Both the position numbers and the translations under genes were made by a program. A model generated the notes under the pieces. It saw only the letters and a program-made list of their open reading frames with translations. It was not told where the DNA came from and searched no databases. Below are positions 1 to 49,757 of a DNA stretch of 49,757 nucleotides, one piece after another; position 1 is the stretch's first letter, and each line of letters begins with the position of its first letter. This DNA comes from Candidatus Saccharimonadota bacterium (GTDB taxonomy: Bacteria > Patescibacteriota > Saccharimonadia > Saccharimonadales > Saccharimonadaceae): positions 1 through 49,757 of the forward strand of contig JAEEKR010000030.1 of assembly GCA_016282495.1 (NCBI GenBank), written 5' to 3'.

Positions 1-284
1 TCGGTTTATATCCGGCATGATCGTTAGGAATTTTGAGGAGATCTGCCCTTAGTACGAGAGGACCGGGGTGGACGAACCTCTAGTGTACGGGTTGTGGCCA
101 CCTGCTGCATCGCCCGGTAGCTATGTTCGGAAGAGATAAGCGCTGAAAGCATATTAAGCGCGAAGCCCACTCCAAGATAAGAATTCCCTATGAGATCCCA
201 GAAAGATGATCTGGTTGATAGGCTTTAAGTGGAAGCATGGCAACATGTGGAGCTGAGAAGTACTAATCGATCCATCGCCTTTTT
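1..284 (+). rRNA. 23S ribosomal RNA, 3' end (truncated by window start)
   Basis: Contains the sarcin-ricin loop AGTACGAGAGGACC and conserved 3' segments (GGTAGCTATGTTCGGAAGAGATAAGCGCTGAAAGCAT, GAGCTGAGAAGTACTAATCGATC). The 3' boundary is approximate. Confidence 0.96.
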
Positions 285-447
285 ATGTTCCAAGTTGTCT
301 CTATATGCTTGACATTACAGCGACAACTTGGTAGACTTATCTAGCAATCGGTGCTCGATATTCGCAAGAATTTCTCCGTAGGAGACACCGAACGTCATTT
401 AAAATCTTGGCACGAAAATGGACATCAATAGAGACGCAGACGCGCTC

Positions 448-558
448 AATTTGGTGCCCATAGCGCTGGGGAAATACCTGTTCCCATTCCGAACACAGAA
501 GTCAAGCCCAGTAGCGGCGATTATACTGCTCTGCGGGAAACTAGCAAGGTGCCAAATT
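448..558 (+). rRNA. 5S ribosomal RNA
   Basis: Terminal stem AATTTGGTGCC/GGTGCCAAATT; conserved CCCATTCCGAACACAGAAGTCAAGCCC core. Confidence 0.93.
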
Positions 559-566
559 ATACGGAT

Positions 567-590
567 AAGCCACCCCAACGGGTGGCTTTT
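567..590 (+). terminator. Rho-independent terminator of rRNA operon
   Basis: AAGCCACCC-CAAC-GGGTGGCTTTT immediately after 5S. Confidence 0.85.
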
Positions 591-701
591 CGTCTATCTA
601 GAAGCTAGCCAATAAAACCCTTGACAAATTACCATAAGTACGTTAGTATAAAAGACGTAAAAGTCATATAAACAAAAACATAAAATAAAAAGGATATAAG
701 G

Positions 702-3455
702 ATGGAATCATTCCGTCTTAAGAAAACTAGAAAAAAGCTCCTTGTTTCGACCTACATTTTTGTTGGTCTCGCTTTTTTAAGCACCGGAGCATACGCCGTT
801 ATAAACAATATTTCTAATACTAATGCCGAGGAGGAAGAATTCGTCTTTGGTTTTGACGAAGAAGGATTCGAATTTGGCGTCGACCCAGATAATTATGAAG
901 AAAGGTTTAATTCTAATTCAGTATTAGGCGCTTCTGCAGCAAACTTTGAAAAAACCTGCTTTTTAGATAAGGATGGACTTCCTTATTGTACTACAACTGA
1001 TTCTGGACGTCCCGTGCCTAGCGAACAATACCCAGCTAGCTATAGTTCTCTCAGTCAAGAAGACTGCATTAATTCCGTAGGATGCGTTAGCAGAGTAGAG
1101 AATCAGCATAATGAAAATCTCTGCTGGGCCTACTCTTATACTACAGCCATAGAAAGCACTATCAGAAATACTCTTTTCGAAACTCCTGAACTATCAGTCA
1201 AGCATTTGGACTACCAGCTTGCTAACAATTTTTCAGATCAAAATAATCCATACACTAGCTATATCTACGGCTCAAATGCTAGAAGAATAGGTTCCTCAGC
1301 TAATTATCAATTAGCATCTATTGTTTCAACTGGCCAAAATACTCTCGCCATAGAAGACAACTTCTGGCAAAAACTTCAAAACGAAGATAGCACCTTATCT
1401 GGCATCAACTCGTATGCTGAATACCTCAATAATCACTCTGGTTACAAAAGTAGAATAAGTTCAGACGTTGTGCTTAATGGGTCTAACTCTGAGTATAATC
1501 TTATATCTTATGACACGGCTAGCGGGTACCTTTATTACGGCGAAAATACTCCGTTTGAAGGGGAAGGTGCGCAATCTTATACTCGTGATAATTTCATCTT
1601 ATATCTTAAACAATCTATTCAAGATTACGGTGCGGTCGGCATTGGTACACACTATAACAAAACCGCCTGTGGCTATGTAGATAGTAACAATAATTTTACC
1701 ATCATAGATCGAACCACTCGTACTGGCAAAACTGAATGTAATAGCGGTAGTCTTTCTACTGGGCACGCCATCAATATAGTTGGTTGGGACGACAACTGGG
1801 AATATATTAACAATGGTGAGACCAAAAAAGGTGCCTTTATTATTCAAAATTCTTATGGCACGGCCCCAGGCAAAGAATATTTAGCTTACGAATCCGCCTT
1901 CACTAGCTTTTTTGTAGCTACTGGCGTAGAACATAGTAATTATGACCATATCTATGACTATACCGACCAATTAGGAAGTTACACCAAGAATAGTAGTTTA
2001 GAATCAAACTATCAACTTGAATATAATAGTCCAAATAACGTTACTCCTGCCGGAAATGAATTAATCTTTGAATTCGAGACTAAGTCAAATCAACCAGAAA
2101 AACTTGAAAGGATTGCCTTCTCGCAAAGATTTAAGTTGGCCGGAGTAGAATATGTATTTAGTCTAAGTACTGATGGTGGAGAGACATGGGAATGGATGGA
2201 TGTTTCTTACGATGATAAAGACAGTGTTAAATACTCCTATCCTGGCATGCAAAGCCTAGACTTATCTTCTGAGAATATTTTATTGGATGGATCTTTCATG
2301 ATAAAAGTGTATGCAGGATACAATTGTCTGGAACGATACGATGATCAGACTAGTCAAACATATACTTGTGAGCTTAATGATAAAACAGCGTATACCAGTA
2401 GTGATTTTACCGACTCCGAAAAGAAATATGATCTACTAACAGTATATACCACCGACGTAGATGCTAATACTACTGGTAACCATACAGTTACCTTCGTCAC
2501 CAATAACGAGAATTATGTTGGTCTATCCGATACTTCTATTACCGTCCCAGACGGAACAACGTTTTCTATAAACGATTCTACCAAGGAGATATCCTTCATT
2601 AAGGACAACAATGAAGTAGGAAGAGTCAGTGCAACTCTTTTAATCGCAGAAGAGGAGCACTACACTTATTCAATTATATATCCTAATCGATGGGAATCTA
2701 ATATCATCAGTTCGGATAGAACCATTGCAATAAATGCTCATAAGAAAGCCAAAGAATATACGATAAAGTTTCAAGGCCACTATATAGATGAAAATAATGA
2801 AGATCAGTATCTAACCTATATAGAAAAGAATGTGCCGTACGGGTCAACGCCAGTCTATAGACAATTACTTAGATATAGCGAAATTAGTACCATAATGGGC
2901 ACTAAGGTAGAGTATGAAGAACTTTCCATAAATCCAAACGTCCTAATATTTGGAGAAGGATACACCGGCAGCTTTAACTTTTCGGGCTGGGAGCCAGAAA
3001 TCATCCCGGTTACAGATGATGCTGTATATACGGCTAAGTTTAATATCGTTCAAGACTCAAATGGAGATGGACAAGGAAATCAGGGCGGTAGTGAAGAGGG
3101 ATCTAATGGAAATGAACAGGGAAATCAAGGTGGTAACGAAGAAAATCCTGTCAATGACAATCAGGGCAATCAAAATAGTAGTCAAGGTGGTAGTTCTAGT
3201 GGTAACACTGGAGGTTCTCCAGCAGTACCAAATACTGATCCTGATGATGGGATTAACATAGACCAAAGTAATGACATGAACGGCGGCAACTCAAGCTCAA
3301 AACAAGGAAGCTTTGTGGCAAACACTGGTTATCAAACCAGAGAAGACAATTACATTCAAGCAGATATGTTTATCACGGCCATGATACTCGGCACCATTGG
3401 TTTTGTCATATACATTATTAAAAATAGGAAGCATTTAAGATTAAGAACGACATAA
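702..3455 (+). CDS. Secreted/surface C1 (papain-like) cysteine protease with C-terminal membrane anchor
   Basis: N-terminal signal/TM segment; Cys motif NLCWAYSYTTAIES, His motif GHAINIVGW, Asn motif IIQNSYG; Gly/Asn/Gln-rich linker; C-terminal ANTG + TM + KNRKHLRLR tail. SD-like AAGGAT upstream. Confidence 0.85.
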   Translation: MESFRLKKTRKKLLVSTYIFVGLAFLSTGAYAVINNISNTNAEEEEFVFGFDEEGFEFGVDPDNYEERFNSNSVLGASAANFEKTCFLDKDGLPYCTTTDSGRPVPSEQYPASYSSLSQEDCINSVGCVSRVENQHNENLCWAYSYTTAIESTIRNTLFETPELSVKHLDYQLANNFSDQNNPYTSYIYGSNARRIGSSANYQLASIVSTGQNTLAIEDNFWQKLQNEDSTLSGINSYAEYLNNHSGYKSRISSDVVLNGSNSEYNLISYDTASGYLYYGENTPFEGEGAQSYTRDNFILYLKQSIQDYGAVGIGTHYNKTACGYVDSNNNFTIIDRTTRTGKTECNSGSLSTGHAINIVGWDDNWEYINNGETKKGAFIIQNSYGTAPGKEYLAYESAFTSFFVATGVEHSNYDHIYDYTDQLGSYTKNSSLESNYQLEYNSPNNVTPAGNELIFEFETKSNQPEKLERIAFSQRFKLAGVEYVFSLSTDGGETWEWMDVSYDDKDSVKYSYPGMQSLDLSSENILLDGSFMIKVYAGYNCLERYDDQTSQTYTCELNDKTAYTSSDFTDSEKKYDLLTVYTTDVDANTTGNHTVTFVTNNENYVGLSDTSITVPDGTTFSINDSTKEISFIKDNNEVGRVSATLLIAEEEHYTYSIIYPNRWESNIISSDRTIAINAHKKAKEYTIKFQGHYIDENNEDQYLTYIEKNVPYGSTPVYRQLLRYSEISTIMGTKVEYEELSINPNVLIFGEGYTGSFNFSGWEPEIIPVTDDAVYTAKFNIVQDSNGDGQGNQGGSEEGSNGNEQGNQGGNEENPVNDNQGNQNSSQGGSSSGNTGGSPAVPNTDPDDGINIDQSNDMNGGNSSSKQGSFVANTGYQTREDNYIQADMFITAMILGTIGFVIYIIKNRKHLRLRTT

Positions 3456-3485
3456 AACTAGATCTTGCGATTTTAAATAATAAAA

Positions 3486-3505
3486 AAGCCCGCATCAGCG
3501 GGCAG
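3486..3505 (-). terminator. Rho-independent terminator for the minus-strand gene
   Basis: Minus strand reads GCCCGC-TGAT-GCGGGC followed by TTTTTT. Confidence 0.75.
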
Positions 3506-3878
3506 TGTTTAGCAGTGTTATTACCTCTGAATAGTTCTCAGAAGTAGCCACTACTAGGAACCGATCTATCGGCTCCATTACAGGTGTATCATCTTCTCTT
3601 CTCGTAATAAAGAAAAACGAGTCCGGGTCAGTCGCACAGCGATAAATCTCGTAAGCAATACCGCGCATTTCCTTGCTCGAAAGTCTACCCACAGCGATTG
3701 CGGCCAGCGGTCGACAGAGAGTAATTGTGCGATATTTCTTCATCACTCTTGCAACGGCATCTTCGTTTTCACGTCTTTCTTTGCCTTTGCGACGAATCAT
3801 TACCAAGTCAAAGATAACGGCTCCGATCGCCAGGATAGAGATGAGAATAATAATAATGAGCGTGTTCGTATCTTTCAT
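3495..3878 (-). CDS. Small single-TM protein of unknown function (127 aa)
   Basis: Start trimmed from ORF-track 3932 to ATG 3878 (MKDTNTLIIII...), preceded by AAGGGGTGG; promoter TTGCTT-N17-TATAAT at 3921-3949. Confidence 0.65.
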   Translation of the reverse strand: MKDTNTLIIIILISILAIGAVIFDLVMIRRKGKERRENEDAVARVMKKYRTITLCRPLAAIAVGRLSSKEMRGIAYEIYRCATDPDSFFFITRREDDTPVMEPIDRFLVVATSENYSEVITLLNTAR

Positions 3879-3994
3879 AGTTCCACCCCTTTCTTTTTCA
3901 TATAGAAAGATACATCTCTTATTATAGCACAAAATCGCAAAAAAAGCAATGCCTCACGCAAAGTGGGGCATTACAAACAGGGGTGAAACAGAGA

Positions 3995-5101
3995 TTACTC
4001 TGCTTCAGCTTCTTCAAGCGCCGAGAGGAGAGAATCCTCAACGTTCTTCTTTTTCTTCTTTTCTGGAGCCTTAGCGAGCTCGATATCGATATCGTAGCCG
4101 GTAAGTTTAGAAGCTAGGCGCACGTTTTGACTTTGGCGACCGATAGCAATAGATTGCTGATCTTCGGTAACATAGGCCTTAGCCTTCTTATCTTTAATTT
4201 CAACCTTAACGATTTCAGCTGGAGAAAGAGCCTCGCGGATATATTCAGAGGCGTTGTCGCTCCAGTTAATAATATCGATTTTCTCGCGTTCACCGATTTC
4301 GTTGGTAACAGCCTGGACCCTAACACCACGGCCACCTACAAAGGTACCAACTGGGTCGACATCAGGGACAGTCGAAGCCACAGCGATTTTGGTGCGGCGA
4401 CCAGCTTCACGGGCGATGCCACGAATCTCTACGGTGTTATTCTCAATTTCTGGGACTTCCTGGCGGAAGAGATATTCTACAAACTCAGCACAGCCACGAG
4501 AGAGAATAAGTTGTGCACCACGTTCACCGCGTTCGATATCTTTGATAAACACCTTAATACGTGAACCAACAGAGTAATATTCGCCATCGATTTGCTCGGA
4601 TTTTGGCATGATACCAGTGGTTCTACCGAGGTCGATACGAACGATTTTTGGTTCCACGCGGGAAACGATACCAGTAACAATAGTGCCAATTTTGTCTTCA
4701 AACATTGCAAGCACAGCGTCGCGCTCGGCATCGCGGAGTCTTTGTACTACCACTTGTTTAGCGGTCATAGCAGCTACGCGGCCAAAGCTCGTTACGGCGT
4801 GTTTTTCTTCCACGATATCACCTATTTTCTTGCCTTTGCCGGCTTCTTTTAGGGGGATTTCGGTGGATGGGTTGTAAGCTACGCCATCTTCTACGACTTC
4901 GCGCGCTACAAAAACATCTGCGCTTCCAGTCTTGGTGTTTAGGATTGCACGTACGTTCATTTCGCGATCGCCGTTGTCTTTGCGCCAAGCGGCAGCAATC
5001 GCCATCTGGATTACATCGAGTACGGTCTCTTTTGGCAGGTTTTTCTCTTCGGCAATTACGCCTACCATGGTTGCCATCTGTTTGAGGTCTAGGTTTTCCA
5101 T
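3995..5101 (-). CDS. nusA: Transcription termination/antitermination factor NusA
   Basis: 368 aa with NusA N-terminal domain, S1 and KH domains (VGTFVGGRGVRVQAVTNEIGEREKIDIINWSDN, AIGRQSQNVRLASKLTGYDIDI). Confidence 0.97.
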   Translation of the reverse strand: MENLDLKQMATMVGVIAEEKNLPKETVLDVIQMAIAAAWRKDNGDREMNVRAILNTKTGSADVFVAREVVEDGVAYNPSTEIPLKEAGKGKKIGDIVEEKHAVTSFGRVAAMTAKQVVVQRLRDAERDAVLAMFEDKIGTIVTGIVSRVEPKIVRIDLGRTTGIMPKSEQIDGEYYSVGSRIKVFIKDIERGERGAQLILSRGCAEFVEYLFRQEVPEIENNTVEIRGIAREAGRRTKIAVASTVPDVDPVGTFVGGRGVRVQAVTNEIGEREKIDIINWSDNASEYIREALSPAEIVKVEIKDKKAKAYVTEDQQSIAIGRQSQNVRLASKLTGYDIDIELAKAPEKKKKKNVEDSLLSALEEAEAE

Positions 5102-5255
5102 ATTTCCTTTCTTTAATTAAAAACGCCGTCCTTTTTCAGGCCGGCCATATCTGTATACTTCAATTATATATAAAAACTTGCTTTTTGGCAATAGTTTTGC
5201 TAAAATAGAGATACTTACATTTACTTGTTTTTAACAATTTAATTAAAGGATTTTA

Positions 5256-7397
5256 ATGAACAAACAGGAACAGGACCGTCGTGCGCATCTGTTAAAAATG
5301 CGAGAAGAACGACTGCCGGGCATCAAAAAGAATTTTGAAGAGCTGCAAAAGCGCAATTTTAACTCTAATTTTGCGCCAGGTGGCAAAGACGAAAAATTAG
5401 TCAAAAAACCAGCTAAAGCTGCCGCAAAAACCACTAAAAAAGCCACCAAAACTGCGGCAAAAACTGCCAAAGCCAAGGCCGAAAAGCCGGACGTAACAGA
5501 GGCCGAAAAACGCAAAGTTAATCTCTCCGTCTCCACTAAAAAAGGCGAAATGGTGCATCATCAGCGCATGCTTTCACAGGATGTTAATGCGCAAGCCACT
5601 CAGCATATCATCGGTGTGCCAGTGAATAAATCTCGCTACAACGGCTATAAGGGCGCTCAGGTCACCAACGCGCAGCTAAAGTCTGCCCGTCCAGATCCAG
5701 AGGCCGTACGTATCATCCCAATCGGTGGTCTCGGCGAATTTGGTATCGGTAAAAATATGACTATTATCGAGTACAAGGGCGAAATAATCGTCGTTGATAT
5801 GGGCGTGCTCTTTGCTGGGGATGATTATCCTGGCGTCAATTACATGATCCCAGATATCAAATATCTCGAAGACAACATGGCAAACGTTAAAGCCATCCTC
5901 TTTACCCACGCCCACCTTGATCATATTGGTGCTTGTCGCCATCTCTTACCAAAATTTAATCCTTTAACCCCAATTTACGGCACCGATTTTACTCTTGGCA
6001 TGATCAAAAAACAAATGTCCGAGCTTGAAGATATCCCAGAGCTGAACTACTGTCCAGTCGACCCTTTTAAGCACGAACAAATCAAAGTCTCCGAGCATTT
6101 TTCCGTTGAATTTATTCATACGCTTCATTCTATTCCAGGCAACACTGCCATCGTAATCCGCACTCCAAACGGTGTAATTTATCTCTCTGGTGACTGGCGT
6201 CACGAAGAAAAGCCAATGGGCGTCCAGACTGACTACGAGCGCATCGACGAGATCGTCAAAAAAGAGGGAATCACTCTGATGCTAAACGAGTCCACCAATA
6301 TCGACTCCCCGGGCAAACACCCACATTCCGAATATGACGTTGGCGATAACCTCGGTAAAGTAATGGATAATTATGCCTCTGGCCGTATTATCGTCTCTTG
6401 TTTCTCCTCTCAGATTGGCCGTATCGAGCTTGTTTTAAAAGAAGCTGCCGAAAGAGGTAGAAAAGTCGCCTTCTCGGGCTTCTCGATGATCAATAACCTC
6501 GAGGTTGCTCTCCGCTCCAAATCTATCAAAGTACCAAAAGACACCATCATGAAAATGGAAGACATTATCAAGCTCCCAGATGATAAAGTCACTATCGTCT
6601 GTACTGGTTCTCAGGGCGAGCTCAACGCCGTACTGAATCGCATGGTCACCGGTGCACACAAATACATTAAGATCAAATCCACCGATACTATCGTCTTTAG
6701 TTCTAACCCAATTCCGGGCAACGAGCCACATGTGGTTAACACCGTAGATGGCCTCCTTCGTGAAGGCGCCCAGGTGATTCAAAATGGCAAAAACCACATC
6801 ACTAACCTTGGTCCGCTTCACCTTTCTGGCCACGCTTATTACGAGGATCACGTTGAATTTGTTACCAGATTAAACCCAACCAACTATATGCCATATCACG
6901 GCGAGTTTTACATGCTCGAACACAACGCCGAAATGGCCGAAAACGTTATCGGCATTCCTAGAGACAACATTATTATCTCTGATGATGGCGACGTGGTTGA
7001 GCTTACCAAAGATAGGAAAATCCGCCGCAACGGCCGCATTACGGTTGGCAACAAACTCTACGATGATGCCGATCAACAAGTTCACGAGGCCGTCATTAAG
7101 GATCGTATCCACATCTCTAGAGAGGGCATTTTTGTCATTATCTTGACACTTTCTAAGAAAACCGGCCGCTTAATTAAAACTCCAGATATTGTTTCCCGAG
7201 CGTTTATTTATCTCGATAATTCCGAAGATCTAATCGGTAAGATTCGTCATTATCTTCGCACCAAAACTGACAAATCCGTTTCCACCGACCCAGAGCTAAA
7301 AACTTTGAAAGAAGAAATCAAAGAAGACATCACTCATATTCTCTTTGACGCCACCGGCCACACACCGATTGTAATTCCAGTTATAAATAAAGTTTAA
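5256..7397 (+). CDS. rnj: Ribonuclease J (MBL-fold beta-CASP RNase) with Lys/Ala-rich N-terminal extension
   Basis: IPIGGLGEFGIGKNMTIIEY, metal motif FTHAHLDHIGA, beta-CASP motifs (TGSQGE, HLSGHAYYEDH); SD AAAGGA. Confidence 0.95.
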   Translation: MNKQEQDRRAHLLKMREERLPGIKKNFEELQKRNFNSNFAPGGKDEKLVKKPAKAAAKTTKKATKTAAKTAKAKAEKPDVTEAEKRKVNLSVSTKKGEMVHHQRMLSQDVNAQATQHIIGVPVNKSRYNGYKGAQVTNAQLKSARPDPEAVRIIPIGGLGEFGIGKNMTIIEYKGEIIVVDMGVLFAGDDYPGVNYMIPDIKYLEDNMANVKAILFTHAHLDHIGACRHLLPKFNPLTPIYGTDFTLGMIKKQMSELEDIPELNYCPVDPFKHEQIKVSEHFSVEFIHTLHSIPGNTAIVIRTPNGVIYLSGDWRHEEKPMGVQTDYERIDEIVKKEGITLMLNESTNIDSPGKHPHSEYDVGDNLGKVMDNYASGRIIVSCFSSQIGRIELVLKEAAERGRKVAFSGFSMINNLEVALRSKSIKVPKDTIMKMEDIIKLPDDKVTIVCTGSQGELNAVLNRMVTGAHKYIKIKSTDTIVFSSNPIPGNEPHVVNTVDGLLREGAQVIQNGKNHITNLGPLHLSGHAYYEDHVEFVTRLNPTNYMPYHGEFYMLEHNAEMAENVIGIPRDNIIISDDGDVVELTKDRKIRRNGRITVGNKLYDDADQQVHEAVIKDRIHISREGIFVIILTLSKKTGRLIKTPDIVSRAFIYLDNSEDLIGKIRHYLRTKTDKSVSTDPELKTLKEEIKEDITHILFDATGHTPIVIPVINKV

Positions 7398-7432
7398 AAA
7401 AGTCTTGACATCGCCAAAACTCTTGTGCAAAA

Positions 7433-7457
7433 AACCCCAAACACCTGGGGATTTTTG
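7433..7457 (+). terminator. Rho-independent terminator after RNase J gene
   Basis: CCCC-AAACACCT-GGGGATTTTT. Confidence 0.6.
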
Positions 7458-7476
7458 TCTAATACATTACATTTTT

Positions 7477-7563
7477 TGGTGCCCGAGACAGGGGTTGAAC
7501 CTGCACCTGATTACTCAGACTAGCACCTGAAGCTAGCGCGTCTGCCAATTCCGCCACTCGGGC
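7477..7563 (-). tRNA. tRNA-Leu (CAG), CCA encoded
   Basis: Minus strand GCCCGAGTGGCGGAATTGGCAGACGCGCTAGCTTCAGGTGCTAGTCTGAGTAATCAGGTGCAGGTTCAACCCCTGTCTCGGGCACCA; class II with long variable arm; anticodon loop TTCAGGT. Confidence 0.95.
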
Positions 7564-7581
7564 CTGCACATATTATACCAT

Positions 7582-7602
7582 AAAAAGCCCCCATAAGGGG
7601 GC
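7582..7602 (-). terminator. Rho-independent terminator of 7609-8424
   Basis: Minus strand GCCCCC-TTAT-GGGGGC-TTTTTA. Confidence 0.75.
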
Positions 7603-7608
7603 GAAGAG

Positions 7609-8424
7609 TCAGTCTTCATACCATGCAAAATTGAGGATATTTACGACTTCCTCTCCATCGAGATCTTCGTTAGGTGGAAACACAGAGGTTATTCTATCGA
7701 ATGCATTCAGCGCAGCGGTGAGAAGCGGCATTTCGATAGGATGATTTAAATCCTTCACAATCGCTCTTACGGCATTTGCCTCCTCTACTGAGGGCAGTTC
7801 GATAATGAGGCCAGGATTATTGATATAATTCTGCAAGGCCCGCTCAAAGTATTCCGATTCCAGCAGCGTTTTACTCCAGCGTGACAGAATTTCCATCAGT
7901 GAAGGATCACCAGCTTCCGAAGCCACCTGAATGAGCCTTAGCATTTCCGCGTAGGCCATTTTTAGACCAAAGTTTAGGGCCGGTTTCACTTTTTCAAAAT
8001 CTATTTTGGTATCACATTTGAAAAATCCATGTGTGGGATACTGTAAAATAGTTTGATGGAATGTTGCGCACATCTCCGTCGCAACTACCAGCTCATTACC
8101 GAGGCGGAGTACTTTCTGCATTCTTACATCAGCTGTCGTGATAAAATCGGACTCAAAATTCTCATTGATCTCGAGCGCCCGAAGAATCTCGAAGTCAGAT
8201 TTCTTGAGTAGGTTGAAGAAATCCTCCCGTTTATCATCAGGGATCATTTTGGCGAATTCACGCACAACTGCTTCTATTAGGGCGCAGAGGCCGAAGTAAG
8301 CAGTCACTTCGTCCTCGTTTTCGAATTCAACCTGAGTTACTTCAAACTTTGGGATTTCCTTAGTTTCTCCGTCGTCAATGACTTTGTCAAGGTATTCCTT
8401 AGCTTTTTCCTTTGTCCAATCCAT
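7609..8424 (-). CDS. Protein of unknown function (271 aa, soluble, mostly helical)
   Basis: Intact ORF, strong SD GGGAGGAAAGAAC-ATG, promoter TTGCGT-N17-TATAAT upstream, terminator downstream. Confidence 0.75.
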   Translation of the reverse strand: MDWTKEKAKEYLDKVIDDGETKEIPKFEVTQVEFENEDEVTAYFGLCALIEAVVREFAKMIPDDKREDFFNLLKKSDFEILRALEINENFESDFITTADVRMQKVLRLGNELVVATEMCATFHQTILQYPTHGFFKCDTKIDFEKVKPALNFGLKMAYAEMLRLIQVASEAGDPSLMEILSRWSKTLLESEYFERALQNYINNPGLIIELPSVEEANAVRAIVKDLNHPIEMPLLTAALNAFDRITSVFPPNEDLDGEEVVNILNFAWYED

Positions 8425-8567
8425 GTTCTTTCCTCCCTTTTAATGTACTTTTGGACAACTAAAATCTCTCGCTACTATTTTTCAAGCAACGTATCTTTAA
8501 TTATAGCACATTTTACTAAAAAACGCAAATTACAGCCTGTGATATAATAGATAAGATTGGAGGAAAC

Positions 8568-9797
8568 ATGATTAAACTAATTTATCCCGATACCAAAGTT
8601 GATACAGAGAAAGCCAAGCAGATTTTAGCTGAAATCAGCCAAAATCCGATGGGCGGTTGGTTTAATCTTCCCAATAATTACGATAAGGAAGAATTTGCTC
8701 GCATTAAGGAAGCTGCAAAAAAGATTAATAATAATTCTAAATATCTTGTTTGTATTGGTATCGGTGGTTCGTATCTTGGCCACCGCGCCTTGATTGAAGC
8801 TTTAGACCCAGTCAGTCCAACCAAGGTTCTTTATGCCGGCAATTCCTTGAGCTCTATTTCGCTTAAAAAAGTTCTAGACGAACTTGGCGACAATGATTTT
8901 TCCGTCAATGTTATTTCGAAATCCGGCACCACTACCGAGCCCGCCATCGCTTTCCGCATTTTTAAAGAAAAGCTGATTAAAAAATATGGCGAAGAAGAAG
9001 CAAACCGTCGCATTTTTGCCACTACCGACGCGAGTAAAGGTGCACTTCATGACGAAGCCGTGACAAAAGGTTACACTCGCTTTGTCGTGCCAGATAGTAT
9101 TGGTGGTAGGTATTCCGTCTTTACTGCCGTTGGGCTTCTTCCGCTTGCTGTCGCTGGCGTAAATATCGATAATCTTCTTGCTGGTGCTAAAGAGTTTACT
9201 AAAGATTTAGAAAACCCAGCAGAATCTGCGATATTAAGATACGCTTTTACGCGCCATGATTTTCGTGAAAGTGGCCACGATGTAGAGGTTTTATCCTCTT
9301 TCGAACCAAATTTGATGTATTTTAACGAATGGTGGAAACAACTATTCGGCGAATCCGAAGGTAAAGACGGTAAAGGCATTTTCCCAGCATCTGTTATTTG
9401 TACAACCGATCTTCATTCTATGGGCCAATATCTTCAAGAGGGTAGGAGAAACATTTTTGAAACCGTAATTAAAGTCGTGAATAGTGAGATCGACTTTACA
9501 ATTCCAAAGCTAGACGATGATTGCGACGGCCTTGGCTATCTTGAAGGAAAGAGCCTAAACCACGTTAATGAACAAGCCCTAGAAGCCACAGTTAGCGCAC
9601 ACAAAACTGGTAATATCCCAGTAATAAAAATTGAAATACCAGATATCTCCGAAAAATCATTCGGTGCTCTAATTTACTTCTTCGAAACCGCCTGTGCTGT
9701 CTCCGCCATCCTTGGTAAAGTCAATCCTTTCAACCAGCCAGGCGTAGAAGAATACAAACGCGAAATGTTTAAGCTTCTTGGTAAAACCGGATTTTGA
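8568..9797 (+). CDS. pgi: Glucose-6-phosphate isomerase
   Basis: VCIGIGGSYLGHRALIEAL, ISKSGTTTEPAIAFR, GGRYSVFTAVGLLPLAVAG. Confidence 0.96.
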   Translation: MIKLIYPDTKVDTEKAKQILAEISQNPMGGWFNLPNNYDKEEFARIKEAAKKINNNSKYLVCIGIGGSYLGHRALIEALDPVSPTKVLYAGNSLSSISLKKVLDELGDNDFSVNVISKSGTTTEPAIAFRIFKEKLIKKYGEEEANRRIFATTDASKGALHDEAVTKGYTRFVVPDSIGGRYSVFTAVGLLPLAVAGVNIDNLLAGAKEFTKDLENPAESAILRYAFTRHDFRESGHDVEVLSSFEPNLMYFNEWWKQLFGESEGKDGKGIFPASVICTTDLHSMGQYLQEGRRNIFETVIKVVNSEIDFTIPKLDDDCDGLGYLEGKSLNHVNEQALEATVSAHKTGNIPVIKIEIPDISEKSFGALIYFFETACAVSAILGKVNPFNQPGVEEYKREMFKLLGKTGF

Positions 9798-9812
9798 TGA
9801 TAAGATAATTAT

Positions 9813-11420
9813 ATGGAAAAGAGTGGGCAAGAAAAGATAAAAATTAGCTATAAAGGGCCAGTTGTCCTCGCTGTATTGGATGGCGTAGGATTGAGCTCTA
9901 AACGTGATGGCAATGCTTTACAGATTGCACACACCGACTTTTTGAACAAAATGGCAAGAAAATATCCTGGTATTGCGATCAAGGCTAGTGGTGAAGCCGT
10001 GGGTATTTTACCTGGCATTATGGGAAATTCCGAAGTTGGACACAACACAATTGGCTGTGGACAGATTATTAAGCAAGGAATTGCTAGCATCGAGGAAGCA
10101 TTTGCTACCGGTAAAATCTGGGAGTCGAAAGCATGGAACGACATTATTAATCGTTTGACTGATAATCAAAAAACTCTACATTTCAGTGGAATTTTCTCCG
10201 ACGGAAATGTACACAGTAGTATCGACCACCTCGAAAAAATGATCGAAGAAGCTAATTCTAGAGGCATTAAGCGCATTCGCGTCCATCTCGTTTTTGATGG
10301 TCGCGACGTTCCGCCTCAATCTGAGCCAAAATATATTCAGCGTCTAGAATCTTTCCTGCGATATTTCCCGGGCTGCGATTATAGAATCGCATCTGGCGGA
10401 GGCAGAATGGTATTTGTTGCTGATCGCTACCAGAACGATTGGGGTATGGTGGAAAAAGGTTGGAACGCCATTGTTCACGGTAAAGCGGAGCATCACTTTG
10501 AAAACGCTGCAGATGCGGTAAGGGCTTTTCGTGCTAAGGACTCTAACATCCAAGATCAATATCTTCCAGCGTTTGTTGTAGTGGACGAAAAAGACCAACC
10601 AATTGGCAAAGTCGAAGACGGCGACGCATTTATCTATTATGATTTCCGCGCTGATCGTGCTATCGAAATTGCCATGGCTTTCACTTATAACGATTTCCCA
10701 TATTTTGATCGTGGTTATCGCCCAGATGTTTATTTTGCCGGTATGACAGAGTATAATTCCGACACTCACGTTCCGGAGCATCAGTTAGTTCCGGCTGTGC
10801 AAATCGATCATACACTAAATCAATTCTTGGGCGAGCGAAATATCTCACAGCTTGCTATTTCGGAGACGGTTAAGTTTGGTCATATTACCTATTATTTTAA
10901 TGGTAACAGTTATGATAAAGCCCCTGGCGAAGAACATATCAAAATAGATTCCGGCCCATCCGATTATGATAATCGCCCATGGATGATGGCCGCCGAAATA
11001 ACTGATACGGCATTAGAGAACTTGGATAAATATCGCTTTGTGCGTCTTAATTATCCTAACGGCGACATGGTCGGGCATTTAGCCAATATAGAATCGGGTA
11101 TTATAGCAATGGAATCAATCGACGTGCAACTAGCTCGTCTAGCAAGAAAAGTTGATGAACTTGGCGGAGTGTTATTAATCACTGCGGACCATGGTAATAT
11201 TGAAGAGTTATTAGACGAATACGGTAAGCCAAAGACTTCCCACACCACTAATCCGGTACCGTTTTTAGTCTATGACAATACCGAAAATCGTACGAAATAC
11301 CGTCTTTCTAGGAATCCGGACCAAGGTCTTTCAAATATTGCGTCAACTATTGCAATTATGCTCGGCCAAGATGATTATCCAACAGAATGGCGCGACCCCT
11401 TAATTAATGTGATAGAATAG
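9813..11420 (+). CDS. gpmI: 2,3-bisphosphoglycerate-independent phosphoglycerate mutase
   Basis: VLAVLDGVGLSSKRDGNA, GNSEVGHNTIGCGQ, VHLVFDGRDVPPQS, LNYPNGDMVGHLA, ITADHGNIEEL. Confidence 0.97.
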   Translation: MEKSGQEKIKISYKGPVVLAVLDGVGLSSKRDGNALQIAHTDFLNKMARKYPGIAIKASGEAVGILPGIMGNSEVGHNTIGCGQIIKQGIASIEEAFATGKIWESKAWNDIINRLTDNQKTLHFSGIFSDGNVHSSIDHLEKMIEEANSRGIKRIRVHLVFDGRDVPPQSEPKYIQRLESFLRYFPGCDYRIASGGGRMVFVADRYQNDWGMVEKGWNAIVHGKAEHHFENAADAVRAFRAKDSNIQDQYLPAFVVVDEKDQPIGKVEDGDAFIYYDFRADRAIEIAMAFTYNDFPYFDRGYRPDVYFAGMTEYNSDTHVPEHQLVPAVQIDHTLNQFLGERNISQLAISETVKFGHITYYFNGNSYDKAPGEEHIKIDSGPSDYDNRPWMMAAEITDTALENLDKYRFVRLNYPNGDMVGHLANIESGIIAMESIDVQLARLARKVDELGGVLLITADHGNIEELLDEYGKPKTSHTTNPVPFLVYDNTENRTKYRLSRNPDQGLSNIASTIAIMLGQDDYPTEWRDPLINVIE

Positions 11421-11424
11421 TTTC

Positions 11425-12114
11425 ATGAATTTTCTCATAATGATTATAGCGACCATTTTGACCGCTATGTTGTCTTTATCTGGCGGTTTTGTTTTGCTTT
11501 TTGGTTCAAAAAAGTCAGCTAAATTGGTGCAAAAATACGGCACGGCCTTTGCAGCATTAGTTTTAGTTGGAGTAGTTTTTCTAGATATTATTCCAGAAAT
11601 ATTAGAGGAGGAAACTCTCCCCGTTTGGGCAATGATAATACTAATAGTCGCAGGTGCTGCTAGCTGTATTCTGGTAAGCTTTGTCGCTGGACACTTTCAT
11701 AAACATGGCGATGAACATACTTTTCACAATAAAAAACAAGCAATCGCTATGCTAATCGTTGATTCTCTTCATACCGCAGTGGACGGAGTAGTTCTCGGAG
11801 CCTCTTTCGTCGCTAGCCCAAGCACAGGGCTATTAGCCGCACTAGCCACTGCCGTACACGAAATACCACAAGAAATCGGCGATTTCTCCATCATGATACG
11901 CGCCAAAATGAAGGCAAAAAAAATAGCAAAACTCCAGATTATTTCTAGCCTCATTCTGGTTCCTGCCGCTATGGTAGCTTATTTTGCCGGTAATATTATT
12001 GAACCACATTTACCAGTCTTAATGGCTCTCATCGCTGGGTTCTTTTTGTATATTGCGCTTGGTGAAATCTGTAGTATTATTAAGAGAGCTAAAGATCATA
12101 AAAAAGGATCCTAA
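11425..12114 (+). CDS. ZIP-family metal transporter
   Basis: 229 aa multi-TM protein with ZIP motifs (DSLHTAVDGVVLGASF, AVHEIPQEIGDFSIM). Confidence 0.88.
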   Translation: MNFLIMIIATILTAMLSLSGGFVLLFGSKKSAKLVQKYGTAFAALVLVGVVFLDIIPEILEEETLPVWAMIILIVAGAASCILVSFVAGHFHKHGDEHTFHNKKQAIAMLIVDSLHTAVDGVVLGASFVASPSTGLLAALATAVHEIPQEIGDFSIMIRAKMKAKKIAKLQIISSLILVPAAMVAYFAGNIIEPHLPVLMALIAGFFLYIALGEICSIIKRAKDHKKGS

Positions 12115-12123
12115 GGAGGAAAA

Positions 12124-12963
12124 ATGCCCAAAATTACCAAAGCTATTATTCCAGTTGCTGGATGGGGCACTAGGCGCTTGCCTATTACAAAAGTTATCGA
12201 AAAATCAATGTTACCAGTAGGTAATAGACCGCTTGTAGATTATTCCGTGCAGGAATTAATTGAGGCTGGAGTTACAGACATTTATATGGTGATTAGTAAT
12301 GTTGAGCCATGCCAAGTCAGGGCTTTTTATAACGATAATATTGCGCTCAACCAATACCTCATCGATCGAGGTAAAGAAGACAGATTAAAACTAGCCAAGA
12401 CATTGCCTGACAACGTAAGGATCCACTATGTTGTGCAAGATCCTTCTGGGAAGTATGGTACTGCAGTACCAGTTTGTATGGTGGCTGAAGAATACAATAT
12501 CGATGAATCAGTTTTTGTATTTTTTGGTGATGATTTTATCTGGAATCCAAACGGCGAATCAGCTGCTAAATCGTTATTAAAATCTGTCAAAAACGATAAC
12601 GAATCTGCTATTTTGGGCGTCAAAGTGCCAAAAGAAGAAGTAACTAAGTATGGTGAAATAATCGTAAAAGACGGAAAGTTAGCTAAAATTACCGAAAAAC
12701 CAAAATTAGAGGATGTGAAGAGCGACTTAGTCCATGTTAGTAAATATATTATGTCCCCAGCTCTCATCCAGGAAATGATCAAATACGTTCATGAACACGA
12801 CTTTGGTCCGCTAGACCAAGAGTATATGGCTACCGATCCGCTAGAAACATTTGTTGAAAACGGTGGTATCGTAAGAGTTGCTCCAACTACCGGCAAATAT
12901 CTCGACGGCGGTTCTATCGAGGGTTGGGTGCACGCCAATGACGTTGTCTGTGGCAACAAATAG
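12124..12963 (+). CDS. galU: UTP--glucose-1-phosphate uridylyltransferase (nucleotidyltransferase family)
   Basis: AIIPVAGWGTRRLPITKVIEKSMLPVGNRPLVDYSVQELIEAG; SD AAGGAGGAAAA. Confidence 0.88.
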   Translation: MPKITKAIIPVAGWGTRRLPITKVIEKSMLPVGNRPLVDYSVQELIEAGVTDIYMVISNVEPCQVRAFYNDNIALNQYLIDRGKEDRLKLAKTLPDNVRIHYVVQDPSGKYGTAVPVCMVAEEYNIDESVFVFFGDDFIWNPNGESAAKSLLKSVKNDNESAILGVKVPKEEVTKYGEIIVKDGKLAKITEKPKLEDVKSDLVHVSKYIMSPALIQEMIKYVHEHDFGPLDQEYMATDPLETFVENGGIVRVAPTTGKYLDGGSIEGWVHANDVVCGNK

Positions 12964-13000
12964 TATTCAAAAAATATTCATTTTGTGATATAATTTTCTT

Positions 13001-14554
13001 ATGCAAAAGGAAAAGACATACCAAGAAAAAATTGGTGATATTGTTGCTAGATTGCGCACAGAAAAAAACATGACGCAATCTGAGTTAGCTAAAAGAATCG
13101 GTACTAGTCAATCCGCTATTCATCGTATCGAAAAAGGCAATCAGAACATTTCCTTAGAAATGATTAAGAAGCTATCAACTTGTTTTGGTAGTCATATCTT
13201 ATCTATAAATGATTCATCATCGCAAAACTTTTGTGTACACGGTGGCAAAGAATTACACGGCGAAATAAAAGTTAATACTAGCAAAAATGCTGCCGTCGGA
13301 TTAATTTGTGCTTCATTATTAAATACCGGAAGAACCACTTTCAAACACGTTGCACGTATCGAGGAGGTCTTCCGTCTTGTTGAAGTATTAGAGTCTATAG
13401 GTGTAAAATGCCGCTGGGTTAATGATTCGAAGGACCTAGAAATTATACCACCACGCGAATTAAAAATTAAAGATATTGACGTTGAGGCTGCCAAAAAAAC
13501 CCGCTCCATTATTATGTTTATGGGGCCTTTGCTTCATCGTTTTAAGAAATTTCAGCTCCCATATGCTGGTGGCTGTTCTCTTGGTGTCCGCACCATCGAT
13601 CCACATCTCAGAGCACTCTCGGCTTTTGGTCTTAAGTTGAACTCAAAACCAACCAAAGGTTTTTATGATATTAGCGTAGACAAAGACAAATTAATAAGTG
13701 GCAAAGAAAAGAAGATTGTCTTAGTAGAAAGAGGCGACACTGTTACAGAAAACGCTCTTATGGCCGCTGCGATTAATCCTGGAAAAACTACAATTATTGG
13801 TGCCTCTTCCAACTATATGGTTCAAGACGTCTGCTTCTTCCTACAAAGTATGGGTGTAAAAATCAGTGGCATAGGCACCACTACACTAACCATAGAAGGA
13901 AACAACGGCTTATTTAATAAAAACATCAGCTATAGCCCGTCAGAGGACCCAATTGAAGCCATGTCTCTAATTGCTGTTGGATTGGTGACGAAATCCGAAA
14001 TTACTATTAGGCGTGCCCCTATTGAATTTTTGGAAATTGAGTTAGAAATACTAAAAACCATGAATGCAAAAATAGAAGTTTCGAGTGAGTACTTATCCTA
14101 TAATCACAGGACTAGGCTGGTTGATTTAAAAATCAAAAAATCCGTTCTTCACGCTCCAACGGACAAAATCCACCCAATGCCATTTCCTGGATTAAATATC
14201 GACAACTTGCCATTCTTTTCAGTCATTGCTGCTACAGCAAAGGGTAGGACTTTGATTCACGACTGGGTTTTTGAAAACCGGGCAATCTATACAACAGAAT
14301 TATCAAAACTAAATGCCAATGTCGAACTTCTTGATGCTCACCGTGTGTATATCGAAGGCCCGACGAATTGGCGTTCTGCTGAAATCGCCGCACCACCAGC
14401 ACTTCGTCCAGCTATGGTTGTTTTGATTGCTATGCTCGCTGCTCCAGGCACCTCGATTCTTTACAATGTATATACTATTAACAGGGGTTACCAAGATTTC
14501 GCGGCCAGGCTTAGGACTCTCGGCGCCGACATCTCCCTACTCGCTGGCATTTAG
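13001..14554 (+). CDS. murA: XRE-type HTH domain fused to UDP-GlcNAc 1-carboxyvinyltransferase (MurA-like)
   Basis: N-terminal IVARLRTEKNMTQSELAKRIGTSQSAIHRIEKGNQNISLEMIKKL (HTH_3) followed by an EPSP-synthase fold with YAGGCSLGVRTIDPHLRAL (Cys loop). Confidence 0.87.
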   Translation: MQKEKTYQEKIGDIVARLRTEKNMTQSELAKRIGTSQSAIHRIEKGNQNISLEMIKKLSTCFGSHILSINDSSSQNFCVHGGKELHGEIKVNTSKNAAVGLICASLLNTGRTTFKHVARIEEVFRLVEVLESIGVKCRWVNDSKDLEIIPPRELKIKDIDVEAAKKTRSIIMFMGPLLHRFKKFQLPYAGGCSLGVRTIDPHLRALSAFGLKLNSKPTKGFYDISVDKDKLISGKEKKIVLVERGDTVTENALMAAAINPGKTTIIGASSNYMVQDVCFFLQSMGVKISGIGTTTLTIEGNNGLFNKNISYSPSEDPIEAMSLIAVGLVTKSEITIRRAPIEFLEIELEILKTMNAKIEVSSEYLSYNHRTRLVDLKIKKSVLHAPTDKIHPMPFPGLNIDNLPFFSVIAATAKGRTLIHDWVFENRAIYTTELSKLNANVELLDAHRVYIEGPTNWRSAEIAAPPALRPAMVVLIAMLAAPGTSILYNVYTINRGYQDFAARLRTLGADISLLAGI

Positions 14555-14579
14555 TTTGCAACTTTGTTAAAATTAAACA

Positions 14580-16571
14580 ATGCGAATATTGGATCAGCTT
14601 AATCCAGCTCAAATAGAAGCCGTAGAAACATTATCTGGCCCAGTGCTAATTTTGGCCGGTGCTGGTTCTGGCAAAACTAAAACCCTAACTCACCGTATTG
14701 CCAACTTAATCATCCACGGCGTTCTGCCACAGAATATTCTAGCTGTTACTTTCACTAACAAAGCAGCCAAAGAAATGCGTACGCGTCTTTGGAATTTGAT
14801 TGAACCAGAGCAATCAGCCATAAACCCAGATCCACCATATAACTTCATGCCGTATATGGGTACTTTTCATGGCATTTGTGTCAAAATTCTGCGCCAAGAG
14901 CACGAAGCCCTCGGTCTTGATCGCGATTTTGTTATTTATGACACGGAAGATCAGCAGTCTCTTATCAAAAGAATCATCAAAAATCTTGAAATTGACGACA
15001 AATCTCTTAAGCCAAAAGCCATCCAATCAATCATCAGTAAGTGCAAAAACGAAGGTACAAGTGCGGAAGAATACGGTGCTTCAGCCTTATATCCTAAACA
15101 AAAAACCATAGCCAAGATTTTTGGCCGCTACGAAATAGAAAAAGCTAAATCGAATGCCTTGGATTTCGATGATTTGCTAATATTTGCAGTTAGGCTATTC
15201 AAAAACAATCCAGACGTTAGAGAACGCTGGCGTAACCGTTTCGAGCATATTTTAATTGATGAATATCAAGATACTAACGCAGTTCAATATAAACTAATAA
15301 AACTATTAGTTAATGATAAATACAATATTTGCGTTGTTGGTGACGATTGGCAGTCAATTTACTCTTGGCGTGGTGCTGATTTCACAAATATTCTAAATTT
15401 TGAAAAAGACTTTCCAAATGCCAAAGTAGTAAAACTAGAACAAAACTACCGTAGCACTGGTAATATTCTGGATGCTTCGCAGGCAATTATCACAAAGAAT
15501 AAGGTCAGAACCGATAAAACCTTATTTACTAAAGCTGGGAAGGGAAAGCCGATTGTTATTGAGTCTTTACGTGACGAGAACTCTGAGGCAACTTGGGTAG
15601 CCTTAAAAATCGGTCGCATGATTGACGAGGGGAGAAACTTCTCTGATTTCGCTGTATTGTATCGCACTAATGCTCAATCTTATGCTTTTGAAAAAGCGTT
15701 TATCAGCTACAGGATTCCGTATAAAATCATCGGTGGCGTACGTTTTTATGATCGTAAAGAAGTCAAGGATGTCCTCGCTATTTTAAAAGTCTTAATCAAT
15801 CATCGCGATCTAGTAAGTTTAGAGCGCGTTGCACACAACGTACTTTCTGGTGTTGGTGAAGCGAGCTTAAGAAAAATTTTTGATTTTCTAGACCGAAGTG
15901 ATGCCAAACTACCCCTTCTAGAGCCAGAGCTTACCTCATCTCTTTCTGCCAAAGCCAAAAAAAGCATGCTAAGCTTAGCGAACTTTATCCGAAAAACCAG
16001 TCCAGAAGATACCCCGTCAAAAATTATCCAGAATGCCATCGATTATTTTGATTTTAAAGAATTGCTAAATGATGGTACGCCTAGCGGTGAAGACCGCATT
16101 GCTAACTTAGCGGTTCTAATTGATAATGCAGCCCCATATAATACCTTAGAAGATTTTCTCGCCGATGCAGCTTTAATGTCTAGTGCCGATGAATCATCTG
16201 CCAAAGACTCTGTCACTTTAATGACTCTTCATGCTGCTAAGGGTCTAGAATTTCCAGTTGTCTTTCTAGTCGGAATGGAAGACGGGCTATTCCCAAGCGC
16301 AAGATCTGAAAATGAAGCCGATCTAGAAGAAGAAAGAAGACTTGCTTATGTTGGCATGACACGGGCTATGCAAGAATTGTTCTTAACTTATGCCAAATCA
16401 CGCTTCTCCTTCGGAGGTCGTAACTACTCTATGCCATCCAGGTTTCTTTTAGAACTAGGCTATAATCCATATGGCTCAAATAGTTATTCCGGCGACGATT
16501 ATCAAGACGACGAATTCTCCGGCGACGATTTTGACTCATTCCCGCCAGATGACGTCCCGGTCTTTGAATAA
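14580..16571 (+). CDS. UvrD/PcrA-family superfamily 1 DNA helicase
   Basis: GAGSGKTKTLTHRIANLI, LIDEYQDTNAVQYKLIK, VGDDWQSIYSWRGAD, LMTLHAAKGLEFPVVFLVGMEDGLFP. Confidence 0.96.
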   Translation: MRILDQLNPAQIEAVETLSGPVLILAGAGSGKTKTLTHRIANLIIHGVLPQNILAVTFTNKAAKEMRTRLWNLIEPEQSAINPDPPYNFMPYMGTFHGICVKILRQEHEALGLDRDFVIYDTEDQQSLIKRIIKNLEIDDKSLKPKAIQSIISKCKNEGTSAEEYGASALYPKQKTIAKIFGRYEIEKAKSNALDFDDLLIFAVRLFKNNPDVRERWRNRFEHILIDEYQDTNAVQYKLIKLLVNDKYNICVVGDDWQSIYSWRGADFTNILNFEKDFPNAKVVKLEQNYRSTGNILDASQAIITKNKVRTDKTLFTKAGKGKPIVIESLRDENSEATWVALKIGRMIDEGRNFSDFAVLYRTNAQSYAFEKAFISYRIPYKIIGGVRFYDRKEVKDVLAILKVLINHRDLVSLERVAHNVLSGVGEASLRKIFDFLDRSDAKLPLLEPELTSSLSAKAKKSMLSLANFIRKTSPEDTPSKIIQNAIDYFDFKELLNDGTPSGEDRIANLAVLIDNAAPYNTLEDFLADAALMSSADESSAKDSVTLMTLHAAKGLEFPVVFLVGMEDGLFPSARSENEADLEEERRLAYVGMTRAMQELFLTYAKSRFSFGGRNYSMPSRFLLELGYNPYGSNSYSGDDYQDDEFSGDDFDSFPPDDVPVFE

Positions 16572-16598
16572 AAGCGTATCTGTGATATAATAAAACAG

Positions 16599-17675
16599 AT
16601 GAGATTTTCTCATTTTAGTCTGAATAAATTTACCATAATCTCAGGGGTTATATTCTTTGGGGTTGTTTTTGCGTTATTGTTGGCTAGTGTTCCTCTAACG
16701 TTTGCTGACAATTCAGAATCAAGTATTGCTCATGATTCAGAAAACCATTTTGTCACGATTTACGATCAAGGCTCAAGCCTCACAATTAAAACAAACGCAA
16801 ACACCGTAGAAGAGGCTTTAGAGAGTGCCAATATCTCGTTAGAAGAATCCGATACAGTGGAGCCTAGCCTATCTTCTCCAATTAATGCTGACAACTTTTT
16901 TATTAATATATATCGCGCTCATCCAATACTCATCAAAGACGGCAAAGTTTCAAAATATGCTTTAGCTTCCAGCTATGATCCAAAGACGGCTATCAGAAGT
17001 GCTGGTATTACCGTTTACGATGGAGATACGATTATTAGAGAGACAAACAAGAATTTCTTAGAAGTTGGTTCAGTCGTTACTTATAGGATTATAAGAAACG
17101 GCGGAAAAACAATAACTATAGAAGAGGAACTACCATTCGACGAAGAAACTGTGAAGGATTATAATATCGGCGCAGGAAATACCGAAGTTCGCCAACTTGG
17201 AGAAGTAGGCGTGAAAGCTGTTGTTTACGAGGTTCAGTATGTGGACGGAAAAGAAGTTTCGCGCAAGTTGGTCTCTGAAAAAGTAGTTAAAGAGCCTGTA
17301 ACACGAATTGTAGCTGTAGGTGCCAGTCAAATTGAGATGAACCCACTCACGGCTTCAAAGGGTCGCAACAGATATACCACTACAGGGACTAACGGTCAGA
17401 TAATTGAAAGACAAGAGACTTTTTATGACCTAAATATGTCTAAAGTTATGGCGGCAAACTGCGGAGGAGGAGGATATTCCGTGCGCGGTGATGGTGTTAA
17501 GATAGACAAGGACGGCTATGTCATTGTCGCCGCTAATCTTGATCGTTATCCACGCTGTTCAGTAGTTGAGACTTCGCTTGGACAAGGCAAAGTCTATGAT
17601 ACCGGATCTTTCGCCAGTTCTAGCCCAGAACAATTCGATATTGCGACGGACTGGAGCAAACGGGATGGCATTTAA
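16599..17675 (+). CDS. YabE/RpfB-like cell-wall protein: ubiquitin-like DUF348 repeats, G5 domain, divergent 3D domain
   Basis: Signal/TM; two DUF348-like repeats; G5-like EELPFDEETVKDYNIGAGNTEVRQLGEVGVKAVVYEVQYVDGKEVSRKLVSEKVVKEP; C-terminal Asp motifs (ANLDRYP, YDTGSF, FDIATDW). Confidence 0.82.
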   Translation: MRFSHFSLNKFTIISGVIFFGVVFALLLASVPLTFADNSESSIAHDSENHFVTIYDQGSSLTIKTNANTVEEALESANISLEESDTVEPSLSSPINADNFFINIYRAHPILIKDGKVSKYALASSYDPKTAIRSAGITVYDGDTIIRETNKNFLEVGSVVTYRIIRNGGKTITIEEELPFDEETVKDYNIGAGNTEVRQLGEVGVKAVVYEVQYVDGKEVSRKLVSEKVVKEPVTRIVAVGASQIEMNPLTASKGRNRYTTTGTNGQIIERQETFYDLNMSKVMAANCGGGGYSVRGDGVKIDKDGYVIVAANLDRYPRCSVVETSLGQGKVYDTGSFASSSPEQFDIATDWSKRDGI

Positions 17676-18442
17676 TGAAAAATAATAAATCACTTGGTCA
17701 GCATTGGCTAAAAAACAGGGAAATATTAGATGAAATAGCTCTCCTTTCAGTGAAGGATGGCGTAAAACTATGTTTGGAAATTGGGCCCGGCCTTGGTACC
17801 CTTACTAGCTCACTTTTCAAACAATTTGATAAAATACTAGCAATAGAATTAGACAAAAACCTAGCGAACAATCTTCCAAAATCATTTCCGGGTAAAAACC
17901 TTACAGTAGAGAATAAGGACTTTTTGGATTTCGATTTAGAGAGCATAAATGAGCCATATGTTGTCGCTGGCAATATCCCATATTACATCACATCACCAAT
18001 TATTCAAAAGGTATTATCCGCTAAAAATAAGCCAGCAAGAGTAGCACTATTAATTCAAAAAGAAGTAGCAGAAAGAATCGCCGCAGAAAAAGGACATAGT
18101 TTATTGTCTCTGATCGTGCGTAATAAAGCAGAAGTAGAACTAGGTCCAGTCGTTTTAAGGGGAATGTTTACTCCTCCACCAAAGGTGGATAGCCAAGTCC
18201 TCATTCTCAATCCGAGGAAAGAATCTCTTGTTAAAGAAGACGTATTTGAAATAATCAAAATCGGGTTTATATCTCCGCGCAAAAAGCTAATTGCCAATTT
18301 GTCCTCTGGATTAAAAACAAGTAAAGAAGGTTTAAAAAAGCTTTTTTTGACAATTAATCTAAATCCAAACTGCCGCCCATCTGATTTAAGTCTAGAAAAT
18401 TGGCAAAAACTAAAAACGCTATTGACAAATCATAAAGCTTAA
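17675..18442 (+). CDS. ksgA: 16S rRNA (adenine1518/1519-N6)-dimethyltransferase
   Basis: SLGQHWLKNREILDEI, LEIGPGLGTLTSSL, VAGNIPYYITSPII. Confidence 0.94.
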   Translation: MKNNKSLGQHWLKNREILDEIALLSVKDGVKLCLEIGPGLGTLTSSLFKQFDKILAIELDKNLANNLPKSFPGKNLTVENKDFLDFDLESINEPYVVAGNIPYYITSPIIQKVLSAKNKPARVALLIQKEVAERIAAEKGHSLLSLIVRNKAEVELGPVVLRGMFTPPPKVDSQVLILNPRKESLVKEDVFEIIKIGFISPRKKLIANLSSGLKTSKEGLKKLFLTINLNPNCRPSDLSLENWQKLKTLLTNHKA

Positions 18443-18450
18443 GCTATTAT
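18422..18450 (+). promoter_or_regulatory. Sigma70-type promoter inside the 3' end of ksgA
   Basis: TTGACA (18422-18427), 17-nt spacer, TATTAT (18445-18450). Confidence 0.7.
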
Positions 18451-18456
18451 AAACAT

Positions 18457-18602
18457 AAGCTGGTACGCTTCACAGGGGTTCCACTTATTTTAGTGGAATG
18501 TGGAGATTACATTAAAAAATAAAAAATAGCGGATTAAAACAAAACAATGTGCCCCAGGGTGGGCGCGCATCAGCGAAGAGGCTCCTTGGAGCCTCTTTTT
18601 TT
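18457..18602 (+). ncRNA. Candidate orphan small RNA
   Basis: Promoter just upstream; 14-bp bulged stem 18468-18505; hairpin GTGCCC/GGGCGC 18549-18566; strong terminator GAGGCTC-CTTG-GAGCCTC-TTTTTTT at 18578-18602; no credible ORF. Confidence 0.6.
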
Positions 18603-18651
18603 GAACTAATTTTGTTTTGTGATATTATGTAAGTATAAGCAGAAAAATTAT

Positions 18652-19494
18652 ATGAACCCAAAGGAACATCCAGAGGATAGCCAATCTAACCAGAAAGAAA
18701 AAACTTTGCCAACGTACGTTTTTGGTGAGGATTATAAACAGACGGTAAATTTACCAGGTGAAGATAAAACTTTAAGGGAAACAGGATTGACGCAAACAGA
18801 AGAGTCGCAGTCAGATAAGACGGATGCTATTCCAAAAGAGCAGGACAAAATACTAAGCGAATCAGTTAGTATTGAATTAGAAAAACTAGATTCAGAGAAA
18901 ATTAGACCAATCTCTATGATCGTCAATAAAAAGAAATTCAGAATTAGGTTTTTAGTAGTTTTATTATTCCTTTCTGCGGTCTCCTTCGGCTCGCTTTATG
19001 GCATTTCGTTTTTATTAAAACAGGGGATTATAGGCAATGGGAAAAACAAACATTCTGCAGCAGGGCTTTCCATGGAAAGCTTGATCTGTGAGGTGTCGGG
19101 CAAAAGCGGTGATCTACTTGGAATAGGGAATGCATTAGATGCAAAAAGCACCGCAAGGGTGAATTATATCAACGATGAATTTTCAGACATTACACAAGTT
19201 TTTGAAGCTCGCTTTGATAATTATGCCACGGCAAAGATTGCCTTAACAAAAGCCCGCTCTGAATATGTAAAAAGGTTTAAGAGTGCAGGAATTGCTACGG
19301 AGCCGTTTAAGAGCGACTATACTCAAAACGATGCTACAATCGTTGTTACTCATCAAGCCGATAGTACAAATATTGATAAGAAGAATGCAGCAGTTATGTA
19401 TATTGAGGTCAATAAGAACGGTGTTGTAATTTACGACATAGACTCCATAAAGAAAAACTACGAAAAACTTGGCTATACTTGTAGTATTGAGTAA
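18652..19494 (+). CDS. Single-TM protein of unknown function
   Basis: Start trimmed to ATG 18652 (MNPKEHPEDS...), downstream of promoter TTGAAC-N16-TATTAT (18601-18628); one TM (FLVVLLFLSAVSFGSLYGISFLL). Confidence 0.7.
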   Translation: MNPKEHPEDSQSNQKEKTLPTYVFGEDYKQTVNLPGEDKTLRETGLTQTEESQSDKTDAIPKEQDKILSESVSIELEKLDSEKIRPISMIVNKKKFRIRFLVVLLFLSAVSFGSLYGISFLLKQGIIGNGKNKHSAAGLSMESLICEVSGKSGDLLGIGNALDAKSTARVNYINDEFSDITQVFEARFDNYATAKIALTKARSEYVKRFKSAGIATEPFKSDYTQNDATIVVTHQADSTNIDKKNAAVMYIEVNKNGVVIYDIDSIKKNYEKLGYTCSIE

Positions 19495-19513
19495 ATTATT
19501 ATAAAATAATAAT

Positions 19514-20944
19514 ATGTCAAAAATCTATATCACAACTGCTATTCCGTATGTTAATGGCACTCCACATATTGGCCACTCTATAGACTATTTATTAGCCGAT
19601 GTTTTTTATAGATACCATATAAAGCTGGGCGACGAAGTCCGTTTTCAAAGTGGAACTGACGAGCATGGAAACAAGGTTTTTTCTAAAGCCAAAGATTCTG
19701 GTATGGACGTTCGTGACTATGCAAAGCAAAACTCTCAAAAATTCAAAGAATTTATTTCTATTCTAGAAGTTAAGCCGACAGATTTTATTAGAACTACAGA
19801 CGAAGATCATGAGCGTCGTTGTCAAGAAATTTGGAAAAAACTAGAAAAGCACATATATAAATCATCATACGAGGGATGGTATTGTGAGGGTTGTGAGAAT
19901 TTCGTTACCCAAAAAGAACGTGACGAGAATAACGGGATTTGTCCAGATCATCAGAAAGCGTATCAAAAACTCTCCGAAGAGAACTACTATTTAAGAATCT
20001 CAGATTTTAAAGATAAAATCATTGACGCAATCGAAAGTGGGAAACTACCAGTTTTACCAGATTTTCGCAGAAGAGAGATGCTAGAGCTTTTAAAAGACGC
20101 CCCAGACGTTTCTATATCAAGACCGGCCAAAAGCCTTTCTTGGGGTGTTCCAGTTCCTAATGACGATTCCCAGGTTATGTACGTTTGGATTGATGCCTTA
20201 TCTAATTATATTACGGTCTTAGGATATCCAGATAATGACATTTCTGATTATTGGCCAGCGACAGCCCAATTTGTTGGAAAAGATATCTTACGTTTCCACA
20301 CTATAATCTGGCCAGCTATGTTGTTAGGACTCGGCTTGCCACTGCCGAAAACAATCTGTTCGCATGGCCACATTCTTTCAAATGGTCAAAAAATGTCAAA
20401 ATCATTAGGCAACGTAGTCGATCCAGTTGAGGTTATTAATAAACATGGAATTGAAGCCTTTAGATACTATTTCTTGCGTCATATAGACACTTTTGTCGAT
20501 TCTGACTTTACTTGGGATAAATTTGAAGGCGCATATAATAATGAGCTCGCTAACGATCTTGGTAATTTAGTACAACGCTTAGCAACGCTCGCAAGTAAAA
20601 ACAATATTGTTATTGAGTTGAACCAAAACAAGTCTATTAAGAAAGATAAAGAATATAACGAGCTAATGCATTCTTTTGAGTTCTCTAAAGCCTTTAATTA
20701 TGTCTGGGAAAAAGTTCAACAGATCAACAAAGATATCGACGAAAAGAAGCCATGGGAGCTTGCTAAATCAGGTACAAAGGAAGAAGTTTTCGATTGTTTA
20801 AACACACTTATTAACGATCTTTTGTATGCCAACGCTTTGCTCGAGCCATTCTTGCCAGGAACTGCCGAAAAAATAACAGAAATTTTTGCTTTAAACAAAA
20901 AGATAATTCCACCAAAGACGCCACTTTTTCCAAAAAGCTTTTAA
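19514..20944 (+). CDS. metG: Methionyl-tRNA synthetase
   Basis: TTAIPYVNGTPHIGHSIDYL, FQSGTDEHGNKV, GHILSNGQKMSKSLGNVVDP. Confidence 0.97.
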   Translation: MSKIYITTAIPYVNGTPHIGHSIDYLLADVFYRYHIKLGDEVRFQSGTDEHGNKVFSKAKDSGMDVRDYAKQNSQKFKEFISILEVKPTDFIRTTDEDHERRCQEIWKKLEKHIYKSSYEGWYCEGCENFVTQKERDENNGICPDHQKAYQKLSEENYYLRISDFKDKIIDAIESGKLPVLPDFRRREMLELLKDAPDVSISRPAKSLSWGVPVPNDDSQVMYVWIDALSNYITVLGYPDNDISDYWPATAQFVGKDILRFHTIIWPAMLLGLGLPLPKTICSHGHILSNGQKMSKSLGNVVDPVEVINKHGIEAFRYYFLRHIDTFVDSDFTWDKFEGAYNNELANDLGNLVQRLATLASKNNIVIELNQNKSIKKDKEYNELMHSFEFSKAFNYVWEKVQQINKDIDEKKPWELAKSGTKEEVFDCLNTLINDLLYANALLEPFLPGTAEKITEIFALNKKIIPPKTPLFPKSF

Positions 20945-20947
20945 TAT

Positions 20948-22822
20948 TTACCAATCAGAGGAGTTCATCCAGTATTTTTTACCGCTCAATATATCGTAAG
21001 TAACATTTTCGTACTGATTCAATGGTTTTGTCTGCATAGGTTCACCAGTATCCATATAATAAGCCATGGTCAAGATTGGATGGCTTTTGCACACTCGATC
21101 CAGAATATAATTCAGAGTTGGCTTTTTTACATCTAATCTATCATAGAGTGTATTTACTAGACAATTTGGCGTTGTTGTTGGCAGGCTATCGCCAAGATCA
21201 CGGCCGAAATTATTATATATAAAATACGGAGTTAGACGAGATAAGTTGATATCATGCTCTGCGGCCTCCTGGAATATACCTGGGCTATGATCACCGAAAA
21301 ACAATACAACGGTTTTTTCCTCTGATTTATCTAACTCTTTTATAAACTCACCAAGATATTTGTCAGAATTATTTAGAAGCTGAAAATAGGTTTCTATTTT
21401 TTCAACACTTTCCTCATCGTATTTTTCAGCATTTTTTAGCTTAAAATCTCTTTTTCCATCGTATAAGATATCATGAAACGGAGTATGATTTTGCATAGTT
21501 ATTAAAGCGACTATTTGTTTTTCCGAGCTATTATTAATGACGTTCAGAACTTCATTATAGGCGGTTTGGTCATTTATGTATTCTGAACCTTGCTCATATT
21601 TCGGATTATCGATTTCCAAGCTAGTAATAAAGTTATCAAAACCTTCATTTTTCAAAGAAATATTTCGTTTATACATACCTCCATAATAAGTATGTATGGC
21701 AGTAGTATGATAGCCATTCTTTTTTCCCCAAGTTGCGATTGATGGGATATCTCCAGCCTTAGGAATTAAATTTGTGTAAGGTACGGTATTAATGTAGTAA
21801 TTAGTTAAACCAGTCAGGGCTTCAAACTCTATATTAGCGGTACCACCACCAAAATCCAATGAATACATTTGTCCACTAGGAAATCTCTGAGTGATGTCAT
21901 GTAAACTAGGAGTTATATCGCCACCAGAGTATTGATAATAATCATTGAGAATTTCTGGGTCATAGAAAGATTCATTTAGTATCACCACTATATTATAGTC
22001 AGCATCAGATAAACTCTGCCTTGCACTATTGTCTTTTTCTTTAATACTGTCATATTCGTCAATGATTTTATCAATATATTTCTTTGAGTATTCTGGTGGC
22101 TCCTCGGTCTTAAACTTCCCACAGTTATATAGAAAACCAACTAAGAATCCATTTTCCCGATAATTTCTTTCTTGGTTCCATGCAGTAAAGGTAGTATCGA
22201 GGAGATCCACGTGTTGGTATTTTTGGCCGGCGTTGTTAATAATAAAGCTTGTAGACAAAACGAATGTAGTGCAAAAAGCTACTAGCAAAACAAGTCTTTT
22301 AAATATAAATAGTTTTTTTGCACCGTTATTTTTTATAGTTAAATAACATGGTAAGATAAAAAAGCGTTTTGTGGTTCGCGATAGGATAATTGAAAAGACT
22401 ATTATTGAGATAATACCAATGAATAAAAGAATTAAACCACCGACGTTAACGAATTTTGTCAAACTTCCAACTTCCGTAGCCAGCTCCAAGTCCTCAGGTA
22501 ACAATGGCGTCATCCTCGACGCAAGTTTGTTTTCGTTCACATAAGCAATAATTGTGGTTAAGATGCTTACGACACAAATCGAAAACCATGGCTTTAGAGT
22601 TATGGCATATACAATTGCAATAATCAAAAACATAATAAATGAGTTAAACAAAAAAACACGTCCAGAGTTTTTTAGTACAAAACTCCAGGTGTCGCCTAAA
22701 TCACCAAAACATCGAAATTGTAAAAAGAAGGTTAGTATTAAGGAGAATACAATCAATAGTCCTATATTCAGTGAAAGCTTCTTCAAAAAGATAAACCTAC
22801 GCTTAATATTAGCTTTAGCCAT
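20948..22822 (-). CDS. LTA synthase-like membrane sulfatase/phosphoglycerol transferase
   Basis: Five N-terminal TM segments then sulfatase-fold domain (NIVVILNESFYDP, GGGTANIEFEALTGL, VVLFFGDHSPGI). Confidence 0.88.
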   Translation of the reverse strand: MAKANIKRRFIFLKKLSLNIGLLIVFSLILTFFLQFRCFGDLGDTWSFVLKNSGRVFLFNSFIMFLIIAIVYAITLKPWFSICVVSILTTIIAYVNENKLASRMTPLLPEDLELATEVGSLTKFVNVGGLILLFIGIISIIVFSIILSRTTKRFFILPCYLTIKNNGAKKLFIFKRLVLLVAFCTTFVLSTSFIINNAGQKYQHVDLLDTTFTAWNQERNYRENGFLVGFLYNCGKFKTEEPPEYSKKYIDKIIDEYDSIKEKDNSARQSLSDADYNIVVILNESFYDPEILNDYYQYSGGDITPSLHDITQRFPSGQMYSLDFGGGTANIEFEALTGLTNYYINTVPYTNLIPKAGDIPSIATWGKKNGYHTTAIHTYYGGMYKRNISLKNEGFDNFITSLEIDNPKYEQGSEYINDQTAYNEVLNVINNSSEKQIVALITMQNHTPFHDILYDGKRDFKLKNAEKYDEESVEKIETYFQLLNNSDKYLGEFIKELDKSEEKTVVLFFGDHSPGIFQEAAEHDINLSRLTPYFIYNNFGRDLGDSLPTTTPNCLVNTLYDRLDVKKPTLNYILDRVCKSHPILTMAYYMDTGEPMQTKPLNQYENVTYDILSGKKYWMNSSDW

Positions 22823-22845
22823 ATAAATTATTTTATCACATCGGC

Positions 22846-22880
22846 AACAAAAAATGCCCTCGAATGGGCACTTTTTGTTG
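22846..22880. terminator. Bidirectional hairpin terminator
   Basis: CAACAAAAA-A-TGCCC-TCGAAT-GGGCA-C-TTTTTGTTG: outer A/T arms plus GC core. Confidence 0.7.
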
Positions 22881-22888
22881 TTCGGATA

Positions 22889-23875
22889 CTACTTTGTTAT
22901 GTTTTCGTCAGTTAAGCAAGAGCTTAAATCGGATAGGAAAAACCCGATAGTAGAACCTAGAGCTGGGAAAATGACATACGTAGTTAGAGCGACTGCGATC
23001 TTTTCAAACGCACCTGAAGTTCCAAAATCTGGGAATATCTTGTACATTACTGCTACGGCAGGGTTTAGAACAAAGTTATTTGTTAAACCAGCATAAAGCA
23101 CAGATATCACTAGAGCAAATATTAGAGCTGCAGCAATACCGCCAGCAACTACTGCTGCGAAAGTGAACGAGCTATGCTTGTACTGAAGTGCTCTTGCAAA
23201 ACAGAAGCCAATAATTGAAGCACCGAAGAATTCAATCATTGTCACTAGCCAGAATTGTTCATTCTCAATTGCCGCCATTGTTGGTAGCTCATTACCAACT
23301 GTGCCAGCAGAGCAGAAAGCTGACATAATTAGGAAACCAAACCATGCACCAAGAACTTGGGCTACAATATAAATAACGCCTCTTATTACTGATATGCGAC
23401 GAGTGATCATCATACCTACAGTAATAGCTGGGTTTAGGTTTGATCCTGAAAGCTTATAGACAGCTAAAATCACGGCTAGAATAGAGAAGAGCATCCAAAG
23501 AGGCTCGTTCAATTGGAACATTGTCAGGAAAATAATTGTGATAAGCATAGTACCGATTAATTCACCAAGCAATGCGCCATATGTAGATTTCTTTTTGAAA
23601 ATATTTAAAATACTTTCATTTGAATCATATTTTTTTGCAAAGAAGCTTCTAAAGCCAGTTGCTGGAGCACTACTAATTATAGGCTTTTTGACCTCGACTT
23701 CTTTTGCTATGTTTTTCTTATTAGCTGGCTTTGTTGCCACCTTTTTGCCCACCACCCCACTGCCTTTGACCGATGCTTTTTTAGTTGTTTTTGCAACAGC
23801 TTTAACATTAGTCTTGGCCTTTGAAGAAGAAGCCTTACCTTTTGGCGAAGTCTTCTTCGACTTGGATGTTGCCAT
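22889..23875 (-). CDS. Aquaporin/MIP family channel with long Lys/Ala/Ser-rich N-terminal tail
   Basis: Two NPA motifs (GSNLNPAITVGMM and NNFVLNPAVAVMY), six TM segments; SD AGGAGG upstream. Confidence 0.9.
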   Translation of the reverse strand: MATSKSKKTSPKGKASSSKAKTNVKAVAKTTKKASVKGSGVVGKKVATKPANKKNIAKEVEVKKPIISSAPATGFRSFFAKKYDSNESILNIFKKKSTYGALLGELIGTMLITIIFLTMFQLNEPLWMLFSILAVILAVYKLSGSNLNPAITVGMMITRRISVIRGVIYIVAQVLGAWFGFLIMSAFCSAGTVGNELPTMAAIENEQFWLVTMIEFFGASIIGFCFARALQYKHSSFTFAAVVAGGIAAALIFALVISVLYAGLTNNFVLNPAVAVMYKIFPDFGTSGAFEKIAVALTTYVIFPALGSTIGFFLSDLSSCLTDENITK

Positions 23876-23959
23876 TTTGACCTCCTTAGTTTGATATTAA
23901 GCTCATTGTATCACACATATGCTATAATTGTAAGCATCAAATTAAAACAAAGGAAAAAA

Positions 23960-24187
23960 GTGGGTATTTTAGTTTCAAAAGATGAAGATAATTCAATTCT
24001 TCAAGAAAGAATTAACGCCGATCTCCGTGAGCGAGTCCAAAAACAATCTGGTGAAGATGATATCAAAGATTTTGCAGAAGATTCTGAATATTTAAAACAG
24101 CTTAAAAAAACTGGAAGATTTTCCTGGGTATGGTTTGTTCTGGTAGTTTTAGCAATTATATCTCTAGTCTTAATCTTTGCCTCCTAA
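23960..24187 (+). CDS. Small C-terminal tail-anchored protein of unknown function
   Basis: GTG start at 23960 after AAAGGAAAAAA fits better than ORF-track ATG at 23891, which lies upstream of the TGCTATAAT -10 box. C-terminal TM WVWFVLVVLAIISLVLIF. Confidence 0.6.
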   Translation: MGILVSKDEDNSILQERINADLRERVQKQSGEDDIKDFAEDSEYLKQLKKTGRFSWVWFVLVVLAIISLVLIFAS

Positions 24188-24205
24188 AGTGTTATAATAC
24201 TTTAT

Positions 24206-25153
24206 ATGTCAACTTTAGAGCAACTAAAACTAGAATTAAAATCTCTTGGTAAAGAATATGCCAAAATCAAAACTCTTCCAGAATCTGAAAGAAAGAGTTT
24301 TGGTCAAGAAATTAATGCTAAAAAACAAAAAATAATTGAACAAATCAAGAATTTAGAGTCGAAAAACACAGAAGCTAATATTGAGCCAATTGATATTACT
24401 GCTCCTTTTGACGTTAATTCAAAACCGACGGAGTCTATAAAAGGTTCAAAACATCCGCTTATGGTCGAGCTCGATCGAGTCATTGACATCTATTCTCGCA
24501 TGGGATTTGATGTAGTTGAATCGAGACAGCTAGATGATGAATTTCATATGTTTGACGCCCTTAACTTTCCAAAAGGACATCCGGCCCGTGATGGCTATGA
24601 TACTTTTCGTACCGAGGAAGGCTTTATTCCGCCAGCCCATACTTCAACTATGCAACATCGTGTGCTTAAACAGTACAAAAATAATCTAGATGAAGGTGGC
24701 CAAATTGCCGTAGTAATTCCTGGTCGCGTGTTCCGTAATGAAGACGTTGATGCTACACACGAACATACTTTTTATCAATGCGAAGGTGTTTTTGTGTCAA
24801 AAGATGCTACTTTTGCGCAAATGCTCGGTGTTCTTAAAAACTTTTTCGAAGCATACTATGGTCAAGATCTAAAGATAAAAACCCAGCCAGGATACTTCCC
24901 ATTTACAGAACCATCCATAGAACTTTTGATCGAAAAGCCAAAATCGCTTGGCGGTAAAGGTGATGGTTGGCTAGAAATGCTTGGTTGCGGCATGATTCAT
25001 CCAAACGTTTTAAAAATGGCCGGCATTAATCCAGATGAATACAAAGGATTCGCCTGGGGAGGTGGAATTGATCGCCTAGTAATGCTTAAGTACCAGCTCA
25101 ACGATATCCGCTACTTTGAATCTGCAAAACTAGATTTTTTGGAGGAATTTTAA
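24206..25153 (+). CDS. pheS: Phenylalanyl-tRNA synthetase alpha subunit
   Basis: HPLMVELDRVIDIYSRMGFDVVESRQLDDEFHMFDALNFPKGHPARDGYDTF; WGGGIDRLVMLKY. Confidence 0.97.
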   Translation: MSTLEQLKLELKSLGKEYAKIKTLPESERKSFGQEINAKKQKIIEQIKNLESKNTEANIEPIDITAPFDVNSKPTESIKGSKHPLMVELDRVIDIYSRMGFDVVESRQLDDEFHMFDALNFPKGHPARDGYDTFRTEEGFIPPAHTSTMQHRVLKQYKNNLDEGGQIAVVIPGRVFRNEDVDATHEHTFYQCEGVFVSKDATFAQMLGVLKNFFEAYYGQDLKIKTQPGYFPFTEPSIELLIEKPKSLGGKGDGWLEMLGCGMIHPNVLKMAGINPDEYKGFAWGGGIDRLVMLKYQLNDIRYFESAKLDFLEEF

Positions 25154-25154
25154 A

Positions 25155-27602
25155 ATGAAAATATCATTAAATGCAATTAAAAAATACGTTGATATTGATA
25201 TTCCTACTGAAGAATTAGTCAAATTAATTGGCTCTAGGCTTGTCGAAATCGAAGGGACAATTGATTTATCAGAGAAATACAAGGGAATTAGGATTGTTAA
25301 AGTTGTTGAATGCGAACCAATTCCAGAAACACATTTATCTCTTTGCCAAATAGATAACGGCGAAGGAAAGGTCCAGGTTGTTTGTGGCGCTCCAAACGTT
25401 AGACAAGGAATGCTTGCGGCATGGCTCGCTCCAGGATGTATTGTTCCTGCAACTTTTGGTGGAGAGAACTTCAAACTCGATGTGCGAAAACTCAGAGGAT
25501 ATGAATCCAACGGCATGTTAGCCGCTATGGATGAATTAGATCTTGGTGTAGATCATGCTGGTATTATTGAAATTAACCCAGAAGACGCAAAACCAGGAAA
25601 TGATTTTGCAGAAGTATTCGATTTAAACGATGTTATTTTGGATATCGAAAACAAATCTTTGACACATCGTCCAGACTGCTTTGGAATTATTGGCTTTGCT
25701 AGAGAAGTTGCTGGAATTCTAGGAAAAGAATTCGTTGAACCAGAATTTCTTATGCATGAAGACGTTTTTCCGGAAGGATTTTTGGAAGAAAATAGTCAAA
25801 ATGGAGTGAGTAGTAAAAATTGTTCTATTGATACAAATATTCAAAATCCTGAAATATGTCCTCGTTATTCATGTGCTGTAGTAGAAATAAAAAATGATGA
25901 TTTAGTCAACAAAAAATATTTAACAAAAGAGGATATTTTCCTAGCAAAAGCCGATATGCATGGTATATCAAAAATCGTGGACGTTTCAAATATTCTCATG
26001 TTAGAAACTGGACAACCGCTTCACACTTTTGATTATGACAAATTCATTGCAGTTGGCGGCACGAATAGCCCAAAAATCGGTGTGCGTTTAGCAAAATCTG
26101 GCGAAAAACTAGAACTCTTGGACGGTAAAACCATCGAATGCACGAGTGATGATATTTTAATTACCTCAAACGATATACCAGTAGCATTGGCTGGTGCAAT
26201 GGGTGGCGCTAATACTGAAATCGATGGTGGCACCAAGAAAGTCTTGATTGAATCTGCAAGCTTTTCACTTTACAATTTGCGCAAGACACAGATGCACCAC
26301 GGCATCTTCTCAGAAGCTATTACTCGTTTCACAAAAGGCGTTCCTGCTGGTGGTACATTTAATGTTATGGCTGAGGCCGTGAAAAGAATTGGCGGACAAG
26401 CGACCGAAGTTTGCGATAACTATATTGGCTGTAAAATAGCTGAACCAATCCAAGTTTCAATTGATAATATAAACTCTCTGCTCGGTACTAATTATGATAT
26501 CAATTTAATAACAACAACTTTGGAAAATGTTGGAATTAGCTGTAAACAAGACGATCAATCAAAACTGACTGTTTTGGCTCCATATTGGCGCACCGATCTT
26601 CATATTAAGGAAGATATTATCGAAGAAGTCGGACGTTTGCTTGGATATGACAATATTTCAATCGATTATCCAAAAAGACCATTTATTGGTGCTGAGATTA
26701 GCCCGATTCTTTCATTAAAAACTAAGATACGAAACGTTTTGTCGGATAAATTAAACGCTAACGAAGTTTTAACGTATTCATTTATTAGTGAAAAATTAAT
26801 GGCAGCTGTTGACCAAAAAATAGATTCAAGCTACAAGATTGTAAATTCTATTTCTCCAGAACTTCAATGTTTTCGTCAACATATTGCACCGTCACTTATA
26901 GACAAAGTTCGTGAAAATACTAAATCTGGACATAATAACTTCACGCTCTATGAACTGAACCAAATTTCTAGTAAAGAGTTTGGCTTGGATGAAGACAATG
27001 CCCCAATTACAAAAGACCATCTAGCTATTTTGACATTTGGCGACTTTTATAAAGTTAAAAGTATCATCAATAGTCTTTGCAAAAATCTTAATATCAGCAT
27101 TTTAGTCAAGAATTTTATTCATCAAGAAGAGTTTACATACCTAGAGCCTTTGCATTCTGCAGATATTTTTGTTGGAGAGAAATATATTGGCTCATTTGGT
27201 GAAGTTAAACAATCTGTTTTGGGTAAATTCAAGCTTGACGCAAAGATTTCAGTATCGGAAATTGACCTAGCGAATCTTTTAGGCCAAGAAAAAATTGGCA
27301 ATAAGAACCTGAAAGTTAGTAAATTCCCGTTTGTTTATCGAGATATAACAGTAAAAGTGGATAGTAATAAAGGATTTGCAGAGCTAAATTCGTCTATAGA
27401 AAGTGTTTTAAAAGAGAATAGCCTAATTTATAAAGTTGAACCATCATCAATCTATCAGCCAGAAAATACTTCGAATTCTAAAAACATATCTTTCCACATT
27501 GCTTTTTCAAATTCACAAAAAACACTTCAGCCAAACGATATATCTGCTATAATGGAACAAATAAATAAAGCTTTACAGACACTTGGTGCGGAAGTAGTCT
27601 AG
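25155..27602 (+). CDS. pheT: Phenylalanyl-tRNA synthetase beta subunit
   Basis: Tandem with pheS; EMAP-like tRNA-binding region (LSLCQIDNGEGKVQVVCGAPNVRQGM), B3/B5 and FDX-ACB domains. Confidence 0.97.
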   Translation: MKISLNAIKKYVDIDIPTEELVKLIGSRLVEIEGTIDLSEKYKGIRIVKVVECEPIPETHLSLCQIDNGEGKVQVVCGAPNVRQGMLAAWLAPGCIVPATFGGENFKLDVRKLRGYESNGMLAAMDELDLGVDHAGIIEINPEDAKPGNDFAEVFDLNDVILDIENKSLTHRPDCFGIIGFAREVAGILGKEFVEPEFLMHEDVFPEGFLEENSQNGVSSKNCSIDTNIQNPEICPRYSCAVVEIKNDDLVNKKYLTKEDIFLAKADMHGISKIVDVSNILMLETGQPLHTFDYDKFIAVGGTNSPKIGVRLAKSGEKLELLDGKTIECTSDDILITSNDIPVALAGAMGGANTEIDGGTKKVLIESASFSLYNLRKTQMHHGIFSEAITRFTKGVPAGGTFNVMAEAVKRIGGQATEVCDNYIGCKIAEPIQVSIDNINSLLGTNYDINLITTTLENVGISCKQDDQSKLTVLAPYWRTDLHIKEDIIEEVGRLLGYDNISIDYPKRPFIGAEISPILSLKTKIRNVLSDKLNANEVLTYSFISEKLMAAVDQKIDSSYKIVNSISPELQCFRQHIAPSLIDKVRENTKSGHNNFTLYELNQISSKEFGLDEDNAPITKDHLAILTFGDFYKVKSIINSLCKNLNISILVKNFIHQEEFTYLEPLHSADIFVGEKYIGSFGEVKQSVLGKFKLDAKISVSEIDLANLLGQEKIGNKNLKVSKFPFVYRDITVKVDSNKGFAELNSSIESVLKENSLIYKVEPSSIYQPENTSNSKNISFHIAFSNSQKTLQPNDISAIMEQINKALQTLGAEVV

Positions 27603-27616
27603 ACTACGGAGGTAAA

Positions 27617-28354
27617 ATGCAAGAAGACATGTTAAAAACTAGCTGGAAGGAGCGTATATTTGTTATTATCATTGCTGCTATTCTTTTAGGATCGGGCTCC
27701 ATGGTATATATAAGTGCTCTCTGGGGAGGCAATTCGTCTGCCGGCTCTTCAGAAGATGGGGTAGATCAAGAATTGATTTCTAAACTAAGTGATGAATATG
27801 ACAAAAAATCTAATGAAGTAAATGAGGAGGCATCAAAGTACTCCGACAAATACTTCAAGGAATTTGTTTCTTATAAATCCCGCGTCAAAGCATACAACTC
27901 CATGACAATTAATAATAATGGCTTAAGCTACGAAGATCTTAAAAAAGGTTCAGGTGAGAAAATTACCGAAGACTCTAAATACTTTATGTATTATATTGGC
28001 TGGTGTGCTAATGAAGAAGTTTTTGATTCGTCATTTAATGATGTAGAAAACCCAACATCACTTAAAACGCCACTTTCAAATCAAAGTATCATTCAAGGAT
28101 TAATTGATGGGCTTATCGGTATGAGATATGAAGGCGTACGCGAAGTATCAATACCAAATGAATTAGCATATGGTGATAGTAGGGAAATCTGCGGGGGAAC
28201 CGACCAATCATTAAAATTTGTAGTGATGGCAATTGAGAGAAAAGAGCCTCTTGCCACCTTAGCAGATGAGCTCTCGTTAATTGAACAGAAACTACAGTAT
28301 GCATACTATGGTTTAGACTACGACAAAGTCTTCTCTGGCTCGACCGAAGAATAA
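27617..28354 (+). CDS. Membrane-anchored FKBP-type peptidyl-prolyl isomerase
   Basis: N-terminal TM; FKBP motifs (FMYYIGWCANEEVFDSSF, LIDGLIGMRYEGVREVSIPNELAYGD); SD CGGAGG. Confidence 0.82.
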   Translation: MQEDMLKTSWKERIFVIIIAAILLGSGSMVYISALWGGNSSAGSSEDGVDQELISKLSDEYDKKSNEVNEEASKYSDKYFKEFVSYKSRVKAYNSMTINNNGLSYEDLKKGSGEKITEDSKYFMYYIGWCANEEVFDSSFNDVENPTSLKTPLSNQSIIQGLIDGLIGMRYEGVREVSIPNELAYGDSREICGGTDQSLKFVVMAIERKEPLATLADELSLIEQKLQYAYYGLDYDKVFSGSTEE

Positions 28355-28400
28355 CGTTTAAGGTTGTTACTGAAGACTATCATGATGATATAATGTTGTC

Positions 28401-29801
28401 ATGGAACAAACATTTCTATTTTATGATCTTGAAACTTCTGGTTTAAGTACGCGCGACGATCGCATTATGCAATTTGCTGCACAACGTACAAATCTAAATC
28501 TTGAAGAAATTGGCGAGCCAATTAATATTTTGATTAAAATGCCAAACGACACTTTGCCAAGTCCTTCAGCTGTTCGTACTACCGGCATTACTCCACAAGC
28601 TACTCAAGCAGATGGTCTAACCGAAGCAGAATTTTGTCGATATGCAGTCAACGAAATTTTTACGCCAAACACTATAGTTGTCGGGTTTAACAATGTTCGA
28701 TACGATGACGAAATGATGAGATATCTCTTGTGGCGAAATTTTTATGACCCATACGAATGGGAATGGAAGGACGGTCGTAGCCGTTGGGATATGCTCGATG
28801 TTGTTAGAATGACGCGCGCACTTCGTCCAGAAAAAATAAAGTGGCCCGTCGACGAGGAAGGAAATCCAACTAACCGTCTAGAGTTAATTACCAAAGAAAA
28901 CGGCATAGAACATGAACATGCGCACGATGCGTTGTCTGATGTATTTGCAACAATTGCAGTCGCTAGATTAATCAAAAAGAACCAACCACAACTATTTGAT
29001 TATTTATTTAAAATGCGCAATAAGAAAACTGTGCAACAACTTGTAAATTTAGAAGATAAAAAACCATTCGTTTATGTCTCAGGAAGATATGGCAAAGACC
29101 GCAATTTTGTAACCGTCGCTTTTCCGTTAACAAGTGGGCGGAATGGCAGCATTATGGTTTATGACCTAAGCCAGGATATAAACGAATACTTGGATGATGA
29201 TGGTTTTGATTTTTCCAAGTTGCCAGGCCCAACTATTAAAAAGTTATCGCCCAATCGTTGCCCAGCAGTAGCTCCGATTTCCGTGCTCGGAGAACAAGAT
29301 GGGTGGAAAAAAATTGGTTTAGATAAAAAGACAATCGATCAAAACCTTAAGAATCTACTAGCTCATCCAGAAATTGCCGAACAAATACGCACATCGGCCG
29401 AGCAAGAATATGCCCCAGAAGAACCAGTAGATGAAAACGAAGTTTTATACCGCAAACTCAGTGCAGAGAATAAACTATATGATGCCTTTTTGCCAGATCA
29501 AGATCGTGTTCGTTGTGAAGCCGTGCGTAATGCTGACAAAAACCAACTCGCCGATTTCCACCCTAATTTTATCGATGAACGATTGCCTGAGCTTCTGCTT
29601 CATTACAAGGCAAGAAATTTTTACGATGCACTTACCGAAGATGAACAAACAAAATGGGAAGAGTATCGTCGCGCAAGATTAATCCATCAGTCCAAAGCCT
29701 TCTTAGAAGATCTAGAAAAACAAGCGAATGATGGCATGGATGATTTTCTCATAGAAGAGCTAAAACTCTGGTACGAGTCGGTGCAAGACGTCGACTACTA
29801 G
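28401..29801 (+). CDS. sbcB: Exodeoxyribonuclease I
   Basis: DEDDh exonuclease LFYDLETSGLSTRDDRIMQFAAQRT plus SbcB-type C-terminal region. Confidence 0.92.
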   Translation: MEQTFLFYDLETSGLSTRDDRIMQFAAQRTNLNLEEIGEPINILIKMPNDTLPSPSAVRTTGITPQATQADGLTEAEFCRYAVNEIFTPNTIVVGFNNVRYDDEMMRYLLWRNFYDPYEWEWKDGRSRWDMLDVVRMTRALRPEKIKWPVDEEGNPTNRLELITKENGIEHEHAHDALSDVFATIAVARLIKKNQPQLFDYLFKMRNKKTVQQLVNLEDKKPFVYVSGRYGKDRNFVTVAFPLTSGRNGSIMVYDLSQDINEYLDDDGFDFSKLPGPTIKKLSPNRCPAVAPISVLGEQDGWKKIGLDKKTIDQNLKNLLAHPEIAEQIRTSAEQEYAPEEPVDENEVLYRKLSAENKLYDAFLPDQDRVRCEAVRNADKNQLADFHPNFIDERLPELLLHYKARNFYDALTEDEQTKWEEYRRARLIHQSKAFLEDLEKQANDGMDDFLIEELKLWYESVQDVDY

Positions 29802-29844
29802 ACAGTGGATTTTTTACCCGTTTTCCTGTATAATACATACGTTT

Positions 29845-32733
29845 ATGGACGGTGATTTTATTAAGATACGTGGCGCTAGACAACATAATTTAAAGAATGT
29901 TGATATTGATATTCCGCGTGATAAACTAGTGGTCATAACTGGGCTCTCCGGCTCTGGAAAATCCAGCTTAGCTTTTGATACAATCTACGCCGAAGGCCAA
30001 AGGCGTTATGTCGAGAGTTTATCTAGTTACGCTAGGATGTTTCTCGGCGTTATGGATAAACCAGACGTAGATTCCATTTCCGGACTTTCACCAGCCATTT
30101 CAATCGACCAAAAATCCACCAGCAAAAATCCTCGTTCTACCGTAGCTACAGTAACCGAAGTCTATGATTATCTCCGTTTACTATTTGCGCGTGTAGGAGT
30201 TCCGCATTGTCCAATCTGTCACTCGGAAGTTTCGAGACGCAGCGTAGAGGACATTTTTGATGAAGTGATGAAGTTGCCACTTGGCTCTAAACTCATGCTT
30301 CTTGCACCAATCGTTCAGCAAAAGAAGGGTGAGTTTGCCTACATACCAGAACAATTCCAAGCCAAAGGTTTTGCCCGTGCTCGTGTCGACGGCATAGTAT
30401 ATGACCTAGACGAATTTCCTGAACTAGAAAAACAAGAACGCCATGATATCGAAATCGTCGTTGATAGGTTTATTCTATCTCCAGATTTATCCTCGCGTAT
30501 TTTTGGTTCTATTGAACAAGCTCTAGACCTTGGTCAGGGAATTATCAAACTTCTAAAAATCAATGACACTAGTACATCAATCAGCGATAAAAATATCACT
30601 CAAAAAAATACTGAAGTTTTATCCTATTCTCAGCGTTATGCTTGCGAAAATCATCCAGATGAGCTCATTCCTGAGCTAGAGCCACGTCTCTTTTCTTTCA
30701 ACGCTCCACAAGGCGCCTGCCCAGTTTGTACCGGCCTTGGCAGTCGCATGGAAATTGATCCAAGTCTGGTCTTAAATCCAAACCTCACAATTGCCGAAGG
30801 CGGCATTAGACCATTTAATCGTGTTACGCATGATTCATATTGGATCAAAAGACTTGCAGGCGTTGGTAATAAACACGGTTTTTCAATTCATGTTCCAATT
30901 CGCGATTTATCAGAAGATGCAATTCAGAAAATTCTCTACGGTACCGGCGATGAAAAATATAAAGTTAAAATTGCTGGTAAAGGAAAATTTAGCGAAGGCA
31001 CAATTTATGAGACAACATACGAAGGTGTAATTCCAACTCTAGAAAGACGTTATCATAATCCAGAATCGTCAGACTTTGTACGTAAAGACATCGAACGTTT
31101 TATGCGTGTTCGAGAATGCCAGGCTTGTCACGGCGCCCGTTTGAAACCAGTTGTTTTAGCCGTTACTATCAATGACTTAAATATTGTTGATATGTGTAAC
31201 ATGGACGTAGACTCAACGCTCGAAATTTTAAGCCAAGATTTGGAGTTTTCCGAATCAGAAAAAGTAATCGCCGAACCAATTTTGAAAGAAATTCGCGAGC
31301 GCGTGAAGTTTATGCAAGACGTTGGTCTCGGCTATATGGAGCTAAGTCGCGCCGCTAATACGCTTTCTGGCGGCGAAGCGCAGCGCATTCGCTTAGCAAC
31401 GCAAATAGGTTCTGGCTTGCAAGGTGTTCTATATGTGCTAGATGAGCCATCAATTGGTTTGCACCAGCGTGATAATGATAAGCTAATCGCTACATTAAAG
31501 CATCTTCGTGATTTAAAAAATACAGTGCTAGTTGTTGAACACGACGAAGACACCATGCTTCAAAGTGACTATATTATAGATATTGGTCCTGGCGCTGGCG
31601 ATGCGGGTGGTGAATTAGTTTCTGCTGGCACACCAAAAGAAATCATGGCCGATAAAAACTCTATCACGGGGCAATACCTCTCCGGCAAGAAAAAAATTGA
31701 TATTCCAAAAACTCGTCGCAAACCACAAAAAGGTAAAGAAATTATCGTACGTGGTGCAAGAGAAAACAACTTAAAGAACATCGATGCACATTTCCCACTT
31801 GGCGTTCTCACGGTAGTTTCTGGCGTTTCTGGTTCTGGTAAATCTACGCTCGTAAATAGCATTTTAGCAAATGAACTTTTAGCTAGACTTCATCGAGCAC
31901 AAACCGTTGCAGGTTTACATGATCGCATTGATGGTATCGAAAATATCGACAAAATAATTGTAATAGATCAATCGCCGATCGGCCGCACGCCACGTAGTAA
32001 TGTTGCAACTTACACAGGAGTTTTCAATCAAATTCGTGAACTTTTCGCGCATCAACCAGAAGCCGAAGTGAGAGGCTACAAAGCTGGACGTTTCAGTTTT
32101 AATGTCAAAGGCGGTCGTTGTGAAAACTGCCAAGGAGATGGTGTTAATAAAATCGAAATGCATTTCTTGCCAGATGTTTATGTTACCTGCCCAGCTTGTC
32201 ATGGTAAAAGATATAACCGTGAAGCTTTGGAGATTAAATACAAAGGTAAAGATATTTCTCAAATTCTCGACATGACTATCAACGAAGCTACGGAATTTTT
32301 TGCCAACATTCCAGCCATTGCTTCAAAATTTCAAACTATCAAAGAAGTTGGACTTGGTTACATTCGTCTTGGTCAACCAGCTACTACCTTTTCGGGCGGC
32401 GAAGCCCAACGTATTAAACTTGCTACCGAACTTGCGCGCAAATCAACTGGCAGAACGCTTTATATTTTAGATGAGCCAACCACTGGCCTTCATACCGACG
32501 ACGTCAAAAGACTCCTAAAAATTCTCAACAAGCTGGTTGACGGTGGTAATTCTATGGTTGTTATTGAACATAATCTGCATGTAATAAAATCTGCCGACTG
32601 GATTATTGATATGGGTCCAGAAGGTGGGCAAAATGGTGGGAAAATCATTGCAGAAGGTACACCAGAACAACTAGCTAAAGAAGCTAAAACCCCTACCGGA
32701 AAGTACCTAAAAGAACTTTTGAAGGAACAATAA
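29845..32733 (+). CDS. uvrA: Excinuclease ABC subunit A
   Basis: [61 protein letters not shown]; two ABC ATPase modules and Zn-finger CxxC motifs. Confidence 0.98.
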
Positions 32734-34268
32734 TGCGTTACGCGAGTAGTATTTGTGCTTTCATTCTACTAAGTTCCATTTTTAGTTTTTTGATATTTAA
32801 TACAACAACTTTCGCGGATGGCGACAACGAGGTAACCATTCCAAAAATTTTTATTGAAGGCGACATCTCAGCAATGGATAGTAAAAGCGATAAAAGAAAA
32901 GTCAGATTTAAATTTGAAGACGATACGCAATCCTTTGAAAGTTATGCCAAAATAAAACTTCAAGGTTCTGCTAGCCTTGCATTTGAGAAGAAAAGTTACA
33001 CAGTTGATTTATATGATGATAATTCATATAAAGATAAAAAGAATGCCGATTTTGGATGGGGTAAATATAATAAATATACTTTAAAAGCTAATTGGGACGA
33101 TAAAACTAATGCCAGAAACATTGTTACTGCGAATATAGTTGCTAGTATTAATGAAAAATATAGTCATTTTGTATCTTCACCAAATTATGGAGAGACTGAT
33201 GGTTTCCCAACAGAAGTTTATGTCAATGGTGATTTTTTTGGTTTATATACTTTGAACATCCCAAAGAGCGATTGGATGTTTGGTATGGATAAAAAGAGTA
33301 CGCAAAATATATTATTTAGCAGCGACTGGTGCGAAGAATCAAACATGTTTAGAAATAAAATTAGCTTCGATAGCACGTGGGATTTTGAATTGGGCGATGA
33401 CGAAGGATATGCCGTTTCCCAACTAAATCAGGCTATTGATTTTGTAATGCATAGCGCAGATGATGATTTCAAACAGAGAGTTAATGACTATTTTGATTTA
33501 GATAATTTACTTAATTATTATGTAATGGCTGAATTCGCAGACTTAGTAGATAATGTCGGAAAAAACATGTTAGTAGGATCATATGATGGTAAAAAATGGT
33601 TTTTATCATTATTCGACCTTAATGCTTCATGGGGCGTAAATTCTAATCAACTTTTAGACTACGAAGAGCAAAGTGGTATAAATACTAATTTGCTCTTCGA
33701 AAGACTACATAAAAACTTTCCGAACGAACTTGCTAATCGGTATTTCGCGTTACGCAAAACTATACTTACTAAAGAAAACATCATGGATAAGTTTTATGAG
33801 TTTGAATCAAAAATTCCAAAATCATCAATTGAAAAAGATAAGGCAAAATGGGGAGAACCAATGGGTTACGGTATCTCTCAAATTGAAGATTATTTAGATA
33901 CTAGAATCCCATATACCGACCAATTCTTTTACAATCTATACACGGTTAATCCAGAAGTCTATGTTAGATATGAAACAGATAAAAATAATAGACAAGCTAA
34001 GGTAATACTGGTCACCAATCGAGAAGATATCATTGTCGACAGGCGTGAAAGTAATGACTATGAATTAACCTTTTTCGAAAACGGTACTTATAAAGTATCG
34101 TGTCATGATTGGTTTGAAAACTATGACGAAACTTTTAACATAGAAATAGATTCAATTACAGAGCAAAAACAAAACCTGGGACCATTTATTCTAACTAGCA
34201 TTATGAGTATATTTTCATGTATTGCCGTGATTTTTACAGGAACAAAAACACTAGGAAGGTTTTGGTGA
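32733..34268 (+). CDS. CotH-like (kinase-fold) secreted/membrane protein
   Basis: Signal peptide, C-terminal TM; CotH signatures (KIKLQGSASLAFEKKSYTVDLYDD, YTLKANWDDKTNARNIVTANI, TEVYVNGDFFGLYTLNIPKSDWMFGM). Starts at the uvrA stop. Confidence 0.82.
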   Translation: MRYASSICAFILLSSIFSFLIFNTTTFADGDNEVTIPKIFIEGDISAMDSKSDKRKVRFKFEDDTQSFESYAKIKLQGSASLAFEKKSYTVDLYDDNSYKDKKNADFGWGKYNKYTLKANWDDKTNARNIVTANIVASINEKYSHFVSSPNYGETDGFPTEVYVNGDFFGLYTLNIPKSDWMFGMDKKSTQNILFSSDWCEESNMFRNKISFDSTWDFELGDDEGYAVSQLNQAIDFVMHSADDDFKQRVNDYFDLDNLLNYYVMAEFADLVDNVGKNMLVGSYDGKKWFLSLFDLNASWGVNSNQLLDYEEQSGINTNLLFERLHKNFPNELANRYFALRKTILTKENIMDKFYEFESKIPKSSIEKDKAKWGEPMGYGISQIEDYLDTRIPYTDQFFYNLYTVNPEVYVRYETDKNNRQAKVILVTNREDIIVDRRESNDYELTFFENGTYKVSCHDWFENYDETFNIEIDSITEQKQNLGPFILTSIMSIFSCIAVIFTGTKTLGRFW

Positions 34269-34337
34269 AAGAAATAACCGTGACTTGTTTTAAGGTTAAA
34301 AATAGTGTAAAATATAAGAAGAAGGGAATTATTAAAT

Positions 34338-35018
34338 ATGTCTGAAAATCAACTCAAACTCGAAAAACGTACCGTAGTCGGCAAAAAAATCAAAACGCTC
34401 CGTGCCAATGGTTTAATTCCATCTGTCATCTATGGTGCAAAAAAAGATAATATTCTAGCACAATCTGGTTATGTTGAAACCGAAAAAGTACTAAAAGTAG
34501 TAGGTTACCACTCCCCAGTCAACCTAGCCATTGATGATAAAAAACAAATGGCTATTGTCAAAGATGTTTCTGTCGATCCAGTTAGCAGAAAGATTATTAG
34601 TATCGATTTTCAAGCCGTTTCTGCTACTGATGTCGTTGAAGCTACAACTCCTATCGTCATTATCAACTTCGAGACTTCCGAGGCCAACAAAAAGCACTAC
34701 GCTCTTTTGCATACGCTTGAAGAAATCGATGTTAAGGCCAAACCAGCTGATCTTCCGAAAGAAATCACAGTCGACGCTGCTAATATGAACGAGCTCGATG
34801 ATAAAATCACTATTGCCGATTTGGTTCTTCCAAAGGGCGTAGAGCTTGCCGATAAGGAGCTAGATAAAGAAACCGTCATTGCTAATCTTTATGACCCAGC
34901 CGCAGAAGCTGCTGCTCGTGAGGCTGAAGCAGCTGAAGAAACTTCAGTTGATGCAGCCGATGTTCCTGCAGACAACGGCTCCAAACCAGAAGAATCTAGC
35001 GAAGAAAAAGCTGAATAA
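34338..35018 (+). CDS. rplY: 50S ribosomal protein L25/general stress protein Ctc
   Basis: KLEKRTVVGKKIKTLRANGLIPSVIYG and CTC C-terminal domain; Ala/Glu-rich tail. Confidence 0.93.
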   Translation: MSENQLKLEKRTVVGKKIKTLRANGLIPSVIYGAKKDNILAQSGYVETEKVLKVVGYHSPVNLAIDDKKQMAIVKDVSVDPVSRKIISIDFQAVSATDVVEATTPIVIINFETSEANKKHYALLHTLEEIDVKAKPADLPKEITVDAANMNELDDKITIADLVLPKGVELADKELDKETVIANLYDPAAEAAAREAEAAEETSVDAADVPADNGSKPEESSEEKAE

Positions 35019-35022
35019 TAAA

Positions 35023-35098
35023 AACCAAGAAAATACCATCTGGGACCATAAGCTTGGCCGAGCGGCCTCGAGCGTGTCCCAGATAGTTTTCCTTGGTT
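35023..35098. repeat. Long imperfect inverted repeat between convergent genes (possible bidirectional terminator)
   Basis: AACCAAGAAAATACCATCTGGGAC (35023-35046) versus GTCCCAGATAGTTTTCCTTGGTT (35076-35098). Confidence 0.8.
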
Positions 35099-35104
35099 AT
35101 TTAA

Positions 35105-36910
35105 TTAGTGTTTTATTAGCGCGTTTGTATTCGCAACGAGCCTATCATAGAAGGCGGAGCGGGCTTTATCGGCATTATTATTATCTCCGAGCCACGCCTC
35201 AAGCGCCGGCCCTTGTAATGCTCTTGCAAATGAGAATGTTACCGGCCATGGGAACGGTCCTTGGTTTGTCACGGCTTGCAGGTTGTCTGTGGATTGCTCC
35301 ACGCCTTGTCCGCCGCTAAGGAATACCACGCCTGCGAGTTCTTTAGGTACATGATCCCTCAATGTTTTTGCCGTCAACTCACCAACTTCACCAGGAGTTG
35401 ATTGGGTTTCGAATTGTTTGCCCGCAAGGACCATATTGCACTTCAGAATGCAGGCTTCTAATCTCACGCCTAATTCTTTCAATTTTTCAAATAAAACATC
35501 TAAAATCTTGCCAGTTAATAGAGCGCAGTGTTTAGCCGAATAATTACCATCATGCACAACTTCTGGTTCCACAATTGGCACGATATGAGTCTGTTGGCAT
35601 AAAAGGGCATACTTCGCTAAAATCTCGCAATTTTTTTCAATCGCATTTTCTGTTGGCGTAGACTCGGTGACCTCAAATGCTGCACGCCATTTTGCAAACC
35701 TGAGCCCCATTTGATAATACTCTTTTAATCTCTCATCTAAGCCATCCAAGCCCTTAGTATATTTCTCAGAAGAATTCGGTAAATCAGCCAAACCTTGGTC
35801 GACTTTAATGCCAGGGATGATTCCACGAGAGGTCAAAAATTCCACAAAATTTTGTCCGTTATCTGCTTTTTGTTTTGCAGTCTCATCAAACAGAATTACT
35901 CCAGAAACAAATTTTTCTAGATCTTTAGTAGTGAAGAAAATATTGCGATAATCACGGCGATGCTCGAAATCATCCGGTATATTCATTGATTCAAATTTTT
36001 TATGAATTGAGCCACCAGATTCATCCGCCGCAAGGATACCTTTTTTCAGTGTCATCAAACTTTTTGCCATCATTTCAAGATCTATCTCTTCAGATTTCTC
36101 TTTTTTAACAATTTCTTCAAGTTTTTTAATGTCTAAGGCGCCTGCAAGCGAAGCATTCTCAACATTTGCCTTAGCAAGGTCCATTGACTCTAGTTTATTT
36201 TTGCCACTAAATAAAGCTCCAATAATCGAAGCTGCCGCAATAGAGTGGACAGTAAGATGTGTAAGCATATCGGTTTTAGCTAAATTCCAAGTTACTTTAT
36301 CATCATTGATTGAAATTGTATCGTTTTTGATAATAAAAGTCCTATCCACCAGTTCTTTTGGTGGTGTAATTTCTGAAAAAATTAAAGTTGCTCTTTTAGC
36401 TAAATTTCTAGCAACTTCCGATGCATCTTTTGACACATATACGGCCAATCTGGTATTTTTTGAAACCGCAAAAAAGGTTTCTAATGATTCAACTAATGCG
36501 GTGGTTATCGTGGCGGATTTATCAATAAACACCCAATCAACCGGCCTCGATGGTGCACTTAAACTAGTATGGGTCCTAGTGCTTGGCACAAAATAGCTAA
36601 TCTTCTCACCACTACATAAAACATAGCGATAATCGGAAGTTTTCTGGTCGTTTTCAACCAACTCACCATTTTCGTATCTTAATTTTGCACCTGAAATTTC
36701 GGCGTCAACACCAAACTTGTTCAGCACTTCGAGTGTGACAGCCGCACCGCCATATACGCTAGTGCGTCTAAAGAATTTATGTGAAGATCCATCAAATCCT
36801 AAATTAAGCCAAGGCACATTGTTGGAATCTTTTTCAAAAACATTCTGCCGCTCGTCTAGCCTAAGGTATATATCTTTTACTATATTTCCAACAATTAAAA
36901 TACTGCCCAT
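35105..36910 (-). CDS. Fusion: degenerate PfkB/ribokinase-like domain + class I fructose-bisphosphate aldolase
   Basis: C-terminal ~330 aa is class I FBA (KGILAADESGGSIHKKFESMNI, FAKWRAAFEV, VPIVEPEVVHDGNY, ACILKCNMVLAG, VVFLSGGQGVEQS). N-terminal ~270 aa has a PfkB-like start (ILIVGNIVKDIYL, VYGGAAVTLEVLNKFGVDAEISG) and end (SIAAASIIGALFSGKNKLESMDLAKANVENASL). Confidence 0.88.
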   Translation of the reverse strand: MGSILIVGNIVKDIYLRLDERQNVFEKDSNNVPWLNLGFDGSSHKFFRRTSVYGGAAVTLEVLNKFGVDAEISGAKLRYENGELVENDQKTSDYRYVLCSGEKISYFVPSTRTHTSLSAPSRPVDWVFIDKSATITTALVESLETFFAVSKNTRLAVYVSKDASEVARNLAKRATLIFSEITPPKELVDRTFIIKNDTISINDDKVTWNLAKTDMLTHLTVHSIAAASIIGALFSGKNKLESMDLAKANVENASLAGALDIKKLEEIVKKEKSEEIDLEMMAKSLMTLKKGILAADESGGSIHKKFESMNIPDDFEHRRDYRNIFFTTKDLEKFVSGVILFDETAKQKADNGQNFVEFLTSRGIIPGIKVDQGLADLPNSSEKYTKGLDGLDERLKEYYQMGLRFAKWRAAFEVTESTPTENAIEKNCEILAKYALLCQQTHIVPIVEPEVVHDGNYSAKHCALLTGKILDVLFEKLKELGVRLEACILKCNMVLAGKQFETQSTPGEVGELTAKTLRDHVPKELAGVVFLSGGQGVEQSTDNLQAVTNQGPFPWPVTFSFARALQGPALEAWLGDNNNADKARSAFYDRLVANTNALIKH

Positions 36911-36948
36911 GGCAGTATTTTAACATAAACAGTTTCTAGAATCTAGTT

Positions 36949-37221
36949 TTAGTGAACTTCTACGCGAACACGTGGCAAAGATTTGCCAGAGAAATGAGTC
37001 TTTTTGGTTTTTACAAAAACAACTACACCATCTTTTGCGGCATGAATCGTGAAGTTACGAGACATATAAGTCCCAGGGCCAGCAATTTTAGTGCTACCAG
37101 TTTGGCGTACCAAAACTTCGCCATTTTTGACTTTTTGGCCACCAAAACGTTTGACGCCTAAGCGTTGGCCGGCATTATTGTGGACGTTCTTCGCGGTACC
37201 ACCAGCTTTAACATGTGACAT
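36949..37221 (-). CDS. rpmA: 50S ribosomal protein L27
   Basis: KAGGTAKNVHNNAGQRLGVKRFGGQKVKNGEVLVRQTGSTKIAGPGTYMSRNFTIHAAKDGVVVF. Confidence 0.97.
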   Translation of the reverse strand: MSHVKAGGTAKNVHNNAGQRLGVKRFGGQKVKNGEVLVRQTGSTKIAGPGTYMSRNFTIHAAKDGVVVFVKTKKTHFSGKSLPRVRVEVH

Positions 37222-37222
37222 A

Positions 37223-38347
37223 TTATTTTTTCCTTAATACTATTATTTCTCGAGCCACAACCTGACCATCTCGATGATAGATCAAATCTCTCTGACTCAC
37301 ATTCTTAAATCTTATAAGATTATACCCCAGCTTATCTATTTCGTCAAGCATATTCAGGCGAGAATAACTCTTGTCAGGCCTTAGCCAAGCGGGGACAGCG
37401 ATCACTACTGGAGTGTCAGTTTTTACCTGTTTGGCAAGATTTTTCAAAAACCCGAGAATAATTGCAGAACACCCCTGTTTTTCTTCCTTTAATTTAATTT
37501 CTACTGGGGGTTTAGACATTGGACTCCCCAGATAAGTTTCACAGGCGACCGCATCTATATCTTTGGACCAATCAAAATCCATCGCGTCGCCGACGCATAA
37601 TTCCATTTTAGCATAAGTGCTTTGATTTGTCAAGTTTTTCTCTGTTGCAAGCCAATCTAAGTTCTTTTTGCTATATTCAATCATCCTCTCACTTAAATCT
37701 GTGCCATAGGGTATATAGCCAAGCAGCATTGCTTCTTGCAAAACTACTCCAGTGCCGCAAAATGGGTCTAAAAGTACTGAATTTTTAGGTAAATCCCCGC
37801 ATAAATTAATCAAAATCTGGGCAAGTTTCGGTGGCAACATACCAACCTTGGCGTCGCGCGCAGGCCTTGCTTGGTCTCTTTTGGCATAGCTCGTAATATT
37901 TTGCACTCCAATTACATTCCACCAGGTTTTCCCATATTTAATCAACTCAAAATGCCCATCTTTTTCGCCAATTTGATTATGGTGCGAGGTTGCGGTCGAA
38001 AGAGCAGCGGTTTTATTCTGCAAAACCCGCGCTTTTATTCCGTGACGAACCAAAATTTTCTTAAGTTTTAATGCCTCGCCGTTAGTCTTATAAGCATTCG
38101 CGCCTCTAGAATAATCAGAAATTCCAAAAGTGACCTTACCCTTAGCCACGCCAGACAAAAATTCTAAAGGGCTAGATTCAATCTTTTCTCCAATTTTTAA
38201 CACGCTACCAAGTCTATTAATGTTTGGCGAGTTACCACTTTCAAATGTTGCTAAGTTCTCGGATATAGGCTCGACCGTATCAAAAAGGCTTTCGAGCTCG
38301 GCGAGTGAAATCTTTGGTTGGCGCCCAAGAATTGCTAGATATTTCAT
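37223..38347 (-). CDS. TRM11/THUMP-like RNA (or DNA) methyltransferase
   Basis: SVLLDPFCGTGVVLQEAMLLGYIPYGTDLSERMIEYSKKNL. Start placed at second Met (MKYLAILGRQPK), 7 nt from the -10 box. Confidence 0.8.
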   Translation of the reverse strand: MKYLAILGRQPKISLAELESLFDTVEPISENLATFESGNSPNINRLGSVLKIGEKIESSPLEFLSGVAKGKVTFGISDYSRGANAYKTNGEALKLKKILVRHGIKARVLQNKTAALSTATSHHNQIGEKDGHFELIKYGKTWWNVIGVQNITSYAKRDQARPARDAKVGMLPPKLAQILINLCGDLPKNSVLLDPFCGTGVVLQEAMLLGYIPYGTDLSERMIEYSKKNLDWLATEKNLTNQSTYAKMELCVGDAMDFDWSKDIDAVACETYLGSPMSKPPVEIKLKEEKQGCSAIILGFLKNLAKQVKTDTPVVIAVPAWLRPDKSYSRLNMLDEIDKLGYNLIRFKNVSQRDLIYHRDGQVVAREIIVLRKK

Positions 38348-38354
38348 TACCATA

Positions 38355-38377
38355 ATTATAACACAGTGTGTTATAAT
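38355..38377. promoter_or_regulatory. Palindromic back-to-back divergent promoter
   Basis: ATTATAACACA-G-TGTGTTATAAT: perfect 11-bp inverted repeat giving TGTGTTATAAT on both strands. Confidence 0.8.
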
Positions 38378-38383
38378 TCTCTT

Positions 38384-39445
38384 ATGTCTAAGCGAAAATT
38401 TAAACTATCTGCCCGTTCAGTTTTAACAATTCTTACTCTTATTTTAGTAGCCGTAGTTGTTTGGAAAAACTTCGACGACATTAAAGAAGCGGTTAATCAC
38501 CTAAGCGAAACAAACATCTTTGTTTTACTATTATTAATTCCGGAACAGCTTTTTATGTATTATTGCTGCGGGCAGATGTTTTTCTCTTATATGGCTGCTA
38601 AAAAGGACGCTAAAAAAATTGCCTCGTGGGAGCTGATGCGTGTTTCATTGGAACTAAATTTTGTCAACCATGCCGTGCCAGCCGGGGGTTTTGGCGGGCT
38701 TGGCTATATCACCTGGCGTCTTAATAAATTCGGAGCTACACCTGGTCAAACCAGTTTCATGTATGCACTTCGCTATATTATTACAATTTGTGCTAATCAG
38801 CTTCAAACTTTTGTCGCAATTTTATTCTTGCTATTATTTGGCGAAGTTCCAGACAAAGGGAAATGGGTAATTTTAGCCACTATCCTTATTAGTTTAGCAA
38901 TTGTAGGCGCAATAGCAATCATTTTGGTGGTTGCCAGTAACCTTAAGTGGATTCATTCCTTTTCCAAACATATCACCAGCTTTTGTAACTTCATAGTTAG
39001 AAAAATCACTTTCGGTAAAAAACGTGTTGTGGTTAAATACGAAACAATTGATAAATATCTCACCGATATTCATGGTGACTTGATGACAGCTAGGCGTCAT
39101 AAAAGGATGCTGATTAAACCAATTCTTTGGGGCATTTTATATAGTTTTCTAGAAATCGCTACTTATTGGGTCGTCTCCATTAGTCTTGGTCACCCATGGC
39201 TACTCCCACAAATCATGATTGGCGAGGCTATCGGTTCAGTACTTGGTGCCATCATCCCTTATGGTCTATATGAGCTCGGTATGGCAGGCATCATGAGCCA
39301 ACTTGGCGTTGAGCTAGCTCTTGCCGGCACCATCGTTGTAATGACACGTGTGATCGTTCTTGGCAGCACCATTCTTAGCGGCTACGGTTTTTATCAAAAC
39401 GCAATCTCGAAGATCGGTAAAGATAAAAAAGCGACTGCTAAATGA
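38384..39445 (+). CDS. MprF/UPF0104-like integral membrane protein (lysylphosphatidylglycerol synthase TM region family)
   Basis: Multi-TM; VNHAVPAGGFGGLGYITWRLNKFG; start trimmed to MSKRKFK at 38384. Confidence 0.82.
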   Translation: MSKRKFKLSARSVLTILTLILVAVVVWKNFDDIKEAVNHLSETNIFVLLLLIPEQLFMYYCCGQMFFSYMAAKKDAKKIASWELMRVSLELNFVNHAVPAGGFGGLGYITWRLNKFGATPGQTSFMYALRYIITICANQLQTFVAILFLLLFGEVPDKGKWVILATILISLAIVGAIAIILVVASNLKWIHSFSKHITSFCNFIVRKITFGKKRVVVKYETIDKYLTDIHGDLMTARRHKRMLIKPILWGILYSFLEIATYWVVSISLGHPWLLPQIMIGEAIGSVLGAIIPYGLYELGMAGIMSQLGVELALAGTIVVMTRVIVLGSTILSGYGFYQNAISKIGKDKKATAK

Positions 39446-40533
39446 GCGAGAAACCAGTTTTCACCGTCTCACAATTCGTTGATATTTGTAATCAAACCCT
39501 AGATCTCTCTTTTTCAGAAATCATTCTAAAAGGCGAAGTTTCAAGTTTCAAAATAAACCAAGGCAAATGGGTATTTTTCGATCTTAAAGACGAAGAATCG
39601 AGCATTAATTGTTTTATGAGCTTATATCAAATGCGCATGCCGATTGAAGACGGTATGACCGTTATGTTGAGAGGTACGCCAAAACTCACTAAATGGGGTA
39701 AATTCTCTTTTACTATAAGAGAAGTTATGCCGATCGGAGAGGGAAATCTTAAAAAAAGTTTTGAGTTATTGAAGGCCAAACTAGAAAAAGAAGGTATTTT
39801 CGACTCTTCTAAAAAACGCCCAATGCCAGCAAATATCAAAAGGATTGGCGTTATTTCTTCCACTGGCGCTGCAGGCTACGCCGATTTTATTAAAATCATC
39901 GATGAACGTTGGGGTGGATTAAAAATCGATGTCGCTCACGTGCAAGTGCAAGGACTTGGCGCTGCCGAGCAAATTGTTCACGCTTTAAAGTATTTTAACG
40001 AACATGGCGAAGTAGATATTATTGCAATTATTCGTGGCGGTGGCAGTGCAGATGACCTTGCCGTATTTAATGATGAGTTACTGGTACGCGAAATTGCTGC
40101 GAGCAAAATCCCGGTCATTACTGGAATTGGTCACGAAGTAGACGAGTCATTGTCTGATCTTGCCGCAGATCTTCGCGGCTCCACGCCATCAAACGTCGCG
40201 CAAATGTTAACGAGAGATAAAAAGACAGAAGTCACCAAAATCAACGAAAACATTATGCGTGTCAGCAACATTTTGCAAGATAAAATCAGGCAAGCCGAAG
40301 ATAGTATTAACGATAGCATTAAAGAACTGAGACAAAAAATTATCCTAGAAATTGACGCTATTAATAGCAAACTAGAAAGTTCCATTAAAATCCTAGAAGC
40401 GTTAAACCCTGAGAAAGTTTTAAGGCAAGGCTACGCTATTCTAAGTGGCAAAGTCTCACCAGGAAACGTTGTAAAAATCACAACAGAAAAACAAGAAATT
40501 AAGGCGGAGATCAAGGATGTTAAATCAAGATAA
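39442..40533 (+). CDS. xseA: Exodeoxyribonuclease VII large subunit
   Basis: FSEIILKGEVSSFKINQGKWVFFDLKDEESSINCFM; IGVISSTGAAGYADFIKII; IIRGGGSADDLAVFNDELLVREIAASKIPVITGIGHEVDESL. Confidence 0.96.
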   Translation: MSEKPVFTVSQFVDICNQTLDLSFSEIILKGEVSSFKINQGKWVFFDLKDEESSINCFMSLYQMRMPIEDGMTVMLRGTPKLTKWGKFSFTIREVMPIGEGNLKKSFELLKAKLEKEGIFDSSKKRPMPANIKRIGVISSTGAAGYADFIKIIDERWGGLKIDVAHVQVQGLGAAEQIVHALKYFNEHGEVDIIAIIRGGGSADDLAVFNDELLVREIAASKIPVITGIGHEVDESLSDLAADLRGSTPSNVAQMLTRDKKTEVTKINENIMRVSNILQDKIRQAEDSINDSIKELRQKIILEIDAINSKLESSIKILEALNPEKVLRQGYAILSGKVSPGNVVKITTEKQEIKAEIKDVKSR

Positions 40534-40723
40534 AACAATCGATCAAAAAATCGAACAATTAAATCAAGAAATAGATTGGTTCTACGGCGACGAATTTTCG
40601 CTCGACCATGCTACGGAAAAATACAGAAGTTCAATCAAACTGGCCGAAGAAATTAAAAAAGATTTAAATAGTCTAAAAAACGAAGTCACAGTTTTGTCTG
40701 AAGACTTTAGCAAAAATAATTAG
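40517..40723 (+). CDS. xseB: Exodeoxyribonuclease VII small subunit
   Basis: 68 aa coiled-coil overlapping xseA 3' end; IEQLNQEIDWFYGDEFSLDHATEKYRSSIKLAEEIKKDL. Confidence 0.85.
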   Translation: MLNQDKTIDQKIEQLNQEIDWFYGDEFSLDHATEKYRSSIKLAEEIKKDLNSLKNEVTVLSEDFSKNN

Positions 40724-40732
40724 GGAGGAAAT

Positions 40733-42004
40733 ATGGGCAACGAAATAGTAGAGCAAGCAGCGCCAAAGCAGGAACAAAAACCAAAGAACAAATATTTACC
40801 AATTATAATTGCGGCAATTTTTGCAATTGCAGTTTTGGTCGCCACTATAATTATCGTGTTGGTTTTTGCTAATAAACCAGAAACACCAGAACAGCCAGTT
40901 GAAGAGGAAGATATTAGCGAAGTTAATTCCTATGTGATTTTAGAAGATTATAATTACAGTGATAGCTTAATAGAATACGTCGACTCGGTAAAAGTAATAT
41001 CGAGCTATTCTGATCTTCAAGATTTTTATGATGGTATAGGCGCGCATTATGCTACGTCGTATCCTCTACCGCCAGACGATGCGGTTTATAACGAACCAAC
41101 CGACTGTATAAATGGATCAGGTGATACAGATTGCGGCTATATAGCACCAATCCCAGCCCCAGAAACGCCAGAGCTTTATAAACCAGATGAACTAAATGAA
41201 GATTATTTTGAAAAACACGATCTAATTGCTACATATTTTGAAAAGTACTGGTGCGGTGGCAGCTTCAATCGCATTAGTGATGTCAGTAAAAACGGAGATG
41301 TCGTAACAATAGAAATTGGATATGACGGTGGATGTGGACCTTGCTCGATTGAGGTTTATATTATTTTAGTTGAAGCTGAAAAAGATCTTGTTGCTAAAAC
41401 CGACATAATCAGGACAATAGAAATTGAAGAGAACAATCCAATGTGCGATCCGAACACGGTATATAAACCGATGATCTATCTCTATCCAGAAAAAGAAACG
41501 GAGATTAATGTTGAGCTCGGTAGGCCAGAACTTCTTACTACCACTTACCCAAAGTATGACGAAAAGGCCGGTTGGCGAGTTATTGCAAAACCGGACGGCA
41601 CATTAATATCGAATAACAGAGAATACTACGGCTTATACTGGGAAGGTATTAATGACATAGATCAAAAAGACGAAGGATTTGTTGTAGCAGGAGAGGAGAC
41701 TGCTAAATTTCTTGAAGAAAAACTAGAAGTTTTAGGCCTAAATGAAAGGGAAGCTAATGAATTTATTATCTATTGGCTACCGAAAATGGAGAATAATAAA
41801 TACAACTACATTCGATTTGCCACCACTGCAGAAATAGAAGAGTGGATGCCGCTAAAAGTTTCGCCAAAACCAGACACTACCATTCGTATACTAATGGAAT
41901 ATAAACCACTAAACCAAAAAATCGTAGTTGATGAGCAAAAACTAGAAAAAACCGAGCGAAAAGGCTACTCCGTCATAGAATGGGGCGGCACAGAAATCAA
42001 ATAA
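40733..42004 (+). CDS. Membrane-anchored extracellular protein of unknown function
   Basis: N-terminal TM; 423 aa; region beginning KPMIYLYPEKETEINVELGRPELLTTTYPKYDEKAGWRVIAKPDGTL looks like a discrete domain; SD GGGAGG. Confidence 0.72.
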   Translation: MGNEIVEQAAPKQEQKPKNKYLPIIIAAIFAIAVLVATIIIVLVFANKPETPEQPVEEEDISEVNSYVILEDYNYSDSLIEYVDSVKVISSYSDLQDFYDGIGAHYATSYPLPPDDAVYNEPTDCINGSGDTDCGYIAPIPAPETPELYKPDELNEDYFEKHDLIATYFEKYWCGGSFNRISDVSKNGDVVTIEIGYDGGCGPCSIEVYIILVEAEKDLVAKTDIIRTIEIEENNPMCDPNTVYKPMIYLYPEKETEINVELGRPELLTTTYPKYDEKAGWRVIAKPDGTLISNNREYYGLYWEGINDIDQKDEGFVVAGEETAKFLEEKLEVLGLNEREANEFIIYWLPKMENNKYNYIRFATTAEIEEWMPLKVSPKPDTTIRILMEYKPLNQKIVVDEQKLEKTERKGYSVIEWGGTEIK

Positions 42005-42041
42005 TATATCTAAAAAATAATGCTTATGCTATAATAGACAT

Positions 42042-42764
42042 ATGGATAATCAGCATATTATTTCAAACCCAATTCCTACACCAAATAATTATGGTGGTTA
42101 TGGTTATGATCCCGTTCCTAGTCGTTCACATGGGTCATCATCAATGATGAAAACTGCAGCGCTAGCTATAGTTTCGCTTGTTGCTTTGGGTTTATTAATC
42201 CTTAGCATCTTTCTTTTTTCACAATTAAATGATGCTACTACGAATGTCGAAGGCCAAATTAGCCAAGCCGTCGCAATCGCTGAAAACAAAAAAGCAGAGG
42301 AACTTGAGAAAGAATTTGCCGAAAGAGAAAAACAACCATTCAGGAGCTTCCTTGGCCCAGTTGATTATGGGGAATTATCATTTGAATATCCAAAAACCTG
42401 GAGTCTCTATATTGCTAGAGACGCTGCGAACGGCGGTGACTACGAAGCCTATATGAACCCAGTTGAAATACATGCTATTTCAAATAATACAATCTACGCC
42501 TTAAGAATTTTCATTTATAACAGATCGTTCGAAGACGTGACTAGAGGATATGATGGTTCGATTCAAAATGGCTCATTACGATTAGAAGTTAGAGAAATTA
42601 ACGGCGGATCAGTTAACGTTTATTCTGGCACGTTGCCAAACCAACTTGTTGGCAGAATTGCCGTTTTAAAGATCAGGGATAAAACGGTGGTTCTTCAAAC
42701 AGATTCTGAACTCTTTGGTGAAGACTTTGACAAAATTATCAATAGTATCAAATACAATAGCTAA
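42042..42764 (+). CDS. Single-TM protein with a PsbP-like C-terminal region
   Basis: Pro/Gly/Tyr-rich cytoplasmic N-term, TM, then YGELSFEYPKTWSLYIARD. Confidence 0.65.
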   Translation: MDNQHIISNPIPTPNNYGGYGYDPVPSRSHGSSSMMKTAALAIVSLVALGLLILSIFLFSQLNDATTNVEGQISQAVAIAENKKAEELEKEFAEREKQPFRSFLGPVDYGELSFEYPKTWSLYIARDAANGGDYEAYMNPVEIHAISNNTIYALRIFIYNRSFEDVTRGYDGSIQNGSLRLEVREINGGSVNVYSGTLPNQLVGRIAVLKIRDKTVVLQTDSELFGEDFDKIINSIKYNS

Positions 42765-42784
42765 TCCTATGCTATAATTACCTC

Positions 42785-43471
42785 ATGGAAAGCGAGGTGT
42801 CTAGTATTTTGATAGCGGCCCATGAGCTGAAAGCTCCCATGTCGCTTATTCGTCAGCTTGCTTTGTCTCTTGATCTCGAAAATCAAGATGCTAATTCCCA
42901 TGTCCGCTCGCAAATTATCGATGTGTCCGAGCGCGCCATTAAACAAGTAAACGATCTTACCAAAATCGCACACTTAGAAGACGGTTTGTTTAAAATGGAG
43001 CCAGTCAGCGTGCGTGGCGTTTGCGACGATGTTGTAGCGGAACTAAAACATCTTTTCCGATTCAATAATCGCGAACTCAACATCCGCTATACTAATCAGT
43101 CTAGATTAGTAATTGCAAACAGTGATCTTCTCCATAGCGTAGTTTACAATTTTTGTCTCAACGCCATGCATTATTCTGACCAAGAAACATTGAGCGAACT
43201 CACCGTACAAGATCACAACGGTAGAGTGCGAGTTGGCGTTAGGGATTTTGGCCCAGCGCTTCCAATGGACGTTTGGCGCGAAATGAAACGTGGCTGGATT
43301 GAAAAACCAGTTAGCATCGCTATGCGCCCAGGCAGCTCAGGCCTCGGTCTATATATCGCATCAACTTTTTCAAGATACATGAACGCCGAAGTTGGCGCCG
43401 TGAGACATCGCGATGGCACCAGCTTTTTTGTTGAGTTACCAATTTCTAAACAAGCGAGTTTGTTTGGATGA
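42785..43471 (+). CDS. Minimal soluble sensor histidine kinase (HisKA + HATPase_c)
   Basis: H-box AAHELKAPMSLIRQLA; N-box NFCLNAMHY; G boxes RDFGPALP and GSSGLGLYIAS; no TM or sensor domain. Confidence 0.87.
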   Translation: MESEVSSILIAAHELKAPMSLIRQLALSLDLENQDANSHVRSQIIDVSERAIKQVNDLTKIAHLEDGLFKMEPVSVRGVCDDVVAELKHLFRFNNRELNIRYTNQSRLVIANSDLLHSVVYNFCLNAMHYSDQETLSELTVQDHNGRVRVGVRDFGPALPMDVWREMKRGWIEKPVSIAMRPGSSGLGLYIASTFSRYMNAEVGAVRHRDGTSFFVELPISKQASLFG

Positions 43472-43839
43472 TTTATATTATCGAAGACGATAAAATTATG
43501 GCCGAATGCATCGCGAAAGCTTGCAAAGATTACGAAACGAAAATTTTTTCCAATGCCATCGAGGCTATGGCAAATATAGATCAAAACATGCCGGGCCTAA
43601 TCTTTTTAGATATTTTGCTTTCCGGCCCAGACGGTTTCACTTTTTTAAACGAGCTCGCCTCATATTCCGATACCGCTAAAATCCCAGTAGTGATTATTTC
43701 TTCGCTTAATCTAAAAGACCAAGATCTCTCCGAGTATGGAGTAGTTGGAAAGTTAAATAAGGATACTATGTATCCAAAGGAGATCACCGCCTATGCCAAA
43801 AGATTTGCGGACCAAAGCCTTCATTCTTCGTCGCACTAA
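43468..43839 (+). CDS. Single-domain response regulator (receiver only)
   Basis: IYIIEDDKIMAECIAKA, GLIFLDILLSGPDGF, VVIISS, GKLNKDT; overlaps HK by 4 nt. Confidence 0.85.
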   Translation: MIYIIEDDKIMAECIAKACKDYETKIFSNAIEAMANIDQNMPGLIFLDILLSGPDGFTFLNELASYSDTAKIPVVIISSLNLKDQDLSEYGVVGKLNKDTMYPKEITAYAKRFADQSLHSSSH

Positions 43840-44467
43840 CTACGGCGAAGCTAATCGTATTCTTACTTTTATTACTCCCGAGGGCAAGTTTTCTGCTATG
43901 GCCAAAAGCGTGCGCAGAGAAAAATCCAAACTTGCTGGCGGCATCGAACTTTTCTGCCTTTCGGATATCGTCATTCATCAAGGCAAAGACGAATTTGGCA
44001 TTGTAACTAGCGCCAAGCTTTTGAAATACTATCAAAACATCGTCACCGACGTTACTAAATTAGAACTCGGCTCTCTCATTCTGAAAAAAATCAATCAAGC
44101 CGCCGAAACCATAGATAGCCCAGAGTTTTTCTCACTCACCGAGCAAGCTTTAGAAGCCATTGATAAAAACTATAATTTGTCGCTTATCGAAAGTTGGTTT
44201 TTATTTAATCTTGCTCGAGTTAAGGGCGAAGTTTTGAATATTCACCGCGATGTTTCCGGTAATAAATTAGAAGAAGGTCAAACTTACGTTTGGAATAGCG
44301 TAGAAGAAGCTTTGGAGCCAAAAATCGGGGGTAATATTGGTAAAAATGAAATCAAACTAATGCGCCTAATGATTGCGTCAAAACTCGAAATTGTCGAAAA
44401 AGTCAAAAATATTGAGGGTATGCTCCCGTCGGTTCTCTATATCGCAAGGTCTGTGATTAAAGCGTGA
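43793..44467 (+). CDS. recO: DNA repair protein RecO
   Basis: TKAFILRRTNYGEANRILTFITPEGKFSAMAKSVRREKSKLAGGIELFC. Confidence 0.92.
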   Translation: MPKDLRTKAFILRRTNYGEANRILTFITPEGKFSAMAKSVRREKSKLAGGIELFCLSDIVIHQGKDEFGIVTSAKLLKYYQNIVTDVTKLELGSLILKKINQAAETIDSPEFFSLTEQALEAIDKNYNLSLIESWFLFNLARVKGEVLNIHRDVSGNKLEEGQTYVWNSVEEALEPKIGGNIGKNEIKLMRLMIASKLEIVEKVKNIEGMLPSVLYIARSVIKA

Positions 44468-44479
44468 TATAATTAAGCT

Positions 44480-45832
44480 ATGGCAAAATTAGAAGATATT
44501 GTAAGTTTATGTAAACGCCGCGGCTTTATTTTCCAAGGCAGCGAAGTATACGGTGGTATGGCCGGCACTTGGGACTTTGGCCCGCTCGGCGTAATGTTGA
44601 AAAAGAAAATCACAAATGAATGGTGGCATTACTTTGTTGATTCAAAGGATAACGCTTATGGCGTTGATGCTGCAATTCTGATGAACCCACGCACGTGGAA
44701 GGCATCTGGTCACTTAGATACCTTTGCCGATCCGCTCGTAGAATGCAAAGAATGTAAATCCCGTTTCCGTGCCGATAAAATTGCTGAAGGAATCTCCGAA
44801 TCCGTCACTACCGAAGAATTTCTCGCCACCCACACCAAATGCCCAGTTTGTGGCAAAGAAAATTGGAGTGAAATCCGCAAGTTCAACATGATGTTTTCTA
44901 CTCACGTTGGCGCCGTTTTGCCAGAAGATACGTCTAATAACCCAGAACTCGCCGAGAAAAATACTGCCTACCTTCGCCCAGAAACTGCCCAAGGTATCTT
45001 CACGAATTACAAAAACGTTCTTGATACCATCTATCCAAATCTACCATTTGCTATCGCTCAGGAGGGAAAAGCTTTCAGGAATGAAATCTCCCCGCGTGAT
45101 TTCATCTTGCGCGATCGTGAATGCTATCAGCTCGAGCTTGAATACTTTGTCCACCCAGATTCTTGGGAAACCGAGTTCGAAAATGTCTTGAATGATTTCA
45201 AGAATTTCCTAAAAACTCGCATGGGCCTAAATATTGAAAATATTAATTTTCTTGAAGTCGCTCCCGAAGATCGCGCCCATTATAGCAAACGCACCGTTGA
45301 TTTTATGTTCGAATATCCAAACGGCGAAGAAGAATTGATGGGTCTAGCCTATCGTACTGATTTCGATCTTAAAAACATCGAAAAAGAATCCGGTAAATCT
45401 ATGGAATATCGCGACAAAAACACCGGCGAGACTATCGTCCCACACGTAATCGAACCGTCCATGGGTGTCGAACGCCTCTTCCTTGCAATTCTTTCTACAG
45501 CCTATACCGAAGACGAAATCGACGGCAATAGCCGCATCGTTCTAAAACTCCCAGAACATCTCGCACCATATCGTTTTTGTGTTTCGCCACTTCTCAAAAA
45601 CAAACCAGAGCTCGTAGAAAAGGCCAAGGAAGTTTATAATAAACTTCGCGAAAAATACACCTATGTTACTTGGGATGATTCTGGCAATATTGGCAAACGC
45701 TACCGCAAACAAGACGAAATCGGCACACCAAAATGTGTTGTAATAGATTTTGATACTTTAGATGATAACACTGTTACCGTCCGCGATCGTGACACTACAA
45801 AGCAAACTCGTGTAAAAATCGAAGAATTATAA
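44480..45832 (+). CDS. glyQS: Glycyl-tRNA synthetase (alpha2 type)
   Basis: CKRRGFIFQGSEVYGGMAGTWDFGPLG; RPETAQGIFTNYKNV; FRNEISPRDFILRDRE; VIEPSMGVERL. Confidence 0.97.
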   Translation: MAKLEDIVSLCKRRGFIFQGSEVYGGMAGTWDFGPLGVMLKKKITNEWWHYFVDSKDNAYGVDAAILMNPRTWKASGHLDTFADPLVECKECKSRFRADKIAEGISESVTTEEFLATHTKCPVCGKENWSEIRKFNMMFSTHVGAVLPEDTSNNPELAEKNTAYLRPETAQGIFTNYKNVLDTIYPNLPFAIAQEGKAFRNEISPRDFILRDRECYQLELEYFVHPDSWETEFENVLNDFKNFLKTRMGLNIENINFLEVAPEDRAHYSKRTVDFMFEYPNGEEELMGLAYRTDFDLKNIEKESGKSMEYRDKNTGETIVPHVIEPSMGVERLFLAILSTAYTEDEIDGNSRIVLKLPEHLAPYRFCVSPLLKNKPELVEKAKEVYNKLREKYTYVTWDDSGNIGKRYRKQDEIGTPKCVVIDFDTLDDNTVTVRDRDTTKQTRVKIEEL

Positions 45833-45837
45833 AAAAA

Positions 45838-45878
45838 GAAGAACCCCCGGGGTATTTGCGGGGGTTTTGGGGTTCTTC
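45838..45878. terminator. Bidirectional terminator between convergent genes, with two alternative stems
   Basis: Outer GAAGAACCCC (45838-45847)/GGGGTTCTTC (45869-45878); competing CCCCC (45844-45848)/GGGGG (45860-45864). Confidence 0.75.
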
Positions 45879-45886
45879 GTTTGGGG

Positions 45887-46768
45887 TTATGCAACGTTTC
45901 GGAGATGAAGCCCCTTTCTTTTGAGCTTCATTGAAATTTCCTTTACGTAGCTTCCCAGTCCAAGCTTGGACAGGTTTTGGGATGAGAGCGAACAGAGCTT
46001 CTCTACAGTGTGAATGCCAACGCTAGCAAGCGCTGAACGGGTTTCTGCTATAAGACCGAGGTCTTTCAGCTCATCCCCTTCCTTATTGACATCAAGTGCA
46101 GATACAGCCTTATTCAGTGAATTCGCTGCGGAACGCAGCGTGGCCTCAAGGACCTTCACTTTCTCAGCCTGGCCTGAAAGCTTGGCGCAGAGGGCGGCCG
46201 CCTTATCGAGCTGTTTTTTCAACTCAGCATTCTGCTCCTGCAGTTTCTGGTTGTCGTAGGAAAGCTTTGAGGCTTCGGCCTTGGCCGCTTCCGCGACAGC
46301 GTCTGAACGCTTGGCCATTTCTACGGCATTGTTGTACTTATGTGCCAACTCATCGTTGTACACTCGTACAAGCTCTTTACTGCTGAGATCCTTGATCAAG
46401 GCTTCGACATCCTCAACAGAGGCGGAGAGCTTCTTGATCTGGCTCTTAAAGGGCGACCTTTTCAGCTTCTCGATGCAAACATGCATCATTGTGGATACCT
46501 CTATAGGCATCACATTGAGCTGAGCAGCGATCTCCTTCTGGGAGAGCCTTTCGCAGCGGAATCCGTAACCCTTGTCAACAAGGTCGATTTCCTCGGGCGT
46601 AAGTGCCAGTGCGAAGATTTTGAAAAGCTCGTCATAGCGACATTCAAGAATGCCGATAGGAGCATCGGCGCCGGTGATAGCCTTAATGAGATTCTGACCC
46701 GCGGTCAGTTTAGTCAGGCCGCAGATATTGGTTTTGGTCTCGAACGTTTTTGAAGTAGTCATTTTCAT
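45887..46768 (-). CDS. Sigma-region-4-like HTH + coiled coil + RNAP alpha-CTD-like (HhH) protein
   Basis: Start trimmed to ATG 46768 after AAGGAG. LTPEEIDLVDKGYGFRCERLSQKEIAAQLNVMPIEVSTMMHVCIEKLKRSPFKSQIKKL resembles sigma70 region 4; GLIAETRSALASVGIHTVEKLCSLSSQNLSKLGLGSYVKEISMKLKRKGLHL resembles alpha-CTD. Confidence 0.75.
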   Translation of the reverse strand: MKMTTSKTFETKTNICGLTKLTAGQNLIKAITGADAPIGILECRYDELFKIFALALTPEEIDLVDKGYGFRCERLSQKEIAAQLNVMPIEVSTMMHVCIEKLKRSPFKSQIKKLSASVEDVEALIKDLSSKELVRVYNDELAHKYNNAVEMAKRSDAVAEAAKAEASKLSYDNQKLQEQNAELKKQLDKAAALCAKLSGQAEKVKVLEATLRSAANSLNKAVSALDVNKEGDELKDLGLIAETRSALASVGIHTVEKLCSLSSQNLSKLGLGSYVKEISMKLKRKGLHLRNVA

Positions 46769-46967
46769 GGCAAATTCTCCTTTAAAAATATTTTTGTTCT
46801 TCATCCAAAGCGCGAATCAATCTAGAAGAAGGGTCACTAGCCCTTTGCTCTTATAAATTTAGATATCAATCGCAGAATAGGACTTTTATTGAGAAACAAA
46901 AACCCTACACTGCGATTGATTTCTACCAAACGAAGTTAACGATCGTGATTCGTTTTATCGAATCATA
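46769..46967 (-). promoter_or_regulatory. Long structured 5' leader of the sigma4/alphaCTD-like gene
   Basis: Promoter TTGACT-N17-TATAAT (46974-47002, minus); hairpin 46946-46965 (7 bp); hairpin 46865-46920 (11 bp perfect plus inner stem). Confidence 0.65.
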
Positions 46968-47077
46968 ACCTCCATTATAGCACACAATTGCAAAAAAGTC
47001 AATAGTAAAATAATAAAAAACATTAAGATGCAACAGAGGCCAACAGATACAAAAATAAAAAAAGTCCCAAAAAACTA

Positions 47078-47106
47078 TTGAAAAATAGTAAAAAATATGC
47101 TATAAT
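47078..47106 (+). promoter_or_regulatory. Promoter of 47151-47992 operon
   Basis: TTGAAA-N17-TATAAT with TGC before -10, in sequence attgaaaaatagtaaaaaatatgctataat; coordinates approximate. Confidence 0.6.
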
Positions 47107-47150
47107 ACTAAACAGCTCAAAAAGCTAGTACATTAAAAAGGAGTGTTTAC

Positions 47151-47651
47151 ATGAAGAAAATTTTTGAGAATCTGCCAGCCAGTGAGCTGGTAGGTAGCAT
47201 CCACTGTACGCAGGACGTTATCGAGTTATATCAGATGGGGCTTGAACGCAGAAACATGTTTCTGACTATCTGTACCCAGAATGAGCTCGCAAGAAGAGGC
47301 GAATACGATAAGATACACGAAATCCTTATTGGATTTATTGAAGGAGGAAAAATGGAGCTTGGCTCCGATTTTACTCATTTCTTATCCGAAAGTCTGCTTG
47401 AGTTCAGAGATGCCGATCCGTGTCTTGCTCATCTCGGCAAAAAGATCAAAATAGAATCATCACGAAAGACTGAAGGGGTCTTCTCTGTAGATAACCCTGA
47501 AGAAGTATTCGTGGACACTGATGACCTGTCCAGAGCATACAGCTTTCTGGAAAGACTTGCCGAAAATGGCTACGGAGAAGACGACATTTCGAAGATGGTC
47601 CAAAACTTCTTCAATAACAGAAGAATCGTTAAGCTGGAGGGGATTTCGTGA
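47151..47651 (+). CDS. Protein of unknown function (166 aa)
   Basis: Intact ORF, SD AAGGAG, promoter upstream; translationally coupled to next ORF. Confidence 0.7.
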   Translation: MKKIFENLPASELVGSIHCTQDVIELYQMGLERRNMFLTICTQNELARRGEYDKIHEILIGFIEGGKMELGSDFTHFLSESLLEFRDADPCLAHLGKKIKIESSRKTEGVFSVDNPEEVFVDTDDLSRAYSFLERLAENGYGEDDISKMVQNFFNNRRIVKLEGIS

Positions 47652-47992
47652 GCATATCCGAATTTGTCTCCAAATGGAATGCGACTCATAAACGATTTAC
47701 CTTTTCTGTTTGCGAGATTCCAGTACAGGGCCGTCCGGCTAACGTAGAGATTCGCTACCCAGCGGCAAAGTACCAAAAATTTCTTTCTACAGACACATGG
47801 AATGAGCTGAACAACATCGTAGAGATGAGATCACACCATACCATGTATGTAGCAACAAACGAAAAACTCTTTAAACGAGGAATTATCGAAATTAAGATTG
47901 CTTCCTCAAACCACAACTATCAGGATCGTTTCGTCACTAGTGTCCTTATATGGATTGCTGAGCATTTTTTCCCTCAGGACAACGAAGACTAA
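47648..47992 (+). CDS. Protein of unknown function (114 aa), GTG start
   Basis: GTGA overlap with preceding stop; GGAGG SD inside upstream gene; followed by terminator. Confidence 0.65.
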   Translation: MSISEFVSKWNATHKRFTFSVCEIPVQGRPANVEIRYPAAKYQKFLSTDTWNELNNIVEMRSHHTMYVATNEKLFKRGIIEIKIASSNHNYQDRFVTSVLIWIAEHFFPQDNED

Positions 47993-48001
47993 GCCTCCTG
48001 C

Positions 48002-48026
48002 GGCTCACCATTCGGTGAGCCTTTTT
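48002..48026 (+). terminator. Rho-independent terminator
   Basis: GGCTCACC-ATTC-GGTGAGCC-TTTTT. Confidence 0.88.
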
Positions 48027-48068
48027 CATGATATAATTATGACAACAAATTCTAAATAGGAGATATTT

Positions 48069-49094
48069 ATGGTCGACCCTAATTCACCAAGTACGCTTTC
48101 GAGTATAGAGAGAGTTCTGAAGGATATGACACCATACCCAGAGGATTTTAAGGGTACAGTTTACTCAGAAGGTGAAGTTGAAAGTGATATTGGTCGGCTA
48201 AAAAGTTTTAAAAACTCTCCATTTTATAATAAAGCTGAAGAACGTTCCGATGCAAAACTACTCGAGATAACTTTTACTGATATGGTGGAAATGGACGATT
48301 GGTTTAGCGAAGATAAGTCGTACGGCGATGACCCTGATTGGTTGGCACTAACTACTTTTCCTACCTCTGAAATTGACGATGTTTTTAATCATATCGATAT
48401 GATTGGGGTGTTTAGCAATGAACTAACTGGCCACAAAACACTACCTTTTGCAGTCGATTTAACATACAATACCGACCACGATGATATAGCAAAGAAGTTT
48501 AGGTGGAGGCATGTATATGGGAAAAAGAAAGATATTCCAGAGCAAGTTTCAGAATTCGATAGATCCTTATCTCTCAGAAATAGATATGGACTTAAAATAC
48601 CTGGGTTTACTTCTGCTAAGTATTGCGAAGATAAAAATACACTCAACGTCGATGAGAAGCCAATGTTTGAAAAGGGCAGGATTCAGGTTATGCCAAGGTT
48701 TGTCGTCGGATATTCTCAAGATTTAGCAGAGAGGCTTGCAGACAAAGATTCCTTGCCGGAAGATAAATATAATGGGGCCAGATTGTGTGCAAAATGGTGT
48801 GCGTTAATAGAGTTAAAAGAGCAAGCTACTGATATTCGTCAAATGCTAGATAATCTTACCGAGGAAGAAATCAAGTATATGAATCAGGAAGAGTTAGTGG
48901 TCGCGAAAAAAAGCATCATAGCAATGGAACGTTATATTAATAATGCATACAATGAAGCTAAAAAACTGGCTGATACCGATGCTGGTGAAAAAGCCGCCAT
49001 GGAATACGCTATGAATAGAGATACTGTCGTGCAAGCAATCATCAACCAAAGTCAAAATACTTTTCTTGGCAAAGATTGGCAAAGGGTGGCATAA
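48069..49094 (+). CDS. Protein of unknown function (341 aa)
   Basis: Intact ORF, SD AGGAG; internal Asp-rich EIDDVFNHIDMIG ... FAVDLTYN pattern. Confidence 0.72.
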   Translation: MVDPNSPSTLSSIERVLKDMTPYPEDFKGTVYSEGEVESDIGRLKSFKNSPFYNKAEERSDAKLLEITFTDMVEMDDWFSEDKSYGDDPDWLALTTFPTSEIDDVFNHIDMIGVFSNELTGHKTLPFAVDLTYNTDHDDIAKKFRWRHVYGKKKDIPEQVSEFDRSLSLRNRYGLKIPGFTSAKYCEDKNTLNVDEKPMFEKGRIQVMPRFVVGYSQDLAERLADKDSLPEDKYNGARLCAKWCALIELKEQATDIRQMLDNLTEEEIKYMNQEELVVAKKSIIAMERYINNAYNEAKKLADTDAGEKAAMEYAMNRDTVVQAIINQSQNTFLGKDWQRVA

Positions 49095-49145
49095 TCGCAT
49101 TAATTCTTCCCAAAAATCATAGTATGTGTTACAATAAATACATGC

Positions 49146-49222
49146 GCGAGCGTAGCTCAGTTGTTTAGAGCGCTTCCTTGCCAAGGAAGAGGTCGAGAGT
49201 TAGAGTCTCTTCGCTCGCACCA
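49146..49222 (+). tRNA. tRNA-Gly (GCC), CCA encoded, unusual D/T loops
   Basis: GCGAGCG TA GCTC AGTTGTTTA GAGC G CTTCC TTGCCAA GGAAG AGGTC GAGAG TTAGAGT CTCTT CGCTCGC A CCA. Confidence 0.94.
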
Positions 49223-49396
49223 TACTCTAGGCTCTAGGAAGCCTTATTTTGTTGTAATCCTGAATATTAAACTTATAAGCACTTGTGTTGTATCATCTCA
49301 GATTTTGGGGTTGATTTTTAGATTGAAAAACTCGTAATATTTCGAGTTTCTAATATGTTTACTTTTAAGAATAATACAAGTATAATTAAGTATGAA

Positions 49397-49416
49397 AAGT
49401 ATAACTAGTTATACTT
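49397..49416. promoter_or_regulatory. Perfect 20-bp palindrome, likely operator
   Basis: AAGTATAACT-AGTTATACTT between the -10 (TATAAT 49381-49386) and the AbrB-like start codon. Confidence 0.65.
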
Positions 49417-49429
49417 AGAAGAGGCTTAT

Positions 49430-49636
49430 ATGAAAGATAAATTTGTAGGTATTGCTAAAGTTGGAGAAAAAGGACAAATTGTAATTCCAAAGGAAGCAAG
49501 GGATATGTTTGATATCAATTCTGGGGATTCTATTATCGTATTATGTGATAAAGAAAAAGGTATTGCGCTATTAAAAGCAGATGCAATTGAAGATTTGTCT
49601 GATAAAGTTTTTTCAAAAGGAGACAATAAACAATGA
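49430..49636 (+). CDS. AbrB/SpoVT/MazE-like swapped-hairpin DNA-binding protein
   Basis: FVGIAKVGEKGQIVIPKEARDMFDINSGDSIIVLCDKEKGIALLKAD. Confidence 0.9.
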   Translation: MKDKFVGIAKVGEKGQIVIPKEARDMFDINSGDSIIVLCDKEKGIALLKADAIEDLSDKVFSKGDNKQ

Positions 49637-49757
49637 TTGCGATTAAAACAAAAAAATTAACAAAAAAATTTAAGGATAAGGTAGCTGTAAATGAAATTGA
49701 TTTAAGTATTAAACGAGGTGAAATATTTGCACTTTTAGGAGTAAATGGGGCCGGAAA
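49633..49757 (+). CDS. ABC transporter ATP-binding protein (5' end only)
   Basis: ATGA overlap with AbrB-like gene; MIAIKTKKLTKKFKDKVAVNEIDLSIKRGEIFALLGVNGAG (start of Walker A). Confidence 0.87.
   Translation, partial: MIAIKTKKLTKKFKDKVAVNEIDLSIKRGEIFALLGVNGAG

Follow-up and report, generated by a model that had tools for sequence, protein, structure and literature searches.

A chimeric sigma-region-4-like and alpha-CTD-like protein with a structured 5' leader and linked small genes in a genus of ultrasmall bacteria

The described modules closest to the protein considered here are region 4 of sigma70 and the C-terminal domain of the RNA-polymerase alpha subunit (alpha-CTD). We take R584, E585, R588, and Q589 of sigma (E. 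coli numbering) to be the residues that read the -35 element, and R265 and N268 of alpha to be the UP-element residues. Gene control has hardly been studied in ultrasmall bacteria of the present type, which keep few regulators. T4 AsiA/MotA and Spx work through contacts with sigma region 4 or alpha-CTD. Precedents for factors that act on these two modules have been published (PMC6755090, PMC2801614). Here, we describe a gene that joins relatives of both modules in a single polypeptide, together with its leader and a linked small gene (Table 1). The window, that is, the whole stretch of DNA analysed (49,757 nucleotides), makes up a complete contig of a draft genome of 730 kb (42 contigs, ~90% complete), whose small size points to an ultrasmall, probably Saccharibacteria-like, lineage of Patescibacteria.

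Table 1 Features of the regulator locus, with positions in the window
Feature	Position	Strand	Basis
GC-rich inverted repeat between glyS and regulator; possible two-way terminator	45838..45879	.	Read from sequence; not in terminator scan listing
Regulator CDS, 293 aa + stop: sigma-R4-like + coiled coil + alpha-CTD-like	45887..46768	-	ORF exact, homologues, purifying selection
Alpha-CTD-like helix-hairpin-helix, residues about 236-290	45899..46063	-	Sequence homology
Long helix, probable coiled coil, residues 131-225 (~95 residues)	46094..46378	-	AlphaFold prediction; coiled-coil-type matches
Sigma70 region-4-like helix-turn-helix, residues about 44-108	46445..46639	-	Sequence homology
Shine-Dalgarno AAAGGAG, 8 nt 5' of regulator ATG	46777..46783	-	Sequence
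CTAAAT-type conserved motif 3' of P2	46857..46862	-	Comparison of members
Leader hairpin P2, conserved with compensatory changes	46860..46925	-	Covariation, folding, hold-out model
TTAAC-type conserved motif 5' of P2 (GTTAAC in window)	46935..46940	-	Comparison of members
Small hairpin P1, GATTCG/CGAATC	46947..46964	-	Pairing in relatives judged by eye only
TG-extended regulator promoter, TTGACT-17-TATAAT; implies a leader of about 200 nt	46974..47002	-	Promoter scan and comparison
Promoter of divergent gene, TTGAAA-17-TATAAT	47078..47106	+	Promoter scan
Divergent gene for 166 aa (C26); linked small gene of both the window and G475	47151..47651	+	Gene-order comparison

When 393 genomes of the class were searched with the protein, seven homologues with identities of 26-35% emerged, none of them outside the same genus. 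With a profile, full-length members were recovered from 15 of the 174 genomes of this genus, whose genomes are tiny, at one full-length copy each. Full-length matches were confined to the same genus when 364 genomes of the phylum (302 genera) were searched, and the regulator is absent from about 90% of the species of its genus, the genomes compared being incomplete drafts. Other profile matches in the genus fell mostly at ~40-130 or ~244-295, as expected of sigma factors and RpoA, and some of their identities were checked. No relatives of the regulator protein were found in the phage and plasmid collections searched. An in-frame ATG further upstream would give a protein of 305 aa instead of 293 aa. 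The synonymous third-position GC of the regulator gene (0.57) is the highest of the window genes measured (others 0.24-0.47), and in relatives it also tends to exceed that of the neighbours, including fusA and tuf.

Homology of both ends of the protein to the named modules, beyond chance resemblance, is well supported by profile comparisons. Taken alone, the window protein yields marginal matches (Pfam Sigma70_r4, E = 0.077; NCBIfam sigma70-ECF, 4e-4, and RpoA, 0.052). Across the 15 homologues, Pfam Sigma70_r4 was matched in six (best 2e-6) and RNA_pol_A_CTD in five (best 5e-6), and the NCBIfam models for RNAP alpha (RpoA) and sigma70-ECF were matched in five (best 2.4e-7) and six, respectively. 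When a profile of the 15 homologues was searched against the PDB, alpha CTDs were the top matches (1doq, 7e-8), and RpoD region 4 appeared at 0.0044, ranked below some coiled-coil chains. Furthermore, non-family matches at E <= 1e-8 among the 364 genomes of the phylum lay mostly at the alpha-CTD end (profile ~190-300) in RpoA-length frames, which were matched across the phylum down to 8e-13; the region-4 part (profile ~45-106) was matched in two of these genomes only. The family-wide searches thus bear out the sigma-region-4-like N-terminus and the alpha-CTD-like C-terminus that a preliminary description had recognised by eye. The coiled coil of ~100 aa that it placed between them agrees with a long helical link predicted at residues 131-225, probably a coiled coil, in an architecture common to the 15 aligned members.

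Both AlphaFold models (single sequence) were of low confidence, so the region-4 and alpha-CTD folds rest on sequence homology and not on the models. A dimer is suggested by the ~95-residue predicted helix and the coiled-coil-type matches, and the regulator probably dimerises through this long coiled coil. Sigma regions 2 and 3 had no Pfam match in the window protein or its homologues, residues 1-43 being too short for region 2. The alpha N-terminal assembly domain likewise had no Pfam match, its place being occupied by region 4 and the coiled coil, and HARE-HTH was absent both from the Pfam scan of the window protein and from the families matched by most members. None of the curated models names the sigma-R4/coiled-coil/alpha-CTD architecture, and no sigma-R4/alpha-CTD fusion was found described in open-licence papers.

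To compare individual residues, the regulator was aligned with RpoD of its own genome and RpoA of sister genomes, together with an E. coli alpha sequence. The positions of sigma R584, E585, R588, and Q589 are occupied by P, I, S, and T in the window protein, whose -35-reading segment is MPIEVST in place of TRERIRQ and is variable across the family; those of alpha R265 and N268 are occupied by E and S, with no conservation across the family. Because the DNA-reading residues are replaced and the recognition helix varies among members, canonical reading of -35 or UP elements is unlikely, and the regulator qualifies as neither sigma factor nor alpha subunit. Of the role sketched in the preliminary description, the union of both modules in one polypeptide stands, and the reading of -35 and UP DNA associated with them is unlikely. 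Since DNA-contact residues are lost in both domains, DNA binding by the regulator is itself not assured. Purifying selection is evident from dN/dS values of 0.11-0.19 between close pairs, with 0-0.06 for the C-terminal domain.

Folds that are kept while DNA-reading residues are lost would also be expected of an RNA-polymerase mimic or decoy, docking on RNAP or sigma through its region-4 and alpha-CTD surfaces and modulating transcription broadly with no reading of DNA. This idea is close to the mimic or bridge of holoenzyme parts put forward in the preliminary description, and the factors acting on sigma region 4 or alpha-CTD provide precedents for it. We consider it unlikely, with a small but real chance of being right, as the absence from about 90% of the species would be odd for a global modulator and the gene is tightly linked to one local small gene. 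A second possibility is that the protein bridges DNA or has an architectural role: its coiled coil would act as a rod and the DNA-binding domains on either side would hold separate segments together, with no regulation of promoters. The long helix between two nucleic-acid-binding folds would fit, and SMC/Rad50-type coiled-coil models match many members, but these matches cover the coiled coil only, with no ATPase, and the private leader, together with the linked small gene, points to local control that is sensitive to dosage, which leaves bridging distinctly improbable.

The leader hairpin and the linked small gene both lie outside the span covered by the preliminary description, which missed them. 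We regard the presence of a conserved structured RNA in the 5' leader of the regulator as well supported. A near-consensus promoter (TTGAC or TTGAT, 17 nt, TATAAT, and a TG extension) precedes 15 of 15 members at about 150-220 nt from the start codon, and 14 of the 15 leaders carry a TTAAC-type motif, a long hairpin (P2), and a CTAAAT-type motif, the hairpin being missing from one member (G089, L065). P2 comprises 17 consensus pairs, 16 of which show changes on both sides, and its covariation score was reached by none of 500 column shuffles. A hold-out model from which the window, G475, and G479 were excluded had exactly these three as its best hits (2e-6, 8e-7, and 1.9e-12, respectively; E-values of the covariance models come from short calibrations). 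At E <= 0.01 and with strict filters on, the full leader model found in 170 genomes of the genus only the 14 regulator leaders, which match by construction, and, at two of these, echoes on the opposite strand.

When promoter-proximal hairpins were compared for 79 consensus promoters in the DNA examined, the regulator accounted for 14 of the 16 longest; the remaining two lie 5' of a 189-aa gene near the G356 regulator and 5' of a 228-aa gene of G315. The latter genome has no regulator, and its 228-aa gene has the same promoter type and a long hairpin leader (L142:1923-2120, minus strand; model E 0.02-0.09). This weak leader-like match before an unrelated gene, with the regulator absent, counts against a purely autogenous circuit. 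The leader had no match in Rfam 15 apart from chance-level miRNA-type hits far below gathering scores, and a search of open-licence papers found nothing on such a leader. Several other readings were dropped. A coding motif (ATGTACWTTAAC, read as M-Y-F/I-N) is disfavoured because neither its start nor its frame is conserved among members, and pairing of GTACNTTAAC with CCTAAATAC to close the hairpin does not covary (both judged by eye). No U-tract follows P2 as a terminator would have, and the Shine-Dalgarno sequence lies outside P2, which speaks against a Shine-Dalgarno trap.

The inverted repeat in the leader might instead act as DNA, as an operator dyad bound by a dimeric regulator, which would suit a dimeric DNA-binding protein and a repeat sitting just behind the gene's own promoter. 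A dyad predicts equal numbers of G.U and A.C mismatches, whereas the sense strand of P2 has 23 G.U against 3 A.C cells (one-sided p = 4e-5), or 18 against 3 once near-copies are removed (p = 7e-4); the cells are not independent, so the p-values are indicative. Moreover, in 13 of 14 leaders the fold of the sense strand is more stable than that of the antisense strand (the window leader folds at -57 kcal/mol, z = -4.9), the arms exceed what an operator needs, and the loop length varies among members. On this evidence an operator is still less probable than bridging, and we favour structure at the RNA level.

Gene order around the 15 members falls into three classes. In C2 (seven members), a gene of ~105 aa is convergent to the regulator; in C5 (six members), a small divergent gene accompanies it, mostly between fusA and tuf; and in C26 (the window and G475), the divergent gene encodes ~160 aa. 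Searches of 170 genomes gave seven strong matches to C2 and six to C5, all adjoining the regulator, plus two weak matches to C2 and, elsewhere, one short weak match to C5. Full-length C26 occurs only in the window and G475, and its N-terminal ~95 aa recurs in many other proteins. The leader and two of the three partner families are thus near-exclusively linked to the regulator gene, and partner class fits the protein tree with the fewest possible changes. The partner proteins scanned matched no Pfam family at E <= 0.05.

Several further observations concern these neighbourhoods. In the 166-aa protein, the N-terminal ~100 aa match part of many genus frames of ~920-1160 aa and other small proteins, and the match in its own genome (G000:C42:28802-29080) lies in a protein that appears VirB6-like by eye. 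At 47648-49094 of the window (plus strand), a pair of genes for 114 and 341 aa, without a Pfam family, recurs in regulator-less sister genomes (G315, G488, G260, G262, and others). In three genomes (L056, L057, and L058), a gene that by eye encodes a UmuC/DinB-like Y-family polymerase adjoins the regulator and small partner.

Patchy presence, fast divergence, swapped small partners, and nearly strict co-occurrence could recall a conflict module of two genes (toxin-antitoxin or defence), with the sigma/alpha-like protein interfering with RNA polymerase and the small gene as its partner, but the separate promoters, the convergent or divergent order, insertion sites common within lineages, and the lack of any matched defence model besides coiled-coil hits make this very improbable, and both it and DNA bridging are less likely than the regulator and mimic readings.

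The explanation that we prefer, and to which we would give an even chance, is that leader, chimeric regulator, and small gene form an accessory unit, a local, dimeric transcription regulator whose own synthesis is controlled by the leader. It builds on the domain homologies, conservation, selection, RNA-level leader structure, and near-exclusive linkage found here; dimerisation, DNA binding, and the targets are inferred, as is any signal to which the leader responds. Two modules derived from RNA polymerase would have been assembled into an accessory transcription regulator, in which the long coiled coil would hold the sigma-R4-like helix-turn-helix and the alpha-CTD-like helix-hairpin-helix apart and probably dimerise the protein. 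The regulator probably binds promoter-region DNA close to RNA polymerase, with a specificity of its own and not that for the ancestral -35 and UP elements. The linked small gene would be its most likely target, possibly along with its own promoter. The structured 5' leader (small hairpin, TTAAC, long hairpin, and CTAAAT) may tune regulator synthesis after initiation and, lying directly behind the promoter, is plausibly a feedback or stability element. A more specific and more tentative version, which we think possible but hardly probable, is that the leader, bound by the regulator or by a cell signal, sets the regulator level and that the regulator redirects RNA polymerase at the lineage-specific partner gene. 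Points against the preferred explanation are that partner genes differ between lineages, that those scanned match no Pfam family, and that one member is without the hairpin.

Made of spare RNA-polymerase modules and accompanied by a leader RNA of its own and a small linked gene, such a regulator would be a concrete and testable unit. Region 4 and alpha-CTD are seen here evolving as free modules with their ancestral DNA-reading residues lost, and the leader is a candidate RNA family absent from Rfam. If the proposal is true, detached RNA-polymerase modules have given rise, within one genus of ultrasmall bacteria, to a transcription factor under RNA control.

Compared with known systems, the regulator resembles sigma70 region 4 (PF04545, e.g., RpoD) in a helix-turn-helix over residues about 44-108 in which the recognition helix is followed by the same KL..SP..(S)QL tail. 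It differs from RpoD in having neither sigma region 2 nor region 3 and in carrying MPIEVST for TRERIRQ. With alpha-CTD (PF03118) it shares helix-hairpin-helix homology across about its last 55 residues, although one or two residues are missing from the alignment near the second hairpin. It differs from the alpha subunit in the missing alpha N-terminal domain and the replaced R265 and N268 positions. In the assembly of its own genome, the alpha-CTD Pfam model finds the regulator alone and no RpoA, probably because of an assembly gap (genome about 90% complete).

Detached region 4 is also fused to another transcription-related domain in a protein of ~344 aa from the same genome (L067; G000:C37:1447-1584), with an N-terminal sigma region 4 and HARE-HTH; similar N-terminal region-4 proteins of 340-370 aa occur in sister genomes. 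Unlike the regulator, this protein keeps TRERVRQ and HARE-HTH and has no alpha-CTD-like end and no such leader in the stretch examined. A protein of ~636 aa (L040, G348) combines two alpha-CTD stretches with region 4 and a weak HARE-HTH match. A 247-aa protein of G270 (L139:1575-2318) has both modules of the regulator in unchanged order, each passing its Pfam cut-off (4.7e-18 for region 4 and 2.4e-5 for alpha-CTD); it differs in its canonical recognition helix TRERIRQ, its short linker, and the lack of the leader. Its contig may be contamination, with neighbours that look Firmicutes-like by eye, and its relatives in phage and plasmid collections cover the region-4 part only, those inspected being ordinary RpoD. 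Finally, the leader differs from autogenous leaders and riboswitches in its lack of an Rfam match and of a terminator U-tract and in a Shine-Dalgarno sequence outside P2, and it resembles them in being a structured 5' leader tied to one gene.
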